Assembly (NCBI RefSeq): GCF_004801295.1
Contig: NZ_SSOC01000004.1
Location: forward strand, 248,001-312,000
DNA: 64,000 bases
Direction of reading: 5' to 3'
From: Pseudothauera nasutitermitis
GTDB taxonomy: Bacteria > Pseudomonadota > Gammaproteobacteria > Burkholderiales > Rhodocyclaceae
Below the pieces are notes generated by a model. That model was not told where the DNA came from, did no database searches, and was given only the letters and a program-made list of their open reading frames with translations. This document shows, one piece after another, positions 1 to 64,000 of this stretch. A program made the translations under genes and the position numbers. Position 1 is the first letter of the stretch. Each line of letters starts with the position of its first letter.

Positions 1-1263
1 GGCAACGGCGACGACGCGCAGGAAGTTGTACAGGAACTCGGCGCCCGGCTCAGCCTGGGTACTGAGCAGACCCGCCCGGACAACCCGCGCGCCTATCTCT
101 TCGCCATGGCGCACAACATGGCCGCGGACCATCTGCGCCAGCTCCAGCGCAAGCGCCAGCTCTTCGTCGCGCACGCAGGCGATGCGCTGCCGGAGCCGGA
201 AGGCCACGCCAGCGCCGATACGCTGGACCGGCACCTGCACCGCGAAGCCCTGCGGGAAGTCGCCCTTGCCCTGCATGCGCTGCCGGAACGCACGCGCGAA
301 ATTTTCCTGCTTTCCCGTGCCGAAGGCATCGGCCACGACGAACTGGCCGTGCGCTACGGCGTCACCCGCAGCACCATCGAGCGCGAAGTCATCCGCGCGA
401 CCGACCGCCTGCACAACGCCCTCGGGCACTGGCGCGGCGATGCGCCCGCCGGCCTGGCCGAACGCGGGCGCAAGCGGCGCAGCCTGCAAGCCCTGCTCGG
501 CATGCTGGTACTGGGCGTCGGCGCGGGTGGCGCGGCCTGGCAGGCGCAGCGCGAAAGCCGTGTGGAATGGCGGCAGGCGTGGCGCAACCCGCAGCGCTGG
601 GCGCAGCCGTACGGCCTGCCCGACGGTTCGCAGATCGTCCTCGATGCCGGCAGCGCCGCCGAAATCGTCTTCGAAGCCGGCCGCCGCCACGTGCGCTTGC
701 TGCGCGGTAGCGCCTGGTTCGACGTCGCCCATGCGCCGGAACGGCCTTTCGTGGTGGACATGGCCGACGTGCGTGTCACTGTGCTCGGCACCCGCTTTGC
801 CGTGGAAAGCGAGCGCACGGCGCAGGACGACGGCTGGATCGAGGTGCACGTTGCCGCCGGCCGAGTTGCCGTGACGCCGCGCGGCTGGCGTGCCTGGCTG
901 AGCGGCGAGCGGGAAGTGGTGCTGGGCGCGGCGCAGCGCATGCGCATCGTTCCCGGCCTGCCTTGGCAGGCCGCCCCCGCGCAGGCCGGCGCGGCGGAGG
1001 AAGTCGCCCCGTGGCGGAATGGCCGCATCGGCTTCAGCCGCGTGCCGTTGAAGGAAGCCGTCCAAAGGCTGGCGCGTTACCACGACCGTAGCGTGCAGGT
1101 GGATGAAACCGTGGCCGCGCTGCCGGTCAGCGGCGATGTCCGCCTGGATCGCGTCGAGGACTGGCTGCGCGCGCTGCCTGCCGCCTTGCCGGTCGAACTG
1201 CGGGACACCGCCGCCGGCTTCTTCATCGACGCCAGCACGATACCGGCGCGGCCCTTGGGGTGA
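1..1263 (+). CDS. ECF sigma factor fused to FecR-type anti-sigma/signalling domain (5' truncated)
   Basis: The frame is open from the first base, so the start lies upstream; 420 residues are visible. Residues 1-45 are the end of sigma region 2 (GDDAQEVVQE, then NPRAYLFAMAHNMAADHLRQ). Residues about 85-140 are sigma region 4 (LPERTREIFLLS, with the helix-turn-helix LAVRYGVTRSTIERE). A single hydrophobic segment follows at about 163-181, then a FecR domain (LPDGSQIVLDAGS, VTVLGTRFAV) and a C-terminal STN-like part (FSRVPLKEAVQRLARY). FecI and FecR are normally two proteins; here they are one chain without the usual cytoplasmic anti-sigma domain. Pseudomonas putida IutY is a known precedent. The STN-containing receptor just downstream is the likely sensor and target. 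A sequencing-error fusion is unlikely because the frame is continuous. Confidence 0.88.
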   Translation, partial: GNGDDAQEVVQELGARLSLGTEQTRPDNPRAYLFAMAHNMAADHLRQLQRKRQLFVAHAGDALPEPEGHASADTLDRHLHREALREVALALHALPERTREIFLLSRAEGIGHDELAVRYGVTRSTIEREVIRATDRLHNALGHWRGDAPAGLAERGRKRRSLQALLGMLVLGVGAGGAAWQAQRESRVEWRQAWRNPQRWAQPYGLPDGSQIVLDAGSAAEIVFEAGRRHVRLLRGSAWFDVAHAPERPFVVDMADVRVTVLGTRFAVESERTAQDDGWIEVHVAAGRVAVTPRGWRAWLSGEREVVLGAAQRMRIVPGLPWQAAPAQAGAAEEVAPWRNGRIGFSRVPLKEAVQRLARYHDRSVQVDETVAALPVSGDVRLDRVEDWLRALPAALPVELRDTAAGFFIDASTIPARPLG

Positions 1264-1394
1264 GGCGCGGCGCCCGGCGGACTCGGTGCTTTGTCACCCC
1301 GACAGGCCGGCGATCCAAAAATTCGTGCTGGAATCCGCGCGCAAATCCGACTTGTGGACGGTAAGCCCAACCACGACCGATCGGAGTCTTGCCC

Positions 1395-3821
1395 ATGAAA
1401 CCGCACAAATGCCGTGAACCCCGGCCCTTCCTCACCCGTCGCACGCTCGCCCGGTGGATCGCCGGCGCCCTGCTGGCCGGCGCCCAGGCCGCCCACGCGC
1501 AAAATTTGAATCTCGACCTGCCGGCACAATCGCTGGAAGGCGCCCTGGCCAGCGTCGCCCGCCAGAGCGGCCTGCAGCTGGCACTGGACCCCGCGCTCGC
1601 CGCCGGCCGCGCCGCGCCGGCGCTCAACGGCCAATACACCACCACACAGGCCCTTGACCGCCTGCTCGCCGGCACCGGCCTGCAGGCCGTGCGGCGAGGG
1701 GAGACGCTGGTGATCCAGCCCGCGCCGAGAGGCGGGGATGTGCTGCTGGCGTCCGTCACGGTCACCGCCGGCACCGGCTACAGTGGCACCACCGAGGGCA
1801 CCGGCAGCTACACCCAGCAAGGCCCCAGTCGCGCGGCGACCAGGCTGGCGCTGACGCCGAAAGAAACGCCGCAGTCCGTCAGTGTCGTCACGCGCCAGCG
1901 GCTGGATGATCAGCGGCTGGAAAAAATAGTCGATGTGCTGGAGGCAACCGTTGGTGTTTCGACTTTCCGCCAAAGTGTCGGGGCCGACCTGGACCAGCCC
2001 TATTCCCGAGGATTTTCCATTTCCAATTACCTCGTTGATGGTGTATCCCGCTCAAAATCGGCAAGAAGCACGCAAATGAACACGGCCGCATTTGACCGTG
2101 TCGAGATACTGCGCGGCGCCACCGGCCTGACCAGTGGCATGGGTTACCCCGGCGCATCCGTCAACATGGTTCGCAAGCGGCCGACCCGTGAAGCACAGAC
2201 CAGCCTCAGCCTGGAGGCGGGCAGTTGGGATCGCTATGGCGTGGGCCTGGATATGGCTGGCCCACTGACCGATAGCGGTCATGTTCGAGGCCGCCTGGTG
2301 GTCGATTACAAGGATCAGAAAAGCTGGTTGGATCGTTATGAAACCCAGCGCAGCCTGATTTATGGCGTTACCGAGATAGACCTGAGCAATGATACGTTGC
2401 TGACTCTGGGATTCAGCCATCAGAAAAACGGCAATGATTCTCCCTTGAGGTCAGGTGTCACCCTGTACTACAGCGATGGCAGCAAGATTGACTTGCCACG
2501 TTCCTATAATAATGCGCCAGACTGGTCTTACTCCGACATCGAGGAGTCGTATGCATTTGCCTCCCTTCGCCACAGCTTTTCCAATGGCTGGAAAGCCAAT
2601 CTCGAATTCAATTATCTGGAGGACCGCCATGATGAAATTTCATACTGGCGCACCGGGAGTGTCGATCGTGCAACCGGGCTGGGGCAGGCTATAGCCCCGG
2701 CACGTTGGTACGGCGATGGTCGGCAATATGACGTCGATGCATCTCTGAGTGGTGATTTTTCCCTGTTCGGCCGCAGCCATGAATTCGTTTCCGGGCTCTC
2801 TCTTTCTCAGCGAAAAAATCGCAGCGACAACTATGGTGGTTACGGGGGGTGGCTCTGGCCCTGGAACAGCAGTTACGACGGGACGATCAACAGCCCCATC
2901 CGGGAGTGGGATGGAAGCCAGGCCAACTATCCGGAATTCACCAAGAATAGCGATGGCAGGGGAAAGACAACGGAATATACCGCCTACTTCTCGTCGCGTT
3001 TCAACTTGACCGATCAGGCTAATCTGATCGTCGGCGCCAGGGTGATGGACTGGGAAGACGTGAGGGAAACGATTCCCTTGTCGGGCGCCAGGAGCAAAAC
3101 CGTCAAAAAAGAGACGGGTGTCGTGGTGCCCTATGCCGGTGTTACCTATGACCTGAACGATACCTGGACACTGTACGGCAGCTACACACAGATATTCCAA
3201 CCACAGAGTGCATCGGTAGTCGATATCAACAGAAAACCGCTGGACCCGGAAGAAGGTACTGCGTATGAAGTCGGCGTCAAGGCCGGTTTCTTCGATCAGA
3301 AGCTGAACGCTAACCTGGCCTTGTTCAAGGTGGAACAGGAGAAGGTGGCGGAATTCGATGCTACGACCAACGCTTACAAGTTGCTGGAAGGTATCAATAC
3401 CCAAGGCGCGGAAGTGGAACTGAGTGGCGAATTGGCCGATGGCTGGAACGTCTCCGCAGGTTACGCCTACAGCGTGAGCGAGGACAAGGAAGGCATGCGT
3501 GTGATGGAACGCATTCCGCGCCATACGGTAAAAGCCTTCACGACCTACCGTCTGCCGGGCGAGTTCAATCGCTGGACCCTCGGCGGCGGTGCCATCTGGC
3601 AAAGCAGGTATGGTTGGGAAGGCGCCAGGGACTATGGATGGGACGATCAAAAAAGCTACGTTCTGGCAAATTTGATGGTGCGCTACAAGCTGTCCGGTTC
3701 GACGGAGATCACTGCCAATCTCAATAACGTCTTTGACAAGAAATACTATACGGCGCTTGCCGATATCGGCGTGTATGGCCCCCCGCGGAACGTCATGCTT
3801 TCCCTGAAGCACAGGTTCTGA
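1395..3821 (+). CDS. TonB-dependent siderophore receptor with STN signalling domain
   Basis: The product has 808 residues. The ATG at 1395 is chosen over an in-frame TTG at 1389 because GGAG lies at 1382-1385. A signal peptide ends near AHAQ. An STN domain follows (residues about 38-110, [20 protein letters not shown]), then a plug ([27 protein letters not shown]) and a 22-strand barrel ending in a terminal Phe (LSLKHRF). This is the FpvA/FoxA/FecA class, which imports ferric siderophores and signals through its STN domain to a FecR protein, here the fused regulator directly upstream. The ligand cannot be told from sequence. The middle of the gene is less GC-rich than its neighbours. Confidence 0.93.
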
Positions 3822-3830
3822 GCTTCGATT

Positions 3831-3857
3831 CCACAGCGGCGCATGGCGCCGCTGTGG
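3831..3857 (+). terminator. Perfect 12-bp hairpin after the siderophore receptor
   Basis: CCACAGCGGCGC pairs with GCGCCGCTGTGG around an ATG loop, ten bases past the receptor stop. The trailing T-run is weak (GTGGTTCTCC). It is probably a transcription terminator. Confidence 0.6.
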
Positions 3858-4035
3858 GTGGTTCTCCCTGTCGCCCGCACCCGCGTGCTTGCAAAGAACT
3901 GTGTCGCGCGCAGTGGTTCGTGATGAACCGTGTGCTGCGTCACGGTATACATCCGCCACGGCGCTAGGCTGCTTGCAAACAAAAACGCGCCAGCGTTGCG
4001 CCCCCTGCCCCAATCTTCCCGACACGGAGTCGATC

Positions 4036-4725
4036 ATGAAGCCTTATTTCGCTGAGTTTCTTGGAACCTTCTGGCTGGTCCTGGGCGGCTGCGGCAGCGC
4101 CGTGCTGGCGGCGGCCTTTCCGGAACTCGGCATCGGCCTGCTCGGCGTATCGCTGGCTTTCGGCCTCACCGTGCTGACCATGGCCTTCGCCATCGGCCAC
4201 ATTTCCGGCTGCCACCTCAATCCGGCGGTATCCATCGGCCTGTGGCTGGGCGGGCGCTTCTCCGCCAATCAACTGCTGCCCTACATCGTCGCGCAGGTGC
4301 TGGGCGGCATCACCGCCGGCGCGGTGCTGTACGCCATCGCCTCCGGCGCCCCGGGCTTCGACGTATCCGCCGGCTTCGCCGCCAACGGTTACGGCGAGCA
4401 CTCGCCCGGCGGCTATACGCTGGGGGCCGCGCTGATCACCGAGATCGTCATGACCATGTTCTTCCTCATCGTGATCCTCGGCGCTACCGACAAGCTCGCC
4501 CCGCAAGGCTTCGCCGGCCTGCCCATCGGCCTGGCGCTCACGCTGATCCACCTGATCAGCATCCCGGTGACCAACACCTCGGTGAACCCCGCGCGCAGCA
4601 CCGGCGTGGCGGTTTTCGTGGGTGACTGGGCCGTCGCGCAACTGTGGGCGTTCTGGCTGGCGCCGATTGCCGGCGCGGCACTGGGCGCGCTGGCCTACAA
4701 GGCCATCCAGCCGCGCATGGCCTGA
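4036..4725 (+). CDS. aqpZ: Aquaporin Z
   Basis: The product has 229 residues and six membrane segments, and is a water channel of the MIP family. Both NPA boxes are intact (HLNPAVS and TSVNPARS). The spacing His (LIHLIS), Thr (TNTS) and Arg (NPARS) fits the narrow Phe-His-Thr-Arg selectivity filter of water-specific AqpZ rather than a glycerol facilitator. The ATG at 4036 begins the first conserved helix ([18 protein letters not shown]), with CGGAG seven bases upstream. It appears to be monocistronic. Confidence 0.95.
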
Positions 4726-4846
4726 GCCGTTCTCGCCGGCAATGCAACGGAGCAGGGCAGCGCGCCCTGTTCCGCGCTTGCGCACCGCGCAGGCAAGGTA
4801 AGCTGTGCCCCGGGTCCGCCCCGCCAACGGCGACAAGGAGGCAAGC

Positions 4847-5383
4847 ATGCACGAAGAAATCCTGCGTTTCTGGTTCCAGGAGATCCAGCCCGCGCAATGG
4901 TGGAAGGTCGATCCCGCCTTCGATACCCTGCTGCGCGAGCGCCATGCCGGGCTGCTGGATCAGGCCGCCCAGGGCGAATGCCATGCCTGGCGCGGCAGCG
5001 CCCGGGGCCGCCTGGCCGAAATCATCGTGCTCGATCAGTTCTCCCGCAACATCCACCGCAACACTCCGCGCGCCTTCGCCCAGGACGGCATGGCCCTGGC
5101 GCTGGCCCAGGAGGCCGTCGCCGGCGGTGCACTGGATCGACTCGAGCCCATCGAGCGCGCCTTCCTGCTGATGCCCTGGATGCACAGCGAATCGCGCCTG
5201 ATCCACGCGGAAGCGGAACGCCTGTTCAAGGCCTGGGCGCCGGAAAGCAATTACGACTTCGAACTGCGCCACAAGGCCATCATCGACCGCTTCGGACGCT
5301 ATCCGCACCGCAACGCCATCCTGGGGCGGGAATCCAGCGCAGAGGAGGTGGAGTTCCTGAAGCAGCCGGGGTCGAGTTTCTGA
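4847..5383 (+). CDS. DUF924 family protein
   Basis: The product has 178 residues. The ATG at 4847 follows AAGGAGG, so the GTG 42 bases upstream is not used. Family features are the start EILRFWF, then LAEIIVLDQFSRNIHR, PWMHSES and RFGRYPHRN. DUF924 proteins are small all-helical, TPR-like proteins of unknown biochemical role, common in proteobacteria. Nothing in the context suggests a function. Confidence 0.85.
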   Translation: MHEEILRFWFQEIQPAQWWKVDPAFDTLLRERHAGLLDQAAQGECHAWRGSARGRLAEIIVLDQFSRNIHRNTPRAFAQDGMALALAQEAVAGGALDRLEPIERAFLLMPWMHSESRLIHAEAERLFKAWAPESNYDFELRHKAIIDRFGRYPHRNAILGRESSAEEVEFLKQPGSSF

Positions 5384-5448
5384 GGATGGGTTGGTGGAGG
5401 GCGGCTTCGATCCGCTCAACCGTTTGGGGCGAGTTGGCCTGAAGGCAT

Positions 5449-5841
5449 TCAGATATCGTTCATCCGTTTCAGATGCGCGGCCAGCGCCGAATCCATGGTG
5501 CTCAGGTGCAGGTCGAACCATCCCGGCAGGCTTTCGCACACGTAGGCGCGCGCCAGTTGCAGACGGCCGGCCTGCACGCTGCGGTTGAAGGCCATGAGTT
5601 CGCCGAGCACGCGCTGGTGTTCGTTGGTGTGCTCGCCGATGGCCGGGAAGCGGGTGGCGCGCATGCGGGCGTCTTCGGCGGCGAAATGCGCGCGGGTGTG
5701 TTCGAACAGTTCGGCGTACAGCGCGGGGAAATGTTCGTTGTCGGCCGTGGCCAGCGCGGCGGCCAGGGCGACGAATTCGCGGTGGGTGTCGTCCATTTCC
5801 GCCACGCCGAGGGTGTGGCGGTCTTCCTGGAAGGTAATCAT
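5449..5841 (-). CDS. Bacteriohemerythrin, second gene of a nif-type operon
   Basis: The product has 130 residues: a single hemerythrin domain binding a di-iron O2 site. Ligand motifs are visible in order: DDTHREF, EHTRAHFAAED, GEHTNEHQR and LHLSTMD. The ATG overlaps the stop of the upstream SIR2-like gene (ATGA), so the two are translationally coupled. Bacteriohemerythrins bind O2 and are thought to deliver or buffer it in microaerobes. The operon promoter is of sigma-54/NifA type, which suggests a role in protecting nitrogenase from oxygen or supplying O2 to respiration (inference). Confidence 0.9.
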   Translation of the reverse strand: MITFQEDRHTLGVAEMDDTHREFVALAAALATADNEHFPALYAELFEHTRAHFAAEDARMRATRFPAIGEHTNEHQRVLGELMAFNRSVQAGRLQLARAYVCESLPGWFDLHLSTMDSALAAHLKRMNDI

Positions 5842-6686
5842 GCACAGGCCGCCGGTTCGGGCAGGCCGGCGAGTTCGCGCACGTCGGCTTCCACCAGGGT
5901 GAGGCCGAGGCGGGCGCAGAAGCGGCGCTCCTTGTCGTTGGGCTCGGCGATCAGCGCCCAGCCTGCGGGTTCGGCGGCGCCGAAGATGAAGTCGGAGAGC
6001 AGCATGCGCGTGGTGTCGCGGTTGAGCCGCGTGCCAGCCACCAGGTACTTGAGGCCCTTGCGGCGTTCCTTGAGGAAGGGCGGGATGGCGAAGCCGCCCA
6101 TCAGTTCGGTGATGTAGTCGACGTAGTCGGCGTCGGAGGCGATCCATTGCGGCACCGGCCACGGCGTGCCACAGGGCTTGAACAGCACCGGGGCGGCGGG
6201 GTCGATGCCGTCGTCGGTGGTTTCCGCGCCGTAATCCTGGCCGTCGTGGCGGTAGAGCCGGTAGCGCAGGCCGCTGTTGATGCGCGCGGTGCCGACGATG
6301 AGGGTGTGCGGGCGTTGGGCGTAGCGTTTCTGCAGGCCAGTGTCGCGGTTCAGGTCGATGAGATAGGGCAGTTCCAGCCCGGCCAGCCAGCGGTGCACGC
6401 CGGCCTCGCTCCAGGCGTCGTCGGCGTAGATGCGCTCCAGCGCGCGATTGACCGCACTGCGCCCGCGCTTGAGTTCGATGTTCATCGCTGCGCGGGGGAA
6501 TTCGTACATCAGCCGGGGGGCCATGGGCTGGCCGTTGTTGAGCGCGAGGATGAGTTCGTCGCTGCTGGCGGGGATCTTCTGCCCGGTGTCGCGGTGGGTG
6601 ACGTCGGCCAGCGTGTCGGCGCCCAGAAAGGGCACGACCGTGCCGGCGGCGAGTCCGGTACGGATTTCGTCCAGGACGGTTTGCAT
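5838..6686 (-). CDS. SIR2-like domain protein, nif-regulated
   Basis: The product has 282 residues; ACAGGAG precedes the ATG at 6686. The N-terminus VVPFLGADTL resembles the nucleotide-binding start of SIR2_2-type proteins (usually PFLGAGxS). A mid-protein KPCGTPWP...SDADYVDYI matches the region that normally reads KxHG...DY. YLVAGTRLNRDTTRML resembles the C-terminal SIR2 loop. SIR2-family enzymes bind NAD+ as deacylases or NAD+ hydrolases. The usual catalytic His position reads Cys and the GAG motif reads GAD, so activity is uncertain. It is the first gene of an operon with a hemerythrin and has a -24/-12 promoter. Fold assignment is moderate; function is unknown. Confidence 0.7.
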   Translation of the reverse strand: MQTVLDEIRTGLAAGTVVPFLGADTLADVTHRDTGQKIPASSDELILALNNGQPMAPRLMYEFPRAAMNIELKRGRSAVNRALERIYADDAWSEAGVHRWLAGLELPYLIDLNRDTGLQKRYAQRPHTLIVGTARINSGLRYRLYRHDGQDYGAETTDDGIDPAAPVLFKPCGTPWPVPQWIASDADYVDYITELMGGFAIPPFLKERRKGLKYLVAGTRLNRDTTRMLLSDFIFGAAEPAGWALIAEPNDKERRFCARLGLTLVEADVRELAGLPEPAACA

Positions 6687-6728
6687 GGCGGCTCTCCTGT
6701 CGGATGGGCGGGGTGTACCGCGTTTTCC

Positions 6729-6743
6729 GCAAGAAAGGTGCCA
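6729..6743 (-). promoter_or_regulatory. Sigma-54 -24/-12 promoter of the SIR2-like/hemerythrin operon
   Basis: Read on the minus strand the site is TGGCAC-CTTTC-TTGC, an exact match to TGGCAC-N5-TTGC. It lies 43 bases upstream of the SIR2-like ATG and downstream of a NifA-type site, in the correct orientation. Confidence 0.85.
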
Positions 6744-6809
6744 TGCCGGCCGTATGCGCGCCGCGCCCCTGCCACGGCGCTCCGGCGGTAGCAGGTGCCG
6801 GTGCAAGGC

Positions 6810-6825
6810 TGTCGCCTTTGCGACA
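6810..6825. promoter_or_regulatory. NifA upstream activator sequence (TGT-N10-ACA)
   Basis: TGTCGCCTTTGCGACA fits TGT-N10-ACA and is a perfect dyad (TGTCGC/GCGACA). It lies about 67-80 bp upstream of the minus-strand -24 element, a typical NifA spacing. It could also act on the rightward PAS gene, but I see no good -24/-12 there. Confidence 0.8.
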
Positions 6826-6934
6826 AATACGACATTAGAGCTAAATTTCGGTCGCGCGGTGTCGATATGCTGGCATCGGCATTCGGTGAACAGAGCGGGC
6901 CACGGGTGTGGCCGCCTGCACAGCGGGGTACGGC

Positions 6935-7459
6935 GTGAAGAACAAGAACATCGTGGTGACCGGGCGTGAGGTGAAGCTCCACCCGGACGAGCAGATCATC
7001 AGCAAGACCGACCTCGCGGGGCGGCTGACGTACGCCAACCGCGCGTTCATGCGCGTGGCGGACTATGCCGAGCCGGATTTGCTGGGGGTGCAGCACAACA
7101 TCGTGCGCCACCCGGACATGCCGCGCGGGGTGTACCAGATGATGTGGGAAACCCTGAAGGCCGGAAACGAGTTCTTCGGCTTCGTGAAGAATCTGACCGC
7201 CAACGGCGATCATTACTGGGTGTTCGCCAACGTCACCCCCGACCGGGATCTGGGCGGCGAGCCAGTGGGCTATTACTCGGTGCGCCGTATTCCGTCGGTG
7301 CGCGGCGTGCAGGTGGCCAGCGCGCTGTACGCCGAAATGGTCGCCGCCGAGCGCCAGGCCGGTCCGGCGCGCGCCATGGAGGCCTCGCGCGCGCTGCTCG
7401 CCCAGCGCCTGGGCGGGGAATCGTACGAGCGCTTCGTGCTCGCACTGCAACTGGGTTGA
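6935..7459 (+). CDS. Aer-type PAS domain protein (CetB-like redox sensor)
   Basis: The product has 174 residues and no membrane segment. Residues about 8-125 are an Aer-type PAS domain that should bind [20 protein letters not shown], then [15 protein letters not shown] and [13 protein letters not shown]. The Arg, His and Asp of VRHPDMP correspond to the FAD-contact loop of E. coli Aer. The GTG start at 6935 begins the conserved domain, with GGGGT upstream. It ends ten bases before a chemoreceptor gene that lacks its own sensory domain. The pair looks like a split energy-taxis receptor, as in Campylobacter CetB/CetA. Confidence 0.88.
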
Positions 7460-7469
7460 GGAACGCGCC

Positions 7470-8972
7470 ATGCCGCCCGTCGTGGATTCCGAACTGCATC
7501 ATCCCGCGCACCACCAGAGCCACCATGCGCTGTTCCTGTCGCGCCGCATGCTGGTGCTGTGCTGCGTGTTCTGCGCCATCACCATCGCGCTGGCGGTGAG
7601 CGAGGCCGTGCGCAACGGCTTCTACTACAGCCATGCGCTGTTTCCGCTGGTTTCGGTGGTGTTCGCGGTGTTCGCCTACCAGCAGTTCCACCGCCCGCTG
7701 CACACCCTGGGTTCGATGCGCGCGGTGCTGCGCGAGGCGCGCCGGGGCCGCCTGCACAAGCGCATCACGCGCACCGCCAAGCTCGGCGAGGTGGGCCAGG
7801 TGGCCTGGGAACTCAACGAGATGCTCGATCTGGTGGAGACCTACTTCAAGGAGGTGTCCACCTGCTTCGCGCGCGCGGCCAAGGGCGAGTACCACCGCCG
7901 CGCGCTCGACGGCGCCATGCCGGGGCAGTTCGCCGAATCCATGCACCGCATCAACGAAGCCTTGCAGGCCATGGAGGACAACGCCCACTACATCGCGCGC
8001 AACCGCCTCAGTTCCGGCATGCACGGGCTCAATATGAGCAAGCTGCTGGGCAATCTGCAGGGCAACCAGTCCGACCTGAGCACGGTGAGCCGCGAGATGG
8101 ACGAGGTGACCCAGATCGCCGACGACAACCTGGTGGCTGCGCGCGAAAGCCGGCAGACCGCCGAGGAGATCAGCGGCGCGTTGGAGAACATCGGTACGCG
8201 CATGGAGGAAATGCGCCTGGCCGCCGAGGAACTGGGCGAGGCCAGCCGGCAGATCGACCGCACCATCCTGATCATCGCGGAGATTTCCGACCAGACTAAC
8301 CTGCTGGCGCTCAACGCCGCCATCGAGGCTGCGCGCGCCGGCGAGCACGGCCGGGGCTTCGCGGTGGTGGCCGACGAGGTGCGCAAGCTGGCCGAGCGTA
8401 CCAAGAGCGCGGCCAGCGAGGTGGGCGGCATCATCGAGGGGCTGCGCGGGCGCGTCGACGGCATGATCGGCCAGACCGGACAGGCCAGCGAACTGTCTTC
8501 CGCCGCTGCCGGGCGCGTCACCGATTTCCGCGCGCGCTTCCAACGTCTGGCCGATTCTTCCGAACGCACCCTGCAATTGCTCGACCGCGCCAAGGATGTC
8601 TCCGACGCCTCGCTGGCCAAGCTGGATCACGTGCTCTACATGCAGAACGCCTACATGGCGATCGAGCGCAACGGCGAGGGCGACGAAGCCGGCCGCGCGG
8701 CGCAGAGTGCGCAGGATGCCGAACTGGGGCGCTGGTACCTGCACGGTACCGGACACACGCGTTTCGGTGCCACCGCCGCGTTCCGCCGCATCGCCAAGCC
8801 CAACGAGCGCGTGCACGAACGCGTGCACGAAGTGCTCGGCCTGCTCGGGCAGAACTGGGAGAACGATCCGGCGCTGTGCGAGCGCATGGTGGCGGCGATG
8901 CGCGAGGCCGAGGCGGCGAGCAGCGAGGTGCTGGCGTCCATCGACGCCATGGTGGCCGAGCGCCACGGTTGA
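7470..8972 (+). CDS. Methyl-accepting chemotaxis protein with degenerate CZB domain (CetA-like)
   Basis: The product has 500 residues. Two membrane segments (about 27-45 and 52-70) flank a very short loop, so there is no periplasmic ligand domain. HAMP-like sequence follows, then the signalling hairpin tip ([40 protein letters not shown]). The C-terminus from [11 protein letters not shown] resembles the zinc-binding CZB domain (LGRWY, ERVHE). The Cys normally two residues before LGRW is Ala, and the expected PH reads PN, so two zinc ligands look missing. It probably takes its sensory input from the PAS protein encoded just upstream. Confidence 0.9.
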
Positions 8973-9003
8973 GCGGGCTGCCGGTCGGCTGCCCGGTGCG
9001 TGT

Positions 9004-9915
9004 TCAATCCACCCGGCGCACGGCGGCCACGCCGCCGATCACTAGGTATTCGTCCTCGCCCTGCAGGCGGCCGGGCAGCAGGCGGGAGTGGGCGAGGATC
9101 TTCGCGGCGGGTACCGCGCATTCCAGCACCCGGTCGCCGAATTCGCCGGCGCGTTCGCGGCTGGCGGAAAACGAACTCAGATTGTTCAGCACCACCACCA
9201 GGCGGCCGTCCGCCAGGCGCTCCAGCGGCGCCAGCGTGTCGCGTCCGGAAACGCCCCGGTACAGCGTGAGGTGGCGGCGCGCGTCGGGCTGGCGCGCCAG
9301 TTCGTACTGCGCATAGGCGTACAGCAGGTCTACCTGGGCTTCCAGCGCGCCGGTGGCATACAGGCCGGCGGCGCGCTCGCGTTCGAAGGCCGCGCGCGCC
9401 GGGCAGTCGGCGTCACCCAGCGGCGCGCGGTGAAAACCGGTGAGCAGGCCGAAGCGCGATTCCACCCAGCCTTTCAGCACGGCGCCCTCGCGTCCTTCCG
9501 AATCGAACAGCCAGCCGCGCAGCAGGCGCAGGTAGTCCAGCCGGCTGCGGTCGATGCGCGCGCCTTCGGTCAGGCCCTGCGCGGCAGCGTCGCCGAGCAG
9601 GAAGTGGGCGGCCATGTACTGCATGAACAGCTGGGCGCGCGTTGTCGCATCGCCGACAACCGACAGATGCTCGAACAGGGCATGGTGCAGCGGCAGCACG
9701 CCGTCCAGTTCCAGTTCCGCCGGGGCGAGCTGGAAGGCCAGGCTGGCCAGGGCTTCGGCCGGCAGATTGCAGCGGTTGTAGGACAGGCGGGCGGCAGGCG
9801 GGGCGCTGAGCCGGGCGAGTTCGGGGGGAATGTCCGTGGCCCGACAAATTGTAGGGGCTTTGTCGCACGCGTCGTGCGCGCAGAGGGCTTGCGGTGCCCC
9901 GCCAAATGTATTCAT
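9004..9915 (-). CDS. draT: NAD(+)-dinitrogen-reductase ADP-D-ribosyltransferase
   Basis: The product has 303 residues, close to known DraT length. DraT moves ADP-ribose from NAD+ to an Arg of NifH and switches nitrogenase off after ammonium or energy downshift. Recognisable stretches are SYNRCNLPAEALASLAFQ, LHHALFEHL, LTLYRGVSG and VVVLNNLSSFSASRERA. The gene is divergent from nifH, its usual substrate. DraG, the reversing hydrolase, is not in the window. The first 30 codons contain the NifA site that serves nifH. Confidence 0.92.
   Translation of the reverse strand: MNTFGGAPQALCAHDACDKAPTICRATDIPPELARLSAPPAARLSYNRCNLPAEALASLAFQLAPAELELDGVLPLHHALFEHLSVVGDATTRAQLFMQYMAAHFLLGDAAAQGLTEGARIDRSRLDYLRLLRGWLFDSEGREGAVLKGWVESRFGLLTGFHRAPLGDADCPARAAFERERAAGLYATGALEAQVDLLYAYAQYELARQPDARRHLTLYRGVSGRDTLAPLERLADGRLVVVLNNLSSFSASRERAGEFGDRVLECAVPAAKILAHSRLLPGRLQGEDEYLVIGGVAAVRRVD
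9831..9846. promoter_or_regulatory. NifA upstream activator sequence for nifH
   Basis: TGTCCGTGGCCCGACA fits TGT-N10-ACA. It is about 100 bp upstream of the nifH -24 element and lies inside the 5' coding part of divergent draT. Confidence 0.82.
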
Positions 9916-9944
9916 TTCAATGCGTTAAGTCTTGTTTTCGGGAT

Positions 9945-9959
9945 TGGCACAGTCCTTGC
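9945..9959 (+). promoter_or_regulatory. Sigma-54 -24/-12 promoter of nifHDK
   Basis: TGGCAC-AGTCC-TTGC is an exact consensus site, 71 bases upstream of the nifH ATG. AAGGAGT precedes the start codon as ribosome binding site. Confidence 0.93.
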
Positions 9960-10023
9960 GGAAACCTCCGCGTGGTCCTGAGCAGCACGATCGATTCACG
10001 AATCCCGTTTCGACAAGGAGTAA

Positions 10024-10923
<900 letters not shown>

Positions 10924-10932
10924 TCTGCCGGA

Positions 10933-10948
10933 GCGGGTTTGCACCCGC
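10933..10948 (+). other. Hairpin between nifH and nifD
   Basis: GCGGGT pairs with ACCCGC around TTGC, ten bases after the nifH stop, with no T-run. Similar nifH-nifD hairpins are thought to stabilise nifH mRNA or partly attenuate the operon. The role here is inferred. Confidence 0.5.
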
Positions 10949-11046
10949 GCAAACTGCCTGGCGGGACGGCTGCCGCCCTGCCGGGTATAGAGCAAACCTA
11001 CGCATGCCGTGCACGGATTGGTGCCGGCGTGAACAGGAGAAGCAGC

Positions 11047-12525
11047 ATGACCACGCTCACCCGTGAAGAAACCGAGAGCCTGATCCAGGAGGTCCTGGAG
11101 GTCTATCCGGAGAAGGCCCGCAAGGACCGCGCCAAGCATCTGGCGGTCAATGACCAGTCCATCGAGCAGTCGAAGAAGTGCATCACCTCCAACCGCAAGT
11201 CGCAGCCCGGGGTGATGACCATCCGCGGCTGTGCCTACGCCGGCTCGCGCGGCGTGGTGTGGGGCCCGGTGAAGGACATGATCCACATCTCCCACGGCCC
11301 GGTGGGCTGCGGGCAGTACTCGCGCGGCGGCCGGCGCAACTATTACGTCGGCGCCACCGGCGTGAACACCTTCTCGGAGATCAACTTTACCTCCGATTTC
11401 CAGGAGAAGGACATCGTCTTCGGCGGCGACAAGAAGCTTGCCAAGCTGATCCAGGAGATCGAGCAGCTGTTTCCGCTCAACAAGGGCATCTCGGTGCAGT
11501 CCGAGTGCCCGATCGGCCTGATCGGCGACGACATCGAGGCGGTTTCCAAGAAAGCCGGCAAGGAGCTCAACAAGATCGTCGTGCCGGTGCGCTGCGAAGG
11601 TTTCCGCGGCGTGTCCCAGTCGCTCGGCCACCACATCGCCAACGACGCGATCCGCGACTGGGTGCTCTCCAACCGCGACGGCCAGGAATTCGAATCCACC
11701 CCGTACGACGTCACCATCATCGGCGACTACAACATCGGCGGAGACGCCTGGGCCTCGCGCATCTTTCTGGAAGAGATGGGCCTGCGCGTGATCGCCCAGT
11801 GGTCGGGCGACGGCACCGTGGCGGAAATGGAGAACACCCCCAAGGCCAAGCTCAACCTGCTGCACTGCTACCGCTCGATGAACTACATCAGCCGGCACAT
11901 GGAAGAGAAGTACGGCATCCCCTGGATGGAATACAACTTCTTCGGCCCCACCAAGATCGAGGAATCCCTGCGCCGCATCGCCGCATTCTTCGACGATTCC
12001 ATCAAGGAAGGCGCCGAGCGCGTGATCGCCCGGTACAAGCCGATGATGGAAGCGGTGATCGCCAAGTACAAGCCGCGCCTGCAGGGCAAGAAGGTCATGC
12101 TGTACGTCGGCGGCCTGCGCCCGCGCCACGTCATCGGCGCGTACGAGGACCTGGGCATGGAAGTGGTCGGCACCGGCTACGAGTTCGCCCACAACGACGA
12201 CTACGACCGCACCATCAAGGAAATGGGCAACGCCACGCTGCTCTACGACGACGTCACCGGCTTCGAGCTGGAAGAGTTCGTCAAGCGCGTCAAGCCCGAC
12301 CTGGTGGGCTCCGGCATCAAGGAAAAGTACATCTTCCAGAAGATGGGCATCCCCTTCCGCCAGATGCACTCGTGGGACTACTCCGGCCCCTACCACGGCT
12401 ACGACGGCTTCGCGATCTTCGCGCGCGACATGGACATGACGCTCAACAACCCGTGCTGGGGCCAGCAGACCCCGCCGTGGAAGAAGGGCGCCGCCGCTGG
12501 CGACGAAGTCAAGGCCGCAGCGTAA
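11047..12525 (+). CDS. nifD: Nitrogenase molybdenum-iron protein alpha chain
   Basis: The product has 492 residues. The ATG at 11047 follows AGGAG; the longer frame upstream lacks conserved sequence. P-cluster ligands are in [19 protein letters not shown] and SECPIGLIG. FeMo-co ligands are the Cys of [10 protein letters not shown] and the His of [16 protein letters not shown]. It forms the alpha2-beta2 dinitrogenase with NifK. The length and the absence of vanadium- or iron-only features mark it as the Mo enzyme. Confidence 0.98.
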
Positions 12526-12539
12526 GCGCGTAGCCACCA

Positions 12540-12570
12540 GGCGGGCGCCGGCCGCGATCCGGTGCCCGCC
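12540..12570 (+). other. Hairpin between nifD and nifK
   Basis: GGCGGGCGCCGG pairs with CCGGTGCCCGCC (one G-U pair) around a 7-base loop, just past the nifD stop. There is no T-run, so it is more likely an mRNA-stability element than a terminator. Confidence 0.5.
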
Positions 12571-12629
12571 GCAAGGAATAAACCTCATGCCCGCGTCCAC
12601 AGATGGGTGGCCGGGCCAAGGAGCCTCAA

Positions 12630-14198
12630 ATGCAGATCGTTGATGACATCAAGCCGTGCTACCCGCTGTTCCGCGACGACGATTACCAGGCGTCGCTGAA
12701 GAACAAGCAGGACAAGTTCGAAGAGAAGGTGCCGGACGACAAGATCGCCGAAACCTTCGAATGGACCACCACCAAGGAATACCAGGAACTCAACTTCGCC
12801 CGCGAGGCGCTCACCATCAACCCCGCCAAGGCCTGCCAGCCGCTGGGCGCGGTGCTGTGCGCGCTGGGCTTCGAGAAGACCCTGCCCTACGTGCATGGCT
12901 CGCAAGGGTGTGTGGCCTACTTCCGCACCTACTTCAACCGCCACTTCAAGGAGCCGATCGCCTGCGTGTCCGACTCCATGACCGAGGACGCGGCGGTGTT
13001 CGGCGGCCAGAAGAACATGTTCGACGGCCTGGCCAACGCCAAGGCGCTGTACAAGCCCGAAGTCATCGCGGTGAGCACCACCTGCATGGCCGAGGTCATC
13101 GGCGACGACCTCAACGCCTTCATCAACAACTCGAAGAAGGAAGGGCACATCCCGCAGGATTTCCCGGTGCCGTTCGCGCACACCCCGTCCTTCGTCGGCA
13201 GCCACGTCACCGGCTGGGACAACATGTTCGAGGGCATCGCGCGCCATTTCACCCTCAACCACATGGAAGGCAAGGAGCCGGGCAAGAACGGCAAGATCAA
13301 CTTCGTGCCGGGCTTCGAGACCTATCTGGGCAACTACCGCGTGCTCGCCCGCATGATGAAGGAAATGGGGGTGGAGGCCACCATCCTCTCCAACCCCACC
13401 GAAGTGCTCGACACCCCGTCGGATGGCGAATACCGCATGTACGCCGGCGGCACCACGCTGGACGAGATCAAGGACGCGCCCAACGCGCACACCACCTTCC
13501 TGCTGCAGCCCTGGCACCTGGAAAAGACCAGGAAGTTCGTCGAAAACACCTGGAACCACGACATTCCCAAGCTCAACATCCCGATGGGCCTGGAATGGAC
13601 CGACGAGTTCCTGATGAAGGTGGCCGAAGTCACCGGCAAGGAAATCTCGGCCTCGCTGGAAGTGGAACGCGGCCGCCTGGTGGACATGATCCAGGACAGC
13701 CACACCTGGCTGCACGGCAAGAAGTTCGCGCTGTACGGCGACCCTGACTTCGTCCTGGGCATGACCAAGTTCCTGCTCGAACTGGGCGCCGAGCCGCTGC
13801 ACGTGCTCAGCCACAACGCCAACAAGCGCTGGGGCAAGGCGATCGCCAAGGTGCTGGAATCCAGCCCCTATGGCGCCAAGGCCAAGGTGTATGTCGGCAA
13901 CGACCTGTGGCACCTGCGCAGCCTGTGCTTCACCGAGAAGCCCGATTTCCTCATCGGCAACTCCTACGGCAAGTACATCCAGCGCGACACCGCCCACAAG
14001 GGCCCGCAGTTCGAAGTGCCGCTGATCCGCCTCGGCTTCCCGATCTTCGACCGCCACCACCTGCACCGCATGACCACCCTGGGCTACGAGGGCGCGATGT
14101 ACATCCTCACCACCCTGGTCAACGCCGTGCTGGAAAAGCTCGACGACGAGACCCGCGGCTTCGGCACCACCGACTTCAATCACGACCTGGTGCGCTGA
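12630..14198 (+). CDS. nifK: Nitrogenase molybdenum-iron protein beta chain
   Basis: The product has 522 residues. AAGGAG at 12618-12623 sets the ATG at 12630 rather than the in-frame ATG at 12603. P-cluster Cys residues are in KACQPLGA, GSQGCVAYFR and STTCMAEVIGDD. Further conserved stretches are HTPSFVGSHVTGWDNM and LRLGFPIFDRHHLHR-type sequence near the C-terminus (IRLGFPIFDRHHLHRMTT). It is the beta subunit of dinitrogenase. Confidence 0.98.
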   Translation: MQIVDDIKPCYPLFRDDDYQASLKNKQDKFEEKVPDDKIAETFEWTTTKEYQELNFAREALTINPAKACQPLGAVLCALGFEKTLPYVHGSQGCVAYFRTYFNRHFKEPIACVSDSMTEDAAVFGGQKNMFDGLANAKALYKPEVIAVSTTCMAEVIGDDLNAFINNSKKEGHIPQDFPVPFAHTPSFVGSHVTGWDNMFEGIARHFTLNHMEGKEPGKNGKINFVPGFETYLGNYRVLARMMKEMGVEATILSNPTEVLDTPSDGEYRMYAGGTTLDEIKDAPNAHTTFLLQPWHLEKTRKFVENTWNHDIPKLNIPMGLEWTDEFLMKVAEVTGKEISASLEVERGRLVDMIQDSHTWLHGKKFALYGDPDFVLGMTKFLLELGAEPLHVLSHNANKRWGKAIAKVLESSPYGAKAKVYVGNDLWHLRSLCFTEKPDFLIGNSYGKYIQRDTAHKGPQFEVPLIRLGFPIFDRHHLHRMTTLGYEGAMYILTTLVNAVLEKLDDETRGFGTTDFNHDLVR

Positions 14199-14208
14199 GG
14201 CGCAGACG

Positions 14209-14239
14209 CCCGGATGGCGTCTGGCGCCATCCGGGTTTT
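14209..14239 (+). terminator. Terminator-like hairpin between nifK and nifT
   Basis: CCCGGATGGCG pairs perfectly with CGCCATCCGGG around TCTGG and is followed by TTTT. It probably attenuates transcription into nifT and the genes beyond, which need less product than nifHDK. Confidence 0.8.
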
Positions 14240-14270
14240 CCGCGTTCCACGACCGACAGAAAGGACAGCC

Positions 14271-14495
14271 ATGGCCAACATCATGATCCGCAAGACCGCC
14301 GAGGGCGGTCTGTCGTTCTACCTGCCCAAGCGCGACCTGGAAGACGGCATCGTCTCCATCGAATTCGACCAGGCCGACAAGTGGGGCGGCGAACTGAGGC
14401 TGGCCAACGGCGGCACGTACTACGTGGACCCGCTGGATGCGCCGCCCAAGCTGCCCATCTCCCTGCGCGCCAAGCGCGTCGATGCTCCGGAATGA
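14271..14495 (+). CDS. nifT: NifT/FixU family protein
   Basis: The product has 74 residues. It begins MANIMIRKTAEGGLSFYLPK and has KWGGELRLANG and LPISLRAKRV, as in NifT. The ATG at 14271 follows AAAGGAC. NifT is a small protein of unclear function conserved directly after nifK, as here. Confidence 0.9.
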   Translation: MANIMIRKTAEGGLSFYLPKRDLEDGIVSIEFDQADKWGGELRLANGGTYYVDPLDAPPKLPISLRAKRVDAPE

Positions 14496-14529
14496 TTTTT
14501 CCGACCACTGTTACACCAGGAGACCCACC

Positions 14530-14727
14530 ATGGCGCTGAAGATCCTGCCTGACGAATGCACCACCTGTGGCGACTGCAAGCCGGTCTGTCCCACCCAGTC
14601 CATCTCCTCCAAGGGAGGGCTGTACAAGATCAACCCCGACTCCTGTACGGAGTGCGACGGCGACGAGCCGCAGTGCGTGTCGGTCTGCCCAGGGGCCGAC
14701 AACACCATCGTCCCGCTCGCGGCCTGA
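14530..14727 (+). CDS. 2[4Fe-4S] ferredoxin, nif-associated
   Basis: The product has 65 residues. The first cluster motif is CTTCGDCKPVCP and the second is CTECDGDEPQCVSVCP, with a widened CxxC-x6-CxxxC spacing. Such FdxN-like ferredoxins carry low-potential electrons to nitrogenase or to cofactor assembly. CAGGAG lies just upstream of the ATG. The exact electron partner is unknown. Confidence 0.92.
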   Translation: MALKILPDECTTCGDCKPVCPTQSISSKGGLYKINPDSCTECDGDEPQCVSVCPGADNTIVPLAA

Positions 14728-14740
14728 GCGGGGCCCGCGT

Positions 14741-14768
14741 GGCGTGGCGGCGCAACGGCCGCCACGCC
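14741..14768 (+). other. Hairpin between the ferredoxin gene and nafY-like gene
   Basis: GGCGTGGCGGC pairs with GCCGCCACGCC around GCAACG. It has no T-run and is another stem-loop in the series that separates the nif genes. Confidence 0.5.
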
Positions 14769-14805
14769 TGCACCCGCATCCCCCGTACCCCAGGAGAGAC
14801 CCGCC

Positions 14806-15528
14806 ATGAATGCTCCCGCCCCCTCCGGCAGCCCCGTCTCGCGCGAGACCGCGCTGCGCATCGCCATGGCGGCGCGCACGTTGCCCGGCGTCAACGTGGC
14901 CGCCTTCGTCCATGCCCTGGGCGAGCGCCTGGGCCTGCCGGTGACCGATGAAAAGCTCGCGCGCATGACCGTCGCCGACCTCAAGGCCATGCTGCAGGGC
15001 GACGAGATCGTCGATCCCGGCGTCGACGGCGACGCGCTGAAGACCGCCGTGCGCTACCTGTGGGGCGAGGGCATCGCCGACGACGCGCCGGTGCCCGACA
15101 GCGGCGTGCCCGAAGGCCCGGGCGCGCTCACCGTGGCGGTGGCCTCCAACCGCGGCGAGCAGCTCGACGGCCACTTCGGCTCCTGCACCCGCTTCCTGAT
15201 CTACCGCGTGGCCGAGGACGGCATCTGGCTCACCGGCGTGCGTCCGACGCTGGAAGCCGACGGCGCGGAGGACCGCAACGCCGCGCGCGCGGAACTGCTG
15301 GCCGGTTGCCAACTGGTCTATGTGCACTCCATCGGCGGCCCGGCCGCCGCCAAGGTGGTGCGCGCCGGCGTGCATCCGGTCAAGTTCCCGGCCGGCGGCG
15401 CCGCGCGCGACGCGCTCGCGCAACTGCGCCAGGTGCTCAACAGCCCGCCGCCCTGGCTGGCCCGCACGCTCGGCAAGGAGGCCGGCCTGCTGGCCCGCTT
15501 CGCGCCGCAGACCGGAGCCGAGGCATGA
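14806..15528 (+). CDS. NafY/NifY-type nitrogenase cofactor-binding protein
   Basis: The product has 240 residues, the length of Azotobacter NafY (gamma protein). An N-terminal helical domain (about 10-95, ETALRIAMAARTLPGVNV) is followed by a NifX/NifB-C-like domain with LTVAVASNRGEQLDGHFGSC, whose DGHFGSC is the family hallmark. NafY binds FeMo-co or apo-dinitrogenase and keeps it competent for cofactor insertion. CAGGAGA precedes the ATG. NifY is an alternative name; the two-domain layout favours NafY. Confidence 0.85.
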   Translation: MNAPAPSGSPVSRETALRIAMAARTLPGVNVAAFVHALGERLGLPVTDEKLARMTVADLKAMLQGDEIVDPGVDGDALKTAVRYLWGEGIADDAPVPDSGVPEGPGALTVAVASNRGEQLDGHFGSCTRFLIYRVAEDGIWLTGVRPTLEADGAEDRNAARAELLAGCQLVYVHSIGGPAAAKVVRAGVHPVKFPAGGAARDALAQLRQVLNSPPPWLARTLGKEAGLLARFAPQTGAEA

Positions 15529-15797
15529 TCGGCGCAGAGGTGCTCAGCGGCGCGCGCAGCGTGCTGGAGCGCCACGGTCACGGCGAGGCCGCGCTCGCCG
15601 CGTTGCGCGGGCAATGGCCCGGGCTGCGCTTCGTCGGCTGCTCCGAGGACGACGTGCCGCCCCGCCTGAAGCCCGCCGATACGGGCGGCGGCTGGGCGCT
15701 GTACTACATCGCCGGCGGCGGGCACTGCCTGGCGCTGACCACCGACCCGGGCGCGGCCATCGGCCTGGTGGTGGCCGAATGCCTGCCGGACGACTGA
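15525..15797 (+). CDS. Small nif-associated protein (DUF6129-like)
   Basis: The product has 90 residues, starting at an ATG that overlaps the nafY-like stop (ATGA). The sequence ends in a glycine-rich hydrophobic part (WALYYIAGGGHCLALTTDP). I recall similar short proteins following nafY in other diazotrophs, but no biochemical role is known to me. Translational coupling supports a nif-related job. Confidence 0.6.
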   Translation: MIGAEVLSGARSVLERHGHGEAALAALRGQWPGLRFVGCSEDDVPPRLKPADTGGGWALYYIAGGGHCLALTTDPGAAIGLVVAECLPDD

Positions 15798-15874
15798 ACC
15801 GTCCGTTCTGACCGGAGTGCCAGGGCGGTGGCATGACCGCCGCAGATACCGGGAATACGCCCTAAAATGCGCGC

Positions 15875-16420
15875 GTGACCCATCCCGATGCCTCCGCTCC
15901 CACCGACCGTCTGTTCCTGGCCCTGTGGCCGGATACCCGGCTGCGCGGCGCGCTGGCGCGCCATGCCGACGACTGGCGCTGGCCGCGCAGCGCGCGCCGG
16001 GTGCGTACCGAAAAGCTCCATCTCACCCTGCATTTCATCGGTGAAGTGGTGCGCTCGCGCACAGCCGCGCTGATCGACGCACTGGCGGTGCCCTGCGCGC
16101 CGTTCCAGCTCGCCCTGGGCCGTCCGGCCAACTGGGCGCATGGCCTGGCCGTGCTGGAAATCGTCCGTCCGCCCGCGGCGCTTGCCGATCTGCACGGCGC
16201 GCTCGGCGAGGCCCTGCAACGTGCCGGGCTGGCGGTGGAGCGCCGTGCCTTCCGGCCGCACGTCACCCTGGCGCGCCAGGCCGCCGGCGCCCTGCCGCCG
16301 GCACAAGGCCCGGAACTGGCCTGGGCAGTACGCGGCTATGCGCTGGTGGTGTCCGATCCGGGGGCCGGCGGCGGCTACCGCGTGCTGGCGCACTACCCGG
16401 CCCAGGGGGCGGGTGGGTGA
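15875..16420 (+). CDS. thpR: RNA 2',3'-cyclic phosphodiesterase
   Basis: The product has 181 residues and belongs to the 2H phosphoesterase family (LigT/ThpR). The two catalytic HxT motifs are HLTLHF and HVTLAR, and the domain begins RLFLALWPDTRLR. It opens 2',3'-cyclic phosphates at RNA ends. The start is GTG at 15875. The stop overlaps the start of the glycosylase gene. Confidence 0.92.
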   Translation: MTHPDASAPTDRLFLALWPDTRLRGALARHADDWRWPRSARRVRTEKLHLTLHFIGEVVRSRTAALIDALAVPCAPFQLALGRPANWAHGLAVLEIVRPPAALADLHGALGEALQRAGLAVERRAFRPHVTLARQAAGALPPAQGPELAWAVRGYALVVSDPGAGGGYRVLAHYPAQGAGG

Positions 16421-16920
16421 GCCGCGTCTTCAGCTTTCCGCCCATCGCCGCGCCGGACGCGCGCGTGCTCATCCTCGGCAGCATGCCAGGTGCCGCCTCG
16501 CTGGCCGCCGCGCAGTACTACGCCCATCCGCGCAACGCCTTCTGGCCGATCCTCGGCGAACTGCTCGGCTTCGACCCGGGCGCCGATTACGCCGAGCGCG
16601 TGGGCCATCTGCACGCCGCCGGCGTGGCGGTGTGGGACGTGATGGCCTCCTGCGTGCGCCCCGGCAGCCTGGACGCGGCCATCGACGCGGCCAGCGTCGT
16701 GCCCAACGATTTTCGCGCCTTCTTCGCCGCGCATCCGCATATCGCGCGCATCGGCTTCAACGGCACGGCCGCCGCCGACAGCTACCGCCGCCACGTATTG
16801 CCGCAGGGCGCCTGGGCGGGGCTGCCCGCGCTGCGCCTGCCTTCGACCAGCCCGGCGCATGCCGCGCTGGACCGGACCGCCAAGCTGGCGGCCTGGCGGG
16901 CGCTGTTCGCCGGACTGTGA
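16417..16920 (+). CDS. DNA-deoxyinosine / mismatch-specific uracil-DNA glycosylase family protein
   Basis: The product has 167 residues with a GTG start that overlaps the thpR stop. The uracil-DNA glycosylase fold motifs are LILGSMPGAASLAAAQYYAH and NAFWPIL, with STSPAHA near the C-terminus. This is the small glycosylase group annotated as DNA-deoxyinosine glycosylase, which removes deaminated bases. Substrate preference cannot be read from sequence. Confidence 0.85.
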   Translation: MSRVFSFPPIAAPDARVLILGSMPGAASLAAAQYYAHPRNAFWPILGELLGFDPGADYAERVGHLHAAGVAVWDVMASCVRPGSLDAAIDAASVVPNDFRAFFAAHPHIARIGFNGTAAADSYRRHVLPQGAWAGLPALRLPSTSPAHAALDRTAKLAAWRALFAGL

Positions 16921-16940
16921 CCACGGACCAAAGCGCAAGC

Positions 16941-17040
16941 CTCGCCCTTCAGGGCGAGGTCAAGCGAGGCAAACCCACCCTGGCGCCGAAGGCGCCCCCA
17001 TTTTGTGGCGAGGAAGCGCCCGCCTTCAGGCGGGAGTGAC
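16941..17040. repeat. Cluster of three hairpins resembling an IS200/IS605-type right end
   Basis: In 100 bases there are CTCGCCC-TTCA-GGGCGAG (16941-16958), GGCGCC-GAA-GGCGCC, and CCCGCC-TTCA-GGCGGG (17019-17034) ending in GAGTGACTCA. The arrangement GAGGAAGC, then a hairpin, then the end resembles the 3' end of TnpB-type transposons and their guide-RNA scaffold. No tnpB or tnpA gene is present, so it is at most a relic. Transcription terminators for the glycosylase gene are an alternative. Confidence 0.4.
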
Positions 17041-17157
17041 TCATTTTCGTCCGCCAGGGAACTGTGAACTCTTGTTAGCCATCGGCATGGACGGGCCGAC
17101 CTTTGGTACGCTGCCGGCGAGGGCGGGAATTCGCCCGCCACCAACAGGAGAATCCGC

Positions 17158-17604
17158 ATGAGCCTGATCAGCTTTCTGAAGAACGTGGGCGAAAAACTGT
17201 TCGGCGCCAGCGAAGTGCAGGCCGCCACGCCCGATGTGCTGCAAAAGGAACTCGCCAAGCACGCGCTGTCCGCCGAGGGACTGACCATCACCGTCGATGG
17301 CGACAAGGTCACCGTCGCCGGCAAGGCCAAATCCACCGAGGAAGCCGAGAAGATCGTCCTGGCGCTGGGCAACACCGTGGGCGTGGCTTCCGTCGACAAT
17401 CAGCTGGAAGTGGACAAGCCGGCGCCGGAAGCGGCCATGTACACCGTGCAGAAGGGCGACACGCTGTGGAAGATCGCCGAAACGCATTACGGCAAGGGCC
17501 ACGGCGCCAAGTACACTGCCATCTTCGAGGCCAACAAGCCGCTGCTCAGCCACCCGGACAAGATCTACCCGGGCCAGGTGCTGCGCATTCCGCCGCTGAA
17601 CTGA
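17158..17604 (+). CDS. LysM/BON domain protein (YgaU/Kbp-like)
   Basis: The product has 148 residues. A BON domain (about 25-85, LTITVDGDKVTVAGKAKS) is followed by a LysM domain (YTVQKGDTLWKIAETHYG...IYPGQVLRIP). This is the architecture of E. coli YgaU/Kbp, a potassium-binding stress protein. There is no signal peptide. AGGAGA precedes the ATG. Confidence 0.9.
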   Translation: MSLISFLKNVGEKLFGASEVQAATPDVLQKELAKHALSAEGLTITVDGDKVTVAGKAKSTEEAEKIVLALGNTVGVASVDNQLEVDKPAPEAAMYTVQKGDTLWKIAETHYGKGHGAKYTAIFEANKPLLSHPDKIYPGQVLRIPPLN

Positions 17605-17650
17605 AGACCGGATCGTGCCACGGCGGCGGCCGTGGCACAGCGACCGATGG

Positions 17651-17677
17651 GGCCGGCGAACATCGCCGGCCCTTTTT
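17651..17677 (+). terminator. Rho-independent terminator after the LysM/BON gene
   Basis: GGCCGGCGA pairs with TCGCCGGCC around ACA and is followed by CTTTTT. Confidence 0.88.
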
Positions 17678-17738
17678 CATGCTGTCTCGTTTGTCACACG
17701 GGTGACAAGGTTTTCGCACGCTTGCGGATGGAACTCTA

Positions 17739-17766
17739 TAAAGTTGGACGGCAGCCTGTCCGATAA
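17739..17766 (+). promoter_or_regulatory. FliA (sigma-28) type promoter of the Cache chemoreceptor
   Basis: TAAAGTTG and TCCGATAA match the flagellar sigma-28 elements TAAAGTTT and GCCGATAA, with a spacer one base longer than usual. The site is 55 bases upstream of the chemoreceptor ATG. Confidence 0.7.
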
Positions 17767-17820
17767 CTCCGAGAAGCACGGGCGTGTCCCGTTTCAACTT
17801 CTTCCGGGAGTGTGTGAATC

Positions 17821-19461
17821 ATGCTCGATGCAATGAAACTGAAGACCAAGATCGTGCTGTTGGTGCTCGCCGCCTTCGTCGGCCTGTCCATCAACATCAC
17901 GCTGGGTGCGCTGGCCGTCAAGGACGACCTGATGGATGCGCGCAAGCTGCAGGTGCAGTCGGTGGTGGAAAGCGCCATGCAGATCGCCATCGCCTACCAT
18001 GCGCGCGCGCAGGCCGGCCAGCTTGGCGATGCCGAGGCGCGCGCGCAGGCCCTGCAGGCAATGCACGCGATGCGCTTCGGCGGCGCCGACGGCAAGAGCG
18101 AGTACGTGTATGTCTGGTCCACCGGCGGGGTGTCGGTGATGCACCCGATCCGCCCCGAATGGGCCGGCCGCGACATGCGCGAGGAAGTGCGCGACGCCAG
18201 CGGGCGCTACACCATCAAGGACATCGTGGCGGCGGCCAACGCGCGCGGCGCGGGCTTCGTCGATACCTCGTTTCCGCGTCCGGGCAGCACCGTGGCGGTG
18301 GACAAGCTGCAGTACATCGCCACCTTCAAGCCGTGGGACTGGGTGATCGGCACCGGGGTGTATGTGGATGACGTATCCCATGACTTTTTCTCCCGCCTGG
18401 TGGTCGATCTGGCGTTGAGCGGCGTGATCATGCTGGTCATCGTCGGCCTGGGCGTGCTGATCGCGCGCTCGGTGCTGCGCCAGATCGGCGGCGAACCGGC
18501 CGAGGCCATGGAGATCATGGAGCGGGCGGCGGGCGGCGACCTCACCGTGGATGTCGCGCGCGCCGCGCCGGACAGCCTGCTCGGCGGGCTGTCGCGTATG
18601 CTCGGTGCGTTGCGCGGCATGGTCGGGCAGGTCGCCAGCGGCGCGCAGACGCTGAAGGGCACCGCGGAAAGCATCTCGCACGCCTCCGGCCAGGTCGCCA
18701 CCGCCTCGCACCGCCAGGCCGACTCCACCTCGTCGATGGCCGCCGCCATCGAGCAGATGACCGTGTCGATCAACCACATCTCCGACTCCGCGCGCGACAC
18801 CGAGGACAACTCTTCTTCCGCCGCGACGATGGCCGAGCACGGCGAGCAGAAGGTGGCCACCGCCACCGACGAGATGCACCGCATCGCCGGCACCGTGTCG
18901 TCCGCCGCCGAGCTGATCCGCTCGCTGGAAGTGCGTACTGGGGAAATCTCCTCGATCGCCAACGTCATCAAGGAAATCGCCGCGCAGACCAACCTGCTCG
19001 CGCTCAACGCGGCCATCGAGGCGGCGCGCGCCGGCGAACAGGGGCGCGGCTTCGCCGTGGTGGCCGACGAGGTACGCAAGCTGGCCGAACGCACCTCGTC
19101 CGCCACCGAGGAGATCGGCGGCATGATCGGCGCCATCCAGAGCGACACCGCCAGCGCGGTGGGCGCCATGGACCAGGCCCTGCCGCAGGCCGAACGCGGC
19201 GTGGAGCTGGCGCGCGAGGCCGCCCAGTCGCTGCGCGACATCCGCGACGGCGCCAGCGCCACGCTGACGCGCATTCGCGACGTGGCGCTCGCCACCCGCG
19301 AACAGAGCGCGGCCAGCAACGCCATCGCCCAGCAGGTCGAAAGCATCGCGCAGATGGTCGAGCAGACCAGCGCCTCCACGCAGCAGACCGCCGAATCGGC
19401 GCAAAGCCTGGAGAAGGTGGCGCGCGAACTGGGCGATCTGGTGGCGCGCTTCCGCTACTGA
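17821..19461 (+). CDS. Methyl-accepting chemotaxis protein with single Cache domain
   Basis: The product has 546 residues. There is an N-terminal membrane segment, a periplasmic single Cache domain (about 35-185; [33 protein letters not shown]), a second membrane segment (about 198-215), HAMP, and a cytoplasmic signalling domain with [20 protein letters not shown]. Single-Cache chemoreceptors often sense small organic acids; the ligand is unknown here. The FliA-type promoter ties it to flagellar regulation. Confidence 0.93.
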
Positions 19462-19533
19462 TCCGCCCTGGCCGGCCGGGCACATCCCGGCCGGCGCACC
19501 GCGCCCGCGGGCATCCGGGCTATCATCGGCCGC

Positions 19534-23201
<3,668 letters not shown>

Positions 23202-23205
<4 letters not shown>

Positions 23206-25058
23206 ACATGGCAGCGGGTTTCCTGCCGGCCTTCGATTCCGCCGCCGCCGGCGCGGGCGATCTCGCCCAGGGCTTCGCCGAACACGCGCAGGCCTGGGCC
23301 GCCACGCTCGGCGCCCCGCCGGCCGCGCAACGCGCACTGGGCCGCGCGGCGCGGCGCCTGGCGCTGGCCGGCACGGCCGGCCACGTCTGCCTGCCGCTGA
23401 ACGATCTGGCCGATGGGGAAGACCCCGATGCGCTCGGCGCACTGCTGCGCGACAGCGGCGTGGTGGCCGGCGCGCACGAGGCCGCCAGTCCCGAGGACGC
23501 CCGGCCACTGGTGCTCGACGAAGATGGAAGACTCTATCTGCGCCGCCACTTCGACCTGGAACGCGGCCTGGCCGCCGCCCTGCATGCGCGCGCCATCGCC
23601 GGGGTGGCGGTGGTTGACGATCCGCCGGCCGTGCGCGCCCTGCTCGCGCGCTTCTTCCCGCCGCGCGCGGACGGCCGCGCGGACTGGCAGCAGACCGCCG
23701 CCGCGCTCGCCCTGCTGCGCCGGCTGGTGGTCATCAGCGGCGGCCCCGGCACCGGCAAGACCACCACGGTGGCGGCGCTGCTGGCTTGTCTGCTGAGCCT
23801 GCATCCGGAAACCCGCGTGGCGCTCGCCGCGCCCACCGGCAAGGCCGCCGCGCGCATGCTCGAAGCCCTGCGCGCGCGCGCCGCCCACCTGCCCGCCGAA
23901 CTGCGCGACCGCCTGCCGGACGAGGCTGCCACCGTGCATCGCCTGCTCGGCGCCACGCCGCGCAGCGGACACTTCGTGCACCACGCCGGCAATCCGCTGC
24001 CCTACGACGTGGTGGTGGTCGATGAAGCCTCCATGCTGGATCTGGCCCTGGCCGCCCGCCTGGTCGATGCAGTGCCGGCGCACGCGCGGCTGATCCTGCT
24101 CGGCGACAAGGACCAGCTGGCCGCCGTGGAGGCCGGCGCGGTGTTCGCCGAACTGTCCGCCGGCTGCCGTTTCTCCGCCGCCTGCGCGGATCGTCTGGAG
24201 GCGCTTACCGGCCATCGCCCGGACGGTGCACGCGAGGATGCGGCGGTGCTGCCCGACGCGGTGGTCTGGCTGCGTGAGAGCCACCGCTTCGCCACCGATT
24301 CCGGCATCGGCCGGCTGGCCGCCGGCATCAACGCGGGCGAGGGCGCGGCCACGCTGGATTGGCTGCGCGCCGCCGCCGACCCGGCGGTGCGCTGGCTGGA
24401 GGATGCCGGTCGTTCGCCAACTGCCGCCACGCGCGCGCGATGCGAGGCCGGCTACGCCGCGTATCTGGAGGCTTTGCGTGCGGGCATGGACGATCCGGCG
24501 GCGGCCTTCGCGGCCTTTGAACGCTTCCGCGTGCTGGCCGCTGTCCACGAGGGGCCGCGCGGCGTGCGCGCGCTCAACGTGCAACTGAGCCAGTGGCTGC
24601 GCGCGGCGCTCGACCACCCGGCCGACCGGGGCGCGGCCTCGCCGTGGTATCCGGGGCGGCCGGTGATCGTGCTGCGCAACGATTACGCGCTGGGGCTGTT
24701 CAACGGTGACGTCGGGCTGACCCTGGCGGGCGCGGACGGCGTGCCGGCGGTGTGGTTTCCGGCCCCCGGGGGCGGCTACCGGGCGGTCTCGCCGGCTCGC
24801 CTGCCGGCGCACGACACGGCTTTCGCGCTCACCGTGCACAAGTCGCAGGGTTCGGAATTCGAAGAAGTGCTGGTGGTGTTGCCGGAGGCCGACGTGCCGG
24901 TGCTGACCCGCGAACTGCTGTACACCGGGGTGACCCGCGCGGCGCGGCGGGTGGCGCTGGCGGGCGGCGAGGCTGCCTTCGTGGCTGCCTGCGCCCGCCG
25001 CACCACGCGCCATTCCGGCCTGGCGGCGCGGCTGGCCGCGGTGCCACAGCCGGCGTAG
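23202..25058 (+). CDS. recD: Exodeoxyribonuclease V alpha subunit
   Basis: The product has 618 residues and is a 5'-3' SF1B helicase: Walker A SGGPGTGKTTT, APTGKAAARMLEALR, VVVDEASMLDLALAARLV, LLGDKDQLAAVEAGAVFAEL, and the C-terminal ALTVHKSQGSEFEEV and LLYTGVTRAAR. The ATG overlaps the recB stop (ATGA). It is the fast helicase motor of RecBCD. Confidence 0.96.
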
Positions 25059-25068
25059 GCCAGGGTGT

Positions 25069-25530
25069 TCAGCGGAACAGGCGGGTGAGCGAACGGGCGA
25101 GCCAGCCTTCCTTGGCGTCGTCCCCGGCCGCGTTCTGCATTTCTTCCGGCTTCAACAAACTGACGTAGTCGGCGTCTTCATGCCGGATGTGGCTGATCAG
25201 CCAGGTGCTCAGGAGCCTGTGGATGTCGCCGGCGACGTCCTCACCGGCGCGGAAGCGCTGCAGATATTCATTCACCCGGCGCACGAAAAGTTCGTGCACC
25301 CGCTTGTGTGCCTTGACGAAAGGGTAGCCGGCTTCCTCCATCAGGCTTTCCTCGAAGATGAAATGCGACAGCGTGTAGTCGACCAGTTCGTCGAGCACCT
25401 TGCCGACCGCGGTGCGATCCAGGGTCTGCTGCGCGCCTTCCAGCCGGTTGATGTAATCGACGATGCGCCGGTGTTGCTGGTCGATGACGGCGATCCCGGT
25501 GTCGAGATCGATGGTCCAGGCAATGGCCAT
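25069..25530 (-). CDS. Bacteriohemerythrin
   Basis: The product has 153 residues with hemerythrin ligands VIDQQHRRIVDYIN, HFIFEESLM, HKRVHELF and HIRHEDADY. The ATG at 25530 is preferred to a GTG at 25551 because the conserved WTIDLDTGI start follows directly. It binds O2 at a di-iron centre. It is convergent with recD, divergent from an XRE regulator, and unlike the first hemerythrin in the window has no visible nif-type promoter. Confidence 0.9.
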   Translation of the reverse strand: MAIAWTIDLDTGIAVIDQQHRRIVDYINRLEGAQQTLDRTAVGKVLDELVDYTLSHFIFEESLMEEAGYPFVKAHKRVHELFVRRVNEYLQRFRAGEDVAGDIHRLLSTWLISHIRHEDADYVSLLKPEEMQNAAGDDAKEGWLARSLTRLFR

Positions 25531-25610
25531 GCGTGCTTCTCCATATCTCACCGCAAATGGATGGCGGGCTCATGTCGCTCGCCTTTTCGCGGTTTCCTTT
25601 CAGGAGATAT

Positions 25611-25635
25611 GTATATTCAATTCGTATTAATATAC
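25611..25635. promoter_or_regulatory. AT-rich inverted repeat in the hemerythrin/XRE intergenic region
   Basis: GTATATT pairs with AATATAC across 11 bases. The stretch is much more AT-rich than its surroundings and lies 39 bases upstream of the XRE ATG. It could be an operator for the XRE protein, a promoter, or both. Confidence 0.45.
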
Positions 25636-25673
25636 CATTTTGGGATAAATGGCATGGCGAGCCAGACTGGCGA

Positions 25674-26000
25674 ATGCCCAGTGCCCTGCATCGTTCCCAA
25701 TATCGAATCCTGCGCTCGCTGCTCGTATGCACCAGGGAGCAGGCCGGGCTCACCCAGCAGGATGTCGCCCGGGCCCTGGGCAAGCCGCAAAGCTTCGTGT
25801 CCAAGTACGAAAGGGGGGAACGGCGCCTGGATGTGACGGAATTCGTCGAGGTTGCGTTCGTTCTCGGCGTCGACCCCGGGGAACTGATCACGGCGTACCG
25901 CAATCGCCTCGAAGGCGCCAACCAGCTGTTCGGCATTGGTGCGGACGGGGAGGTCCGCCAGCAGTCCGCCGGGAGCCGCGGCAGGACACGGCGCCGATAG
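25674..26000 (+). CDS. XRE-family helix-turn-helix regulator
   Basis: The product has 108 residues. The ATG at 25674 starts just before the Cro/C1-type domain: LLVCTREQAGLTQQDVARAL, GKPQSFVSKYERGERRLDVTEF and VLGVDPGELI. Upstream frame extension is AT-rich and non-conserved. The Arg-rich tail has no recognisable domain. Targets are unknown; the divergent hemerythrin gene and the inverted repeat between them are candidates. Confidence 0.82.
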   Translation: MPSALHRSQYRILRSLLVCTREQAGLTQQDVARALGKPQSFVSKYERGERRLDVTEFVEVAFVLGVDPGELITAYRNRLEGANQLFGIGADGEVRQQSAGSRGRTRRR

Positions 26001-26041
26001 GATGGCGCTGTCGGGTCCGGAGCGCTGCCGAACAAGGAAAA

Positions 26042-26097
26042 CCCCCGCAAGCGGGGGGCGCCGATAGTTCAAGGCCGTGCAGCGCACGGCCTTGAAC
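26042..26097. terminator. Double hairpin terminator between convergent genes
   Basis: CCCCCGC-AA-GCGGGGG (26042-26057) and GTTCAAGGCCGTGC-AGC-GCACGGCCTTGAAC (26067-26097) lie between the XRE gene and a leftward gene. Read leftward, the first hairpin is followed by TTTTCC, so the pair can end the minus-strand gene and probably both. Confidence 0.8.
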
Positions 26098-26150
26098 TGC
26101 GCCTGTCGAGAGAAGGACGGCAGGCAGCCGGACTTTCCGCTATGCCGCGC

Positions 26151-26711
26151 TCAGACCGGGCCGCGCCCGCCGTGCTTCACTTCGATGGTGCTGGCCAGCG
26201 CGGTTTCCAGGCTGACTTCCTCGCCCCTGGGCTTGTAGTCCTTCAGCGCGCTACAGACGGTGGCCACCTTCTCGCCGGCGGACTGGCCCTTCAGGTCGCC
26301 CTTTTCCAGGCGCAGTTCTTCGAGCAGTTCGTTCCACACCATGCCGTCCTCGAGCGGCAGCAGGCAGGCCTTCACGCCCGGCAGGGAGAGTCGCAGCGGC
26401 TTGCCGATGTTGTTCACGAAGAACACGGCGTGCATGTCGGCTGCGAAGTCGGCGCTGTAGCGCTCGATGAACAGCGGCAGCTTGGCGACGTCGTCGAGCA
26501 GGCCGGCGGCGAACACCAGCTTGTCGGCGCTGCCCAGCAGCACGGCCTGGCGGACGCTGGCGGTGGGCGGCTTGCGGCGGCCGGAGGCGTCGGCCACTTC
26601 GCCCTCGGTCAGTACCAGATCGCCCCGGTAGGCGCTCAGGCCGGGGCCGGCGGCCTCGGTGAAGTTGGAATTGAACAGCAGGCCTTGTTCCTCGTAGCGC
26701 TTGAGCGGCAT
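26151..26711 (-). CDS. Protein of unknown function
   Basis: The product has 186 residues, soluble, with no signal peptide. GAGGA six bases before the ATG at 26711 sets the start. I do not recognise the family. Visible features are a start MPLKRYEEQGLLFNSNFTEA, a mixed alpha/beta middle (LPLFIERYSADFAADMHAVF) and a charged tail. GC content and codon use match the surroundings, so it looks like a real resident gene. It lies between terminators and is not obviously in an operon. Confidence 0.7.
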   Translation of the reverse strand: MPLKRYEEQGLLFNSNFTEAAGPGLSAYRGDLVLTEGEVADASGRRKPPTASVRQAVLLGSADKLVFAAGLLDDVAKLPLFIERYSADFAADMHAVFFVNNIGKPLRLSLPGVKACLLPLEDGMVWNELLEELRLEKGDLKGQSAGEKVATVCSALKDYKPRGEEVSLETALASTIEVKHGGRGPV

Positions 26712-26838
26712 GTCGCGTCCTCGCATGGTGGATGAAATGCCCGGCTACAGCAGGAAGCGCGCCAGCCGCGCCGCTGGCGCGCGGATGCGGCGCGATGCCG
26801 CGCCATTCAAGACGCTGCGCTGCGGAGGGACGAAAGGA

Positions 26839-26862
26839 AGCCGCCCCGTGGGCGGGGCGGCT
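26839..26862 (-). terminator. Hairpin terminator after modG
   Basis: AGCCGCCCCG pairs with CGGGGCGGCT around TGGG. Read leftward from modG it is followed by TTCCTTTC. Confidence 0.6.
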
Positions 26863-26925
26863 GTCCGACAGATTGTCGGGTTTGCGACGTCGTCCGAGGC
26901 TGCCTGCGCGCGTCCGGACAGGCGC

Positions 26926-27354
26926 TCAGGCCGGCACGCCGAGCACCACGTGTGAGGCCTTGATGACCGCCGTGGCGGGTACGCCCGGCTTCAGCCCGAG
27001 TTCCTTGACCGCATCGCGGGTGATCACCGCCATGACCTCGGTGCCGCCGGGCAGGGCGATGGCGACTTCCGCGTTGACCGCGCCGATCTCGACGCTCTTG
27101 ACCGTGCCGACCAGGTTGTTGCGCGCGGACAGCTTCACGCCGCTGGTGTCGGTGAGCACGATCACCCAGGGCGCCTTGACCAGCGCGATGACCTCGCTGC
27201 CGACGGCCAGGCCGAGATCGTCCAGACTGGCCATGGTGACCACGGCCACCAGATGGTCGCCGCCGCCCAGGTCGATATCCACTTCGGCGTTCACCGTGCC
27301 CGGGTGGGTGGCGGCGACCGTGCCGCGGAAAACATTGCGGGCGCTGACCTTCAT
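26926..27354 (-). CDS. modG: Molbindin with tandem Mop domains
   Basis: The product has 142 residues, the length of Azotobacter ModG. Two Mop/TOBE repeats begin KVSARNVFRGTV and KLSARNNLVGTV, and each ends with an AVI(K/T)-type stretch. Molbindins bind molybdate cooperatively and store or buffer it in the cytoplasm, useful for nitrogenase cofactor supply. It is divergent from modD, with candidate ModE sites between them. Confidence 0.92.
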   Translation of the reverse strand: MKVSARNVFRGTVAATHPGTVNAEVDIDLGGGDHLVAVVTMASLDDLGLAVGSEVIALVKAPWVIVLTDTSGVKLSARNNLVGTVKSVEIGAVNAEVAIALPGGTEVMAVITRDAVKELGLKPGVPATAVIKASHVVLGVPA

Positions 27355-27396
27355 CGTGTGCTCCTCGTTGTCGCGTGTCGTGTCGGGTAGTCGACG

Positions 27397-27422
27397 CGTT
27401 GTGTTGTTGCCTACATATAATG
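27397..27422 (-). promoter_or_regulatory. Candidate ModE box upstream of modG
   Basis: CGTTGT followed by GCCTACATATAATG closely resembles the site at 31311-31336 and, as I recall it, the E. coli modA operator (CGTTAT...GCCTACATAACG). It ends 43 bases before modG. Confidence 0.65.
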
Positions 27423-27519
27423 TCGGCCACGCGTCGTGCGGCGATGCGTGGATTCTAGTGGCGAGCGTTGTGACATCTCAACCATAGCGCGGCATCCGGC
27501 GCGCGCAGAGTGGGCACGA

Positions 27520-27545
27520 AAATCGCTATATAAGCACATAAATAA
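27520..27545 (+). promoter_or_regulatory. Candidate second-type Mo box upstream of modD
   Basis: TCGCTATATA followed after a few bases by ATAAATA matches the site upstream of modE (31413-31439). It lies 24 bases before the modD ATG. Confidence 0.55.
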
Positions 27546-27568
27546 AAATGGACGCACGAGGAGGTGCG

Positions 27569-28426
27569 ATGAACGATTGCGTGTTGTCCGACGAGGCCCT
27601 GCTGCGGCTGCTCGCCGAGGATGTCCCGGCGGGCGACCTGACCACCGCCACCCTGGGCATCGGCGGCGCACCGGCACGGCTGGAGTTCCGCGCGCGGCGC
27701 GCAATGCAGGTGTGCGCCACCGAAGAGGCGCGCCGGCTGTTCGAACTGGGCGGCGCGTCGCGCTGCCTGGTGTTTTCCCCTTCCGGCACCTGGGCGGAGG
27801 CCGACACCCTGCTGCTGTGGGCGGAAGGCCCGGCCGGCGCGCTGCACCGGGTGTGGAAGAGCGCGCAGAACCTGGTGGAATGGGCGAGCGGGGTGGCCGG
27901 CGCGGCGGCCGCGCTGACCAAGGCGGCGTGGCCGCTGCCGGTGGCCTGTACGCGCAAGAACGTGCCCGGCACCAAGAGCCTGTCGATCAAGGCGATCCGC
28001 GCGGGCGGGGCCATCGTGCACCGGCTCGGCCTGTCCGAAACGCTGCTGGTGTTCGCCGAGCACCGGCTGTTTCTCGACATGCCGCCCGCGGACACGATCA
28101 ACGCCCTGCGCCAGCGGCAGCCGGAAAAGCGCGTGGTGGTCGAGGTCGGGGAAATCGAGGAGGCAATGACCTGGGCCGTGGCCGGGGCGGAGATCCTGCA
28201 GCTGGAGCGTTTTCCGCCGGCCGCGGTGACCGCCCTGCGCGCCCGGCTCGCCGAGGCGGGGCTGAAGCCGCTGCTGGTGGCCACCGGCGGGGTGACCGCC
28301 GCCAATGCGATGAACTATGCGGCGGCCGGCGCCGACCTGATCGCCAGCTCCGCGCCTTACAGCGCACCACCGGCCGACGTGGCCACGCGTTTCGTGCGCA
28401 CCGCCCAGGGAGAACAGCATGGATGA
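27569..28426 (+). CDS. modD: ModD, molybdenum-associated pyrophosphorylase-like protein
   Basis: The product has 285 residues. AGGAGG just upstream selects the ATG at 27569. It is homologous to quinolinate phosphoribosyltransferase NadC: LLAEDVPAGDLTTATLG, CTRKNVPGTKSLSIKAIRAGG, and EVGEIEEAMTWAVAGAEILQLERF. ModD sits in mod operons of several nitrogen fixers and has an uncertain role in molybdate uptake or use. The last codons overlap the next gene. Confidence 0.9.
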   Translation: MNDCVLSDEALLRLLAEDVPAGDLTTATLGIGGAPARLEFRARRAMQVCATEEARRLFELGGASRCLVFSPSGTWAEADTLLLWAEGPAGALHRVWKSAQNLVEWASGVAGAAAALTKAAWPLPVACTRKNVPGTKSLSIKAIRAGGAIVHRLGLSETLLVFAEHRLFLDMPPADTINALRQRQPEKRVVVEVGEIEEAMTWAVAGAEILQLERFPPAAVTALRARLAEAGLKPLLVATGGVTAANAMNYAAAGADLIASSAPYSAPPADVATRFVRTAQGEQHG

Positions 28427-28811
28427 ATGGCTGGCCCGCTCCACCACCCGCCCGCAGGGCGTGCCCTGGCGCCGCGAGCCGCGCTGGGCCGACGGCCTGC
28501 CGGCCGCCTGGCGTGAGCAGGTGGTGGCGCCGCTGGATTTCGAGGTGCATCGCGACGTCGAGTTGTCGGCCCGCCGGGTGTTCGGCCGCGATGCCGACGG
28601 GCGCAAGTGCTATTACGCGCATGCCTGGATGATGACCGCGCCGTGTACCGACGACGACGAGGAGTTCTATCTGCAGCCCACCGCCGGAGAATCGGTGACC
28701 GCCTGGCTGCTGCGCGACGAGCGCTGGCTGGTGCGCAAGGTGGTGATCGGCAACGACGGCTGCGCGCCGTCACAGCCCTTCTACGTGTTCAGCGAGTCGA
28801 TGCCGCGCTGA
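28419..28811 (+). CDS. Unknown protein in the mod operon
   Basis: The product has 130 residues. Its ATG overlaps modD by 8 bases, so it is co-translated in the mod operon. I do not recognise the family. It is soluble, with a motif-like stretch CYYAHAWMMTAPCTDDDEEF and C-terminal LRDERWLVRKVVIGNDGC; three Cys residues could bind a metal, which is speculation. Codon use matches the neighbours. Confidence 0.72.
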   Translation: MDEWLARSTTRPQGVPWRREPRWADGLPAAWREQVVAPLDFEVHRDVELSARRVFGRDADGRKCYYAHAWMMTAPCTDDDEEFYLQPTAGESVTAWLLRDERWLVRKVVIGNDGCAPSQPFYVFSESMPR

Positions 28812-28860
28812 GGCCGGCATACCGATGACCGTCCATCCCCCATACCGGAGTAAACCCATC

Positions 28861-29616
28861 ATGCGAGTCTTTTCTTCCCGTGTCCTGAATGCCGTCCGCC
28901 ATCATCTGCTGTGCTGCGCCCTGCTGTGCGCGGCCGGCCCGGCGCTGGCGCAGGAGGCGCTGCTGGTCGCCGCCGGCGCCGGCTATCGCCGTCCGGTGAC
29001 CGAGCTGGCGCAGGATTTCGAGCGCCGCAGCGGCGTGAAGGTGGAACAGCTGTACGGCCACATGGGGCAGATCCTCGGCCAGGTGGCGCAGGGCGGCAAG
29101 GTGGCGGTGGTGTTCGGCGACCGCGCCTTCCTGGAAAACGCCCCGAATGTGCAGTTCGCGCGCTACCTGCCGGCCGGCGCCGGGCGCCTGGTGGTGGCCT
29201 GGCCCAGGGAGAAGACGCTGGCCTCTGTGGACGATCTGGCCGGTGCGGGGGTGGGCCGCGTGGCGCTGCCCGACCCGGTGCACGCGGTGTACGGCAAGGC
29301 GGCCATCCAGTTCCTCGAGCGCAGCGGCCTGCGCGCGCGCATCGGCGAGCGTCTGGTGCCGGTGTCCACGGTGCCGCAGGTGTCCTCCTACCTGGTCAGC
29401 GGCGACGTGGATGCGGGCTTCATCAACCTGACCGACGCGCTGGGCATCGCCGAGCGCATCGGCGGCTACCTGGAAATCGACCAGAAGCTGTACGACCCGG
29501 TGGACATCGTCATCGGCGTGGTCGGCGGGCAGGAGCACAACGCCGCCGTGCAGGCGCTGGCCACCTACCTGGGTTCTTCCGAGGCGCGCGCCATCCTGTC
29601 CCGCCACGGCCTGTGA
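28861..29616 (+). CDS. modA: Molybdate ABC transporter substrate-binding protein (ModA-like, first copy)
   Basis: The product has 251 residues. A signal peptide ends at GPALAQ. The mature part is a periplasmic type II binding protein: LLVAAGAGYRRPVTELAQDF, YGHMGQILGQV, and DAGFINLTDAL. It differs from classical ModA (no ASLT-like start) and from the second copy in this window, so ligand preference may differ (molybdate, tungstate or another oxyanion). modB starts five bases downstream. Confidence 0.82.
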   Translation: MRVFSSRVLNAVRHHLLCCALLCAAGPALAQEALLVAAGAGYRRPVTELAQDFERRSGVKVEQLYGHMGQILGQVAQGGKVAVVFGDRAFLENAPNVQFARYLPAGAGRLVVAWPREKTLASVDDLAGAGVGRVALPDPVHAVYGKAAIQFLERSGLRARIGERLVPVSTVPQVSSYLVSGDVDAGFINLTDALGIAERIGGYLEIDQKLYDPVDIVIGVVGGQEHNAAVQALATYLGSSEARAILSRHGL

Positions 29617-29620
29617 GGCC

Positions 29621-30313
29621 ATGCTCGACACGCTGAACGCCATGCCGGCGGTGCTGGCCGAGGCGGACGTGCGCCACGCCCTCGCGCTGACCGCGCGGGT
29701 GGCAGCGGCCACCCTCGTCCTGCACCTGCTTGCCGCCCTGGCGCTGGGTGCCGCGCTCGCCCGCCCGGCCTGGCCGGGGCGCGGGGTGCTGGATGCCCTG
29801 GTCACCCTGCCGCTGGTGTTCCCGCCCATCGCCACCGGCTTCGCGCTGCTGTTGCTGTTCGGCCGGCGCGGGCCGCTGGGCGGCTGGCTGGAAGGCTTCG
29901 GCGTGGAGATCATCTTTTCCTTCTGGGGTGTGCTGATCGCCTCCTTCATCGCCGGCCTGCCGCTGGTGGTCAAGCCGGTGCAGGCGGCGCTGGAAGCGGC
30001 CTCGGCGCGTTTGTCGGAGGCCGCGCGCACGCTGGGCAAGAACGAGCTGCAGATCTTCTTCCGCGTGCTGCTGCCCAACGTGCGCGGCGCGCTGGCCGCC
30101 GGGCTGGTGCTCGGCCTGGGGCGTTCGCTGGGCGAGGTGGGCATCACCCTGATGCTGGGCGGCAACGTCATGGGGCGCACCAACACGGTGTCGCTGGAAA
30201 TCTACAACGCGGTGAGCGGCGGGGATTTCCAGCGCGCGGCGGTGCTCTCGCTGCTACTCGGCGCGTTCACCCTGCTGCTGTTCTGGGGGCTGCGCCGGCT
30301 GGGCGCGGTGTAG
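29621..30313 (+). CDS. modB: Molybdate ABC transporter permease (first copy)
   Basis: The product has 230 residues and is a multi-spanning permease. The motif for contact with the ATPase is EAARTLGKNELQIFFRVLLPNVRG, and further family features are LPLVFPPIATGFALLLLFG and SLGEVGITLMLGGN. The last 60 bases overlap the 3' end of the convergent modC, which presumably supplies its ATPase. Confidence 0.92.
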   Translation: MLDTLNAMPAVLAEADVRHALALTARVAAATLVLHLLAALALGAALARPAWPGRGVLDALVTLPLVFPPIATGFALLLLFGRRGPLGGWLEGFGVEIIFSFWGVLIASFIAGLPLVVKPVQAALEAASARLSEAARTLGKNELQIFFRVLLPNVRGALAAGLVLGLGRSLGEVGITLMLGGNVMGRTNTVSLEIYNAVSGGDFQRAAVLSLLLGAFTLLLFWGLRRLGAV

Positions 30314-31207
30314 CGCGCCGGGGCCGACCGGGCGCGCGGTCCACCGCTCGGCGGTCAGCGTGACCACGCTGCCCGGCGCCAGCACGGCACCGCCGGCGGC
30401 GCGTGCGAGCAGGGCGCGGCCGTCCGCGTCGATGCGGTACAGCACTCCGTCCGGACCGTCTTCCACGGCCAGCACACGCCCGCCCAGGGTGAGTGCCTCG
30501 CCGCGCCCGCCGTACAGCTCGGCGGGCGGAGCGTCGGCGACGATGCGCCCGCCTTCGAGCAGAATCGCGCGCCCCGCCAGGCGGACCGCCTCGCCCGGAT
30601 CGTGGGTGACCAGGATGGTGGTCAGCCCGTACTGGCGGCGCAGGGCGATCAGTTCGTCCTGCAGGCTGCGGCGCAGCCCGGCGTCGAGCGCGGAGAGCGG
30701 TTCGTCGAGCAGCAGCAGTTCCGGTTCGGCGGCGATGGCGCGCGCCAGCGCCAGGCGCTGCTGCTGGCCGCCGGAGAGTTCCGCCGGGCGGCGCGCGGCC
30801 AGTGCCGACAGGCCCACGGTTTCCAGCAGGCGGTCGGCCAGTTGCGCGGGGCTGTCGCGGCGCTGGGCGAAGCGCACGTTGCCGCGCACGCTCATGTGCG
30901 GGAACAGGGCGTAATCCTGGAACACGTAGCCGATGCGCCGCTTGCGCGTGGGCAGAGAGAAGCCGCGCGGGTGGTCGAGCCAACAGCGCCCGAAGGCATG
31001 GATGTGGCCGCCATCGGCGGCCGCCAGGCCGGCGAGCAGGCGCAGCAGGGTGGTCTTGCCGGCGCCCGAGGCGCCCAGCACCGCCAGGCAGTCGCCGCGC
31101 CGCAACTGGAGCGCGGCGCGCAGTTCGAAGGCGCCGCGGGCGGTGCCGATGCGCTTGTGCACATCGAAGGAGAACAGGTCCGGCTGGGGGGGGCTGGATT
31201 TGGTCAT
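30254..31207 (-). CDS. modC: Molybdate ABC transporter ATP-binding protein (first copy, convergent)
   Basis: The product has 317 residues. Motifs are Walker A LGASGAGKTTLL, Q-loop GYVFQDYALFPHMSV, signature LSGGQQQR, Walker [13 protein letters not shown] and H-loop VTHD, with a C-terminal TOBE-like region. The ATG at 31207 is closest to the domain start; one at 31249 is possible. It runs against modB and overlaps it by 60 bases, an unusual order for modABC. Its divergent partner is modE. Confidence 0.9.
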   Translation of the reverse strand: MTKSSPPQPDLFSFDVHKRIGTARGAFELRAALQLRRGDCLAVLGASGAGKTTLLRLLAGLAAADGGHIHAFGRCWLDHPRGFSLPTRKRRIGYVFQDYALFPHMSVRGNVRFAQRRDSPAQLADRLLETVGLSALAARRPAELSGGQQQRLALARAIAAEPELLLLDEPLSALDAGLRRSLQDELIALRRQYGLTTILVTHDPGEAVRLAGRAILLEGGRIVADAPPAELYGGRGEALTLGGRVLAVEDGPDGVLYRIDADGRALLARAAGGAVLAPGSVVTLTAERWTARPVGPGALHRAQPAQPPEQQQGERAE

Positions 31208-31310
31208 GGCGGGTTTTCCGGGAGATGGCCGGGCCATTGCAAACGCCATGCCGCGCGTTCTGCCCGCGCGGCCGGGCGGTGCGCGGCTGCCGGCTGTCGC
31301 GATGGTGACA

Positions 31311-31336
31311 CGTTGTAGTGTTGACTACATATATTT
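31311..31336 (-). promoter_or_regulatory. Candidate ModE box upstream of modC
   Basis: It shares CGTTGT, a TTG and CTACATATA at the same spacing with the modG site (27397-27422). It also contains the perfect dyad TGTAGT-GTTG-ACTACA (31314-31329). Confidence 0.65.
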
Positions 31337-31412
31337 GTTCGAGCATCTTCCGTCTGTCACCCATGCTTTTCCGCGGAAGTCCGGCCGGTTTCGGACGGCA
31401 GCCGTGGCATGG

Positions 31413-31439
31413 TTTTCGCTATATACAAGCAAATATACC
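31413..31439 (+). promoter_or_regulatory. Candidate second-type Mo box upstream of modE
   Basis: TCGCTATATA followed by AAATATACC matches the site upstream of modD. It ends just before the modE ribosome binding site (AGGAA), so protein bound here would block modE expression. Confidence 0.6.
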
Positions 31440-31450
31440 TAGGAACAAAC

Positions 31451-32272
31451 ATGACTCCGCAATGCCCCGAACGTCTGATGGGCCGTTTGTCGATCGACGC
31501 GCCGGCCGGCAGCACGTTGTCCGACACCCGGGTGCGGCTGCTGGAGGCCATCGACCGGCTCGGCTCGATCAACCAGGCCGCCAAGGCGGTGCCGCTGTCC
31601 TACAAGGCCGCCTGGGACGCGGTGGACACCATGAACAACCTGTCGCCCGAACCGCTGGTGGTACGCGTGACCGGCGGCCGCCAGGGCGGCGGCACGCTGC
31701 TCACCGACTACGGCCGGCGCATGGTGGCGATGTACCGCGCGCTGGAGATCGAGACCCAGGCCGCGCTGGAGCGCGTGGCCGCGCGCCTGGCCGACGACGG
31801 CCCGCAGAGCGTGGAGGATTTCCGCCGCCTGATGCACCGCATGTCCATGAAGACCAGCGCGCGCAACCAGTTTTCCGGCCCCATCGTGGCGCTGCGCGAC
31901 GGCGAGGTCGATTACGAGGTGCGCCTGCGGCTGGACAAGAACACCGAGATCGTCGCGGTGATCACCAAGGCCAGCGCGGAGAACCTCGCCCTGGCCATCG
32001 GCAAGGAAGTGTTCGCCATGGTCAAGTCCTCGTCGGTGCTGATCTCGGTCGACGACGCCATCCGCCTCACCGCGCGCAACCAGCTGTGGGGCGAGATCAG
32101 CGCCGTCCACGAAGGCTCGGTGAACGATGAAGTGACCCTGTTGCTGCCTTCGGGCAAGAACGTCACCGCCGTGGTCACCCACGGCAGTTGCGAGGCGCTC
32201 GGGCTGGCTCCCGGCAAGCGTGCGTGCGCCGTCTTCAAGTCGTCCAGCGTGATCCTGGCGACCTACGACTGA
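31451..32272 (+). CDS. modE: Molybdate-responsive regulator ModE
   Basis: The product has 273 residues. The N-terminal winged helix (about 20-110) has RLLEAIDRLGSINQAAKAVPLSYKAAWDAVDTMNN, the ModE hallmark. Two Mop domains follow (MKTSARNQFSG and RLTARNQLWGEI). ModE binds molybdate and represses mod transport operons or activates Mo-enzyme genes. The ATG at 31451 follows AGGAA. Confidence 0.96.
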   Translation: MTPQCPERLMGRLSIDAPAGSTLSDTRVRLLEAIDRLGSINQAAKAVPLSYKAAWDAVDTMNNLSPEPLVVRVTGGRQGGGTLLTDYGRRMVAMYRALEIETQAALERVAARLADDGPQSVEDFRRLMHRMSMKTSARNQFSGPIVALRDGEVDYEVRLRLDKNTEIVAVITKASAENLALAIGKEVFAMVKSSSVLISVDDAIRLTARNQLWGEISAVHEGSVNDEVTLLLPSGKNVTAVVTHGSCEALGLAPGKRACAVFKSSSVILATYD

Positions 32273-32309
32273 CTGTTTTCCCCCTCTCATCCGAAATACG
32301 GAGTCCGCG

Positions 32310-33071
32310 ATGAAATTCCTTTCCCGCACCCTCGTCGTCCTCACCGCCGCCGCGCTGCCGGCCCTGGCTTCCGCCGCCGAGATCAAGGTCGCCGTGGCGG
32401 CCAACTTCCACGGCACGCTGCAGAAACTGGCACCGCAGTACGCCGCCGCCAGTGGTAACACGCTGACGCTGAGCTCGGGCTCTTCCGGCCAGTTCTACAC
32501 CCAGATCACCAACGGCGCGCCGTTCGACGTATTCCTGTCCGCCGACGCCGAGCGTCCGGCAAAGCTCGAACAAGAGGGCTACGCCGTGGAAGGCACGCGC
32601 TTCATCTACGCCATCGGCGTGCCGGTGCTGTGGAGCGCCACGCCGGGCGTGGTCGACAGCGAAGGCAAGGTGCTCACCGAGAACAAGTTCAAGCACATCG
32701 CCATCGCCGAACCGCGCAACGCGCCCTACGGCGCCGCCGCGCAGGAAGTGCTGACCAAGCTGGGCGTGTGGGATGCGCTGGAGTCCGGCGGCAAGGTCGC
32801 CAAGGGCAACAGCATCGGCCAGACCCACAGCCAGGTCGCCACCGGCGCCGCCGAGCTCGGCTTCGTCGCGCTGGCGCAGGTCAAGACGCCGGAAGGCATT
32901 CCGGGCTCCCACTGGATTCCGCCGTCCGACCTGTACACCCCGATCGCCCAGGCCGCCGTGGTGCTCAAGCGTGCCGACGACGTGGAAGCCGCCAAGCACT
33001 TCCTGAACTGGCTGCGCAACGATCCGGTGTCCCGCAAGGCCATCGAAGACGCCGGCTACGGCCTGGAGTAA
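32310..33071 (+). CDS. modA: Molybdate ABC transporter substrate-binding protein (second copy)
   Basis: The product has 253 residues. A signal peptide ends at ALASAAE. The classical ModA pattern is present: VAVAANFHGTLQKLAPQY, LSSGSSGQFYTQI, FDVFLSADAERPAKL and IAEPRNAPYGAAAQEVL. It captures molybdate or tungstate in the periplasm. It heads a tight modABC operon directly behind modE. Confidence 0.95.
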   Translation: MKFLSRTLVVLTAAALPALASAAEIKVAVAANFHGTLQKLAPQYAAASGNTLTLSSGSSGQFYTQITNGAPFDVFLSADAERPAKLEQEGYAVEGTRFIYAIGVPVLWSATPGVVDSEGKVLTENKFKHIAIAEPRNAPYGAAAQEVLTKLGVWDALESGGKVAKGNSIGQTHSQVATGAAELGFVALAQVKTPEGIPGSHWIPPSDLYTPIAQAAVVLKRADDVEAAKHFLNWLRNDPVSRKAIEDAGYGLE

Positions 33072-33080
33072 GAGCGCGGC

Positions 33081-33770
33081 ATGCAGTTGTCCGCTCAAGA
33101 CCTGACGGCACTGTGGATTACCTTCAAGCTGGCGGCGGTAGGGACCTCGATCCTGATCGTGATCTGTACCCCGCTGGCCTGGTGGCTGGCACGCACCCAA
33201 TGGCGCGGCAAGATCTTCATCGAAGCGATGGTCTCGCTGCCGCTGGTGCTGCCCCCCACGGTGCTGGGCTTTTACCTGCTGCTGCTGCTCGGCCCGCGTG
33301 GGCCGATCGGCGGTTTCTTCGAGGACATCGGCGTGGGCCATCTGGCCTTCACCTTCACCGGCCTGGTGATCGGCTCGATGCTCTACTCCCTGCCCTTCGT
33401 TGTGCAGCCCCTGCAGAACGCCTTCGCGGCCACCGGACAGCGCGTCATGGAGGCCGCCGCCACGCTGCGCGCCTCGCCGCTCGACCGCTTTCTGACGGTG
33501 TCGCTGCCGCTGGCGCGGCGCGGCTTCCTGACCGCGGCGGTGCTGTCCTTCGCCCATACGCTGGGTGAATTCGGCGTCATTATCATGATCGGCGGCAACA
33601 TCCCGGGGCGCACCCAGGTGGCCTCCATCGCCATCTTCAACCACGTGGAAGCGCTCGACTTCGAGGCGGCCCACGCGCTCGCGGCGATCCTCGTGGTGCT
33701 GGCCTTCTCGATGCTGTTCGCGGTGTATGCGATCAACCGCCGCTTCAAGGTGGTGGGGGTGGGGCAATGA
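33081..33770 (+). CDS. modB: Molybdate ABC transporter permease (second copy)
   Basis: The product has 229 residues. Family features are [48 protein letters not shown] and [18 protein letters not shown]. It starts ten bases after modA and overlaps modC by 4 bp. Confidence 0.95.
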
Positions 33771-34834
33771 GCATCGAGGCACGTTTCCGCTTCGACCGCG
33801 GCGATTTCGTCCTCGATGTGGACCTGTCGCTGCCCGCGCGCGGGGTCACCGCGCTGTTCGGCCGCTCCGGTTCCGGCAAGACCACGCTGCTACGCTGCGT
33901 GGCAGGGCTGGAACGCGCGCCCGGCCGCCTGGTGGTCGATGGCGCGGTGTGGCAGGACGAACATGCCTTCCTGCCCACCCACAAGCGTCCGCTCGGCTAT
34001 GTGTTCCAGGAAGCCAGCCTGTTCCCCCACCTCAAGGCGGCCGCCAACATGCGTTACGGCATGCGCCGCACGCCGGAGGCGGAGCGCCGCGTGGGCTGGG
34101 ACGAGGTGGTGGACCTGCTGGGCATCGGCCACCTGCTCGACCGCTACCCGGACGCCTTGTCCGGCGGCGAGCGCCAGCGTGTGTCCCTGGCGCGCGCGCT
34201 GCTCACCAGCCCGCGCCTGCTGCTGATGGACGAACCGCTGTCGGCGCTCGACCATGCGCGCAAGCAGGAAATCCTGCCGTATCTGGAGCGCCTGCACGAC
34301 GAACTGGACATCCCGGTGCTCTACGTCAGCCATTCGCCCGACGAGGTCGCGCGCCTCGCCGACCATGTGGTGCTGATGGAGAACGGCCGCGCGGTGGCCA
34401 GCGGCGGCCTGCAGGACACCCTGGCCCGCCTCGACCTGCCCACCGCGCTGGCCGAGGACGCCGGGGTGGTGGTGGCCGCCACCGTGGGCGCGCACGACGC
34501 GCAGTACAACCTGACCCGGCTGGATTTCTCCGGCGGCAGCGTGTTCGTCGCCGAACGTCCGCAGGCGCTCGGCGAGCGCCTGCGCTTCCGCGTGCATGCG
34601 CGCGACGTCAGTCTGGCGCGTGAGCGGGTGGAAGGCACCAGCATCACCAATCTGCTGCCGGCCACGGTGGTGGAGGTGGGCGCGGCGGATAACCCGGCGC
34701 ACGTGCTGGTGCGCCTGGACGCGGAGGGCACTTCGCTGTTGGCGCGCATCACCCGGCGTTCGCTCGACCAGTTGGGCGTCGAGCCGGGGCTGCGCATGTG
34801 GGCGCAGATCAAGGCGGTCGCGCTGCTGGGCTGA
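33767..34834 (+). CDS. modC: Molybdate ABC transporter ATP-binding protein (second copy)
   Basis: The product has 355 residues, the full-length ModC size. Motifs are Walker [14 protein letters not shown]-loop [13 protein letters not shown], signature LSGGERQR, Walker [13 protein letters not shown] and H-loop [10 protein letters not shown]-terminal Mop/TOBE regulatory domain follows ([15 protein letters not shown]...LLARITRRS). Translation is coupled to modB through ATGA. Confidence 0.95.
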
Positions 34835-34871
34835 AAAAGGGGATGGAAGCCGGGATGAAACCGAACCTAGT

Positions 34872-35027
34872 GTCGCGACACCCATCGGATGTCGTAGGCT
34901 GTGCGCAGCCATCGGATCGCGGCGCAAGGCGCAGGCCGCCGCCCGGACTGGACGTCCGGGCAAGGGCTGCAACGCCGCGAGGCGATTCGAGGGCAAGCAC
35001 GGACCGGCGTCCGATGGGTGTCGCGAC
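34872..35027. repeat. 156-bp element bounded by 18-bp perfect inverted repeats
   Basis: GTCGCGACACCCATCGGA (34872-34889) is exactly repeated in inverted form at 35010-35027. The left arm contains the self-palindrome GTGTCGCGACAC. The interior is GC-rich with no convincing ORF. The right arm contains the ATG of the following solute-binding protein gene. It looks like a small MITE-like insertion. Confidence 0.65.
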
Positions 35028-36345
35028 GCCGGACGTTCTGCCCGGCCGCCGCCGGGTGCTCGCGGCGCTGGGCGGCGGCGCCCTGCTGTGCGGACTGGCG
35101 CCGCTGGCGAGGGCGCAGGCCGCGCCTTCCCCGGTGGTGGTGCTGACCAGCTATCCGGAAGAGATGATGAGCCGCTTCGAGGCGGCCTTCGAACGCGCCC
35201 ATCCGCAGTATCGCCTGCAGTTGCGCTGGCGGCGGCCCAGCGACGCGCTGACTGATCTGCTCAAACCCGGGCAGGACGGCGTCGACGTCTATTGGGCGGC
35301 GTCTCCGCGTACCTTCGAACGCCTGAAGGAGACGAAGGCCCTGCAGACCCTCGGCATCGACCTGTCCGGCCTGCCCGCCAAGCTGGGCGGCACGCGCATT
35401 TCGGACGTCGACGGGTTGTTCGTGGCCACCGAACTGGCCGGCTATGGCTATGTTTATGCCCCCGCCGAACTGGCGCGCCTGGGGGTGCCGGTGCCGCAGG
35501 ACTGGCGCGATCTGGCCGATCCCCGGCTGGCCGGGCGCATCGCCCTGCCCGACCCCTCGCGCGTCGGCTTCGCGCCGGTGCTGGTCGATATCGTCCTGCA
35601 GGCCTACGGCTGGGAGGCCGGCTGGGCGCTGTGGAGCGAGATCGCCGGGCTGAGCACGCTGATCCGCAGCGGCGGCGGGCGGGTGGCCGAGGAAGTGGGG
35701 CCGGGGCGCGCGGCGATCGGCCTGTCCATCGACTTCTTCGTCGCGGCCGCGATCGCCGGTGGCGCGCCGCTGCGTTTCGCCTATCCGCTGCACGGTGGCA
35801 TCAACCCGGCGCACGTCGCGCTGACCGCCGGCGCGCCGAATCCGGCCGGCGGGCGGGCGTTCGCCGCTTTCCTGCTGTCCGAGGAAGGGCAGCGCCTGCT
35901 GGCGGCGGAGGACATCCGCAAGCTCCCCGTGCGCCCGAGCGTGTACGCCACGCTGCCGGCCGGCTACCACGACCCCTTCGCCGCGGCGGCGGCCGGCGGC
36001 TATGCCTATGACAATGAAGCCGGGCGCGCGCGCCTGACCCTGGTGGCCACCCTGTTCGCGCAGATGTTCATCCAGGGCGAGCAGGGCCACGAGCGCTACG
36101 TGGCGCTGTGGTCGCGCATCCATGCGGCCGAGCGCGCGGGACGCGACCTGCGCCAGATCCGCGCCTTGCTCGGCACCCCGCCGCTGTCCGAGCGCGCAGC
36201 GGCGGACCCGGCGCTGCTCGCGCTGTTCCGCGAGCGCTTCGAAGGGGAGAGCGCGGAACTGGAGCGCATCGAGGTGGGCTGGCAGTGGGAAGCGGTGAAA
36301 GCCTGGGGCGAGGCCGAACGGCGCCTCGCCGCGCTGGGCGCATGA
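35014..36345 (+). CDS. Family-1 extracellular solute-binding protein with Tat-like signal
   Basis: The product has 443 residues from the ATG at 35014; an in-frame ATG at 34855 would add a non-conserved stretch through the repeat element. The signal has a twin-arginine-like core (GRRRVLAALGGGALLCGLAPLARAQA). The mature protein resembles FbpA/AfuA-type iron or anion binding proteins: VVVLTSYPEEMMSRFEAAF, VYWAASPRTFERL and GRIALPDPSRVGFAPVLV. No permease or ATPase is adjacent. Its placement after modABC suggests a metal or oxyanion ligand (inference). Confidence 0.8.
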   Translation: MGVATPDVLPGRRRVLAALGGGALLCGLAPLARAQAAPSPVVVLTSYPEEMMSRFEAAFERAHPQYRLQLRWRRPSDALTDLLKPGQDGVDVYWAASPRTFERLKETKALQTLGIDLSGLPAKLGGTRISDVDGLFVATELAGYGYVYAPAELARLGVPVPQDWRDLADPRLAGRIALPDPSRVGFAPVLVDIVLQAYGWEAGWALWSEIAGLSTLIRSGGGRVAEEVGPGRAAIGLSIDFFVAAAIAGGAPLRFAYPLHGGINPAHVALTAGAPNPAGGRAFAAFLLSEEGQRLLAAEDIRKLPVRPSVYATLPAGYHDPFAAAAAGGYAYDNEAGRARLTLVATLFAQMFIQGEQGHERYVALWSRIHAAERAGRDLRQIRALLGTPPLSERAAADPALLALFRERFEGESAELERIEVGWQWEAVKAWGEAERRLAALGA

Positions 36346-37694
36346 GGCGTGCCGCATTCCTGGCCGGGGCCGGCCTGTGCCTGCTGCCCTGGCTGGCCTT
36401 GCCCGTGGCGGCCGATGAGGCCCATCTGGTCCGGGACGCCAGCCGCGAAGCGTATTCGCTGCCCTTCGCCGGCCTGGGTGAATACGAGCTGGAGCGCTTC
36501 CGGCGCGGCCGGGGCCTGTTCCGCCAGGCCTGGGAGGTGGCGCCCGCGCGGGATGAGGATTCCGATGGCCTGGGGCCGCTGTACAACCGCCTGACCTGTG
36601 CCGGCTGTCACCCCGGCAACGGGCGCGGGCGGGCGCCGCAGGGGCCGGACGAGCGCATGCAGTCGATGCTGGTGCGCCTGTCGGTGGAGGGGCGCGACCC
36701 GCATGGCGGCCCGTTGCCGCATCCGGTCTACGGCGAGCAGTTCAACGAAGAGGCGATTCCCGGCGTGCCCGGCGAAGGGCGCGCGGCGGTCGAATGGACC
36801 TACAGCGAAGTGGTGCTTGCCGACGGCGAGCGCGTCGAACTGCGCCGTCCCCGGCTGGTGTTCAAGGAACTCGGCTACGGCCCGCTGGGCCGTTTCATGC
36901 ACTCCATGCGGGTGGGGCCGCCGGTGTTCGGGCTCGGCCTGCTGGAAGCGGTGCCGCAGGCCACGCTGGAAGCACTGGCCGCCGAGGCCAAGCCGGACGG
37001 CGTGCGCGGCCGCGTCAACCGGGTCTGGTCGGTCGAGCGCGGCGAAACCGTGGCGGGGCGTTTCGGCCTCAAGGCCAACGCCCCCGACCTGCGCCAGCAG
37101 ATCGCCTCGGCGATGCTGGGTGACCTGGGCATCACCACCACGCTGTTTCCGGCGCAGAACTGCACCCCGGCGCAGACCGCCTGCCGCGCGGCGCCCGACG
37201 GCGGGCAGCCCGAACTGATGAATGCGCAGCTCGGCGATCTGGAGTTCTACTTCGCCCATCTCGCCGTGCCGGCGCGGCGCGATGCCGATGCGCCGCAGGT
37301 ACGCCAGGGCGAGGCACTGTTCGGCGCGCTGGGCTGTGCGCTGTGCCACCGCCCGGCACTGACGACCGGGGCGCACGAGCGCTTCCCCCGCCTGTCCAAG
37401 CGTCGCATCGAACCCTATACCGACCTGCTGGTGCACGACATGGGCGAGGGGCTGGCCGACGGCCGGCCGGACTACCTGGCCGGCGGGCGCGAATGGCGCA
37501 CGCCGCCGCTGTGGGGCCTGGGCCTGCTCGAACGGGTCAATGGCCACGGGGAACTGCTGCATGACGGCCGCGCGCGCAATGTGCTGGAAGCCGTCCTGTG
37601 GCACGGCGGCGAGGCGCAGGCCGCGCGCGACCGGGTGATCCGTCTGCCGCGCGCCGAGCGCGAGGCCCTGCTGGCCTTCCTGCGTTCGCTGTGA
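36342..37694 (+). CDS. Di-heme cytochrome / oxidoreductase (DUF1111-like)
   Basis: The product has 450 residues and an N-terminal signal peptide. Two c-type heme motifs are present (LTCAGCH and CALCH). The layout matches the thiol-oxidoreductase/DUF1111 group related to di-heme peroxidases: LYNRLTCAGCHPGNGRG, and WRTPPLWGLGLLERVNGH near the C-terminus. The ATG overlaps the stop of the solute-binding gene. In other bacteria this family often sits near metal-uptake genes; the substrate is unknown. Confidence 0.82.
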   Translation: MRRAAFLAGAGLCLLPWLALPVAADEAHLVRDASREAYSLPFAGLGEYELERFRRGRGLFRQAWEVAPARDEDSDGLGPLYNRLTCAGCHPGNGRGRAPQGPDERMQSMLVRLSVEGRDPHGGPLPHPVYGEQFNEEAIPGVPGEGRAAVEWTYSEVVLADGERVELRRPRLVFKELGYGPLGRFMHSMRVGPPVFGLGLLEAVPQATLEALAAEAKPDGVRGRVNRVWSVERGETVAGRFGLKANAPDLRQQIASAMLGDLGITTTLFPAQNCTPAQTACRAAPDGGQPELMNAQLGDLEFYFAHLAVPARRDADAPQVRQGEALFGALGCALCHRPALTTGAHERFPRLSKRRIEPYTDLLVHDMGEGLADGRPDYLAGGREWRTPPLWGLGLLERVNGHGELLHDGRARNVLEAVLWHGGEAQAARDRVIRLPRAEREALLAFLRSL

Positions 37695-37767
37695 ACGCCG
37701 GCCGGGTTTGCCCGGTCGTGGCGTTCGATGCGATCATCATCGGTCTTCGCCCTGTAGCGGACCCGCC

Positions 37768-39600
37768 ATGACGATCGCTTCTTCCCCGGCCTCCTTGCCG
37801 GATGCCGCCTCCCCGTTGCCGCGCGACGTGCGCGCCTTCATCGTGCTGCTCGCCGTGCTGCAGGGCGGTTTGCTGTATCTCGCCGATACCGGCCTGCGCA
37901 ACGGCTGGTGGCCGTTCTCCGAATTGGGCGGCAGGGTGTGCTGGTACACCCTGGTGCTCGCCGTGCCGACGCTGATGAGCTTGTCGGTGGCGCGCCTGGG
38001 CGACCGCCGTTTCTGGCTGCAGGCGGCCGTGGTGGCGGGGCTTTTCCTGCTGCTCGCGGCCTGGGCGGCGTGGAGCGCCAGCGGCGCGCCCGGCCTGCGC
38101 AGCGCGCAAGTGCTTGGCCCCTTCGGCATCACCGTCGGCATCGGCTTGTTCGTCGCCCTGCCCTGGCTGCAGTGCCGGCTGATGCACGGAAGCTGGCGCG
38201 CACCTTATGCGGAACTGGTCGAACACGCCTGGCAGAACGCCCTCACGCTGCTGCTCGCGGCGATGTTCACCGGCATCTGCTGGGCGGTGCTGCATCTGTG
38301 GGCGGCCCTGTTCGAACTGGTGAATATCGACCTGTTCCGTCGCATCCTGCGCGAGCGGCCGGTCATCTATCTGGCCACCGGCATCATGGTCGGGCTGGGC
38401 ATCCTGATCGGCCGTACCCAGCATCGTCCGGTGCAGGTGGCCCGGCTCATCCTGTTCGCGGTCTTCAAGGGGCTGCTGCCCCTGCTCGCCTTCATCGCCC
38501 TGCTGTTCGTCGCGGTGCTGCCGTTCACCGGGCTGGAGCCGCTGTGGCGCACGCGCTCGGCGGCCAGCATCCTGATCTGCCTGCTCGCCCTGCTGGTGCT
38601 GTTCGTCAATGCGGTCTATCAGGATGGCCAAGGCGGGCGGCCCTATCCGCCGCTGCTGCGGCGCCTGGTCGAGGGCGGGCTGCTGGCGCTGCCGGTATTC
38701 GCCGTGCTGGCCTTGTATGCGCTGTGGCTGCGCGTGGCGCAGTACGGCTGGACCACGGACCGCTTCTGGGCGGTGCTGATCGCCCTGGTGCTGAGCGGCC
38801 ATGCCTTCGGCTATGCCTGGGCGGTGCTGCGCGGGCGGAGCGAAGGCTGGCTGGCGCCCGTGGCCGGGGTCAACAAGGCCTTGTCATGGGGGGTGATCGT
38901 CCTCGCGGTGCTGGTCAATTCGCCGCTGCTCGATCCGCTGCGCCTGGCCGCTGCCAGCCAGTCCGAACGCCTGCGGGCGGGGACGGCCGAGCAGCAGGAG
39001 CGCGACTACCTGCGCGACCTGGAAGTGCTGCGTTTCGACCTCGGCCGGCAGGGCTATCGGGCCGCCGAGGCGCTGCGCGACCAGCCGCCGTTTGCCGGCG
39101 ATGCCCATCGCCTGGCCGTGCTCGAACGCGTTCTGCAACGCCGGGTGCGCTATGAAGGCGCCCGCTCGGCGGTGGATCTGGCGGACAGCGCGGTGAAGGA
39201 CGTTGCCGAAGCGCGCGCACTGATCCGCCTTGCCGAGAACGCGGCGCAGGCGGACGAGGCCTGGCTGGAAGCCTTGCTGAATACCGACCACCAGCCCGCT
39301 CTCGCTTGTCTGCAGGCCGACAGCCGCTGCGTGCTGCTGACGCCGGATCTCGATGGCGACGGCGATGCCGAGCATCTGCTGTGCGACACCGGCCGCAACC
39401 GTGTCGTGCAGTGCAGTCTGTGGGCGCGTGCGGGGGCGGCCTGGCAACTGGCCGGGCGCGCGCAATGGCATGGCGATACGGCGGAAGTGACGGCGGCGCT
39501 GGAGGCCGGAAGCCTGGACGTGCAGCGCCGCCGCTGGCCGGATCTCGAAGCGGCCGGCCGGGGCGCGCGGCTGGATGAGCTGCCGCGGCGCCCCCGGTGA
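37768..39600 (+). CDS. DUF4153-type multi-spanning membrane protein
   Basis: The product has 610 residues. Residues about 20-410 contain roughly 10-12 membrane segments. A soluble C-terminal part (about 420-610) contains TPDLDGDGDAEHLLCD, an Asp-rich calcium-site-like loop. The N-terminal region resembles DUF4153 proteins, whose function is unknown. The stop lies six bases from that of the convergent TonB receptor. It could be part of the metal-related group upstream, but the 73-base gap leaves that open. Confidence 0.7.
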   Translation: MTIASSPASLPDAASPLPRDVRAFIVLLAVLQGGLLYLADTGLRNGWWPFSELGGRVCWYTLVLAVPTLMSLSVARLGDRRFWLQAAVVAGLFLLLAAWAAWSASGAPGLRSAQVLGPFGITVGIGLFVALPWLQCRLMHGSWRAPYAELVEHAWQNALTLLLAAMFTGICWAVLHLWAALFELVNIDLFRRILRERPVIYLATGIMVGLGILIGRTQHRPVQVARLILFAVFKGLLPLLAFIALLFVAVLPFTGLEPLWRTRSAASILICLLALLVLFVNAVYQDGQGGRPYPPLLRRLVEGGLLALPVFAVLALYALWLRVAQYGWTTDRFWAVLIALVLSGHAFGYAWAVLRGRSEGWLAPVAGVNKALSWGVIVLAVLVNSPLLDPLRLAAASQSERLRAGTAEQQERDYLRDLEVLRFDLGRQGYRAAEALRDQPPFAGDAHRLAVLERVLQRRVRYEGARSAVDLADSAVKDVAEARALIRLAENAAQADEAWLEALLNTDHQPALACLQADSRCVLLTPDLDGDGDAEHLLCDTGRNRVVQCSLWARAGAAWQLAGRAQWHGDTAEVTAALEAGSLDVQRRRWPDLEAAGRGARLDELPRRPR

Positions 39601-39606
39601 ACCCCT

Positions 39607-41649
39607 TCAGAACTGATAGCGCGTGGACAGCAGGAAGGCGCGCCCGGCCTGCGGGTAGCCGATGGCCACCGCGTAGTCCTTGTCGAGCAGGTTGCGCCCG
39701 GCCAGCGAGACGTCCCAGTCGTCGCTGAGCCGGTATTCCAGCTTCAGGTTCAGCAAGGTGTAGCGGTCGCTGCGCGCGAAACCGCCGCCCAGCGCGGTGG
39801 GCACCGAAGACCAGCGGGCGCTGGCGTACTCCACCGAGGGGATGGCGGTGAAGCGCCCGGTCGGCTTCCACTTGCCGTACAGGAAGGCCTGGTGGCGCGG
39901 GGTGGTGGTCAGGCGCAGGGCGCGGTTGTTGGGATCGTGCAGTTCGGCATCGGTATAGGTGTAGTTGCCGCCGAGCTCCAGCGTGTTGCCGACCAGTGCG
40001 GTGATGGCCAGTTCGATGCCCTTGAAGGTGGCCTTGCCGACGTTCTGGTTCTGGTTTTCGTTGTTCTCGATGATGCCGTTGCCGTTCAGATCCACCGGAA
40101 CGGACTGGATCAGATCCTTGACCTTGCTGTGGAACAGCGCGGCGCTGCCGCGCACGCCGGGTGCCAGGCTGTCCTCGATGCCCAGTTCGAGGTTGAGCGC
40201 CTCCTCGGGGTCGAGATAGGGATTGGAAGAGGCATTGCCGAAGCGGCTGCTGAAGCGTTCGAACACGGTGGGGAAGCGGGTGCGCTGCGAGGCGGAGAAG
40301 TGCGCCTTGCCGCCTTCGCGGTAGCGCCAGATGGCCGCGCCCTGGTAGTTCCAGGCGTCGTTGTTGGCCACGCGGTGCTCGAACAGCGTGTTGTTGGCGA
40401 AATCCTCGGCCTTCTTCGTCTTGCGGCGGTCGCGGCTGATGCCGGCCACCAGATCGAAATCCGGCGTCAGCTGCCAGGTGTCTTCCAGCGCCAGGGACCA
40501 CACGGATTCGATGTTCTCGTGCTTCGGTTCGCTGACCCCGGTGTGCCGGGTGATTTCCCACTCGGTGTGCTGGTCGCGGCGGTAATGCAGCGCGCCCTTC
40601 AGGGTGTGACCGTCGAACTGGCGGGTGCCCAGTTCGATGCTGCCGCCGTAGGCCTCGTCGTCGTAGTTGCTGCGGAAGCTCTGGCCGTTGTTCAGGTTGT
40701 TGCGCACCAGCGCGTTGTCGAAGGTGTTGTAGTACAGCCGGGTCTTCACATAGCTCTTGCTGCCCAGTTCGGTGTGCGACAGCCAGTACAGGCTGGAGGT
40801 GTCCCACATCGGCCATTCCCACCACCAGGAATCCGTGTCGACGGTGGACGCGGACTGGGTTTTCTCGCCGCTCTGCTTGACGAAACTGAGCGAATACTCG
40901 TCGGTGGCATTGGGCGTGAAACCGACCTTCAGACTGGTGCGCCAGTCGCGCTTGGCGCTGTTGTCGCGCTTGCCGCCGTCTTCCAGGCTGGTCGGCTTGA
41001 AATCGCCGGACAGGCGCCACTGGTCGATGTCGCGCTGCTGGGCGCTGGCCTGCCAGTACCACTGCTCCTGCTTGCCGCCGAGGTTGGCGTAGGCCGTATA
41101 GCCGTCGTACTGCCCCTTGCGCCCCAGGTTGGCGGTGGCGCGCACTTCGGCCTCGAAGGGCTTGACCGGCTTGCGCGTCACCAAGTTGATCGCTCCGCCC
41201 ATGCCGTCCGGCCCGTTGAGCACCGACACATAGCCCTTGGAAACCTGGATTTCCGCCAGATCCGGGGTCAGGAAACGGTCGAAGTCGATGCGGTTGTCGG
41301 CGGGCAGGTACAGGCGGATGCCGTCCATCATCAGCGGTACGCGCCAGCCGCTGAAGCCGCGCACGCTGATCTCCGCTTCGTTGCGCCGGCCGCTGCCGGG
41401 GGTGGTGATCACCCCGGGCATGATGTCGAGCGCCTCGGTCAGGCCGTCGCGGCTGAAGTCCCACAACTGATCGCGGTCCAGCGTCGCGGCGCCCAGCGGC
41501 GTGCCGGTGTCGTGCTGGCCGGTGACGGTGATCTGCCCGAGGGTGAACACCCGGTCGGTGTCGGCGGCGGAAGCGCCCGGTGGCTGGAGTGCGGCACAGA
41601 GCGCGATCGCCAGGGTGTGGCGGCGCAAGGGTTTGCGGAAGATTCTCAT
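39607..41649 (-). CDS. TonB-dependent receptor, possible molybdenum-regulon member
   Basis: The product has 680 residues. A signal peptide ends at GASAAD, followed by a TonB box-like ITVTGQHD, a plug (LTEALDIMPGVITTPGSG, ISVRGFSGWRVPLMMDGI, LNGPDGMGGAINLVTRKP) and a barrel ending LLSTRYQF. There is no STN domain. It imports an unidentified ligand across the outer membrane. Position beside the mod genes and an AT-rich ModE-like site at 41703-41730 suggest a molybdate- or molybdophore-related substrate (inference). Iron-siderophore uptake is the alternative. Confidence 0.9.
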   Translation of the reverse strand: MRIFRKPLRRHTLAIALCAALQPPGASAADTDRVFTLGQITVTGQHDTGTPLGAATLDRDQLWDFSRDGLTEALDIMPGVITTPGSGRRNEAEISVRGFSGWRVPLMMDGIRLYLPADNRIDFDRFLTPDLAEIQVSKGYVSVLNGPDGMGGAINLVTRKPVKPFEAEVRATANLGRKGQYDGYTAYANLGGKQEQWYWQASAQQRDIDQWRLSGDFKPTSLEDGGKRDNSAKRDWRTSLKVGFTPNATDEYSLSFVKQSGEKTQSASTVDTDSWWWEWPMWDTSSLYWLSHTELGSKSYVKTRLYYNTFDNALVRNNLNNGQSFRSNYDDEAYGGSIELGTRQFDGHTLKGALHYRRDQHTEWEITRHTGVSEPKHENIESVWSLALEDTWQLTPDFDLVAGISRDRRKTKKAEDFANNTLFEHRVANNDAWNYQGAAIWRYREGGKAHFSASQRTRFPTVFERFSSRFGNASSNPYLDPEEALNLELGIEDSLAPGVRGSAALFHSKVKDLIQSVPVDLNGNGIIENNENQNQNVGKATFKGIELAITALVGNTLELGGNYTYTDAELHDPNNRALRLTTTPRHQAFLYGKWKPTGRFTAIPSVEYASARWSSVPTALGGGFARSDRYTLLNLKLEYRLSDDWDVSLAGRNLLDKDYAVAIGYPQAGRAFLLSTRYQF

Positions 41650-41702
41650 TGGATTCTCCAGGATTCGTGGGGATGAAACGCCCGGGGGCGATTCCCTGGA
41701 GC

Positions 41703-41730
41703 AATATATATACCAAAGTAAATAATAAAA
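41703..41730 (-). promoter_or_regulatory. AT-rich site upstream of the TonB receptor, similar to the Mo boxes
   Basis: ATATATATACC...GTAAATAATA resembles the TATATA-N5/7-AAATA layout upstream of modD and modE. It lies 54 bases before the receptor ATG. A plain AT-rich promoter is the alternative. Confidence 0.4.
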
Positions 41731-41805
41731 ACATGGGTGCTGTTGCCGTCCGCCGCTGCTGTTCATCCATGTTTGTCCCGTAATTCGGGATTTCTGCATG
41801 TTTCG

Positions 41806-41825
41806 TTATTTACATGAGTGAATAA
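41806..41825. promoter_or_regulatory. Near-perfect inverted repeat between the TonB receptor and hydrolase genes
   Basis: TTATTTAC-ATGA-GTGAATAA is a dyad with one mismatch in an AT-rich patch of an otherwise GC-rich region. A regulator-binding site is possible; the regulator is unknown. Confidence 0.4.
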
Positions 41826-41923
41826 ATTGTGGGAAAAACGACAGGGCGCACGGCCGCTCTTCGGGCGTCGTGGCCGCGGGATGCGCTAAGATGTGCGCCG
41901 TCCTTCGTATCGGGCTTGCCGCC

Positions 41924-42565
41924 ATGCTTCATTGCCGCATCATTCCCGTCACCCCCTTCGAACAGAACTGTTCGCTGCTGTGGTGTGACGTCACCGGCCG
42001 GGCCGCCGTGGTGGATCCGGGTGGCGATCTGGAGCGCATCCTCGCCGCCGTGGCCGAAGAGAAGGTGACGGTGGAACGCATCCTGCTCACCCACGGGCAC
42101 ATCGACCATGCCGGCGGCGCGGCGGCACTCGCACGGGCATTGTCGGCGCCGGTGGAAGGGCCGCAGGAGGAAGACCGCTTCTGGCTCGAAGGCATCGAAC
42201 AGCAGGGGATGAGGTTCGGCTTCTCCGGGGCGGAAACGGTCGAGCCGGACCGCTGGCTACGGGATGGCGACAGCGTGCAGGTGGGCGAGGAAACCCTGCG
42301 GGTGATCCATGCCCCGGGCCATACGCCGGGCCATGTGGTGTTCTTCCACCCGGCGCTGCGTCTGGCCCTGGTCGGCGACGTGCTGTTCGCGGGCTCCATC
42401 GGGCGCACCGATTTCCCGCGTGGCGATTATGCGACGCTCATCGGCTCGATCCGCGACAAACTTTTCCCGCTCGGCGATGATGTCACCTTCGTCCCCGGGC
42501 ACGGGCCCTGTTCGACCTTCGGCGCTGAGCGCGCCGGCAACCCCTACGTGGGAGGACTGGCATGA
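41924..42565 (+). CDS. Glyoxalase II-like MBL-fold hydrolase (YcbL/GloC type)
   Basis: The product has 213 residues. The metal motif is THGHIDHAGG, with HAPGHTPGHVVFFHP, LVGDVLFAGSIGRTD and FVPGHGPCSTFGAER. It is shorter than classic glyoxalase II, like E. coli YcbL (GloC), which hydrolyses S-lactoylglutathione. It starts at the ATG before LHCRIIPVTPFEQNC. The 3' end overlaps the response regulator by 4 bp. Confidence 0.9.
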   Translation: MLHCRIIPVTPFEQNCSLLWCDVTGRAAVVDPGGDLERILAAVAEEKVTVERILLTHGHIDHAGGAAALARALSAPVEGPQEEDRFWLEGIEQQGMRFGFSGAETVEPDRWLRDGDSVQVGEETLRVIHAPGHTPGHVVFFHPALRLALVGDVLFAGSIGRTDFPRGDYATLIGSIRDKLFPLGDDVTFVPGHGPCSTFGAERAGNPYVGGLA

Positions 42566-43269
42566 GGGTAGCGATTCTGGAAGATGATCCGACCCACCGC
42601 GAGACCCTGGCGGGCTGGCTGGGCGAGGCCGGACACGACGTGCATGCGTTCGCCAACGGGCGCGATTTCATCCGCAACGCCGGGCGGGAAAGCTTCGACC
42701 TGTACCTGCTCGACTGGTGCCTGCCGGACACCTCCGGCTACGAGGTGCTGCGCTGGGCGCGCGAGGATCGCGGCGACGACGTGCCGGTGATCTTCACCAC
42801 CGCGCGGGACGCCGAGGAGGATGTGGTGGCGGGCCTGTCGGCGGGCGCCGACGACTACATCATCAAGCCGATGCGCCGCTTCGAGACGCTCACCCGCATC
42901 GAGGCGGTGATGCGCCGTGCGCGGCCGGCGGCGGTGGAGACGGTGCTGGACGTGCCACCGTTCCGTTTCGACGTGCGCCACAAGATCGCCACGGTGGATG
43001 GCGAAGCGGTCGAACTGACGGAAAAGGAATTCGACCTGGCGCTGTTCCTGTTCCGCAACCTGGGCCGGCTGATCTCGCGCGGACACATGCTGGAAGCAGT
43101 GTGGGGGCGCAACCCCAACCTCGCTACGCGTACCGTGGATACGCACGTCAGCCGGGTGCGCACCAAGCTCGGCGTGCGCCCGGAGCGCGGTTTCCGCCTG
43201 TCGCCGACCTACAACTACGGCTATCGCCTGGAGCGCCTCGAGGCCGATGCGGAAGAAGCCGCCGGCTGA
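42562..43269 (+). CDS. OmpR-family response regulator
   Basis: The product has 235 residues. The receiver domain has acidic pocket LEDD, phospho-acceptor Asp in LYLLDWCLPD and Lys in IIKPMRR. The C-terminal winged helix has ELTEKEFDLALFLFRNLGRLISR and VDTHVSRVRTKL. The likely partner is the CHASE2 histidine kinase 2.2 kb downstream, since such regulators usually sit next to a FecR protein and CHASE2 kinase. The overlap with gloC-like gene suggests co-transcription. Confidence 0.9.
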   Translation: MRVAILEDDPTHRETLAGWLGEAGHDVHAFANGRDFIRNAGRESFDLYLLDWCLPDTSGYEVLRWAREDRGDDVPVIFTTARDAEEDVVAGLSAGADDYIIKPMRRFETLTRIEAVMRRARPAAVETVLDVPPFRFDVRHKIATVDGEAVELTEKEFDLALFLFRNLGRLISRGHMLEAVWGRNPNLATRTVDTHVSRVRTKLGVRPERGFRLSPTYNYGYRLERLEADAEEAAG

Positions 43270-43319
43270 GCGCCCGATGCAAAGATCGCAGACAGGCTCC
43301 GAGTCCGGCGGCGCGGCGT

Positions 43320-43745
43320 TCAGCCGCGCTTGAGCGCGTCGCGGATTTCGCGCAGCAGCTTGACGTCTTCCGGCTCCGGCGCCGGTTCGGGCGCGGGGGC
43401 CGGCGGTTCGGTGCGCTTCAGGCGGTTGATGGCCTTGATGGCCACGAAGATGGCGAAGGCGATGATGACGAAGTCGATGGCCGAGTTGATGAACGCGCCG
43501 TACTTCACCAGCGGCGCGCCGGCCTGCTCGGCCTCGGCCAGCGTGGCGTAGGTCTGGTCGCCGAGGTTGATGTAGAAGTGGCGGAAATCCACGCCACCCA
43601 GCAGCTTGCCGAGGATGGGCATCATGATGTCCTTCACCAGCGAATCGACGATCTTGCCGAAGGCGCCGCCGATGATCACGCCGACCGCCAGGTCGACGAC
43701 GCTGCCACGCATGGCGAATTCCTTGAATTCCTTGATGAAACTCAT
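43320..43745 (-). CDS. mscL: Large-conductance mechanosensitive channel
   Basis: The product has 141 residues and two membrane helices. The N-terminus [31 protein letters not shown] is characteristic, with the second helix [23 protein letters not shown] and a Pro/Glu linker before the C-terminal helix [15 protein letters not shown]. It releases solutes on hypo-osmotic shock. It is oriented against its neighbours and splits a two-component gene group. Confidence 0.97.
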
Positions 43746-43946
43746 CTGTTGTGCTCCCGCTTGAGGTAGGGCCGAGGGGTGGGGTGTGGCGGCGATCATA
43801 ACGACTGCGCCACGCAGCGTACAGATGACGGGCGGGCGAAAGACCCGTGGAAACGCCGGATCGCAGGATTTTTTTCACGAATTTGCGGTTCCGGGGTCTT
43901 CCGTCTTTACAATCGGACGGTTTATCCACTTTCTGGCGCCTTCCCG

Positions 43947-45536
43947 ATGATGATCACTCGTGTTTCCGCCCCGATCCGCCTGCTGGCCCTGGCCTCCCTG
44001 CTGTTTGCCGCGCTGCCGGCGCAAGCCGATCTGGTGCAGTACCGCGTGGTCCAGGGCGATACCCTGATCGGCCTGGGCGAACGCCTGCTGGCGCGCCCCG
44101 CCGACTGGCCGGTGCTGCAACGCCTGAATGGCGTCGCCGATCCGTACCGCATTCCGGTCGGCACCCAGCTGCGCATCCCGCGCGAGCTGCTGCGCCCCGA
44201 ACCGCGCGAACTGCGCGTCGATGCGGTGCATGGGCAGGCCGCGCGCGACGGTGCGGCGCTGGCCGCCGGCGACACGGTGGGCGCCGGTGCGCGGCTCGAT
44301 ACCGGCGGCGACGGGCACGTCTCGCTGCGTCTGCCGGACGGCTCCACGCTGGAACTGCCGGCACGCTCCAGCCTGCAAGTGGAGGCGCTGCACGGCTACC
44401 CCGGCTTTGAGGGCGAGGACGTGCATCTGCAGTTGAACGACGGCCGGGTGGAATCCACCACGGTGCCCCGGCGCGGTCCGGCGGCGCGCTACCGTATCGA
44501 TACGCCCACCGCGGTGATCGGCGTGCGCGGCACCGAATTCCGCGTGGCCACCGAAGCCGCAGCCGGTCGCAGCCGTGCCGAGGTGACGCGCGGCAAGGTG
44601 GAGGTCAGCGCGGGCAAGACGCGCCGCGCCCTGGAGGCCGGCTTCGGCCTCGTGGCCGACGGACGTCTCGGCCAGGCGCGCCGCCTGCCCGCCGCGCCCG
44701 ATCTGGACGGCCTGCCGGCGCGTTTCGAGCAGCCCGCGCTGCGCCTGGCGCCGCCCGCCTTCGACGGCGCGGTGGCGTGGCGCGTGCAGGTGGCCGGCAA
44801 CGCACAGTTCCGCCCGGTACTGGCGGAGCGCAGTGGCCCGGGCGAACTGCGCATCGACGGCCTGCCGGACGGGCAGTATTACCTGCGTGCGCGGCTGATC
44901 GACGAAGCCGGCATCGAAGGCCACGACGCGGTGCGCGGCTTCGAGCTCAAGGCGCGCCCGGAGCCGCCCTTCCCGGCACAGCCGCGCGACGGCGCCAAAG
45001 CGCCCGCCGGCACGGTGCAGTTCGCCTGGAGCGGCGCGCCGGAAGCGGCCACCTACCGCTTCGAACTGTTCTCCGTGGAGGGCGGCGGCGAGCCGCTGGA
45101 GGAAGCGGTGTCCGGCACGTCGCACGGCAAGGCGCTGGAGCCCGGCGAGTACCGCTGGCGGGTGGCCAGCGTGCGTGCCGACGGCGACCAGGGGCCGTGG
45201 TCGGCGCCTTCGAAGGTGCTGGTGCGCGCCCCCGCCGCGGTACCCGAGCCGCCCGAGATCGGTGACGAAGGGCTGACCTTCCGCTGGGCGGGCGAGGCCG
45301 GCCAGCGCTTCGACTACGAATTCTCCGCCGACGAGGATTTCTCCACCACGCGCTACGCCGGCCAGGTCGACCAGCCGCAGGTGGATCTGCCCCGTCCGCC
45401 GCCGGATACCTACTTCATGCGCGTGCGCGCCATCGAGCCGGACGGCTACGTCGGTGCCTGGTCCGGGGCACAGCGCGTCATCGTGCCGGCGAACATCCCG
45501 TGGTGGATACTCCTGTTCCCGCTGCTCGCGCTCTGA
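43947..45536 (+). CDS. LysM-FecR domain periplasmic protein
   Basis: The product has 529 residues. A signal peptide ends at PAQAD. It has LysM (about 33-78, YRVVQGDTLIGLGERLL), FecR (about 105-225, GHVSLRLPDGSTLEL; VIGVRGTEFRV), then repeated fibronectin-like segments (AGTVQFAWSGAPEAATYRFELF). The C-terminus is a single membrane anchor, WWILLFPLLAL. This architecture is usually found next to CHASE2 kinases or cyclases, as here, and may be a surface or cell-wall input to the kinase. Confidence 0.88.
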   Translation: MMITRVSAPIRLLALASLLFAALPAQADLVQYRVVQGDTLIGLGERLLARPADWPVLQRLNGVADPYRIPVGTQLRIPRELLRPEPRELRVDAVHGQAARDGAALAAGDTVGAGARLDTGGDGHVSLRLPDGSTLELPARSSLQVEALHGYPGFEGEDVHLQLNDGRVESTTVPRRGPAARYRIDTPTAVIGVRGTEFRVATEAAAGRSRAEVTRGKVEVSAGKTRRALEAGFGLVADGRLGQARRLPAAPDLDGLPARFEQPALRLAPPAFDGAVAWRVQVAGNAQFRPVLAERSGPGELRIDGLPDGQYYLRARLIDEAGIEGHDAVRGFELKARPEPPFPAQPRDGAKAPAGTVQFAWSGAPEAATYRFELFSVEGGGEPLEEAVSGTSHGKALEPGEYRWRVASVRADGDQGPWSAPSKVLVRAPAAVPEPPEIGDEGLTFRWAGEAGQRFDYEFSADEDFSTTRYAGQVDQPQVDLPRPPPDTYFMRVRAIEPDGYVGAWSGAQRVIVPANIPWWILLFPLLAL

Positions 45537-47812
45537 GCGACGCGCGCGGATTGTTCGGCGGGCCGCTGGTCGAATGGCTGGCGGTCGTCCTGCTGTGCGG
45601 CGGGCTGGCCGCCGGCGCGTCGTGGAACGGCTGGCTGTGGCGCATCGACACCCTGCTCTACGATGCCGCCATGACCACCCAGCGCCTGCCCGCCGATCCG
45701 GCGGTGGCGGTGGTGGCGATCGATGACCAGAGCCTGGGCGAGATCGGCCACTGGCCGTGGCCGCGCGCGGTGCATGCGGCGCTGATCGAGCGGCTGACGG
45801 CGGCCGGCGCGCGGGTCGTCGCGCTCGACATCCTGTTCGCCGAACCCAGCGAATCGCCGGCGGGCGACGCCGCGCTGGCGAACGCCATGCGCGCGCACGG
45901 CCGGGTGGTGCTGCCGGTCACCCAGGGCATGCGCGCGGCGGCCAGCGCCGGGGAGGCCTGGCCACTGCCCCTGTTCGCCAAGGCCGCCGCCGCCATCGGC
46001 CACATCCATATCGAACTCGACCCGGACGGGATCGCGCGCAGCGTCTACCTGTGGGAAGGCATGAGGCGTCCCGCCCACCCACAGCTCGCGCTCGCCGCGC
46101 TCGGGCTGTTCGAACCGTCCGCCGCCGCACAGTATGCCGTGCCCGCGCAAACCGAGGCCGATGAGGGCTGGCGGCGCGAAGCGTGGTTCCATATCCCGTT
46201 CATCGGCCCGCCCGGCAGCTATCCCTACATTTCCTACGTCGATGTGCTGCGCGGGCGCTTCGAGCCGGAAGCGCTGGCCGGCAAGGTGGTGTTCGTCGGC
46301 GCCACCGCCGTGGGCATGAGCGACATCGTGCCCACGCCGACCTCCGGGCATGCCCGGCCGATGCCCGGCGTGGAGGTGCATGCCACCCTCTTCGGCGCGC
46401 TGCGCGGCGACATGGTAGTGCAGCGCGTGGACCGCGCGCTGGTCGCGCCGCTGGCCGCGCTGACGGTCAGCGTGCTGCTCGTGCTGATGCTGCGCGCCGG
46501 CCCGCGCTTCACGATGCTCGCCGGGTTTACCTTCCTGTTCGTGATTCTGCTGGCGAGTTGGTCGCTGCTCACCGTGGAGCAGTGGTGGCTGCCGCCGTCC
46601 GGCGCGCTGGCCGGCAGCCTGCTGGCCTATCCGCTGTGGAGCTGGCGGCGCCTGGAGGCCGCGCAGCGCTATCTGGATGCCGAACTGGCCGCGCTGGGCC
46701 AGCCGGCCGGCCCGCTCGGCGGGCTGGCGCTGCCCGGGCCCGCCATGGCCGATGCCATCGACCCGTTCCGCGAGCGTATCGAACTGGTGCGCGAGGCGGC
46801 GCGGCGTGAACGTGCGTTGCAGCGCTTCACCGCCGACACGCTGGAAGGACTGCCGGTCGGCGCGCTGGTGACCGGGCCGGACGGCCAGATCCGCCTCGCC
46901 AACCGCCAGGCGGGCCTGCTGCTGGGCACCGCCGATGCCGAGGCGCAGCGCGCGCTGCTGGCCGCCATGCCGTGGCCGGAAGGCGGCTTCCCGCCCGGTG
47001 AGGCCAGCGTGGAGGTCGATCTGCCCGACGGGCACAGCCTGCTGGTCAGCGCCAGTCCGCTCGCCGACGAAGCGGGGCGTCCGCTCGGCGCCGTGTTCGG
47101 CCTGGCCGACATCGGCCCGATCCGCGCGGCGCAGCGCAGCCGCGAGGACATGATGTACTTCCTCTCGCACGACCTGCGCTCGCCGCTGTCCGCGCTGCTG
47201 ACCCTGCTGGCCGAGCCCGCCGGCGGCGCCAAGCGCGAGCAGCGCATGGCGGGGCATGCACGCAAGGCACTGGGCATGGCCGACGATCTGCTCCGCCTGG
47301 CGCGCGCCGAGAGCCTGGACCCGGCCGGTTTCGCCGAAGTCCCGCTGGAAATGCTGGTGGTGGATGCGGCCGACGAAGTGTGGGCGAACGCGCGGGCGAG
47401 CGGCATCGAATTGCATACCCAGGTCGCCCCGGAAGCCGGCGAGGACGGCGCCTGCGTGCTGGCGGACCGCGAGCTGGTGTTCCGCGCGGTGGTCAACCTG
47501 CTCTCCAACGCCATCAAGTATTCGTCGGCCGGCACCGAGATCACCCTGGCGCTGGTGCCGGTGCCTGGCGGGTGGGAGATCGCCGTGAGTGATCAGGGGC
47601 GCGGTATCGCGCCGGAAGAGCAGGAGCGCCTGTTCCAGCGCTTCAGCCGGGTTGGTGGCAGCAACGCGCGCGGTGCAGTGGGCGGAATCGGTCTCGGCCT
47701 GCTGATGGTGCGTACGGTGGCCGAGCGCCACGGCGGCTCCGTGCGGGTGCATAGCAAGCTGGGCGAAGGCAGCACCTTCACGCTGTTCCTGCCGGAAGAG
47801 GCCGGGCGGTGA
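45500..47812 (+). CDS. CHASE2-domain sensor histidine kinase
   Basis: The product has 770 residues. After a first membrane segment comes an extracytoplasmic CHASE2 domain (about 45-310, VAIDDQSLGEIGHWPWPR; GKVVFVGATAVGMSD), three more membrane segments, a PAS-like domain (LPVGALVTGPDGQIRLANRQA) and a kinase core: H-box YFLSHDLRSPLSALL, N-box NLLSNAIKYSS, GIGLGLLMV. The GTG at 45500 overlaps the LysM-FecR gene by 37 bases; a start nearer to 45540 is possible. The probable partner is the OmpR-type regulator upstream of mscL. Confidence 0.9.
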   Translation: MVDTPVPAARALSDARGLFGGPLVEWLAVVLLCGGLAAGASWNGWLWRIDTLLYDAAMTTQRLPADPAVAVVAIDDQSLGEIGHWPWPRAVHAALIERLTAAGARVVALDILFAEPSESPAGDAALANAMRAHGRVVLPVTQGMRAAASAGEAWPLPLFAKAAAAIGHIHIELDPDGIARSVYLWEGMRRPAHPQLALAALGLFEPSAAAQYAVPAQTEADEGWRREAWFHIPFIGPPGSYPYISYVDVLRGRFEPEALAGKVVFVGATAVGMSDIVPTPTSGHARPMPGVEVHATLFGALRGDMVVQRVDRALVAPLAALTVSVLLVLMLRAGPRFTMLAGFTFLFVILLASWSLLTVEQWWLPPSGALAGSLLAYPLWSWRRLEAAQRYLDAELAALGQPAGPLGGLALPGPAMADAIDPFRERIELVREAARRERALQRFTADTLEGLPVGALVTGPDGQIRLANRQAGLLLGTADAEAQRALLAAMPWPEGGFPPGEASVEVDLPDGHSLLVSASPLADEAGRPLGAVFGLADIGPIRAAQRSREDMMYFLSHDLRSPLSALLTLLAEPAGGAKREQRMAGHARKALGMADDLLRLARAESLDPAGFAEVPLEMLVVDAADEVWANARASGIELHTQVAPEAGEDGACVLADRELVFRAVVNLLSNAIKYSSAGTEITLALVPVPGGWEIAVSDQGRGIAPEEQERLFQRFSRVGGSNARGAVGGIGLGLLMVRTVAERHGGSVRVHSKLGEGSTFTLFLPEEAGR

Positions 47813-49041
47813 AACTGCGGCGCCTGGTGTCCGGCGCACTCGTGCTGGCACTGCTGTGCGCACTGCTCGCGGCGCTGGTGCTCGCGCGCGGCGGGGAATG
47901 GCTGCGCGCGGCGGCGGAACAGCGCCTGCAGGCCCTCGTGCAGCCGCAGGTGCGCATCGGCGAAGCCGTACGCTGGCAACTGCGCCCGGGGCCGGACGTA
48001 CGTCTGCGCGCACTGGCCCTGCGGGGGGACGACGGCGAGCCCGTGCTGCGCATCGATGAAATTGCGCTGACCTGGTCCTGGCGCGATGTGCTGGCGGGCC
48101 GCCTGGAGGCCGGTACGCTGAGTGTCAGCGGCGTGCGCGTGTCGGTCCAGCGCGATGCGGACGGCCATTGGAACGTGGCCGATTGGGTGCGCGGGACCGG
48201 GCCGGCGGAGGGCAGGGCCACATCGTCCATCATGCTGCCCGCGCTGGCCGGGGTGCGCTTCGAGGATGTGCGCATCGACCTGCGCGACGAGTCCGGCGGA
48301 CTGGAGGGGGCGCTGGTTCTGTCACGCCTGGAGCTGGGCGCCGTACAGGCCGCCGAGCCCCTTGGCCTGTCGGCGGATCTGCAACTGATGTTGAACGCGC
48401 CTGCCGAGGTCGGCGTGCAGGGCACGCTGGAAGTGGCCTTGACGCCCGGTCTGCGGGCGCTGGAAGCGCTCGACGCGCGCCTTGAGGCGGAGAGCGGTGC
48501 CTGGCGGGCGGCGGGCGCGCATCTGCAGGTGGACCGCATGGAGATCGGCGACGCGGGCGAACTGGCGCTCAGTGGCGGCGAACTGGCGGCGGACATCCAT
48601 GGCCCGGACGGCATGAATGGCCACGGGCGCCTGAGCGTGGAACGCTTCGGGCAGGATGCCCGCGGCTGGTATGGCGCGGGTTCGCTCGGCCTGGAAACGG
48701 AGATGCCGGTGCAGGCGCGCCTGTCGAGCGGATTCACCGTGGGGGCCGAGGAGTCCGGCGGGACGCTGGAAGGCGAACTGATGGGGGCCGGGCTGAACGG
48801 CAACTGGCGCCACGCCGCGCTGGAGCAGCCTCCGTCCAGCCTGCTGCTGAGCCTGGAGCATCTCGACCTGGATGCCTTGAGCGCAGCACTGCCCGGCGGC
48901 GGCGAAGAGGGTACTGCGCCGGCCTGGCTGGATTGGTCGGCCTGGCCGGTGAATGGCGAACTGCGGGTCGGCACCCTGCGGGCGCAGGGGGCCACGGTGC
49001 GAGGTGCGCGCGTGCGCCTGGGCGCGCTGCCGGCGCGTTGA
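47809..49041 (+). CDS. AsmA-like membrane-anchored protein
   Basis: The product has 410 residues with a GTG start overlapping the kinase stop. One N-terminal membrane helix is followed by an AsmA-type repeat layout (LRALALRGDDGEPVLRIDEIALTWSWRDVLAGRLEAGTL pattern split by typical spacing; WNVADWV). AsmA-family proteins work in outer-membrane lipid homeostasis. It is shorter than E. coli AsmA and the C-terminal part looks abbreviated. Its coupling to the CHASE2 kinase suggests a shared envelope role. Confidence 0.72.
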   Translation: MKLRRLVSGALVLALLCALLAALVLARGGEWLRAAAEQRLQALVQPQVRIGEAVRWQLRPGPDVRLRALALRGDDGEPVLRIDEIALTWSWRDVLAGRLEAGTLSVSGVRVSVQRDADGHWNVADWVRGTGPAEGRATSSIMLPALAGVRFEDVRIDLRDESGGLEGALVLSRLELGAVQAAEPLGLSADLQLMLNAPAEVGVQGTLEVALTPGLRALEALDARLEAESGAWRAAGAHLQVDRMEIGDAGELALSGGELAADIHGPDGMNGHGRLSVERFGQDARGWYGAGSLGLETEMPVQARLSSGFTVGAEESGGTLEGELMGAGLNGNWRHAALEQPPSSLLLSLEHLDLDALSAALPGGGEEGTAPAWLDWSAWPVNGELRVGTLRAQGATVRGARVRLGALPAR

Positions 49042-49056
49042 GCCGGTGAGGCGCGT

Positions 49057-49761
49057 TCAGCGTTCGGTGACGCGCAGCGAAAGCGTGCCCACCCCGTCGA
49101 TGCGGCCTTCCAGCAGATCGCCGGGAAGCACCGGGCCGACGCCTTCCGGCGTGCCGGTGAAGATCAGATCGCCGGGCATCAGGCGGTAGTAGCGCGAGAA
49201 ATACGCAATGATTTCCGGAATCGACCAGATCATGTCCGCCAGATCCCCGCATTGGCGGTCCTCGCCATTCACCCGCAGGAGCACCTCGCCGGCGTCCAGC
49301 ACCTTGCCGGGCGCGGGCACGATGGCGGAGATCGGCGCGGCGTCGTCGAAAGCCTTGGCAATGTCCCACGGGCGGCCCTTCGCCTTGGCTTCGGCCTGCA
49401 GGTCGCGCCGGGTCATGTCCAGGCCCACTGCGTAGCCGTAGATGCATGCGGCGGCCTGTTCCACGGACAGATCGGTGCCGCCCGCACCCAGCGCGACCAC
49501 CAGTTCGAGCTCGTGATGGACTTCCCGGGTGGCCGGCGGATAGGGGAAGCGTCCGGCTTCGTCGCCGCCTACCGGCAGGACCGCGTCGCCCGGTTTGAGG
49601 AAGAAGAACGGGGCCTCGCGGGTGGGGTCCGCGCCCATCTCGCGGGCATGGGCGGCGTAGTTGCGCGCCACACAGTAGATGCGGCGGACCGGAAAGAGGC
49701 CGCCACCGGCCACCGGAACGGTGGGACGGTCGGATGGATCGATGACGAACTGCTCGGGCAT
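49057..49761 (-). CDS. Fumarylacetoacetate hydrolase family protein
   Basis: The product has 234 residues. Family motifs are YCVARNYAAHAREMG, PFFFLKPGDAVL, EVHHELELVVALG (metal-binding Glu residues), YGYAVGLDMTRRDLQ and GDLIFTGTPEGVGPV. Members act as fumarylpyruvate hydrolases or acylpyruvases; this one resembles the FAHD1/YcgM group. It stands alone. Confidence 0.92.
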   Translation of the reverse strand: MPEQFVIDPSDRPTVPVAGGGLFPVRRIYCVARNYAAHAREMGADPTREAPFFFLKPGDAVLPVGGDEAGRFPYPPATREVHHELELVVALGAGGTDLSVEQAAACIYGYAVGLDMTRRDLQAEAKAKGRPWDIAKAFDDAAPISAIVPAPGKVLDAGEVLLRVNGEDRQCGDLADMIWSIPEIIAYFSRYYRLMPGDLIFTGTPEGVGPVLPGDLLEGRIDGVGTLSLRVTER

Positions 49762-49792
49762 GGCGGCGTGCTCCTGTGGGCTTGGCGACATA

Positions 49793-50060
49793 AGAGCCTG
49801 TCTACGCTCTTTTCATGGGTCCCGCAGCCGCCCAAAGTGTTCCGCTCAAGGCGCGCGGCGCAGCCAATACCGGGTGTCTTGGTAAGGCGCGCAACGCGGA
49901 GCGGGGCGCTTTGGGCGGCTGCCCTTCGGGTTTCCCCGCCAGGCAGGCCGCTGCGGCGTTACAAATACTCGCCGGGCCACCAGCCCGACTGCGTTTTGTG
50001 CCTTGCATCGACCTGCCTGGCGGGGAAACGGGACCCATGAAAAGAGCGTAGACAGGCTCT
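49793..50060. repeat. 268-bp nested inverted-repeat element (MITE-like, three-way-junction fold)
   Basis: The outer arms are 32 bases and perfectly complementary (49793-49824 and 50029-50060; left arm begins AGAGCCTGTCTACGCTC). Immediately inside are two further perfect stems: GCAGCCGCCCAAAG (49824-49837) with 49909-49922, and TTTCCCCGCCAGGCAGG (49931-49947) with 50012-50028. The strand can fold into a closing stem with two arms. No ORF or transposase is present. It lies between a leftward gene and the hemP promoter region. Confidence 0.85.
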
Positions 50061-50233
50061 CAGGCGCGATTGTCGCATTCCGGCCGTGTTGTTGGGCAGT
50101 TGACGGCGCCCGGTGATGTTCTTCCCGGGACGGCGCGTGCGCTGTTCCGTGCATGCGCGGGTTGGCGCCGGATGGGCACGCTTCATGCCTCGCAAACACG
50201 GAGAAGTTGACCGCAGATGGGTATAGATGCTTC

Positions 50234-50252
50234 AATGCGAATCATTCTTGTT
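50234..50252 (+). promoter_or_regulatory. Candidate Fur box upstream of hemP
   Basis: AATGCGAATCATTCTTGTT partly matches the Fur consensus. It is about 15 bases upstream of hemP, whose operon is classically iron-repressed. Confidence 0.5.
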
Positions 50253-50266
50253 ATACTTAGCCTTAA

Positions 50267-50473
50267 ATGATGGATTCGCTGCCTCATACCACCCGGACCG
50301 ATGCAGCAGGCGGCCCGTCCGATGCTTCCGAGCAGATCGAAGAGTCGGGCGTGCCGCGCCCGATCGCGAGCGAGCAACTGCTGCAGGGACGTTCGTGCGT
50401 GATGATCCGGCACGGCGACGCGGTCTATGCGCTGCGCGCCACCCGGGCCGGGAAGCTGATCCTGACCAAATAG
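50267..50473 (+). CDS. hemP: Hemin uptake protein HemP
   Basis: The product has 68 residues. The C-terminal half is the family signature: [17 protein letters not shown], then [15 protein letters not shown]. HemP is a small iron-regulated protein that promotes haem-uptake gene expression in some betaproteobacteria. It heads an iron-related gene series. Confidence 0.92.
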
Positions 50474-50532
50474 CCAGAGATCCGGCGCGGCTTGCCGCGC
50501 TGGTCGTAGCCACCAGCAGGGACTAGACTGCC

Positions 50533-50760
50533 ATGTACGTCTGCGTGTGCAACGCGGTAACCGAACGCCACATCCACGAAGCGGTGGAGCAGGGGATCAA
50601 GCGCATGCGCGACCTCCGCACCCAGCTCGGCGTGGCGGCCGATTGCGGGCGTTGCGCGACCTGCGCGCATTCCTGCCTGAAGTCCGCTCTGGGCTCCCGG
50701 GAGGACGGCGCGCCGCAGGCGTTTCCGGCAGCATATTCCCTGGCACTGGAGGCACGATGA
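50533..50760 (+). CDS. bfd: Bacterioferritin-associated ferredoxin
   Basis: The product has 75 residues. The [2Fe-2S] ligands are in MYVCVCNAV and CGRCATC, the Bfd arrangement CxC-x31/34-CxxC. Bfd reduces bacterioferritin to release stored iron. It overlaps bfr by 4 bp (ATGA), consistent with a joint function. Confidence 0.93.
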
Positions 50761-51233
50761 AAGGCGACAAGAAAGTCATTCAATATCTCAACAAACAACT
50801 CACCATCGAACTGACCGCGATCAACCAGTACTTCCTGCATGCGCGCATGTACAAGAACTGGGGACTGAACCGCCTGGGCAAGCACGAGTACGAGGAATCC
50901 ATCGAGGAAATGAAGCATGCCGACGCGCTGATCGAGCGCGTGCTGTTCCTCGAAGGGCTCCCCAACCTGCAGAACCTCAACAAGCTGCTGATCGGCGAAA
51001 CCGTGCCCGAGTGCCTGCGTGGCGACCTGAAACTGGAAACCGACGGACGCGCGCTGCTGGTCGAGGCCATTGCGTACTGTGAGTCCTGTAAGGACTATGT
51101 CTCGCGCGAACTGCTCGAAGACATCCTGGAAGACACCGAGGAACACATCGACTATCTGGAAACACAGCTCGACCTGGTCGAGCAGGTCGGTCTGCAGAAC
51201 TATCTGCAGTCGCAGATGGAGGGCGGTTCCTGA
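50757..51233 (+). CDS. bfr: Bacterioferritin
   Basis: The product has 158 residues. It has ferroxidase residues in [18 protein letters not shown] and [21 protein letters not shown], where the Met is the haem ligand position. The C-terminus has [20 protein letters not shown]. It is a 24-mer iron store. Translation is coupled to bfd. Confidence 0.97.
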
Positions 51234-51347
51234 GTTCGATCCGCGGCGGCCGCGCCGCCGCGGTACCGCGTGGCGCCGGTTGCGCCACTTGCCAGCCACG
51301 CCCCCGCGCTTCGAGGGCCAGCCAGCACCTGACAGCGTGAGGCGACG

Positions 51348-51488
51348 ATGCATCCGATTCTGCGAGGAATTCCCGCGCGTCTGGCGAATGCGGCCTTTGC
51401 CGTGCGGCGGGTCGCGTTCTACCTGGTGGTGGCGGCTTTGTTGATGAACCTGATGATGGGGCCGGTAGTGCCCGATGTGGCGCCCTGA
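51348..51488 (+). CDS. Small membrane protein upstream of tonB
   Basis: The product has 46 residues. The frame reads MHPILRGIPARLANAAF, then a hydrophobic helix VAFYLVVAALLMNLMMGP and a short tail. GTGAGG is upstream. It fills the gap between bfr and tonB in the right orientation. One membrane helix and a basic N-terminus suggest a small inner-membrane protein. I do not recognise the family, and it could be an untranslated leader. Confidence 0.5.
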   Translation: MHPILRGIPARLANAAFAVRRVAFYLVVAALLMNLMMGPVVPDVAP

Positions 51489-51513
51489 GCGGGGCGCGGA
51501 TGAACGAGGAACG

Positions 51514-52356
51514 ATGAGCGCAGCGGATTCAGCCCTTCCGGCCGTGCAGGCCTTCGATGTTCCGGCGGCCCCCGCCAAGCCTGCCCCGCGTGCACGGCCT
51601 CGTTCCGTCGTCCGCCGCAGGGGTGGTACGCATGCCGCCGTGGCGTATCCGCCGCGCAGCACGCGGGCATTGGCGTTTACGCTGGTCGTGCTTGCCCATG
51701 CCTCCGGGCTGTACGCGTTCACCCGGATGGACTGGGAGCCGGCGCTGGTTGCCGGCGCGCCGCTGCAGGTGGCACTGATCACCCCGGAGGCGCCGTCGCC
51801 GGTGGTCGAGGCGCCGCCTGCTCCTCCGGAGCCGCTGCCCGTCGAACCTGCGCCGCCTCCGAAACCGGTGCCGCCCAAGCCCAGGCCCAAACCCGAGCCG
51901 AAGCCGCGTCCGCCCGAGCCGGTGGTCACGGAATCGCCCACGGCGATTACCGCCGCGGTCGATCCCGAGCCTGCGCCGGCGGAATCGGCGCCTGCTGCGC
52001 CGGCCGAATCCATCTCCGCCGCACCCGCGCCGGTGGTGCGCGGCAATCCCGGCCCTGCCGAACCGGTGGTGACCGAGGCGCGCTTCGACGCCGACTACCT
52101 GAACAATCCCCCGCCCGTGTATCCGCCGTTGTCGCGCCGCATGCGCGAGGAAGGGCGGGTGATGCTGCGTGTGCATGTGTCGGCCGATGGCTCGCCCACC
52201 GCCGTTGAACTCAACACCAGCTCCGGTTCTGGCCGTCTCGACAATGCCGCCCGCGATGCGGTGCAGCGCTGGCGCTTCGCGCCGGCGCGGCGCGGCGATC
52301 GCGCGGTGGACGCCTGGGTGCTGGTACCCATCGTATTCAAACTGGAAGGAAGCTGA
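51514..52356 (+). CDS. tonB: TonB energy-transducing protein
   Basis: The product has 280 residues. There is a cytoplasmic N-terminal extension of about 50 residues, one membrane helix (ALAFTLVVLAHASGLYAF), a Pro-rich spacer (PPKPVPPKPRPKPEPKP) and the C-terminal TonB domain (YPPLSRRMREEGRVMLRVHV; DNAARDAVQRWRFAPAR). It drives the TonB-dependent receptors with ExbB-ExbD, encoded next. The ATG at 51514 follows ACGAGGAACG. Confidence 0.95.
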   Translation: MSAADSALPAVQAFDVPAAPAKPAPRARPRSVVRRRGGTHAAVAYPPRSTRALAFTLVVLAHASGLYAFTRMDWEPALVAGAPLQVALITPEAPSPVVEAPPAPPEPLPVEPAPPPKPVPPKPRPKPEPKPRPPEPVVTESPTAITAAVDPEPAPAESAPAAPAESISAAPAPVVRGNPGPAEPVVTEARFDADYLNNPPPVYPPLSRRMREEGRVMLRVHVSADGSPTAVELNTSSGSGRLDNAARDAVQRWRFAPARRGDRAVDAWVLVPIVFKLEGS

Positions 52357-52359
52357 AAC

Positions 52360-53124
52360 GTGGAAATGCAAGAAGCCTTCGGCCTGGCCCACCTGTGGGC
52401 GCAGTCCGATCTGGTGATCCGTCTGGTCGCCTTCGTGCTGGTGGTGATGTCGGTCACCAGTTGGTACCTGATCCTGGTGCGCGTGGTGCGTCAGCTCCAG
52501 GCGCGTCGATACGACCACGCCGTGGAGGAATTCTGGGCCGCCTCCGATCTGCAGGAAGGCCTGCTGCGCCTGCGCGAGCGCGCGCCGGATTCGCCCTTCG
52601 AGGCGCTCGCCCGCCAGGGTGGGGCGGCGGCCGAGCATGTGCGCCAGCACGCCCATCAGCAGACGCTGGGCGGCAAGCTGGATACCGACGAATTCGTCAC
52701 CCGTGCGCTGCGCAAGTCCATCGCGCTGTCGACCGCGCGCCTGGAGTCGGGCCTCACCATGCTGGCCTCGATCGGTTCCACCGCGCCCTTCGTCGGCCTG
52801 TTCGGCACGGTGTGGGGGATCTACCATGCGCTGGTGAATATCAGCGCGTCCGGCATGGCCACGCTCGACAAGGTGGCCGGTCCGGTGGGCGAGGCGCTGA
52901 TCATGACGGCCTTCGGCCTGTTCGTAGCGATTCCGGCGGTACTGGCGTACAACGCCATTTCCCGCGCGAACCGTCTGGAACTGTCCGAACTGGACGCCTT
53001 CGCCCATGACCTGCACGCCTGGTTCAGCACCGGCTCTCGGCTGGCCGCGCAGCCGGATGGCGCGGGTGCGCGCGAACGCGCCGGCAAGACCGTGGTGCTG
53101 CATGCCACCCCGGGAGCCGCGTGA
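52360..53124 (+). CDS. exbB: ExbB proton-channel subunit
   Basis: The product has 254 residues and three membrane helices. The conserved part is ASIGSTAPFVGLFGTVWGIYHALVNIS and GEALIMTAFGLFVAIPAVLAYN. The GTG at 52360 follows GGAAGG; an ATG two codons on is possible. It forms the proton-driven motor with ExbD. Confidence 0.95.
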   Translation: MEMQEAFGLAHLWAQSDLVIRLVAFVLVVMSVTSWYLILVRVVRQLQARRYDHAVEEFWAASDLQEGLLRLRERAPDSPFEALARQGGAAAEHVRQHAHQQTLGGKLDTDEFVTRALRKSIALSTARLESGLTMLASIGSTAPFVGLFGTVWGIYHALVNISASGMATLDKVAGPVGEALIMTAFGLFVAIPAVLAYNAISRANRLELSELDAFAHDLHAWFSTGSRLAAQPDGAGARERAGKTVVLHATPGAA

Positions 53125-53540
53125 TGGCCTTCGGCGGGTTCAACCAGGGCGGCGGGCAGTCGCCGATGAACGAAATCAACATGGTGCCGTTGATCGACGT
53201 GATGCTGGTGCTGCTGATCGTCTTCATGATCACCGCGCCGTTGCTGACCCACGGGGTGAAGATCGATCTGCCGTCCGCTTCCAGTGAGCCGAATGTCGAG
53301 AAGCCGGAAACCGTGACGCTGGCCATGGACGCGGATGGCCGTCTGTTCTGGAATGATCTGCCGATCGAGGAAAGCGAGCTGGAAAGCCGCCTCGCCCTGG
53401 CGGCCACTGCAAAGCCGCAGCCCGAACTGCATCTGCGTGCCGACCGGGAGACGCGCTATCAGCGCATCGCCGAGGTGATGTCCGCCGCGCGCGAGGCCGG
53501 CGTGGAAAAGATGGGGTTCATCACCGTTCCGGCACAGTGA
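53124..53540 (+). CDS. exbD: ExbD motor subunit
   Basis: The product has 138 residues. The single helix has the essential Asp in MVPLIDVMLVLLIVFMITAP, and a periplasmic domain ends in VEKMGFITVP. The ATG overlaps the exbB stop by one base; a GTG one codon upstream is possible. It completes the tonB-exbB-exbD set. Confidence 0.95.
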   Translation: MAFGGFNQGGGQSPMNEINMVPLIDVMLVLLIVFMITAPLLTHGVKIDLPSASSEPNVEKPETVTLAMDADGRLFWNDLPIEESELESRLALAATAKPQPELHLRADRETRYQRIAEVMSAAREAGVEKMGFITVPAQ

Positions 53541-53585
53541 GCGGGCTTCCGTACCCGGTGTAGCGGAGTACGGAGCGTACAAGTA

Positions 53586-53613
53586 AGAACGGCCGCCCGA
53601 GGGCGGCCGTTCT
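53586..53613. terminator. Hairpin terminator between exbD and the Fur-family gene
   Basis: AGAACGGCCGCCC pairs with GGGCGGCCGTTCT around GA, between convergent genes. It can serve both directions. Confidence 0.75.
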
Positions 53614-53648
53614 GCATGCATGGGTACCGCAATGCGGATGTAGCGCTG

Positions 53649-54065
53649 TCAGGTCCGTTTGCCGCGTACGCGGATGATGACGTCCACCTCTTCGAGTTCG
53701 ATGTCAGGCGGCAGTTGCGGCACGCCGATCACCCGCAGCTCGTCGGCGGACACGTCGGTCAACTCGCCTGTATTGACGTCGTACAGGTGATAGTGAGGGT
53801 CGGTGTTGGAATCGAACACCACCCGATCGGGATCGACGATCAGTTCTCTGACCAATTTCTTCTCGCGAAACAGCTTGAGCGTGTTGTAGACCGTGGCACG
53901 CGAGGTTTCAGGGACCGTTGCACGGACGGCGGAGAGAATCTGATCCGCACTCAGGTGCACCGGCTGCTGCAGCATGACGCGCGCAATCTCGAGGCGCTGA
54001 AGGGTGACGGGTATGCCGGCTTCACGCAGCCGTTCTGCCATCGCCCGGGTCGTGAGTCTGTCCAT
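53649..54065 (-). CDS. Fur-family regulator without C-terminal CxxC motifs
   Basis: The product has 138 residues. The winged-helix part is IPVTLQRLEIARVMLQQPVHLSADQILSAV with ETSRATVYNTLKLFREKKLV, and the dimer domain has DPHYHLYDVNTGELTDV. Fur/PerR proteins usually carry CxxC zinc motifs; none is present, as in Irr-like members. It lies downstream of and co-directional with the cytochrome c peroxidase gene, so a peroxide- or haem-responsive role is plausible. It is not the general Fur with confidence. Confidence 0.85.
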   Translation of the reverse strand: MDRLTTRAMAERLREAGIPVTLQRLEIARVMLQQPVHLSADQILSAVRATVPETSRATVYNTLKLFREKKLVRELIVDPDRVVFDSNTDPHYHLYDVNTGELTDVSADELRVIGVPQLPPDIELEEVDVIIRVRGKRT

Positions 54066-54189
54066 CTCTGTTTGGGTCCGTATTGATCCTGGTCATGTTA
54101 TCGCCGGATGTCGGGGTTCCGGTCATCTTGCTGGAATCTACGTGATCCTTCCGTGTTCTGTAAATAAATGGTTGAAGCATCACGGCAAA

Positions 54190-54219
54190 AAGCGCCCCCG
54201 CCCAGAGGCGGGGACGCTT
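54190..54219 (-). terminator. Terminator after cytochrome c peroxidase
   Basis: Read leftward it is AAGCGTCCCCGCC-TCTG-GGCGGGGGCGCTT followed by TTT, with one G-U pair. It separates the peroxidase from the Fur-family gene. Confidence 0.85.
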
Positions 54220-54235
54220 GCGTCGAGGTTCCGGA

Positions 54236-55240
54236 TTACTGGAACGGATCCGGACGCGGGGTGGCGTTGCTGGACGGCGGCAGGATCGGCATGGTGATCT
54301 GCGGCTGCTCACCGGTCAGCGTCTTCAGGAAGGCGACGATGTTGCCGACTTCTTCTTCGCTGAACTTGCGACCCAGCTGCAGGCGGCCCATGATGTCCAC
54401 CGCTTGTTCCAGGGTGGCGGCTTCGCCATCGTGGAAGTACGGGTAGGTCATTTCCACGTTACGCAGGGTCGGCACCTTGAAGTTGAAGCGGTCGGCGTCG
54501 ACACCGGTCACCGCGGCACGGCCTTCGACTGGCGAGGTGCTCTGGTACGGCTCGACCAGGCCCATGCGCTGGAAGGAGGTGCCGCCGGCGGCCGGACCGT
54601 TGTGGCAAGCCACGCAGCCGGCGCCCTTGAACAGCTCCCAGCCAGCCAGTTCCTTGGCGTTCAGCGCCTTGTCGTCGCCCTTCAGCCACTTGTCGAAGCG
54701 CGAGTTCGGGGTCACCAGGGTTTCCTCGAATTCGGCGATCGCGGCGGTAATCAGGCTGACGTCGATCTTGTCGGTACCGAACACCGCCTTGAACTCATTG
54801 ACATAGCCCGGGATGGACTGCAGCACTTCTACTGCCAGGGCGTGCGGCATGTTCATCTCGATGTCGGCCTGGATCGGACCGGCGGCCTGCTCCTGCAGGT
54901 TGGCGGCGCGGCCGTCCCAGAACTGGGCCAGCGCCAGGCTGGAGTTCAGCACGGTCGGGGCGTTCACCGGACCAGCCTTCCAGCCGTGGCCGATGGAGGT
55001 CTTCAGGTTGTCGGTACCGCCGCGCGACAGGTTGTGACAGGTGTTGCACGAGATGATGCCGGACAGCGACAGACGCGGTTCGAACCACAGCTTCTTGCCC
55101 AGTTCGACCTTGGCGGGGTTGCTGGTCTTGTAGGGTTCGATCGGCTGGATCGGCTCATCGCGAACCTTGGCCGCCCATGCGGCGGTGCCGGCGGTGGTCA
55201 GTGCGAAGGCAACGGCTACTCCCAGAGCCTTGAACTTCAT
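54236..55240 (-). CDS. ccpA: Di-heme cytochrome c peroxidase
   Basis: The product has 334 residues. A signal peptide ends at AAWAAK. The two c-type heme sites are ISCNTCHNLSRGG and GCVACHNGPA. The calcium and active-site regions FWDGRAANLQEQAAGPI and FHDGEAATLEQAVDIMGRLQLG fit the CcpA group. It reduces H2O2 in the periplasm with electrons from cytochrome c. A Fur-type dyad is upstream. Confidence 0.95.
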   Translation of the reverse strand: MKFKALGVAVAFALTTAGTAAWAAKVRDEPIQPIEPYKTSNPAKVELGKKLWFEPRLSLSGIISCNTCHNLSRGGTDNLKTSIGHGWKAGPVNAPTVLNSSLALAQFWDGRAANLQEQAAGPIQADIEMNMPHALAVEVLQSIPGYVNEFKAVFGTDKIDVSLITAAIAEFEETLVTPNSRFDKWLKGDDKALNAKELAGWELFKGAGCVACHNGPAAGGTSFQRMGLVEPYQSTSPVEGRAAVTGVDADRFNFKVPTLRNVEMTYPYFHDGEAATLEQAVDIMGRLQLGRKFSEEEVGNIVAFLKTLTGEQPQITMPILPPSSNATPRPDPFQ

Positions 55241-55294
55241 GGTGGTGTACTCCTTACGTAAGAAAAACGGGGCCGTCTAGCATGAGTATTTCTT

Positions 55295-55309
55295 TTAGAC
55301 GACGTCTAA
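55295..55309 (-). promoter_or_regulatory. Fur/PerR-type 7-1-7 operator upstream of ccpA
   Basis: TTAGACG-A-CGTCTAA is a perfect 7-1-7 dyad 55 bases upstream of the peroxidase ATG. The layout is typical for Fur-superfamily regulators, one of which is encoded two genes downstream. Confidence 0.7.
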
Positions 55310-55485
55310 TCCCGAAACCGGATTAAACCCGCCTCTTTTGGGGTGGACGTTGACGCAGATCATGAAAACCGCCGCTTGGCGGGCCGTTCACGGCGTCTGC
55401 CGACCTGCAATACGATACAAACCCGCAAACCGCCCTCCCTTATCCTTCAGCTGCGGTCGGTCCGGCCGCGTGATACGTAGAAGAC

Positions 55486-56862
55486 ATGACCTCCATTGCC
55501 CCGACCCGGCGTTCTCGCCGTCTCCGCACCCTGCTGGCCGCCGCGCTGCTGATACTCGGCACGGCTGGCGGCTACTTCGCCTGGAAGCACTACAACGGCG
55601 TGCCGACGCCAGAAGATCTGTACCAGTTCGCCACCGTGCAGCGCGCCGATATAGAGGACCTGGTGACCGCCACCGGCACCCTGCAGCCGCGCGACTATGT
55701 GGATGTCGGCGCCCAGGTTTCCGGGCAGTTGAAGGTTTTCCACGTGGAGGTGGGCAGCGAGGTGAAGGCCGGCGATCTGCTCGCCGAGATCGACGCCACG
55801 GTGCTGCAAAGCAAGGTGGACGCCACCCACGCCCAGTTGCGCAATCTGCGCGCGACTCTGGGCGCGCGCGAATCGGATCTGAAGTTGGCTGAAATCCAGC
55901 ACCGCCGTCAGCAGAACCTGATTGCCGAGAACGCCACCACCGAGGAGGCCGTCCAGCAGGCCCAGGCCGGCCTGCTGTCGGCGCGCGCGCAGATCGAGGC
56001 GCTGCGCGCGCAGATCGATCAGACCGAGTCCAACCTGCGCGCGGATGAGGCCAACCTGGACTACGCGCGCATCTACGCGCCGATCGACGGCACCGTGGTG
56101 TCGATTTCCGCGCGTCAGGGCCAGACGCTGAACTCCACCCAGCAGGCGCCGACCATCCTGCGCGTGGCCGATCTGAGTTCGATGACCGTGGAAACCCAGG
56201 TTTCCGAGGCCGACGTCAGCCGCCTGCGCCAGGGCATGGAGGCCTACTTCACCACCCTGGGCAACCCCGGCCAGCGTTGGACCGGCCAGTTGCGCAAGGT
56301 GGAGCCCACGCCCACGGTGACCAACAACGTGGTGCTGTACAACGCGCTGTTCGATGTGCCCAACCCGGACCGCCGGTTGATGACCCAGATGACCGCGCAG
56401 GTGTTCTTCGTCGTCGGCCGCGCGGAGAACGCGCTGACCGTGCCGATGGGGGCCTTGTCGAATCTCGGCACGCGCACGCGTCCTCCCGGCATGGGCGCGG
56501 AGGGCGGACCGGGGATGCGGCCGGCCGGCGGGGAGCGTCCGGCTGCCGGCGAACGTCCCGCGATGCAGCGTCCGCCCGGTGCGCCGAACGGCGAGGGCGG
56601 CATGCGCCGCGCGCGTGCGGCGGAAGGCGAGGATGGCGCGGGCGGACCTCCCGTGGAGCGGGGCCGACGCGCCACGGTGAAGGTGCTGCAGGACGGCGAG
56701 GTGGTCGAGCGCGAGGTGCGCGTCGGCGTCACCAGCCGGGTTGCCGCCCAGGTGCTCGACGGCCTGAGCGAAGGCGAGCGTGTGGTTGCCGGCGCGCGCC
56801 AGTCCGGTGCGCAGACCGGCGGGCAAGGCCAGCCGCCCGGACCGATGCCCAGGATGCGCTGA
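55486..56862 (+). CDS. macA: Periplasmic adaptor of a MacAB-type efflux pump
   Basis: The product has 458 residues. There is an N-terminal membrane helix, then biotinyl-lipoyl halves ([39 protein letters not shown]) around a coiled-coil hairpin (about 115-185). Residues about 326-391 form a Gly/Pro/Arg-rich low-complexity insert ([20 protein letters not shown]) within the membrane-proximal domain, absent from classic MacA. The stop overlaps macB by one base. Confidence 0.9.
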
Positions 56863-58832
56863 TGCAACGCGAACCGCAAATCGCCCATCTGCCGGCGGAC
56901 CGGCGCGGCGAGCCGCTGATCGAACTGTCCGGTGTCACCCGCAGCTTCGGCACGGGCGAACTGGAGGTGCGGGTGCTGCACGGCATCGACCTGCGCATCC
57001 ATGCCGGCGAATTCGTTGCCATCGTCGGCGCCTCGGGCTCGGGCAAATCGACGCTGATGAACATCCTCGGCTGCCTGGATCGTCCCAGCGGCGGCAGCTA
57101 CCGTTTCATGGGCCGGGACGTCTCCGCGCTGCAGGCCGACGAGCTGGCCCGCCTGCGGCGAGAGGAGTTCGGCTTCGTATTCCAGAGCTACAACCTGATC
57201 GGCAACGCCACCGCGCGGGAAAACGTGGAGGTGCCGGCGGTGTATGCCGGCATGCCGCCGGAAGAGCGCCACGAGCGCGCCGGCCGCCTGCTGACCGATC
57301 TGGGGCTGGAGGAACGGCTGGACTATCGCCCCTCGCAACTGTCCGGCGGCCAGCAGCAGCGCGTGTCCATCGCGCGCGCGCTGATGAACGGCGGGCGCAT
57401 CATCCTCGCCGACGAGCCCACCGGCGCGCTGGACAGCAAGAGCGGCGCCGAGGTCATGCGCCTGCTCGGCGAACTGTCGGCCGCCGGGCACACGATCATC
57501 CTGATCACCCACGCGCGCGAAGTCGCCGAGGCCGCCGACCGGGTCATCGAAATCCGCGACGGGCGCATCCTGTCCGACCCCGGGCCGCATCCGTCGACGC
57601 AGGCCGAGCCGGATTTTTCCCCGCACGTGGATCGCAGCTCGCCGCTCACCGACCTGTTCGAGGCCACCCGCACCGCGTTGCGCGCGCTGCGCGCCAACGT
57701 GTTCCGCACCATCCTCACGCTGCTCGGCATCGTCATCGGCGTGGCCTCGGTGATTGCCATGCTGGCCATCGGCGACGGCGCCAAGCAGTCGGTCATCGAC
57801 AGCATCAGCGCGATGGGCAGCAACCTGCTCACCATCCGACCCGGCGCGCCCAACATGCGCGGGCGCATCGGCCTGACCACGCTGGTGCCGGAGGACGTCG
57901 AGGCCATCCGCGCACTGCCCAACGTATTGGCCTCCGCGCCCGAGCAGAGCGGTTCGGTGACCGTGCGGCGCGCGGACTACGACCACCGCACCGAGGTGAT
58001 CGGCACCTCGTCCGACTACATCCAGGCGCGTACCTGGCCGGTGGCCTGGGGTGCGTTCTTCTCCGTCGAGGACGAGCAGCGCTACGCGCCGGTGGCGGTG
58101 CTGGGGCAGACCGTGGCCAATGCGCTGTTCCCGGACGGGCTCGAACTGGGCAGCTTCGTGCTGCTCAACAACATCCCCTTTCAGGTCGTCGGCCTGATGG
58201 CGCCCAAGGGCGCCACGGCGTGGGGGCAGGACCAGGACGACGCCATCTTCGTGCCCTACACCACCGCCAGCCTGCGCCTGACCGGCCAGCGCCACCTGCG
58301 CAGCGTCACCGTGGCGGTGACCGATGTGGCGCGGATCGACAGTACCCAGGAGGAGGTCCATGCGCTGCTGCTTTCCCGCCACGGCGTGGAGGATTTCCAG
58401 ATCCGCAACATGGCGTCGATCATCGACAGCGTGTCGGCCACGCAGAACACCATGACCATCCTGCTCGGCTCGATCGCCGCGATCTCGCTGCTGGTCGGCG
58501 GCATCGGCGTGATGAACATCATGCTGGTGTCGGTGACCGAGCGCACCCGCGAGATCGGCATCCGCATGGCCACCGGCGCGCGCATGCGCAACATCCTCCA
58601 GCAGTTCCTCGTCGAGGCGCTGGCGGTTTCAGCGCTCGGCGGGCTGATCGGCGTTGCCGTGGGCCTGAGCGTGGCCGCGTTGATCCAGGCGCTCGGCACG
58701 CCCATCCAGTATTCCCTCGCTCCGGTGCTGCTGGCCTTCGGCTGCGCCTTCGCCACCGGACTCGTCTTCGGCTATCTGCCCGCGCGCAAGGCTGCCCGGC
58801 TCGATCCGGTGGTCGCGCTCGCCTCGGAGTGA
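56862..58832 (+). CDS. macB: MacB-type efflux ABC transporter
   Basis: The product has 656 residues. The N-terminal ATPase has Walker [13 protein letters not shown], signature LSGGQQQR and Walker [14 protein letters not shown]. Four membrane helices surround a large periplasmic domain; the C-terminal part has [25 protein letters not shown]. MacB uses ATP to push macrolides, lipopeptides or siderophores from the periplasm through an outer-membrane channel. The ATG at 56862 shares a base with the macA stop. Confidence 0.95.
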
Positions 58833-58840
58833 AACACCCG

Positions 58841-60295
58841 ATGTCCCCGTTCCCCATCCATCGTTTCCCCATTGCCCGAATGTTGGGTGCCCTGGCCACC
58901 GCCGGCCTGCTGGCCGGCTGCGCGCTGCCGCTCAAGCACCCGGGCGCCCAGCTCGACCTGCCCGCCAGCTGGGCGGAGGCCGTGCCGGCCGGCGCTGCGG
59001 GGCAGCCCGCCGAACCGGACTGGTGGCGTGCCTTCGCGTCTGCCGAACTGGAAGCGCTGATCGCCACGGCCTTGTCCGGCAGCCCGGACCTGGCCGTGGC
59101 CACCGAGCGTGTGCTGCAGGCGGAAATCGCCGTGCGCAGCGCGGGCGCCTCCCTGTTCCCGGCGCTCGACCTCAACGTCACCACCGGGGCGCGCGATACC
59201 CGGCAGGACGGCACCACCACGCGTACCGAAAACTCCTCGGCCGCGCTGGCGGTGAGCTACGAAATCGACGTGTGGGGCAGCAACATCGCCAACTGGCAGG
59301 GCAACAAGGCCACCCTGGCGGCCACCCGCTTCGACTACGAAGCCACTCGCCTGTCGCTCGCCGCCGGTGTGGCCAATGCCTACTGGCAGGTGCTCGTCCT
59401 GCGCGACCGCCTCGCCATCGCCCGGCAGAATCTGGAAATCGCCGAGCGCCTGTTCGCCATCGTCGAGGCCCGCTACCGCCATGGTGCCGCCTCGGCGCTC
59501 GACCTCAGCCGCCAGCGCAGCACGGTGCTGTCCGCGCGCGATGCGCTGCTGCCGCTGGAAGTGCAGGAGCGCCAGAGCCTGCGCGCGCTGGCCCTGCTGG
59601 TCGGGCGCGTGCCGCAGGGCTTCGACGTGGCCGCGCGGGGGCTGGATGGCCTGGCCGTGCCGGAAATCACCCCCGCACTGCCTGGCGAACTGCTCGTCCG
59701 CCGCCCGGATCTGGCCGCCGCTGAAGCCCGCCTGGCCGCCGCCGACGCCAACATCGCGGTGGCGCGCGCGGCGCTGTTTCCACTCAAGCTGTCGATCGGC
59801 CTGTCGAGCACGCTGACCAGTGGCGAATTCGCCCTGCTCGGCCTGGGCAGCCCGGCGAATGCGGCCGGCCTCACGGTGTCGTTGATGCAGGCGCTGTTCG
59901 ACGGCGGCCGCCTGCGCGGCCAGGTGGAAAGCAGCGAATCGCAGCGCCGCGTGCTGGTGGAGAACTGGCGCAAGGCGGTGCTGACCTCGTTGAAGGAGGT
60001 CGACGACGCCTTGTCGATTGCCGAGCGCGGCCGCGTGCAGGAGATCACCCAGAGCGAGATCCGCGACGAGACCGCGCGAGCGTTGCGCCTGTCGGAGGTG
60101 CGCTACAAGGAAGGCAGCGATGGCCTGAGCACCTTGCTGGACGCGCAGCGCAGCCTGTTCTCCGCGGAGGATCAACTGGTGCAGCAGCGCGCTGTTCGCC
60201 TTGGTGCCGCCGTCGATGTGTACAAAGCGTTGGGGGGTGGCTGGAGGGTGGATGAGCCGGCGTACCGCCAGGCAGGGAACGAACCCGCTTCCTGA
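58841..60295 (+). CDS. Outer membrane efflux lipoprotein (NodT/TolC type)
   Basis: The product has 484 residues. The lipobox is LLAGCALP, giving a lipidated N-terminus. Two outer-membrane-factor repeats are visible: DWWRAFASAELEALIATALS, SYEIDVWGSNIANWQGNKA, RRPDLAAAEARLAAADANI and GLSTLLDAQRSLFSAEDQLV. It forms the exit duct for the MacAB pump; its ATG is eight bases after macB. Confidence 0.93.
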   Translation: MSPFPIHRFPIARMLGALATAGLLAGCALPLKHPGAQLDLPASWAEAVPAGAAGQPAEPDWWRAFASAELEALIATALSGSPDLAVATERVLQAEIAVRSAGASLFPALDLNVTTGARDTRQDGTTTRTENSSAALAVSYEIDVWGSNIANWQGNKATLAATRFDYEATRLSLAAGVANAYWQVLVLRDRLAIARQNLEIAERLFAIVEARYRHGAASALDLSRQRSTVLSARDALLPLEVQERQSLRALALLVGRVPQGFDVAARGLDGLAVPEITPALPGELLVRRPDLAAAEARLAAADANIAVARAALFPLKLSIGLSSTLTSGEFALLGLGSPANAAGLTVSLMQALFDGGRLRGQVESSESQRRVLVENWRKAVLTSLKEVDDALSIAERGRVQEITQSEIRDETARALRLSEVRYKEGSDGLSTLLDAQRSLFSAEDQLVQQRAVRLGAAVDVYKALGGGWRVDEPAYRQAGNEPAS

Positions 60296-60323
60296 AGATG
60301 TCTTGAGCCTTACCTTCAGGAAG

Positions 60324-60351
60324 AACGGCCGCGCATTGCGCGGCCGTTTTG
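60324..60351 (+). terminator. Terminator after the efflux operon
   Basis: AACGGCCGCGC-ATT-GCGCGGCCGTT is followed by TTGTTTTT. Confidence 0.9.
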
Positions 60352-60427
60352 TTTTTCCGCTTCAGAGGGGGCCCTCGTGGTTGATGTTGCAAGTTGCTAC
60401 GAATCGGTAACAAAATCTTGACGGCTG

Positions 60428-60449
60428 AAAATGAAAACTATTACTATTT
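60428..60449 (+). promoter_or_regulatory. Candidate Fur box/promoter of the first CirA-like receptor
   Basis: An AT-rich stretch (AAAATGAAAACTATTACTAT) partly matches a Fur box, about 100 bases upstream of the receptor. It corresponds in position to the better Fur-like site before the second receptor. Confidence 0.4.
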
Positions 60450-60462
60450 AAAAAATTTAGAC

Positions 60463-60515
60463 AGCCAGCCACCGACTCAATCCCGCGGCAACGCGCGTTC
60501 GGCAGCCAGCCAACC
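60463..60515 (+). repeat. AGCCAGCC leader repeat, first copy
   Basis: AGCCAGCCACC (60463) and AGCCAGCCAACC (60504) are 41 bases apart in the leader of the first receptor. The same pair recurs at 63171 and 63217 before the second receptor. Confidence 0.6.
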
Positions 60516-60548
60516 GTTCGTTGCCTTGCTCGTAAAAGGGGATTGTTG

Positions 60549-62990
60549 ATGGCTTCACGTCGTGGCGCTGAGGCGCCTTCCTTGCGTCCATGTGCGGCAG
60601 CTCTGCTGGTCGCGTTTTCCACGGTTGCCCTGGCCCAGGAGTCAGAGCGCCGGCTTGATGATGTGGTGGTCTCCGCCGCGGGTTTCGAGCAAAAGATCAC
60701 CGATGCTCCTGCCAGTATCTCGGTGGTCACCCAGGAAGAACTCACAAGAAAGCCCTACACGACGCTGATCGATGCCATCCGCGATCTGGAAGGTGTCGAC
60801 GTGGGGGAAACTTCCGACAAGACCGGTCAGAAGACGATCAGCATGCGGGGCATGGGGTCGGACTACACGCTGATCCTGGTCGACGGCAAGCGCCAGAACA
60901 ACCACGGCGACATCTATCCGAACAGCTTCGCCGGCAACCAGTTCAACCACATCCCGCCGCTGGATGCCATCGAGCGCATCGAGGTCATCCGCGGCCCGGC
61001 GTCCACGCTGTATGGCGCGGATGCGCTGGGCGGCGTGATCAACATCATCACCAAGAAGGACATCACCAAATGGAGCGGCTCGATCACCTATGGCCGCACT
61101 TTCCAGTCCAACAGTGATTTTGGTGACGACAAGACGACCGATTTCAGCATTCGCGGGCCGATCCTGCCGGGCAAGCTGGGCATCAGCCTGCGCGGCAGCC
61201 GCTATGAGCGCGAGGCGTCCTCGCCCCAGTACGATCCGGCGGTGGCGCCGGATGGCACCACGCACCCCCGCAGCCTGGGCTTCGGGGGCGGCGGCAAGAC
61301 GGTCGACAATACCAACACGGCGTACGGCGTCAGCCTTTTCTTCACGCCCAACGAGCGTCATCGCATCACCTTCGATTACGACGAATCCAAGCAGAAGTAC
61401 GATAACGAGCCGATTTATGATCCGGTGACCGGGCGGACCAGCTTCCCACTGGGTACGGTGGACAGCATCAGCACCATTTGGGCGGTGGGCAACTATTGTT
61501 CGAACGGGCAGAGTTATTCGGGGAATGCTGCTGCGCAGCAGGCTAGTTGCGTAGGAGCCGGCGGTAGTTGGCTCGAGCGTGCCAACCCCCAGGTCGGCTA
61601 TCTGGACAAGCAAGAATTCACCCGCATGGCCTGGTCGCTGTCGCACGAGGGCAAGTGGGATTTCGGCACCAGCTTCGTCTCCCTGTCGTACATCGAGACG
61701 GACAACAAGGGCCGCACGATGCCCTTCACCGTGGCGGAACGCCAGCAGTTGCTGGCGTTGTGGAATGCGGTGCCGGGCGCCAACGCGAACGCCAAGCTGA
61801 ACAACATGACGCCGGCCCAGCGTGCCCAGCTTGAAGCCTTCCTGCCGCGTCCGAAGCGTGAACTGCAGAGCAATCAATACACCCTGGACGCCAAGCTGGA
61901 CATTCCGCTACACAACCTGGCGGGCGACCACCTGCTGGTGGTCGGAGGCCAGGTGATCGACGGCGAACTCAAGGACGGCATTTTCGGCATGGAGTCCGGC
62001 TCGCCGGGCAAGGTGCAGGATCACAAGATGTGGTCCCTGTTCGTCGAGGACAACTGGATGCCGAACGATGTGTTCACGCTGACGGCCGGTGTGCGCTACG
62101 ATGATCACGACGTGTTCGGCGACCACATCTCGCCGCGTCTGTACGGTGTCTATAAGCTCGACCAGCAATGGACCCTGAAGGGTGGGGTATCCACCGGCTA
62201 CAAGACGCCCAAAACCACGCAGCTGTATGACGGCATCACCGGGTTCGGCGGCCAGGGTGTCTCGCCCATGTTCGGCAACCCCAATCTGAAGCCGGAAACC
62301 AGTCGCAACACCGAACTGGCGGTCTACTGGAACCATCCGAACCGGCACAATTTCAATGCCACCGTGTTCCGCAACGACTTCAAGGACAAGATCGCCAACG
62401 TGCCGTGCGGCCCCGGCACCTCGATGCCTTGCGCAAGCACCGGAGAATACGCCGATCTCGGCTACAACCCGTCGTCCACCCGCAGCGGCAACATCGACAA
62501 GGTGGTCATCCAAGGGGTGGAGCTGGCCGGGCGCTGGCAGATCTCCAATACCTGGGCGCTGCGTGGCAACTACACCTACACGGACAGCGAGCAGAAGAGT
62601 GGTGCCAACAAGGGGCAGCCGCTGACCCAAAGCGCCAAGCACATGCTGAATGCCACGCTGGACTGGCAGATTCTGCCCAGCCTGGATGTCTTCCTGACCA
62701 TGGAGGCGCGTTCCAAGCGTTACCGTGGCCAGATCAACAACAAGGCGGCGTACTACAAGGACTACGAAGTCTTTCACCTCGGGGCGAGCTACCAGGTCAG
62801 CAAGAACATCACCATCAACGGGCGTATCAACAACCTGCTGGATGAAGATTTCACCACCTACAAGACCGAGTTCGTCTCTTGCAGCAGTGGCAACTCGTGC
62901 GTGAATGGCTGGCAGCCCAGCTACCTCGACGATTACAACAACAAGGACAAGTCGCGGAACTTCTGGATCAGCCTGAACGCGAAGTTCTGA
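60549..62990 (+). CDS. TonB-dependent receptor, CirA-like
   Basis: The product has 813 residues. The ATG at 60549 is preferred to a TTG two codons earlier. A signal peptide ends at VALAQE; the TonB box is LDDVVVSAAG. The plug has ASISVVTQEELTRKPYTTL and EVIRGPASTLYGADALGGVINIITK, and the barrel ends FWISLNAKF. It resembles colicin I receptor-type catecholate siderophore receptors and lacks an STN domain. A pair of Cys residues in an extracellular loop (NYCSN, QASCVGAG) may form a disulphide. Confidence 0.93.
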   Translation: MASRRGAEAPSLRPCAAALLVAFSTVALAQESERRLDDVVVSAAGFEQKITDAPASISVVTQEELTRKPYTTLIDAIRDLEGVDVGETSDKTGQKTISMRGMGSDYTLILVDGKRQNNHGDIYPNSFAGNQFNHIPPLDAIERIEVIRGPASTLYGADALGGVINIITKKDITKWSGSITYGRTFQSNSDFGDDKTTDFSIRGPILPGKLGISLRGSRYEREASSPQYDPAVAPDGTTHPRSLGFGGGGKTVDNTNTAYGVSLFFTPNERHRITFDYDESKQKYDNEPIYDPVTGRTSFPLGTVDSISTIWAVGNYCSNGQSYSGNAAAQQASCVGAGGSWLERANPQVGYLDKQEFTRMAWSLSHEGKWDFGTSFVSLSYIETDNKGRTMPFTVAERQQLLALWNAVPGANANAKLNNMTPAQRAQLEAFLPRPKRELQSNQYTLDAKLDIPLHNLAGDHLLVVGGQVIDGELKDGIFGMESGSPGKVQDHKMWSLFVEDNWMPNDVFTLTAGVRYDDHDVFGDHISPRLYGVYKLDQQWTLKGGVSTGYKTPKTTQLYDGITGFGGQGVSPMFGNPNLKPETSRNTELAVYWNHPNRHNFNATVFRNDFKDKIANVPCGPGTSMPCASTGEYADLGYNPSSTRSGNIDKVVIQGVELAGRWQISNTWALRGNYTYTDSEQKSGANKGQPLTQSAKHMLNATLDWQILPSLDVFLTMEARSKRYRGQINNKAAYYKDYEVFHLGASYQVSKNITINGRINNLLDEDFTTYKTEFVSCSSGNSCVNGWQPSYLDDYNNKDKSRNFWISLNAKF

Positions 62991-63019
62991 CCATCGGCAA
63001 CTAGGTTGCCGTGCCCATG

Positions 63020-63053
63020 ACGGACCGTGCCGGTTTCCCGGACGGTCCGTTTT
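63020..63053 (+). terminator. Terminator after the first CirA-like receptor
   Basis: ACGGACCGT(G)CCGG and CCGGACGGTCCGT form a stem with one bulge around TTTC, followed by TTTC. Confidence 0.85.
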
Positions 63054-63127
63054 CTTTTGTACCAGGGTGGATGAATGGCGAGATGTTGCAGCAATGCAAC
63101 AAAAGAGATGCAAAATTGACGTATATA

Positions 63128-63146
63128 AATAGTAACAATTATCATT
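63128..63146 (+). promoter_or_regulatory. Candidate Fur box of the second CirA-like receptor
   Basis: AATAGTAACAATTATCATT matches 12 of 19 positions of the E. coli Fur consensus as I recall it, in an AT-rich promoter region. Confidence 0.6.
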
Positions 63147-63170
63147 TGTTGCATAGTTCGCATTACACGT

Positions 63171-63230
63171 AGCCAGCCACCTCAGCCACGCCCTTGTCCG
63201 GATGCCGTGCTCAGGAAGCCAGCCAATCCG
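63171..63230 (+). repeat. AGCCAGCC leader repeat, second copy
   Basis: AGCCAGCCACC (63171) and AGCCAGCCAATCCG (63217) occur 46 bases apart, with the second 48 bases before the ATG, mirroring the first receptor leader. Confidence 0.6.
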
Positions 63231-63264
63231 TTTGTGCCGTTTTTTCACGATAGGGGTTTGTCTC

Positions 63265-64000
63265 ATGGCTCGAGTTTCTTTCCGTGCGCCCGCACCCGCG
63301 CTGCGTCCTTGCATGGCCGCGCTGCTGGTTGCCTTTTCGGCTTCTTCCCTCGCCCAGGAATCTCGCCAACTTGGCGAGGTTGTGGTGTCCGCTTCCGGTT
63401 TCGAGCAGGAAATCAGGCAAGCACCGGCGTCGATCTCGGTGATCACTCGAGACGAGCTGCAAACCAAGCAATTCCGCGATCTGGCCGAGGCGCTCCAGGA
63501 TGTCGAGGGCGTGGATGTGCGCGGTGGCACGGGCAAGACCGGTGGGCTGGACATCAGCATCCGCGGCATGCCCAGTGATTACACGCTGATCCTCATCGAC
63601 GGCCGCCGTCAGAACGTGGCGGGCAACGTCACCCCCAACGGGTTCAATTCCGCGCTGACCAGCTTCATGCCGCCGTTGTCGGCGATCGAGCGCATCGAGG
63701 TCATTCGCGGCCCCATGTCCACCCTGTATGGCTCGGACGCCATGGGCGGTGTGATCAACATCATCACGCGCAAGGTGGCCAAGGAGTGGAACGGTTCGGT
63801 GACCCTGGAGGCGGGTATTCCGGAGGATAGCGACTACGGCGATTCGAAGCGGGTCGATCTGTATGTCAATGGTCCGCTGGTCGAGGATCTCGTCGGGCTG
63901 GCGGTACGCGGCGGGATTTTCCGCAGGGCGGAATCGGATTGGGTGTTGGCGCCGAATGGCCGTGCGTCCGGGCGCAATCCCGCACCGGCCGAAAGCCGTC
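63265..64000 (+). CDS. TonB-dependent receptor, CirA-like (3' truncated by window end)
   Basis: At least 245 residues are open to the last base. A signal peptide ends at SSLAQE; the TonB box is LGEVVVSASG. The plug has ASISVITRDELQTKQFRDL, ISIRGMPSDYTLILIDGRRQN and EVIRGPMSTLYGSDAMGGVINIITRK. It is clearly paralogous to the receptor just upstream, and likely a tandem duplicate that has diverged in ligand. Confidence 0.92.
   Translation, partial: MARVSFRAPAPALRPCMAALLVAFSASSLAQESRQLGEVVVSASGFEQEIRQAPASISVITRDELQTKQFRDLAEALQDVEGVDVRGGTGKTGGLDISIRGMPSDYTLILIDGRRQNVAGNVTPNGFNSALTSFMPPLSAIERIEVIRGPMSTLYGSDAMGGVINIITRKVAKEWNGSVTLEAGIPEDSDYGDSKRVDLYVNGPLVEDLVGLAVRGGIFRRAESDWVLAPNGRASGRNPAPAESR

Follow-up and report, generated by a model that had tools for sequence, protein, structure and literature searches.

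A NifA/sigma-54-type operon that joins a SIR2-fold PnfA homologue to a bacteriohemerythrin

The O2 tolerance of nitrogenase is one of the chief hurdles in efforts to transfer nitrogen fixation to new hosts by engineering. In the 64-kb stretch of DNA analysed here (the window), a first-pass annotation had drawn attention to a small leftward operon, close to draT and nifH, that codes for a SIR2-like protein and a putative O2-binding protein. This raises the question of whether the operon belongs to the nif regulon and, if so, what such a pair of proteins would do for nitrogenase. In the reading that we prefer, with a probability of about two in three, the operon is activated by NifA and sigma-54, its first product is a pseudoenzyme of the PnfA family that keeps nitrogenase active during respiration, and the hemerythrin binds O2 beside it, a mechanism that we infer.

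Promoter, activator site and conservation of the wiring

The first gene of the operon, the pnfA homologue (5838-6686, minus strand, ATG at 6686), codes for a SIR2-fold protein of 282 aa, and the second (5449-5841, minus strand) for a bacteriohemerythrin-like protein of 130 aa recognized by PF01814 and TIGR02481; an ATGA overlap joins the stop of the former to the start of the latter. By position, the second gene would be equivalent to dcrH1 of Azoarcus BH72, a name that denotes a hemerythrin protein. A Shine-Dalgarno-like AGGAGAG (6692-6698, minus strand) precedes the ATG of the 282-aa gene. Further upstream are a sigma-54 -24/-12 promoter, TGGCACCTTTCTTGC (6729-6743, minus strand), identified by pattern scan and by its conservation in aligned upstream regions, and a near-palindromic NifA upstream activator site of the TGT-N10-ACA type, TGTCGCCTTTGCGACA (6810-6825, no strand), found by pattern scan and separated from the promoter by 67 bases. 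The first-pass annotation had claimed both an exact promoter match and an activator site in the right orientation and spacing, and both are present. If the transcript starts about 12 bases beyond the -12 element, its leader would be about 30 nt long.

Taken singly, either kind of site is weak evidence. The window holds two exact -24/-12 matches, against a mean of 0.27 in 100 shuffles (4 of which reach two), and five matches with at most one mismatch, which is no excess over the shuffled mean of 7.65; TGT-N10-ACA occurs 15 times, with a mean of 4.9 expected. An exact -24/-12 site with a TGT-N10-ACA 30-150 bases upstream is found in the window only at the operon promoter and at the nifH promoter (9945-9959), and any such pair appeared in 2 of 200 Markov-randomised windows; the combination at the operon is rare, and its site is confirmed as real. 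Order, spacing and orientation fit a NifA/sigma-54 regulon, and both elements are kept in relatives.

Similar sites were seen elsewhere in the window. A TGT-N10-ACA accompanied by a -24/-12-like site with two mismatches lies by modD (27400-27526; modD at 27548) and again at 31239-31419, by a ModE-like regulator (31409) and an ABC ATPase gene divergent from it, the sites at these last two genes both overlapping predicted starts. An input of NifA to molybdate uptake through the mod-gene sites is possible. At 41701-41843, two TGT-N10-ACA sites stand 84 and 113 bases from TGGTATATATATTGC on the minus strand, a sequence that falls early within an ORF of 730 aa (39607-41799).

For the comparison with relatives, 163 loci with operon gene 1 or a homologue were gathered from the window, 80 named contigs (the best 80 of 400 relatives among 435 candidate stretches), other genomes and six plasmid records. 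An ORF was obtained from 157 of them, and the 139 distinct proteins divide into 114 of subfamily I (at least 50% identity in the best tblastn segment, the window protein counted in) and 25 of subfamily II, the latter 21-27% identical to the window protein (23-29% by best tblastn segment). Across 16 aligned upstream regions of Thauera/Azoarcus type, in which L004 and L118 are identical, two islands of conservation stand out: the promoter, TGGCAYCnnTCTTGC, which does not vary, and the NifA site, which most rows retain (L005 and L010 deviate). Among 113 subfamily I loci, the window locus included, a -24/-12 site with at most one mismatch lies 35-110 bases upstream in 44 (100 shuffles: mean 0.46, maximum 2), a -24/-12-like site with at most two in 70 (mean 3.24, maximum 8), and TGT-N10-ACA at -220 to -90 in 53 (mean 2.2, maximum 6), although the loci are related and the counts are not independent events. 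An intragenic control gave 4 of 114 at the two-mismatch level; with three mismatches allowed, 87 of the 113 loci have an upstream site, a level that is less informative because the control then reaches 26 of 114. The same scan found neither -24/-12 (0/25) nor TGT-N10-ACA (0/25) upstream of subfamily II genes.

The regulation of homologues of the first gene has been studied in other diazotrophs. In Pseudomonas stutzeri A1501, pnfA (PST1325) has a -24/-12 element and a TGT-N10-ACA, and qRT-PCR in nifA and rpoN mutants indicated that its expression is NifA-sigma-54-dependent (PMC2820453). In BH72, azo0536 is among eight genes with predicted RpoN and NifA sites in a NifA-regulated list (PMC3916325). 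There, draT, azo0536 and dcrH1 have been proposed to share one mRNA, but under nitrogen fixation only the latter two were induced and draT was not, which suggested a secondary promoter (PMC8467165); the main text of a BH72 Tn-seq paper names neither azo0536 nor dcrH1. Conservation in our loci, together with these NifA/RpoN data, strongly supports the nif-regulon membership that had been proposed for the pnfA-hemerythrin operon. Its wiring is real and conserved, yet is already on record for a near relative, BH72.

Fold, chemistry and distribution of the PnfA family

PnfA of A1501 is a product of 31.7 kDa (31.2 kDa for the window protein) encoded divergently from nifH; the homologues that were found all come from diazotrophs, among them Azoarcus BH72 (55%) and Dechloromonas (54%), and a further subfamily shares 20% identity with it (PMC2820453). 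PST_1325 is given elsewhere as a SIR2 family protein (PMC11332353). From the homologue list, the split into two subfamilies, the nifH linkage, the mass and the SIR2 label, we infer that the window protein is a member of the PnfA family.

The "SIR2-like" label of the first-pass annotation corresponds to a Pfam match below threshold (PF13289, 20.2 bits, cut-off 24.5), and a PDB search with the single sequence returned two chance-level matches only, but the profile built from 34 members of the family finds KomC at E 4e-7 and ThsA at 5e-4. An AlphaFold2 model built with 60 sequences (mean pLDDT 92.6, pTM 0.91) has KomC, DSR2 and ThsA as its best Foldseek matches, with E from 5e-8 and TM of about 0.6. 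A predicted SIR2-type fold, that of the defence SIR2 NADases, is confirmed by these profile and structure comparisons.

Such a fold could belong to an active sirtuin, that is, an NAD+-dependent deacylase or NADase working on nitrogenase proteins, as has been proposed for the Zymomonas homologue ZMO1821, termed a likely deacetylase by its authors (PMC8600466). The Asn of a TTNYD-like motif, present in all 114 subfamily I proteins, would agree with this; however, it is replaced by Trp in 21 of the 25 subfamily II proteins, and the catalytic His is not conserved at either of the positions where it might be sought. His 146 of KomC (the PDB entry is titled H146N) sits in K-F-H-G, which by motif we read as K170-P-x-G173, with the catalytic His at position 172. 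Subfamily I has Met (70), Leu (27), Cys (16) or Thr (1) there and His in none of its 114 rows, and subfamily II has His in 3 of 25. HMMER placed the K-F-H-G stretch near position 147 instead, where 42 of 114 rows have a His; a conserved catalytic His was found neither at 172 nor near 147 in the alignment of 114 subfamily I and 25 subfamily II proteins. The GAGxS loop is altered as well, its Ser position being Leu26 in the window protein and Leu in 113 of the 114 subfamily I proteins. G22 is kept in 139/139.

We read the PnfA family as probably non-catalytic in the SIR2 sense, and the active sirtuin or NADase is disfavoured, to the point that we hold it very unlikely. The comparison also argues against the "deacetylase" label of the nif-linked ZMO1821, and the handling of NAD+ or redox state once imagined for the window protein is not supported, the fold being that of SIR2 but no catalytic His being conserved. 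A putative site is marked by H98 and H127, invariant in subfamily I (114/114), and by E71, R76, D115, P171, G173, D185, D187, P202, R209, R227 and E253, invariant in all 139 proteins.

Within the class sampled, the family is nearly confined to genomes that bear nifH. Of the 369 genomes of the class sample, 28 are carriers, 27 of them with a nifH match (E <= 1e-100); of the 32 genomes that have such a match, 27 carry the homologue and five do not. In the family sample (150 genomes), the homologue is carried by 58, and in 52 of these nifH exceeds the curated cut-off; of the 59 nifH genomes, 7 are without the homologue. Six carriers do not have a complete nifH. Partial nifH matches were found in two of these, G001 and G056, and draT in four, namely these two, G132 and G138. 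The profile of the 34-row alignment matched 17 genomes of the phylum sample (378 genomes), 14 with nifH and three without a nifH match at E <= 1e-100. Since 24 of the 38 nifH genomes in that sample do not have the homologue, its presence is by no means general outside the class.

The two subfamilies were never found in one genome, either among the 58 family-sample carriers (47 I, 11 II) or among the 28 class-sample carriers (19 I, 9 II), and a single change on the tree divides them. Distant homologues occur on 72 plasmid records. In the six examined (R. etli, R. tropici, Mesorhizobium, Bradyrhizobium, Methylococcus and Paraburkholderia), the gene is part of a nif cluster, directly after nifT or a few genes on, and in four rhizobial nif regions the subfamily II gene is the one next to nifT, the stretches covered showing no annotated draT.

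The hemerythrin partner, draT and the PAS-MCP pair

The product of the second gene scores above the cut-offs of PF01814 (34.0 bits, cut-off 25.3) and TIGR02481 (63.7, cut-off 51.75) and below that of NF033749 (63.1 vs 84 bits); a PDB search with its sequence gave nothing at 0.001. We take the diiron ligand positions from the hemerythrin family as H20, H52, E56, H71, H75, H112 and D117. The first six are present in all 62 pnfA-linked hemerythrins, the window's among them, and D117 in 61, the remaining row being a gap, and the window protein matches all seven ligands of a bacteriohemerythrin (H, H, E, H, H, H, D).

A same-strand diiron hemerythrin gene lies within 1.1 kb downstream of pnfA in 62 of the 108 subfamily I loci with enough flank, is absent there in 46, and was found in none of the 25 subfamily II loci. 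In 22 of the 62 it overlaps the pnfA stop by 1-7 bases, and one further row has a mis-called start. Mapped on a FastTree tree, the linkage changes 15 times (at least 26 in 200 label shuffles), so it must have been gained or lost repeatedly. With only 10 hemerythrin-domain matches in the host genome, the hemerythrin beside pnfA is unlikely to be a chance neighbour. Thus pnfA and hemerythrin form a recurrent gene pair, and the linkage that the first-pass annotation thought worth seeking in other diazotrophs does exist. A second bacteriohemerythrin gene (25069-25551; NF002007, 220 bits) lies near the molybdate gene cluster of the window.

As had been described, the operon is adjoined by draT (9004-9915, minus strand; PF07357, 303 bits), whose start codon is uncertain, the Pfam match opening at residue 47, and by two divergent genes assigned by domain search, for a PAS-domain protein (6908-7459, plus strand) and an MCP with a CZB domain (7470-8972, plus strand). 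The first-pass annotation had pointed to the PAS-MCP genes as an aerotaxis pair next to the operon, a link that the comparison does not support. Outside the pnfA operon, a sigma-28-like site for the pair, TAAA-N15-GTCGATAT (6842-6868, plus strand), has two mismatches to TAAA-N15-GCCGATAA, which we took as the sigma-28 consensus, and is one of three sites of such quality in the window. At the equivalent place in relatives the mismatches number one (L002), two (L004) and three (L117), and no nif-type promoter was seen for the pair. The site's presence in all four loci checked suggests that this chemotaxis pair belongs to the flagellar, not the nif, regulon. Of the 107 annotated loci, only the window, L002, L004 (the same as L118) and L117 have the pair between draT and pnfA, the usual order being nifHDK divergent from draT-pnfA-hemerythrin.

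The idea that the promoter arose after insertion of the PAS-MCP pair had parted pnfA from draT is ruled out, since loci in which draT is directly adjacent also have the site. With draT directly upstream, a -24/-12 site is found in 28 of 37 loci at up to three mismatches and in 21 at up to two; with draT further away, in 24 and 19 of 29; and without draT but with nifH within 700 bases, in 5 of 10 at either level. Neither of the window's two exact -24/-12 sites serves draT. The activator site of nifH (9831-9846) falls inside the predicted draT ORF.

Of the 114 subfamily I loci, 37 have draT upstream of pnfA at no more than 400 bases from the homology end, and 29 have it further upstream; none was seen in the available flank of the other 48, many of which are short. 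This frequent neighbourhood, the draT match in 53 of the 58 family-sample carriers and the SIR2 fold speak for a switch-off module, in which PnfA and the hemerythrin would act with DraT/DraG to sense NAD+ and O2 and so control ADP-ribosylation of the Fe protein. However, the association is not obligate, five of the 58 carriers being without a draT match, and the catalytic His is not conserved; moreover, A1501 shows a pnfA phenotype although DraT and DraG were reported as not found there (PMC2820453), and draT of BH72 was not induced alongside azo0536-dcrH1 (PMC8467165). The five carriers, A1501 and BH72 lead us to reject DraT as a necessary partner, and joint action with DraT, as supposed in the first-pass annotation, also sits poorly with the four rhizobial regions. 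We consider the switch-off module unlikely. No literature was found that links hemerythrin with draT and nitrogenase. In genome G000, second copies of draT and of a nifH-type gene at C3:642758-657437 suggest a second nitrogenase region, and a hemerythrin-domain match lies about 7 kb from this draT.

Proposed role and related systems

The published phenotype of PnfA bears on the role of the operon. At 0.5% O2, a non-polar pnfA mutant of A1501 retained 23% of nitrogenase activity, with nifH transcription unchanged, and under anaerobic conditions with nitrate its activity was lost; under anaerobic conditions without nitrate it equalled the wild type (PMC2820453). The last result is weakened as a sign of no effect without O2, because the activity of the wild type is itself much lower under those conditions (PMC2820453). 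In the authors' proposal, PnfA would serve in electron transfer or protect against O2 (PMC2820453), and since activity is also lost anaerobically with nitrate, the phenotype is compatible with both electron supply and protection from O2. Data from relatives support a nitrogenase-support or O2-protection role for the operon. Of the protection or switch-off once envisaged for it, support of nitrogenase with O2 present stands, through PnfA of P. stutzeri, and switch-off jointly with DraT does not.

PnfA might, more narrowly, be an electron-supply factor that aids electron transfer to nitrogenase in respiration, the hemerythrin being an incidental O2 buffer on a shared promoter. The defect of the A1501 mutant with O2 or nitrate as acceptor, and not anaerobically without nitrate, fits this idea, electron transfer is one of the options listed by the authors (PMC2820453), and the 46 loci without a downstream hemerythrin are in its favour. 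However, no conserved redox motif was found in the 114 subfamily I rows, the sole Cys present in more than 60 of them being Cys 257 (88/114), which is not general, and the frequent overlap of the hemerythrin gene with the pnfA stop (22/62) does not suggest an incidental partner. We regard this as possible but doubtful; it overlaps our preferred reading, which leaves the partner of PnfA open, and the odds of the two are not exclusive.

In the preferred reading, NifA and sigma-54 would switch on the pnfA-hemerythrin operon along with the nitrogen-fixation genes. PnfA would then act post-transcriptionally as a pseudoenzyme, without SIR2 chemistry, by binding a partner, either nitrogenase itself or a component that feeds it electrons, and so keeping nitrogenase active in the respiring cell. 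The small hemerythrin would bind O2 next to PnfA, as a buffer, a scavenger or an O2-dependent partner, and DraT would be a common neighbour rather than a required partner. Counting against this reading are the fully effective mutant of the M. loti homologue Msi351, the 46 subfamily I loci with no hemerythrin close downstream and the three phylum-sample carriers that gave no nifH match. More speculatively, and with considerable doubt on our part, a pseudoenzyme related to the branch of the SIR2 defence NADases may have been recruited to nitrogen fixation. Together with the hemerythrin it would form a complex that responds to O2 and, docked on nitrogenase or on the source of its reductant, sustains activity in respiring cells. 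If this is true, the docking complex would be a route of protection apart from Shethna-type conformational protection and from DraT/DraG.

It had also been stated that no function is described for such a pair. PnfA itself has a published mutant phenotype (PMC2820453), but none was found for the pnfA-hemerythrin pair as such among the literature matches listed, nor in the passages of a paper on iron oxidisers. Likewise, no biochemistry of any PnfA-family member was found among the matches listed; PMC5923616 also names pnfA. The SIR2 passages of PMC11227200 belong to an unrelated context and were set aside. New here are the fold relation to SIR2, the absence of a conserved catalytic His, the link to nifH in the class sample, the non-co-occurrence of the subfamilies and the pairing with hemerythrin. 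The comparison separates the pair from DraT, and this NifA-controlled two-gene unit, with its first gene in most nifH genomes of the class sample and a published low-O2 phenotype, is a tractable candidate.

The closest known systems are those of A1501 and BH72. PnfA of A1501, which we set beside the window protein by the description of PST1325, shares with it the NifA/sigma-54 promoter with TGT-N10-ACA, the nif linkage, a similar size and a second, distant subfamily. Unlike the window gene, it is divergent from nifH, with no draT reported and with a neighbour, PST1324, described merely as "conserved hypothetical"; SIR2 is unmentioned in the sections on pnfA (PMC2820453). The azo0536-dcrH1 pair of Azoarcus olearius BH72, likened to ours by gene order, has draT followed by the same two genes and predicted NifA/RpoN sites (PMC8467165, PMC3916325), whereas in the window the PAS-MCP pair comes between draT and pnfA.

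More distant are the nifT-linked SIR2 proteins of subfamily II, comprising Msi351, Rcc03262 and the rhizobial homologues, which like the window protein are encoded in nif operons. The sirtuin-like Msi351 of M. loti, in nifB-fdxN-nifZ-fixU-msi351, is probably of subfamily II by operon position; its mutant was fully effective (PMC3538637), so a PnfA-type protein is not universally needed. Rcc03262 of R. capsulatus, in the nifB1-rcc03265-nifZT-rcc03262 operon, was measured in the wild type and given as NF in a nifA double mutant (PMC6925177), and for Rhodovulum a SIR2-like gene is described in a legend as lying between nifT and nifX (PMC9412634). Msi351 and Rcc03262, related to the window protein by description, are NifA-controlled like the window operon (PMC3538637, PMC6925177). 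Unlike it, the nifT-linked genes have no promoter of their own (25 loci scanned) and no hemerythrin, and the Asn is mostly Trp. Finally, the defence SIR2 NADases KomC, DSR2 and ThsA share the predicted fold of the window protein, which differs from them in its lack of a conserved catalytic His, in having Leu26 for the Ser of GAGxS, in its single domain and in being encoded in a nif cluster.
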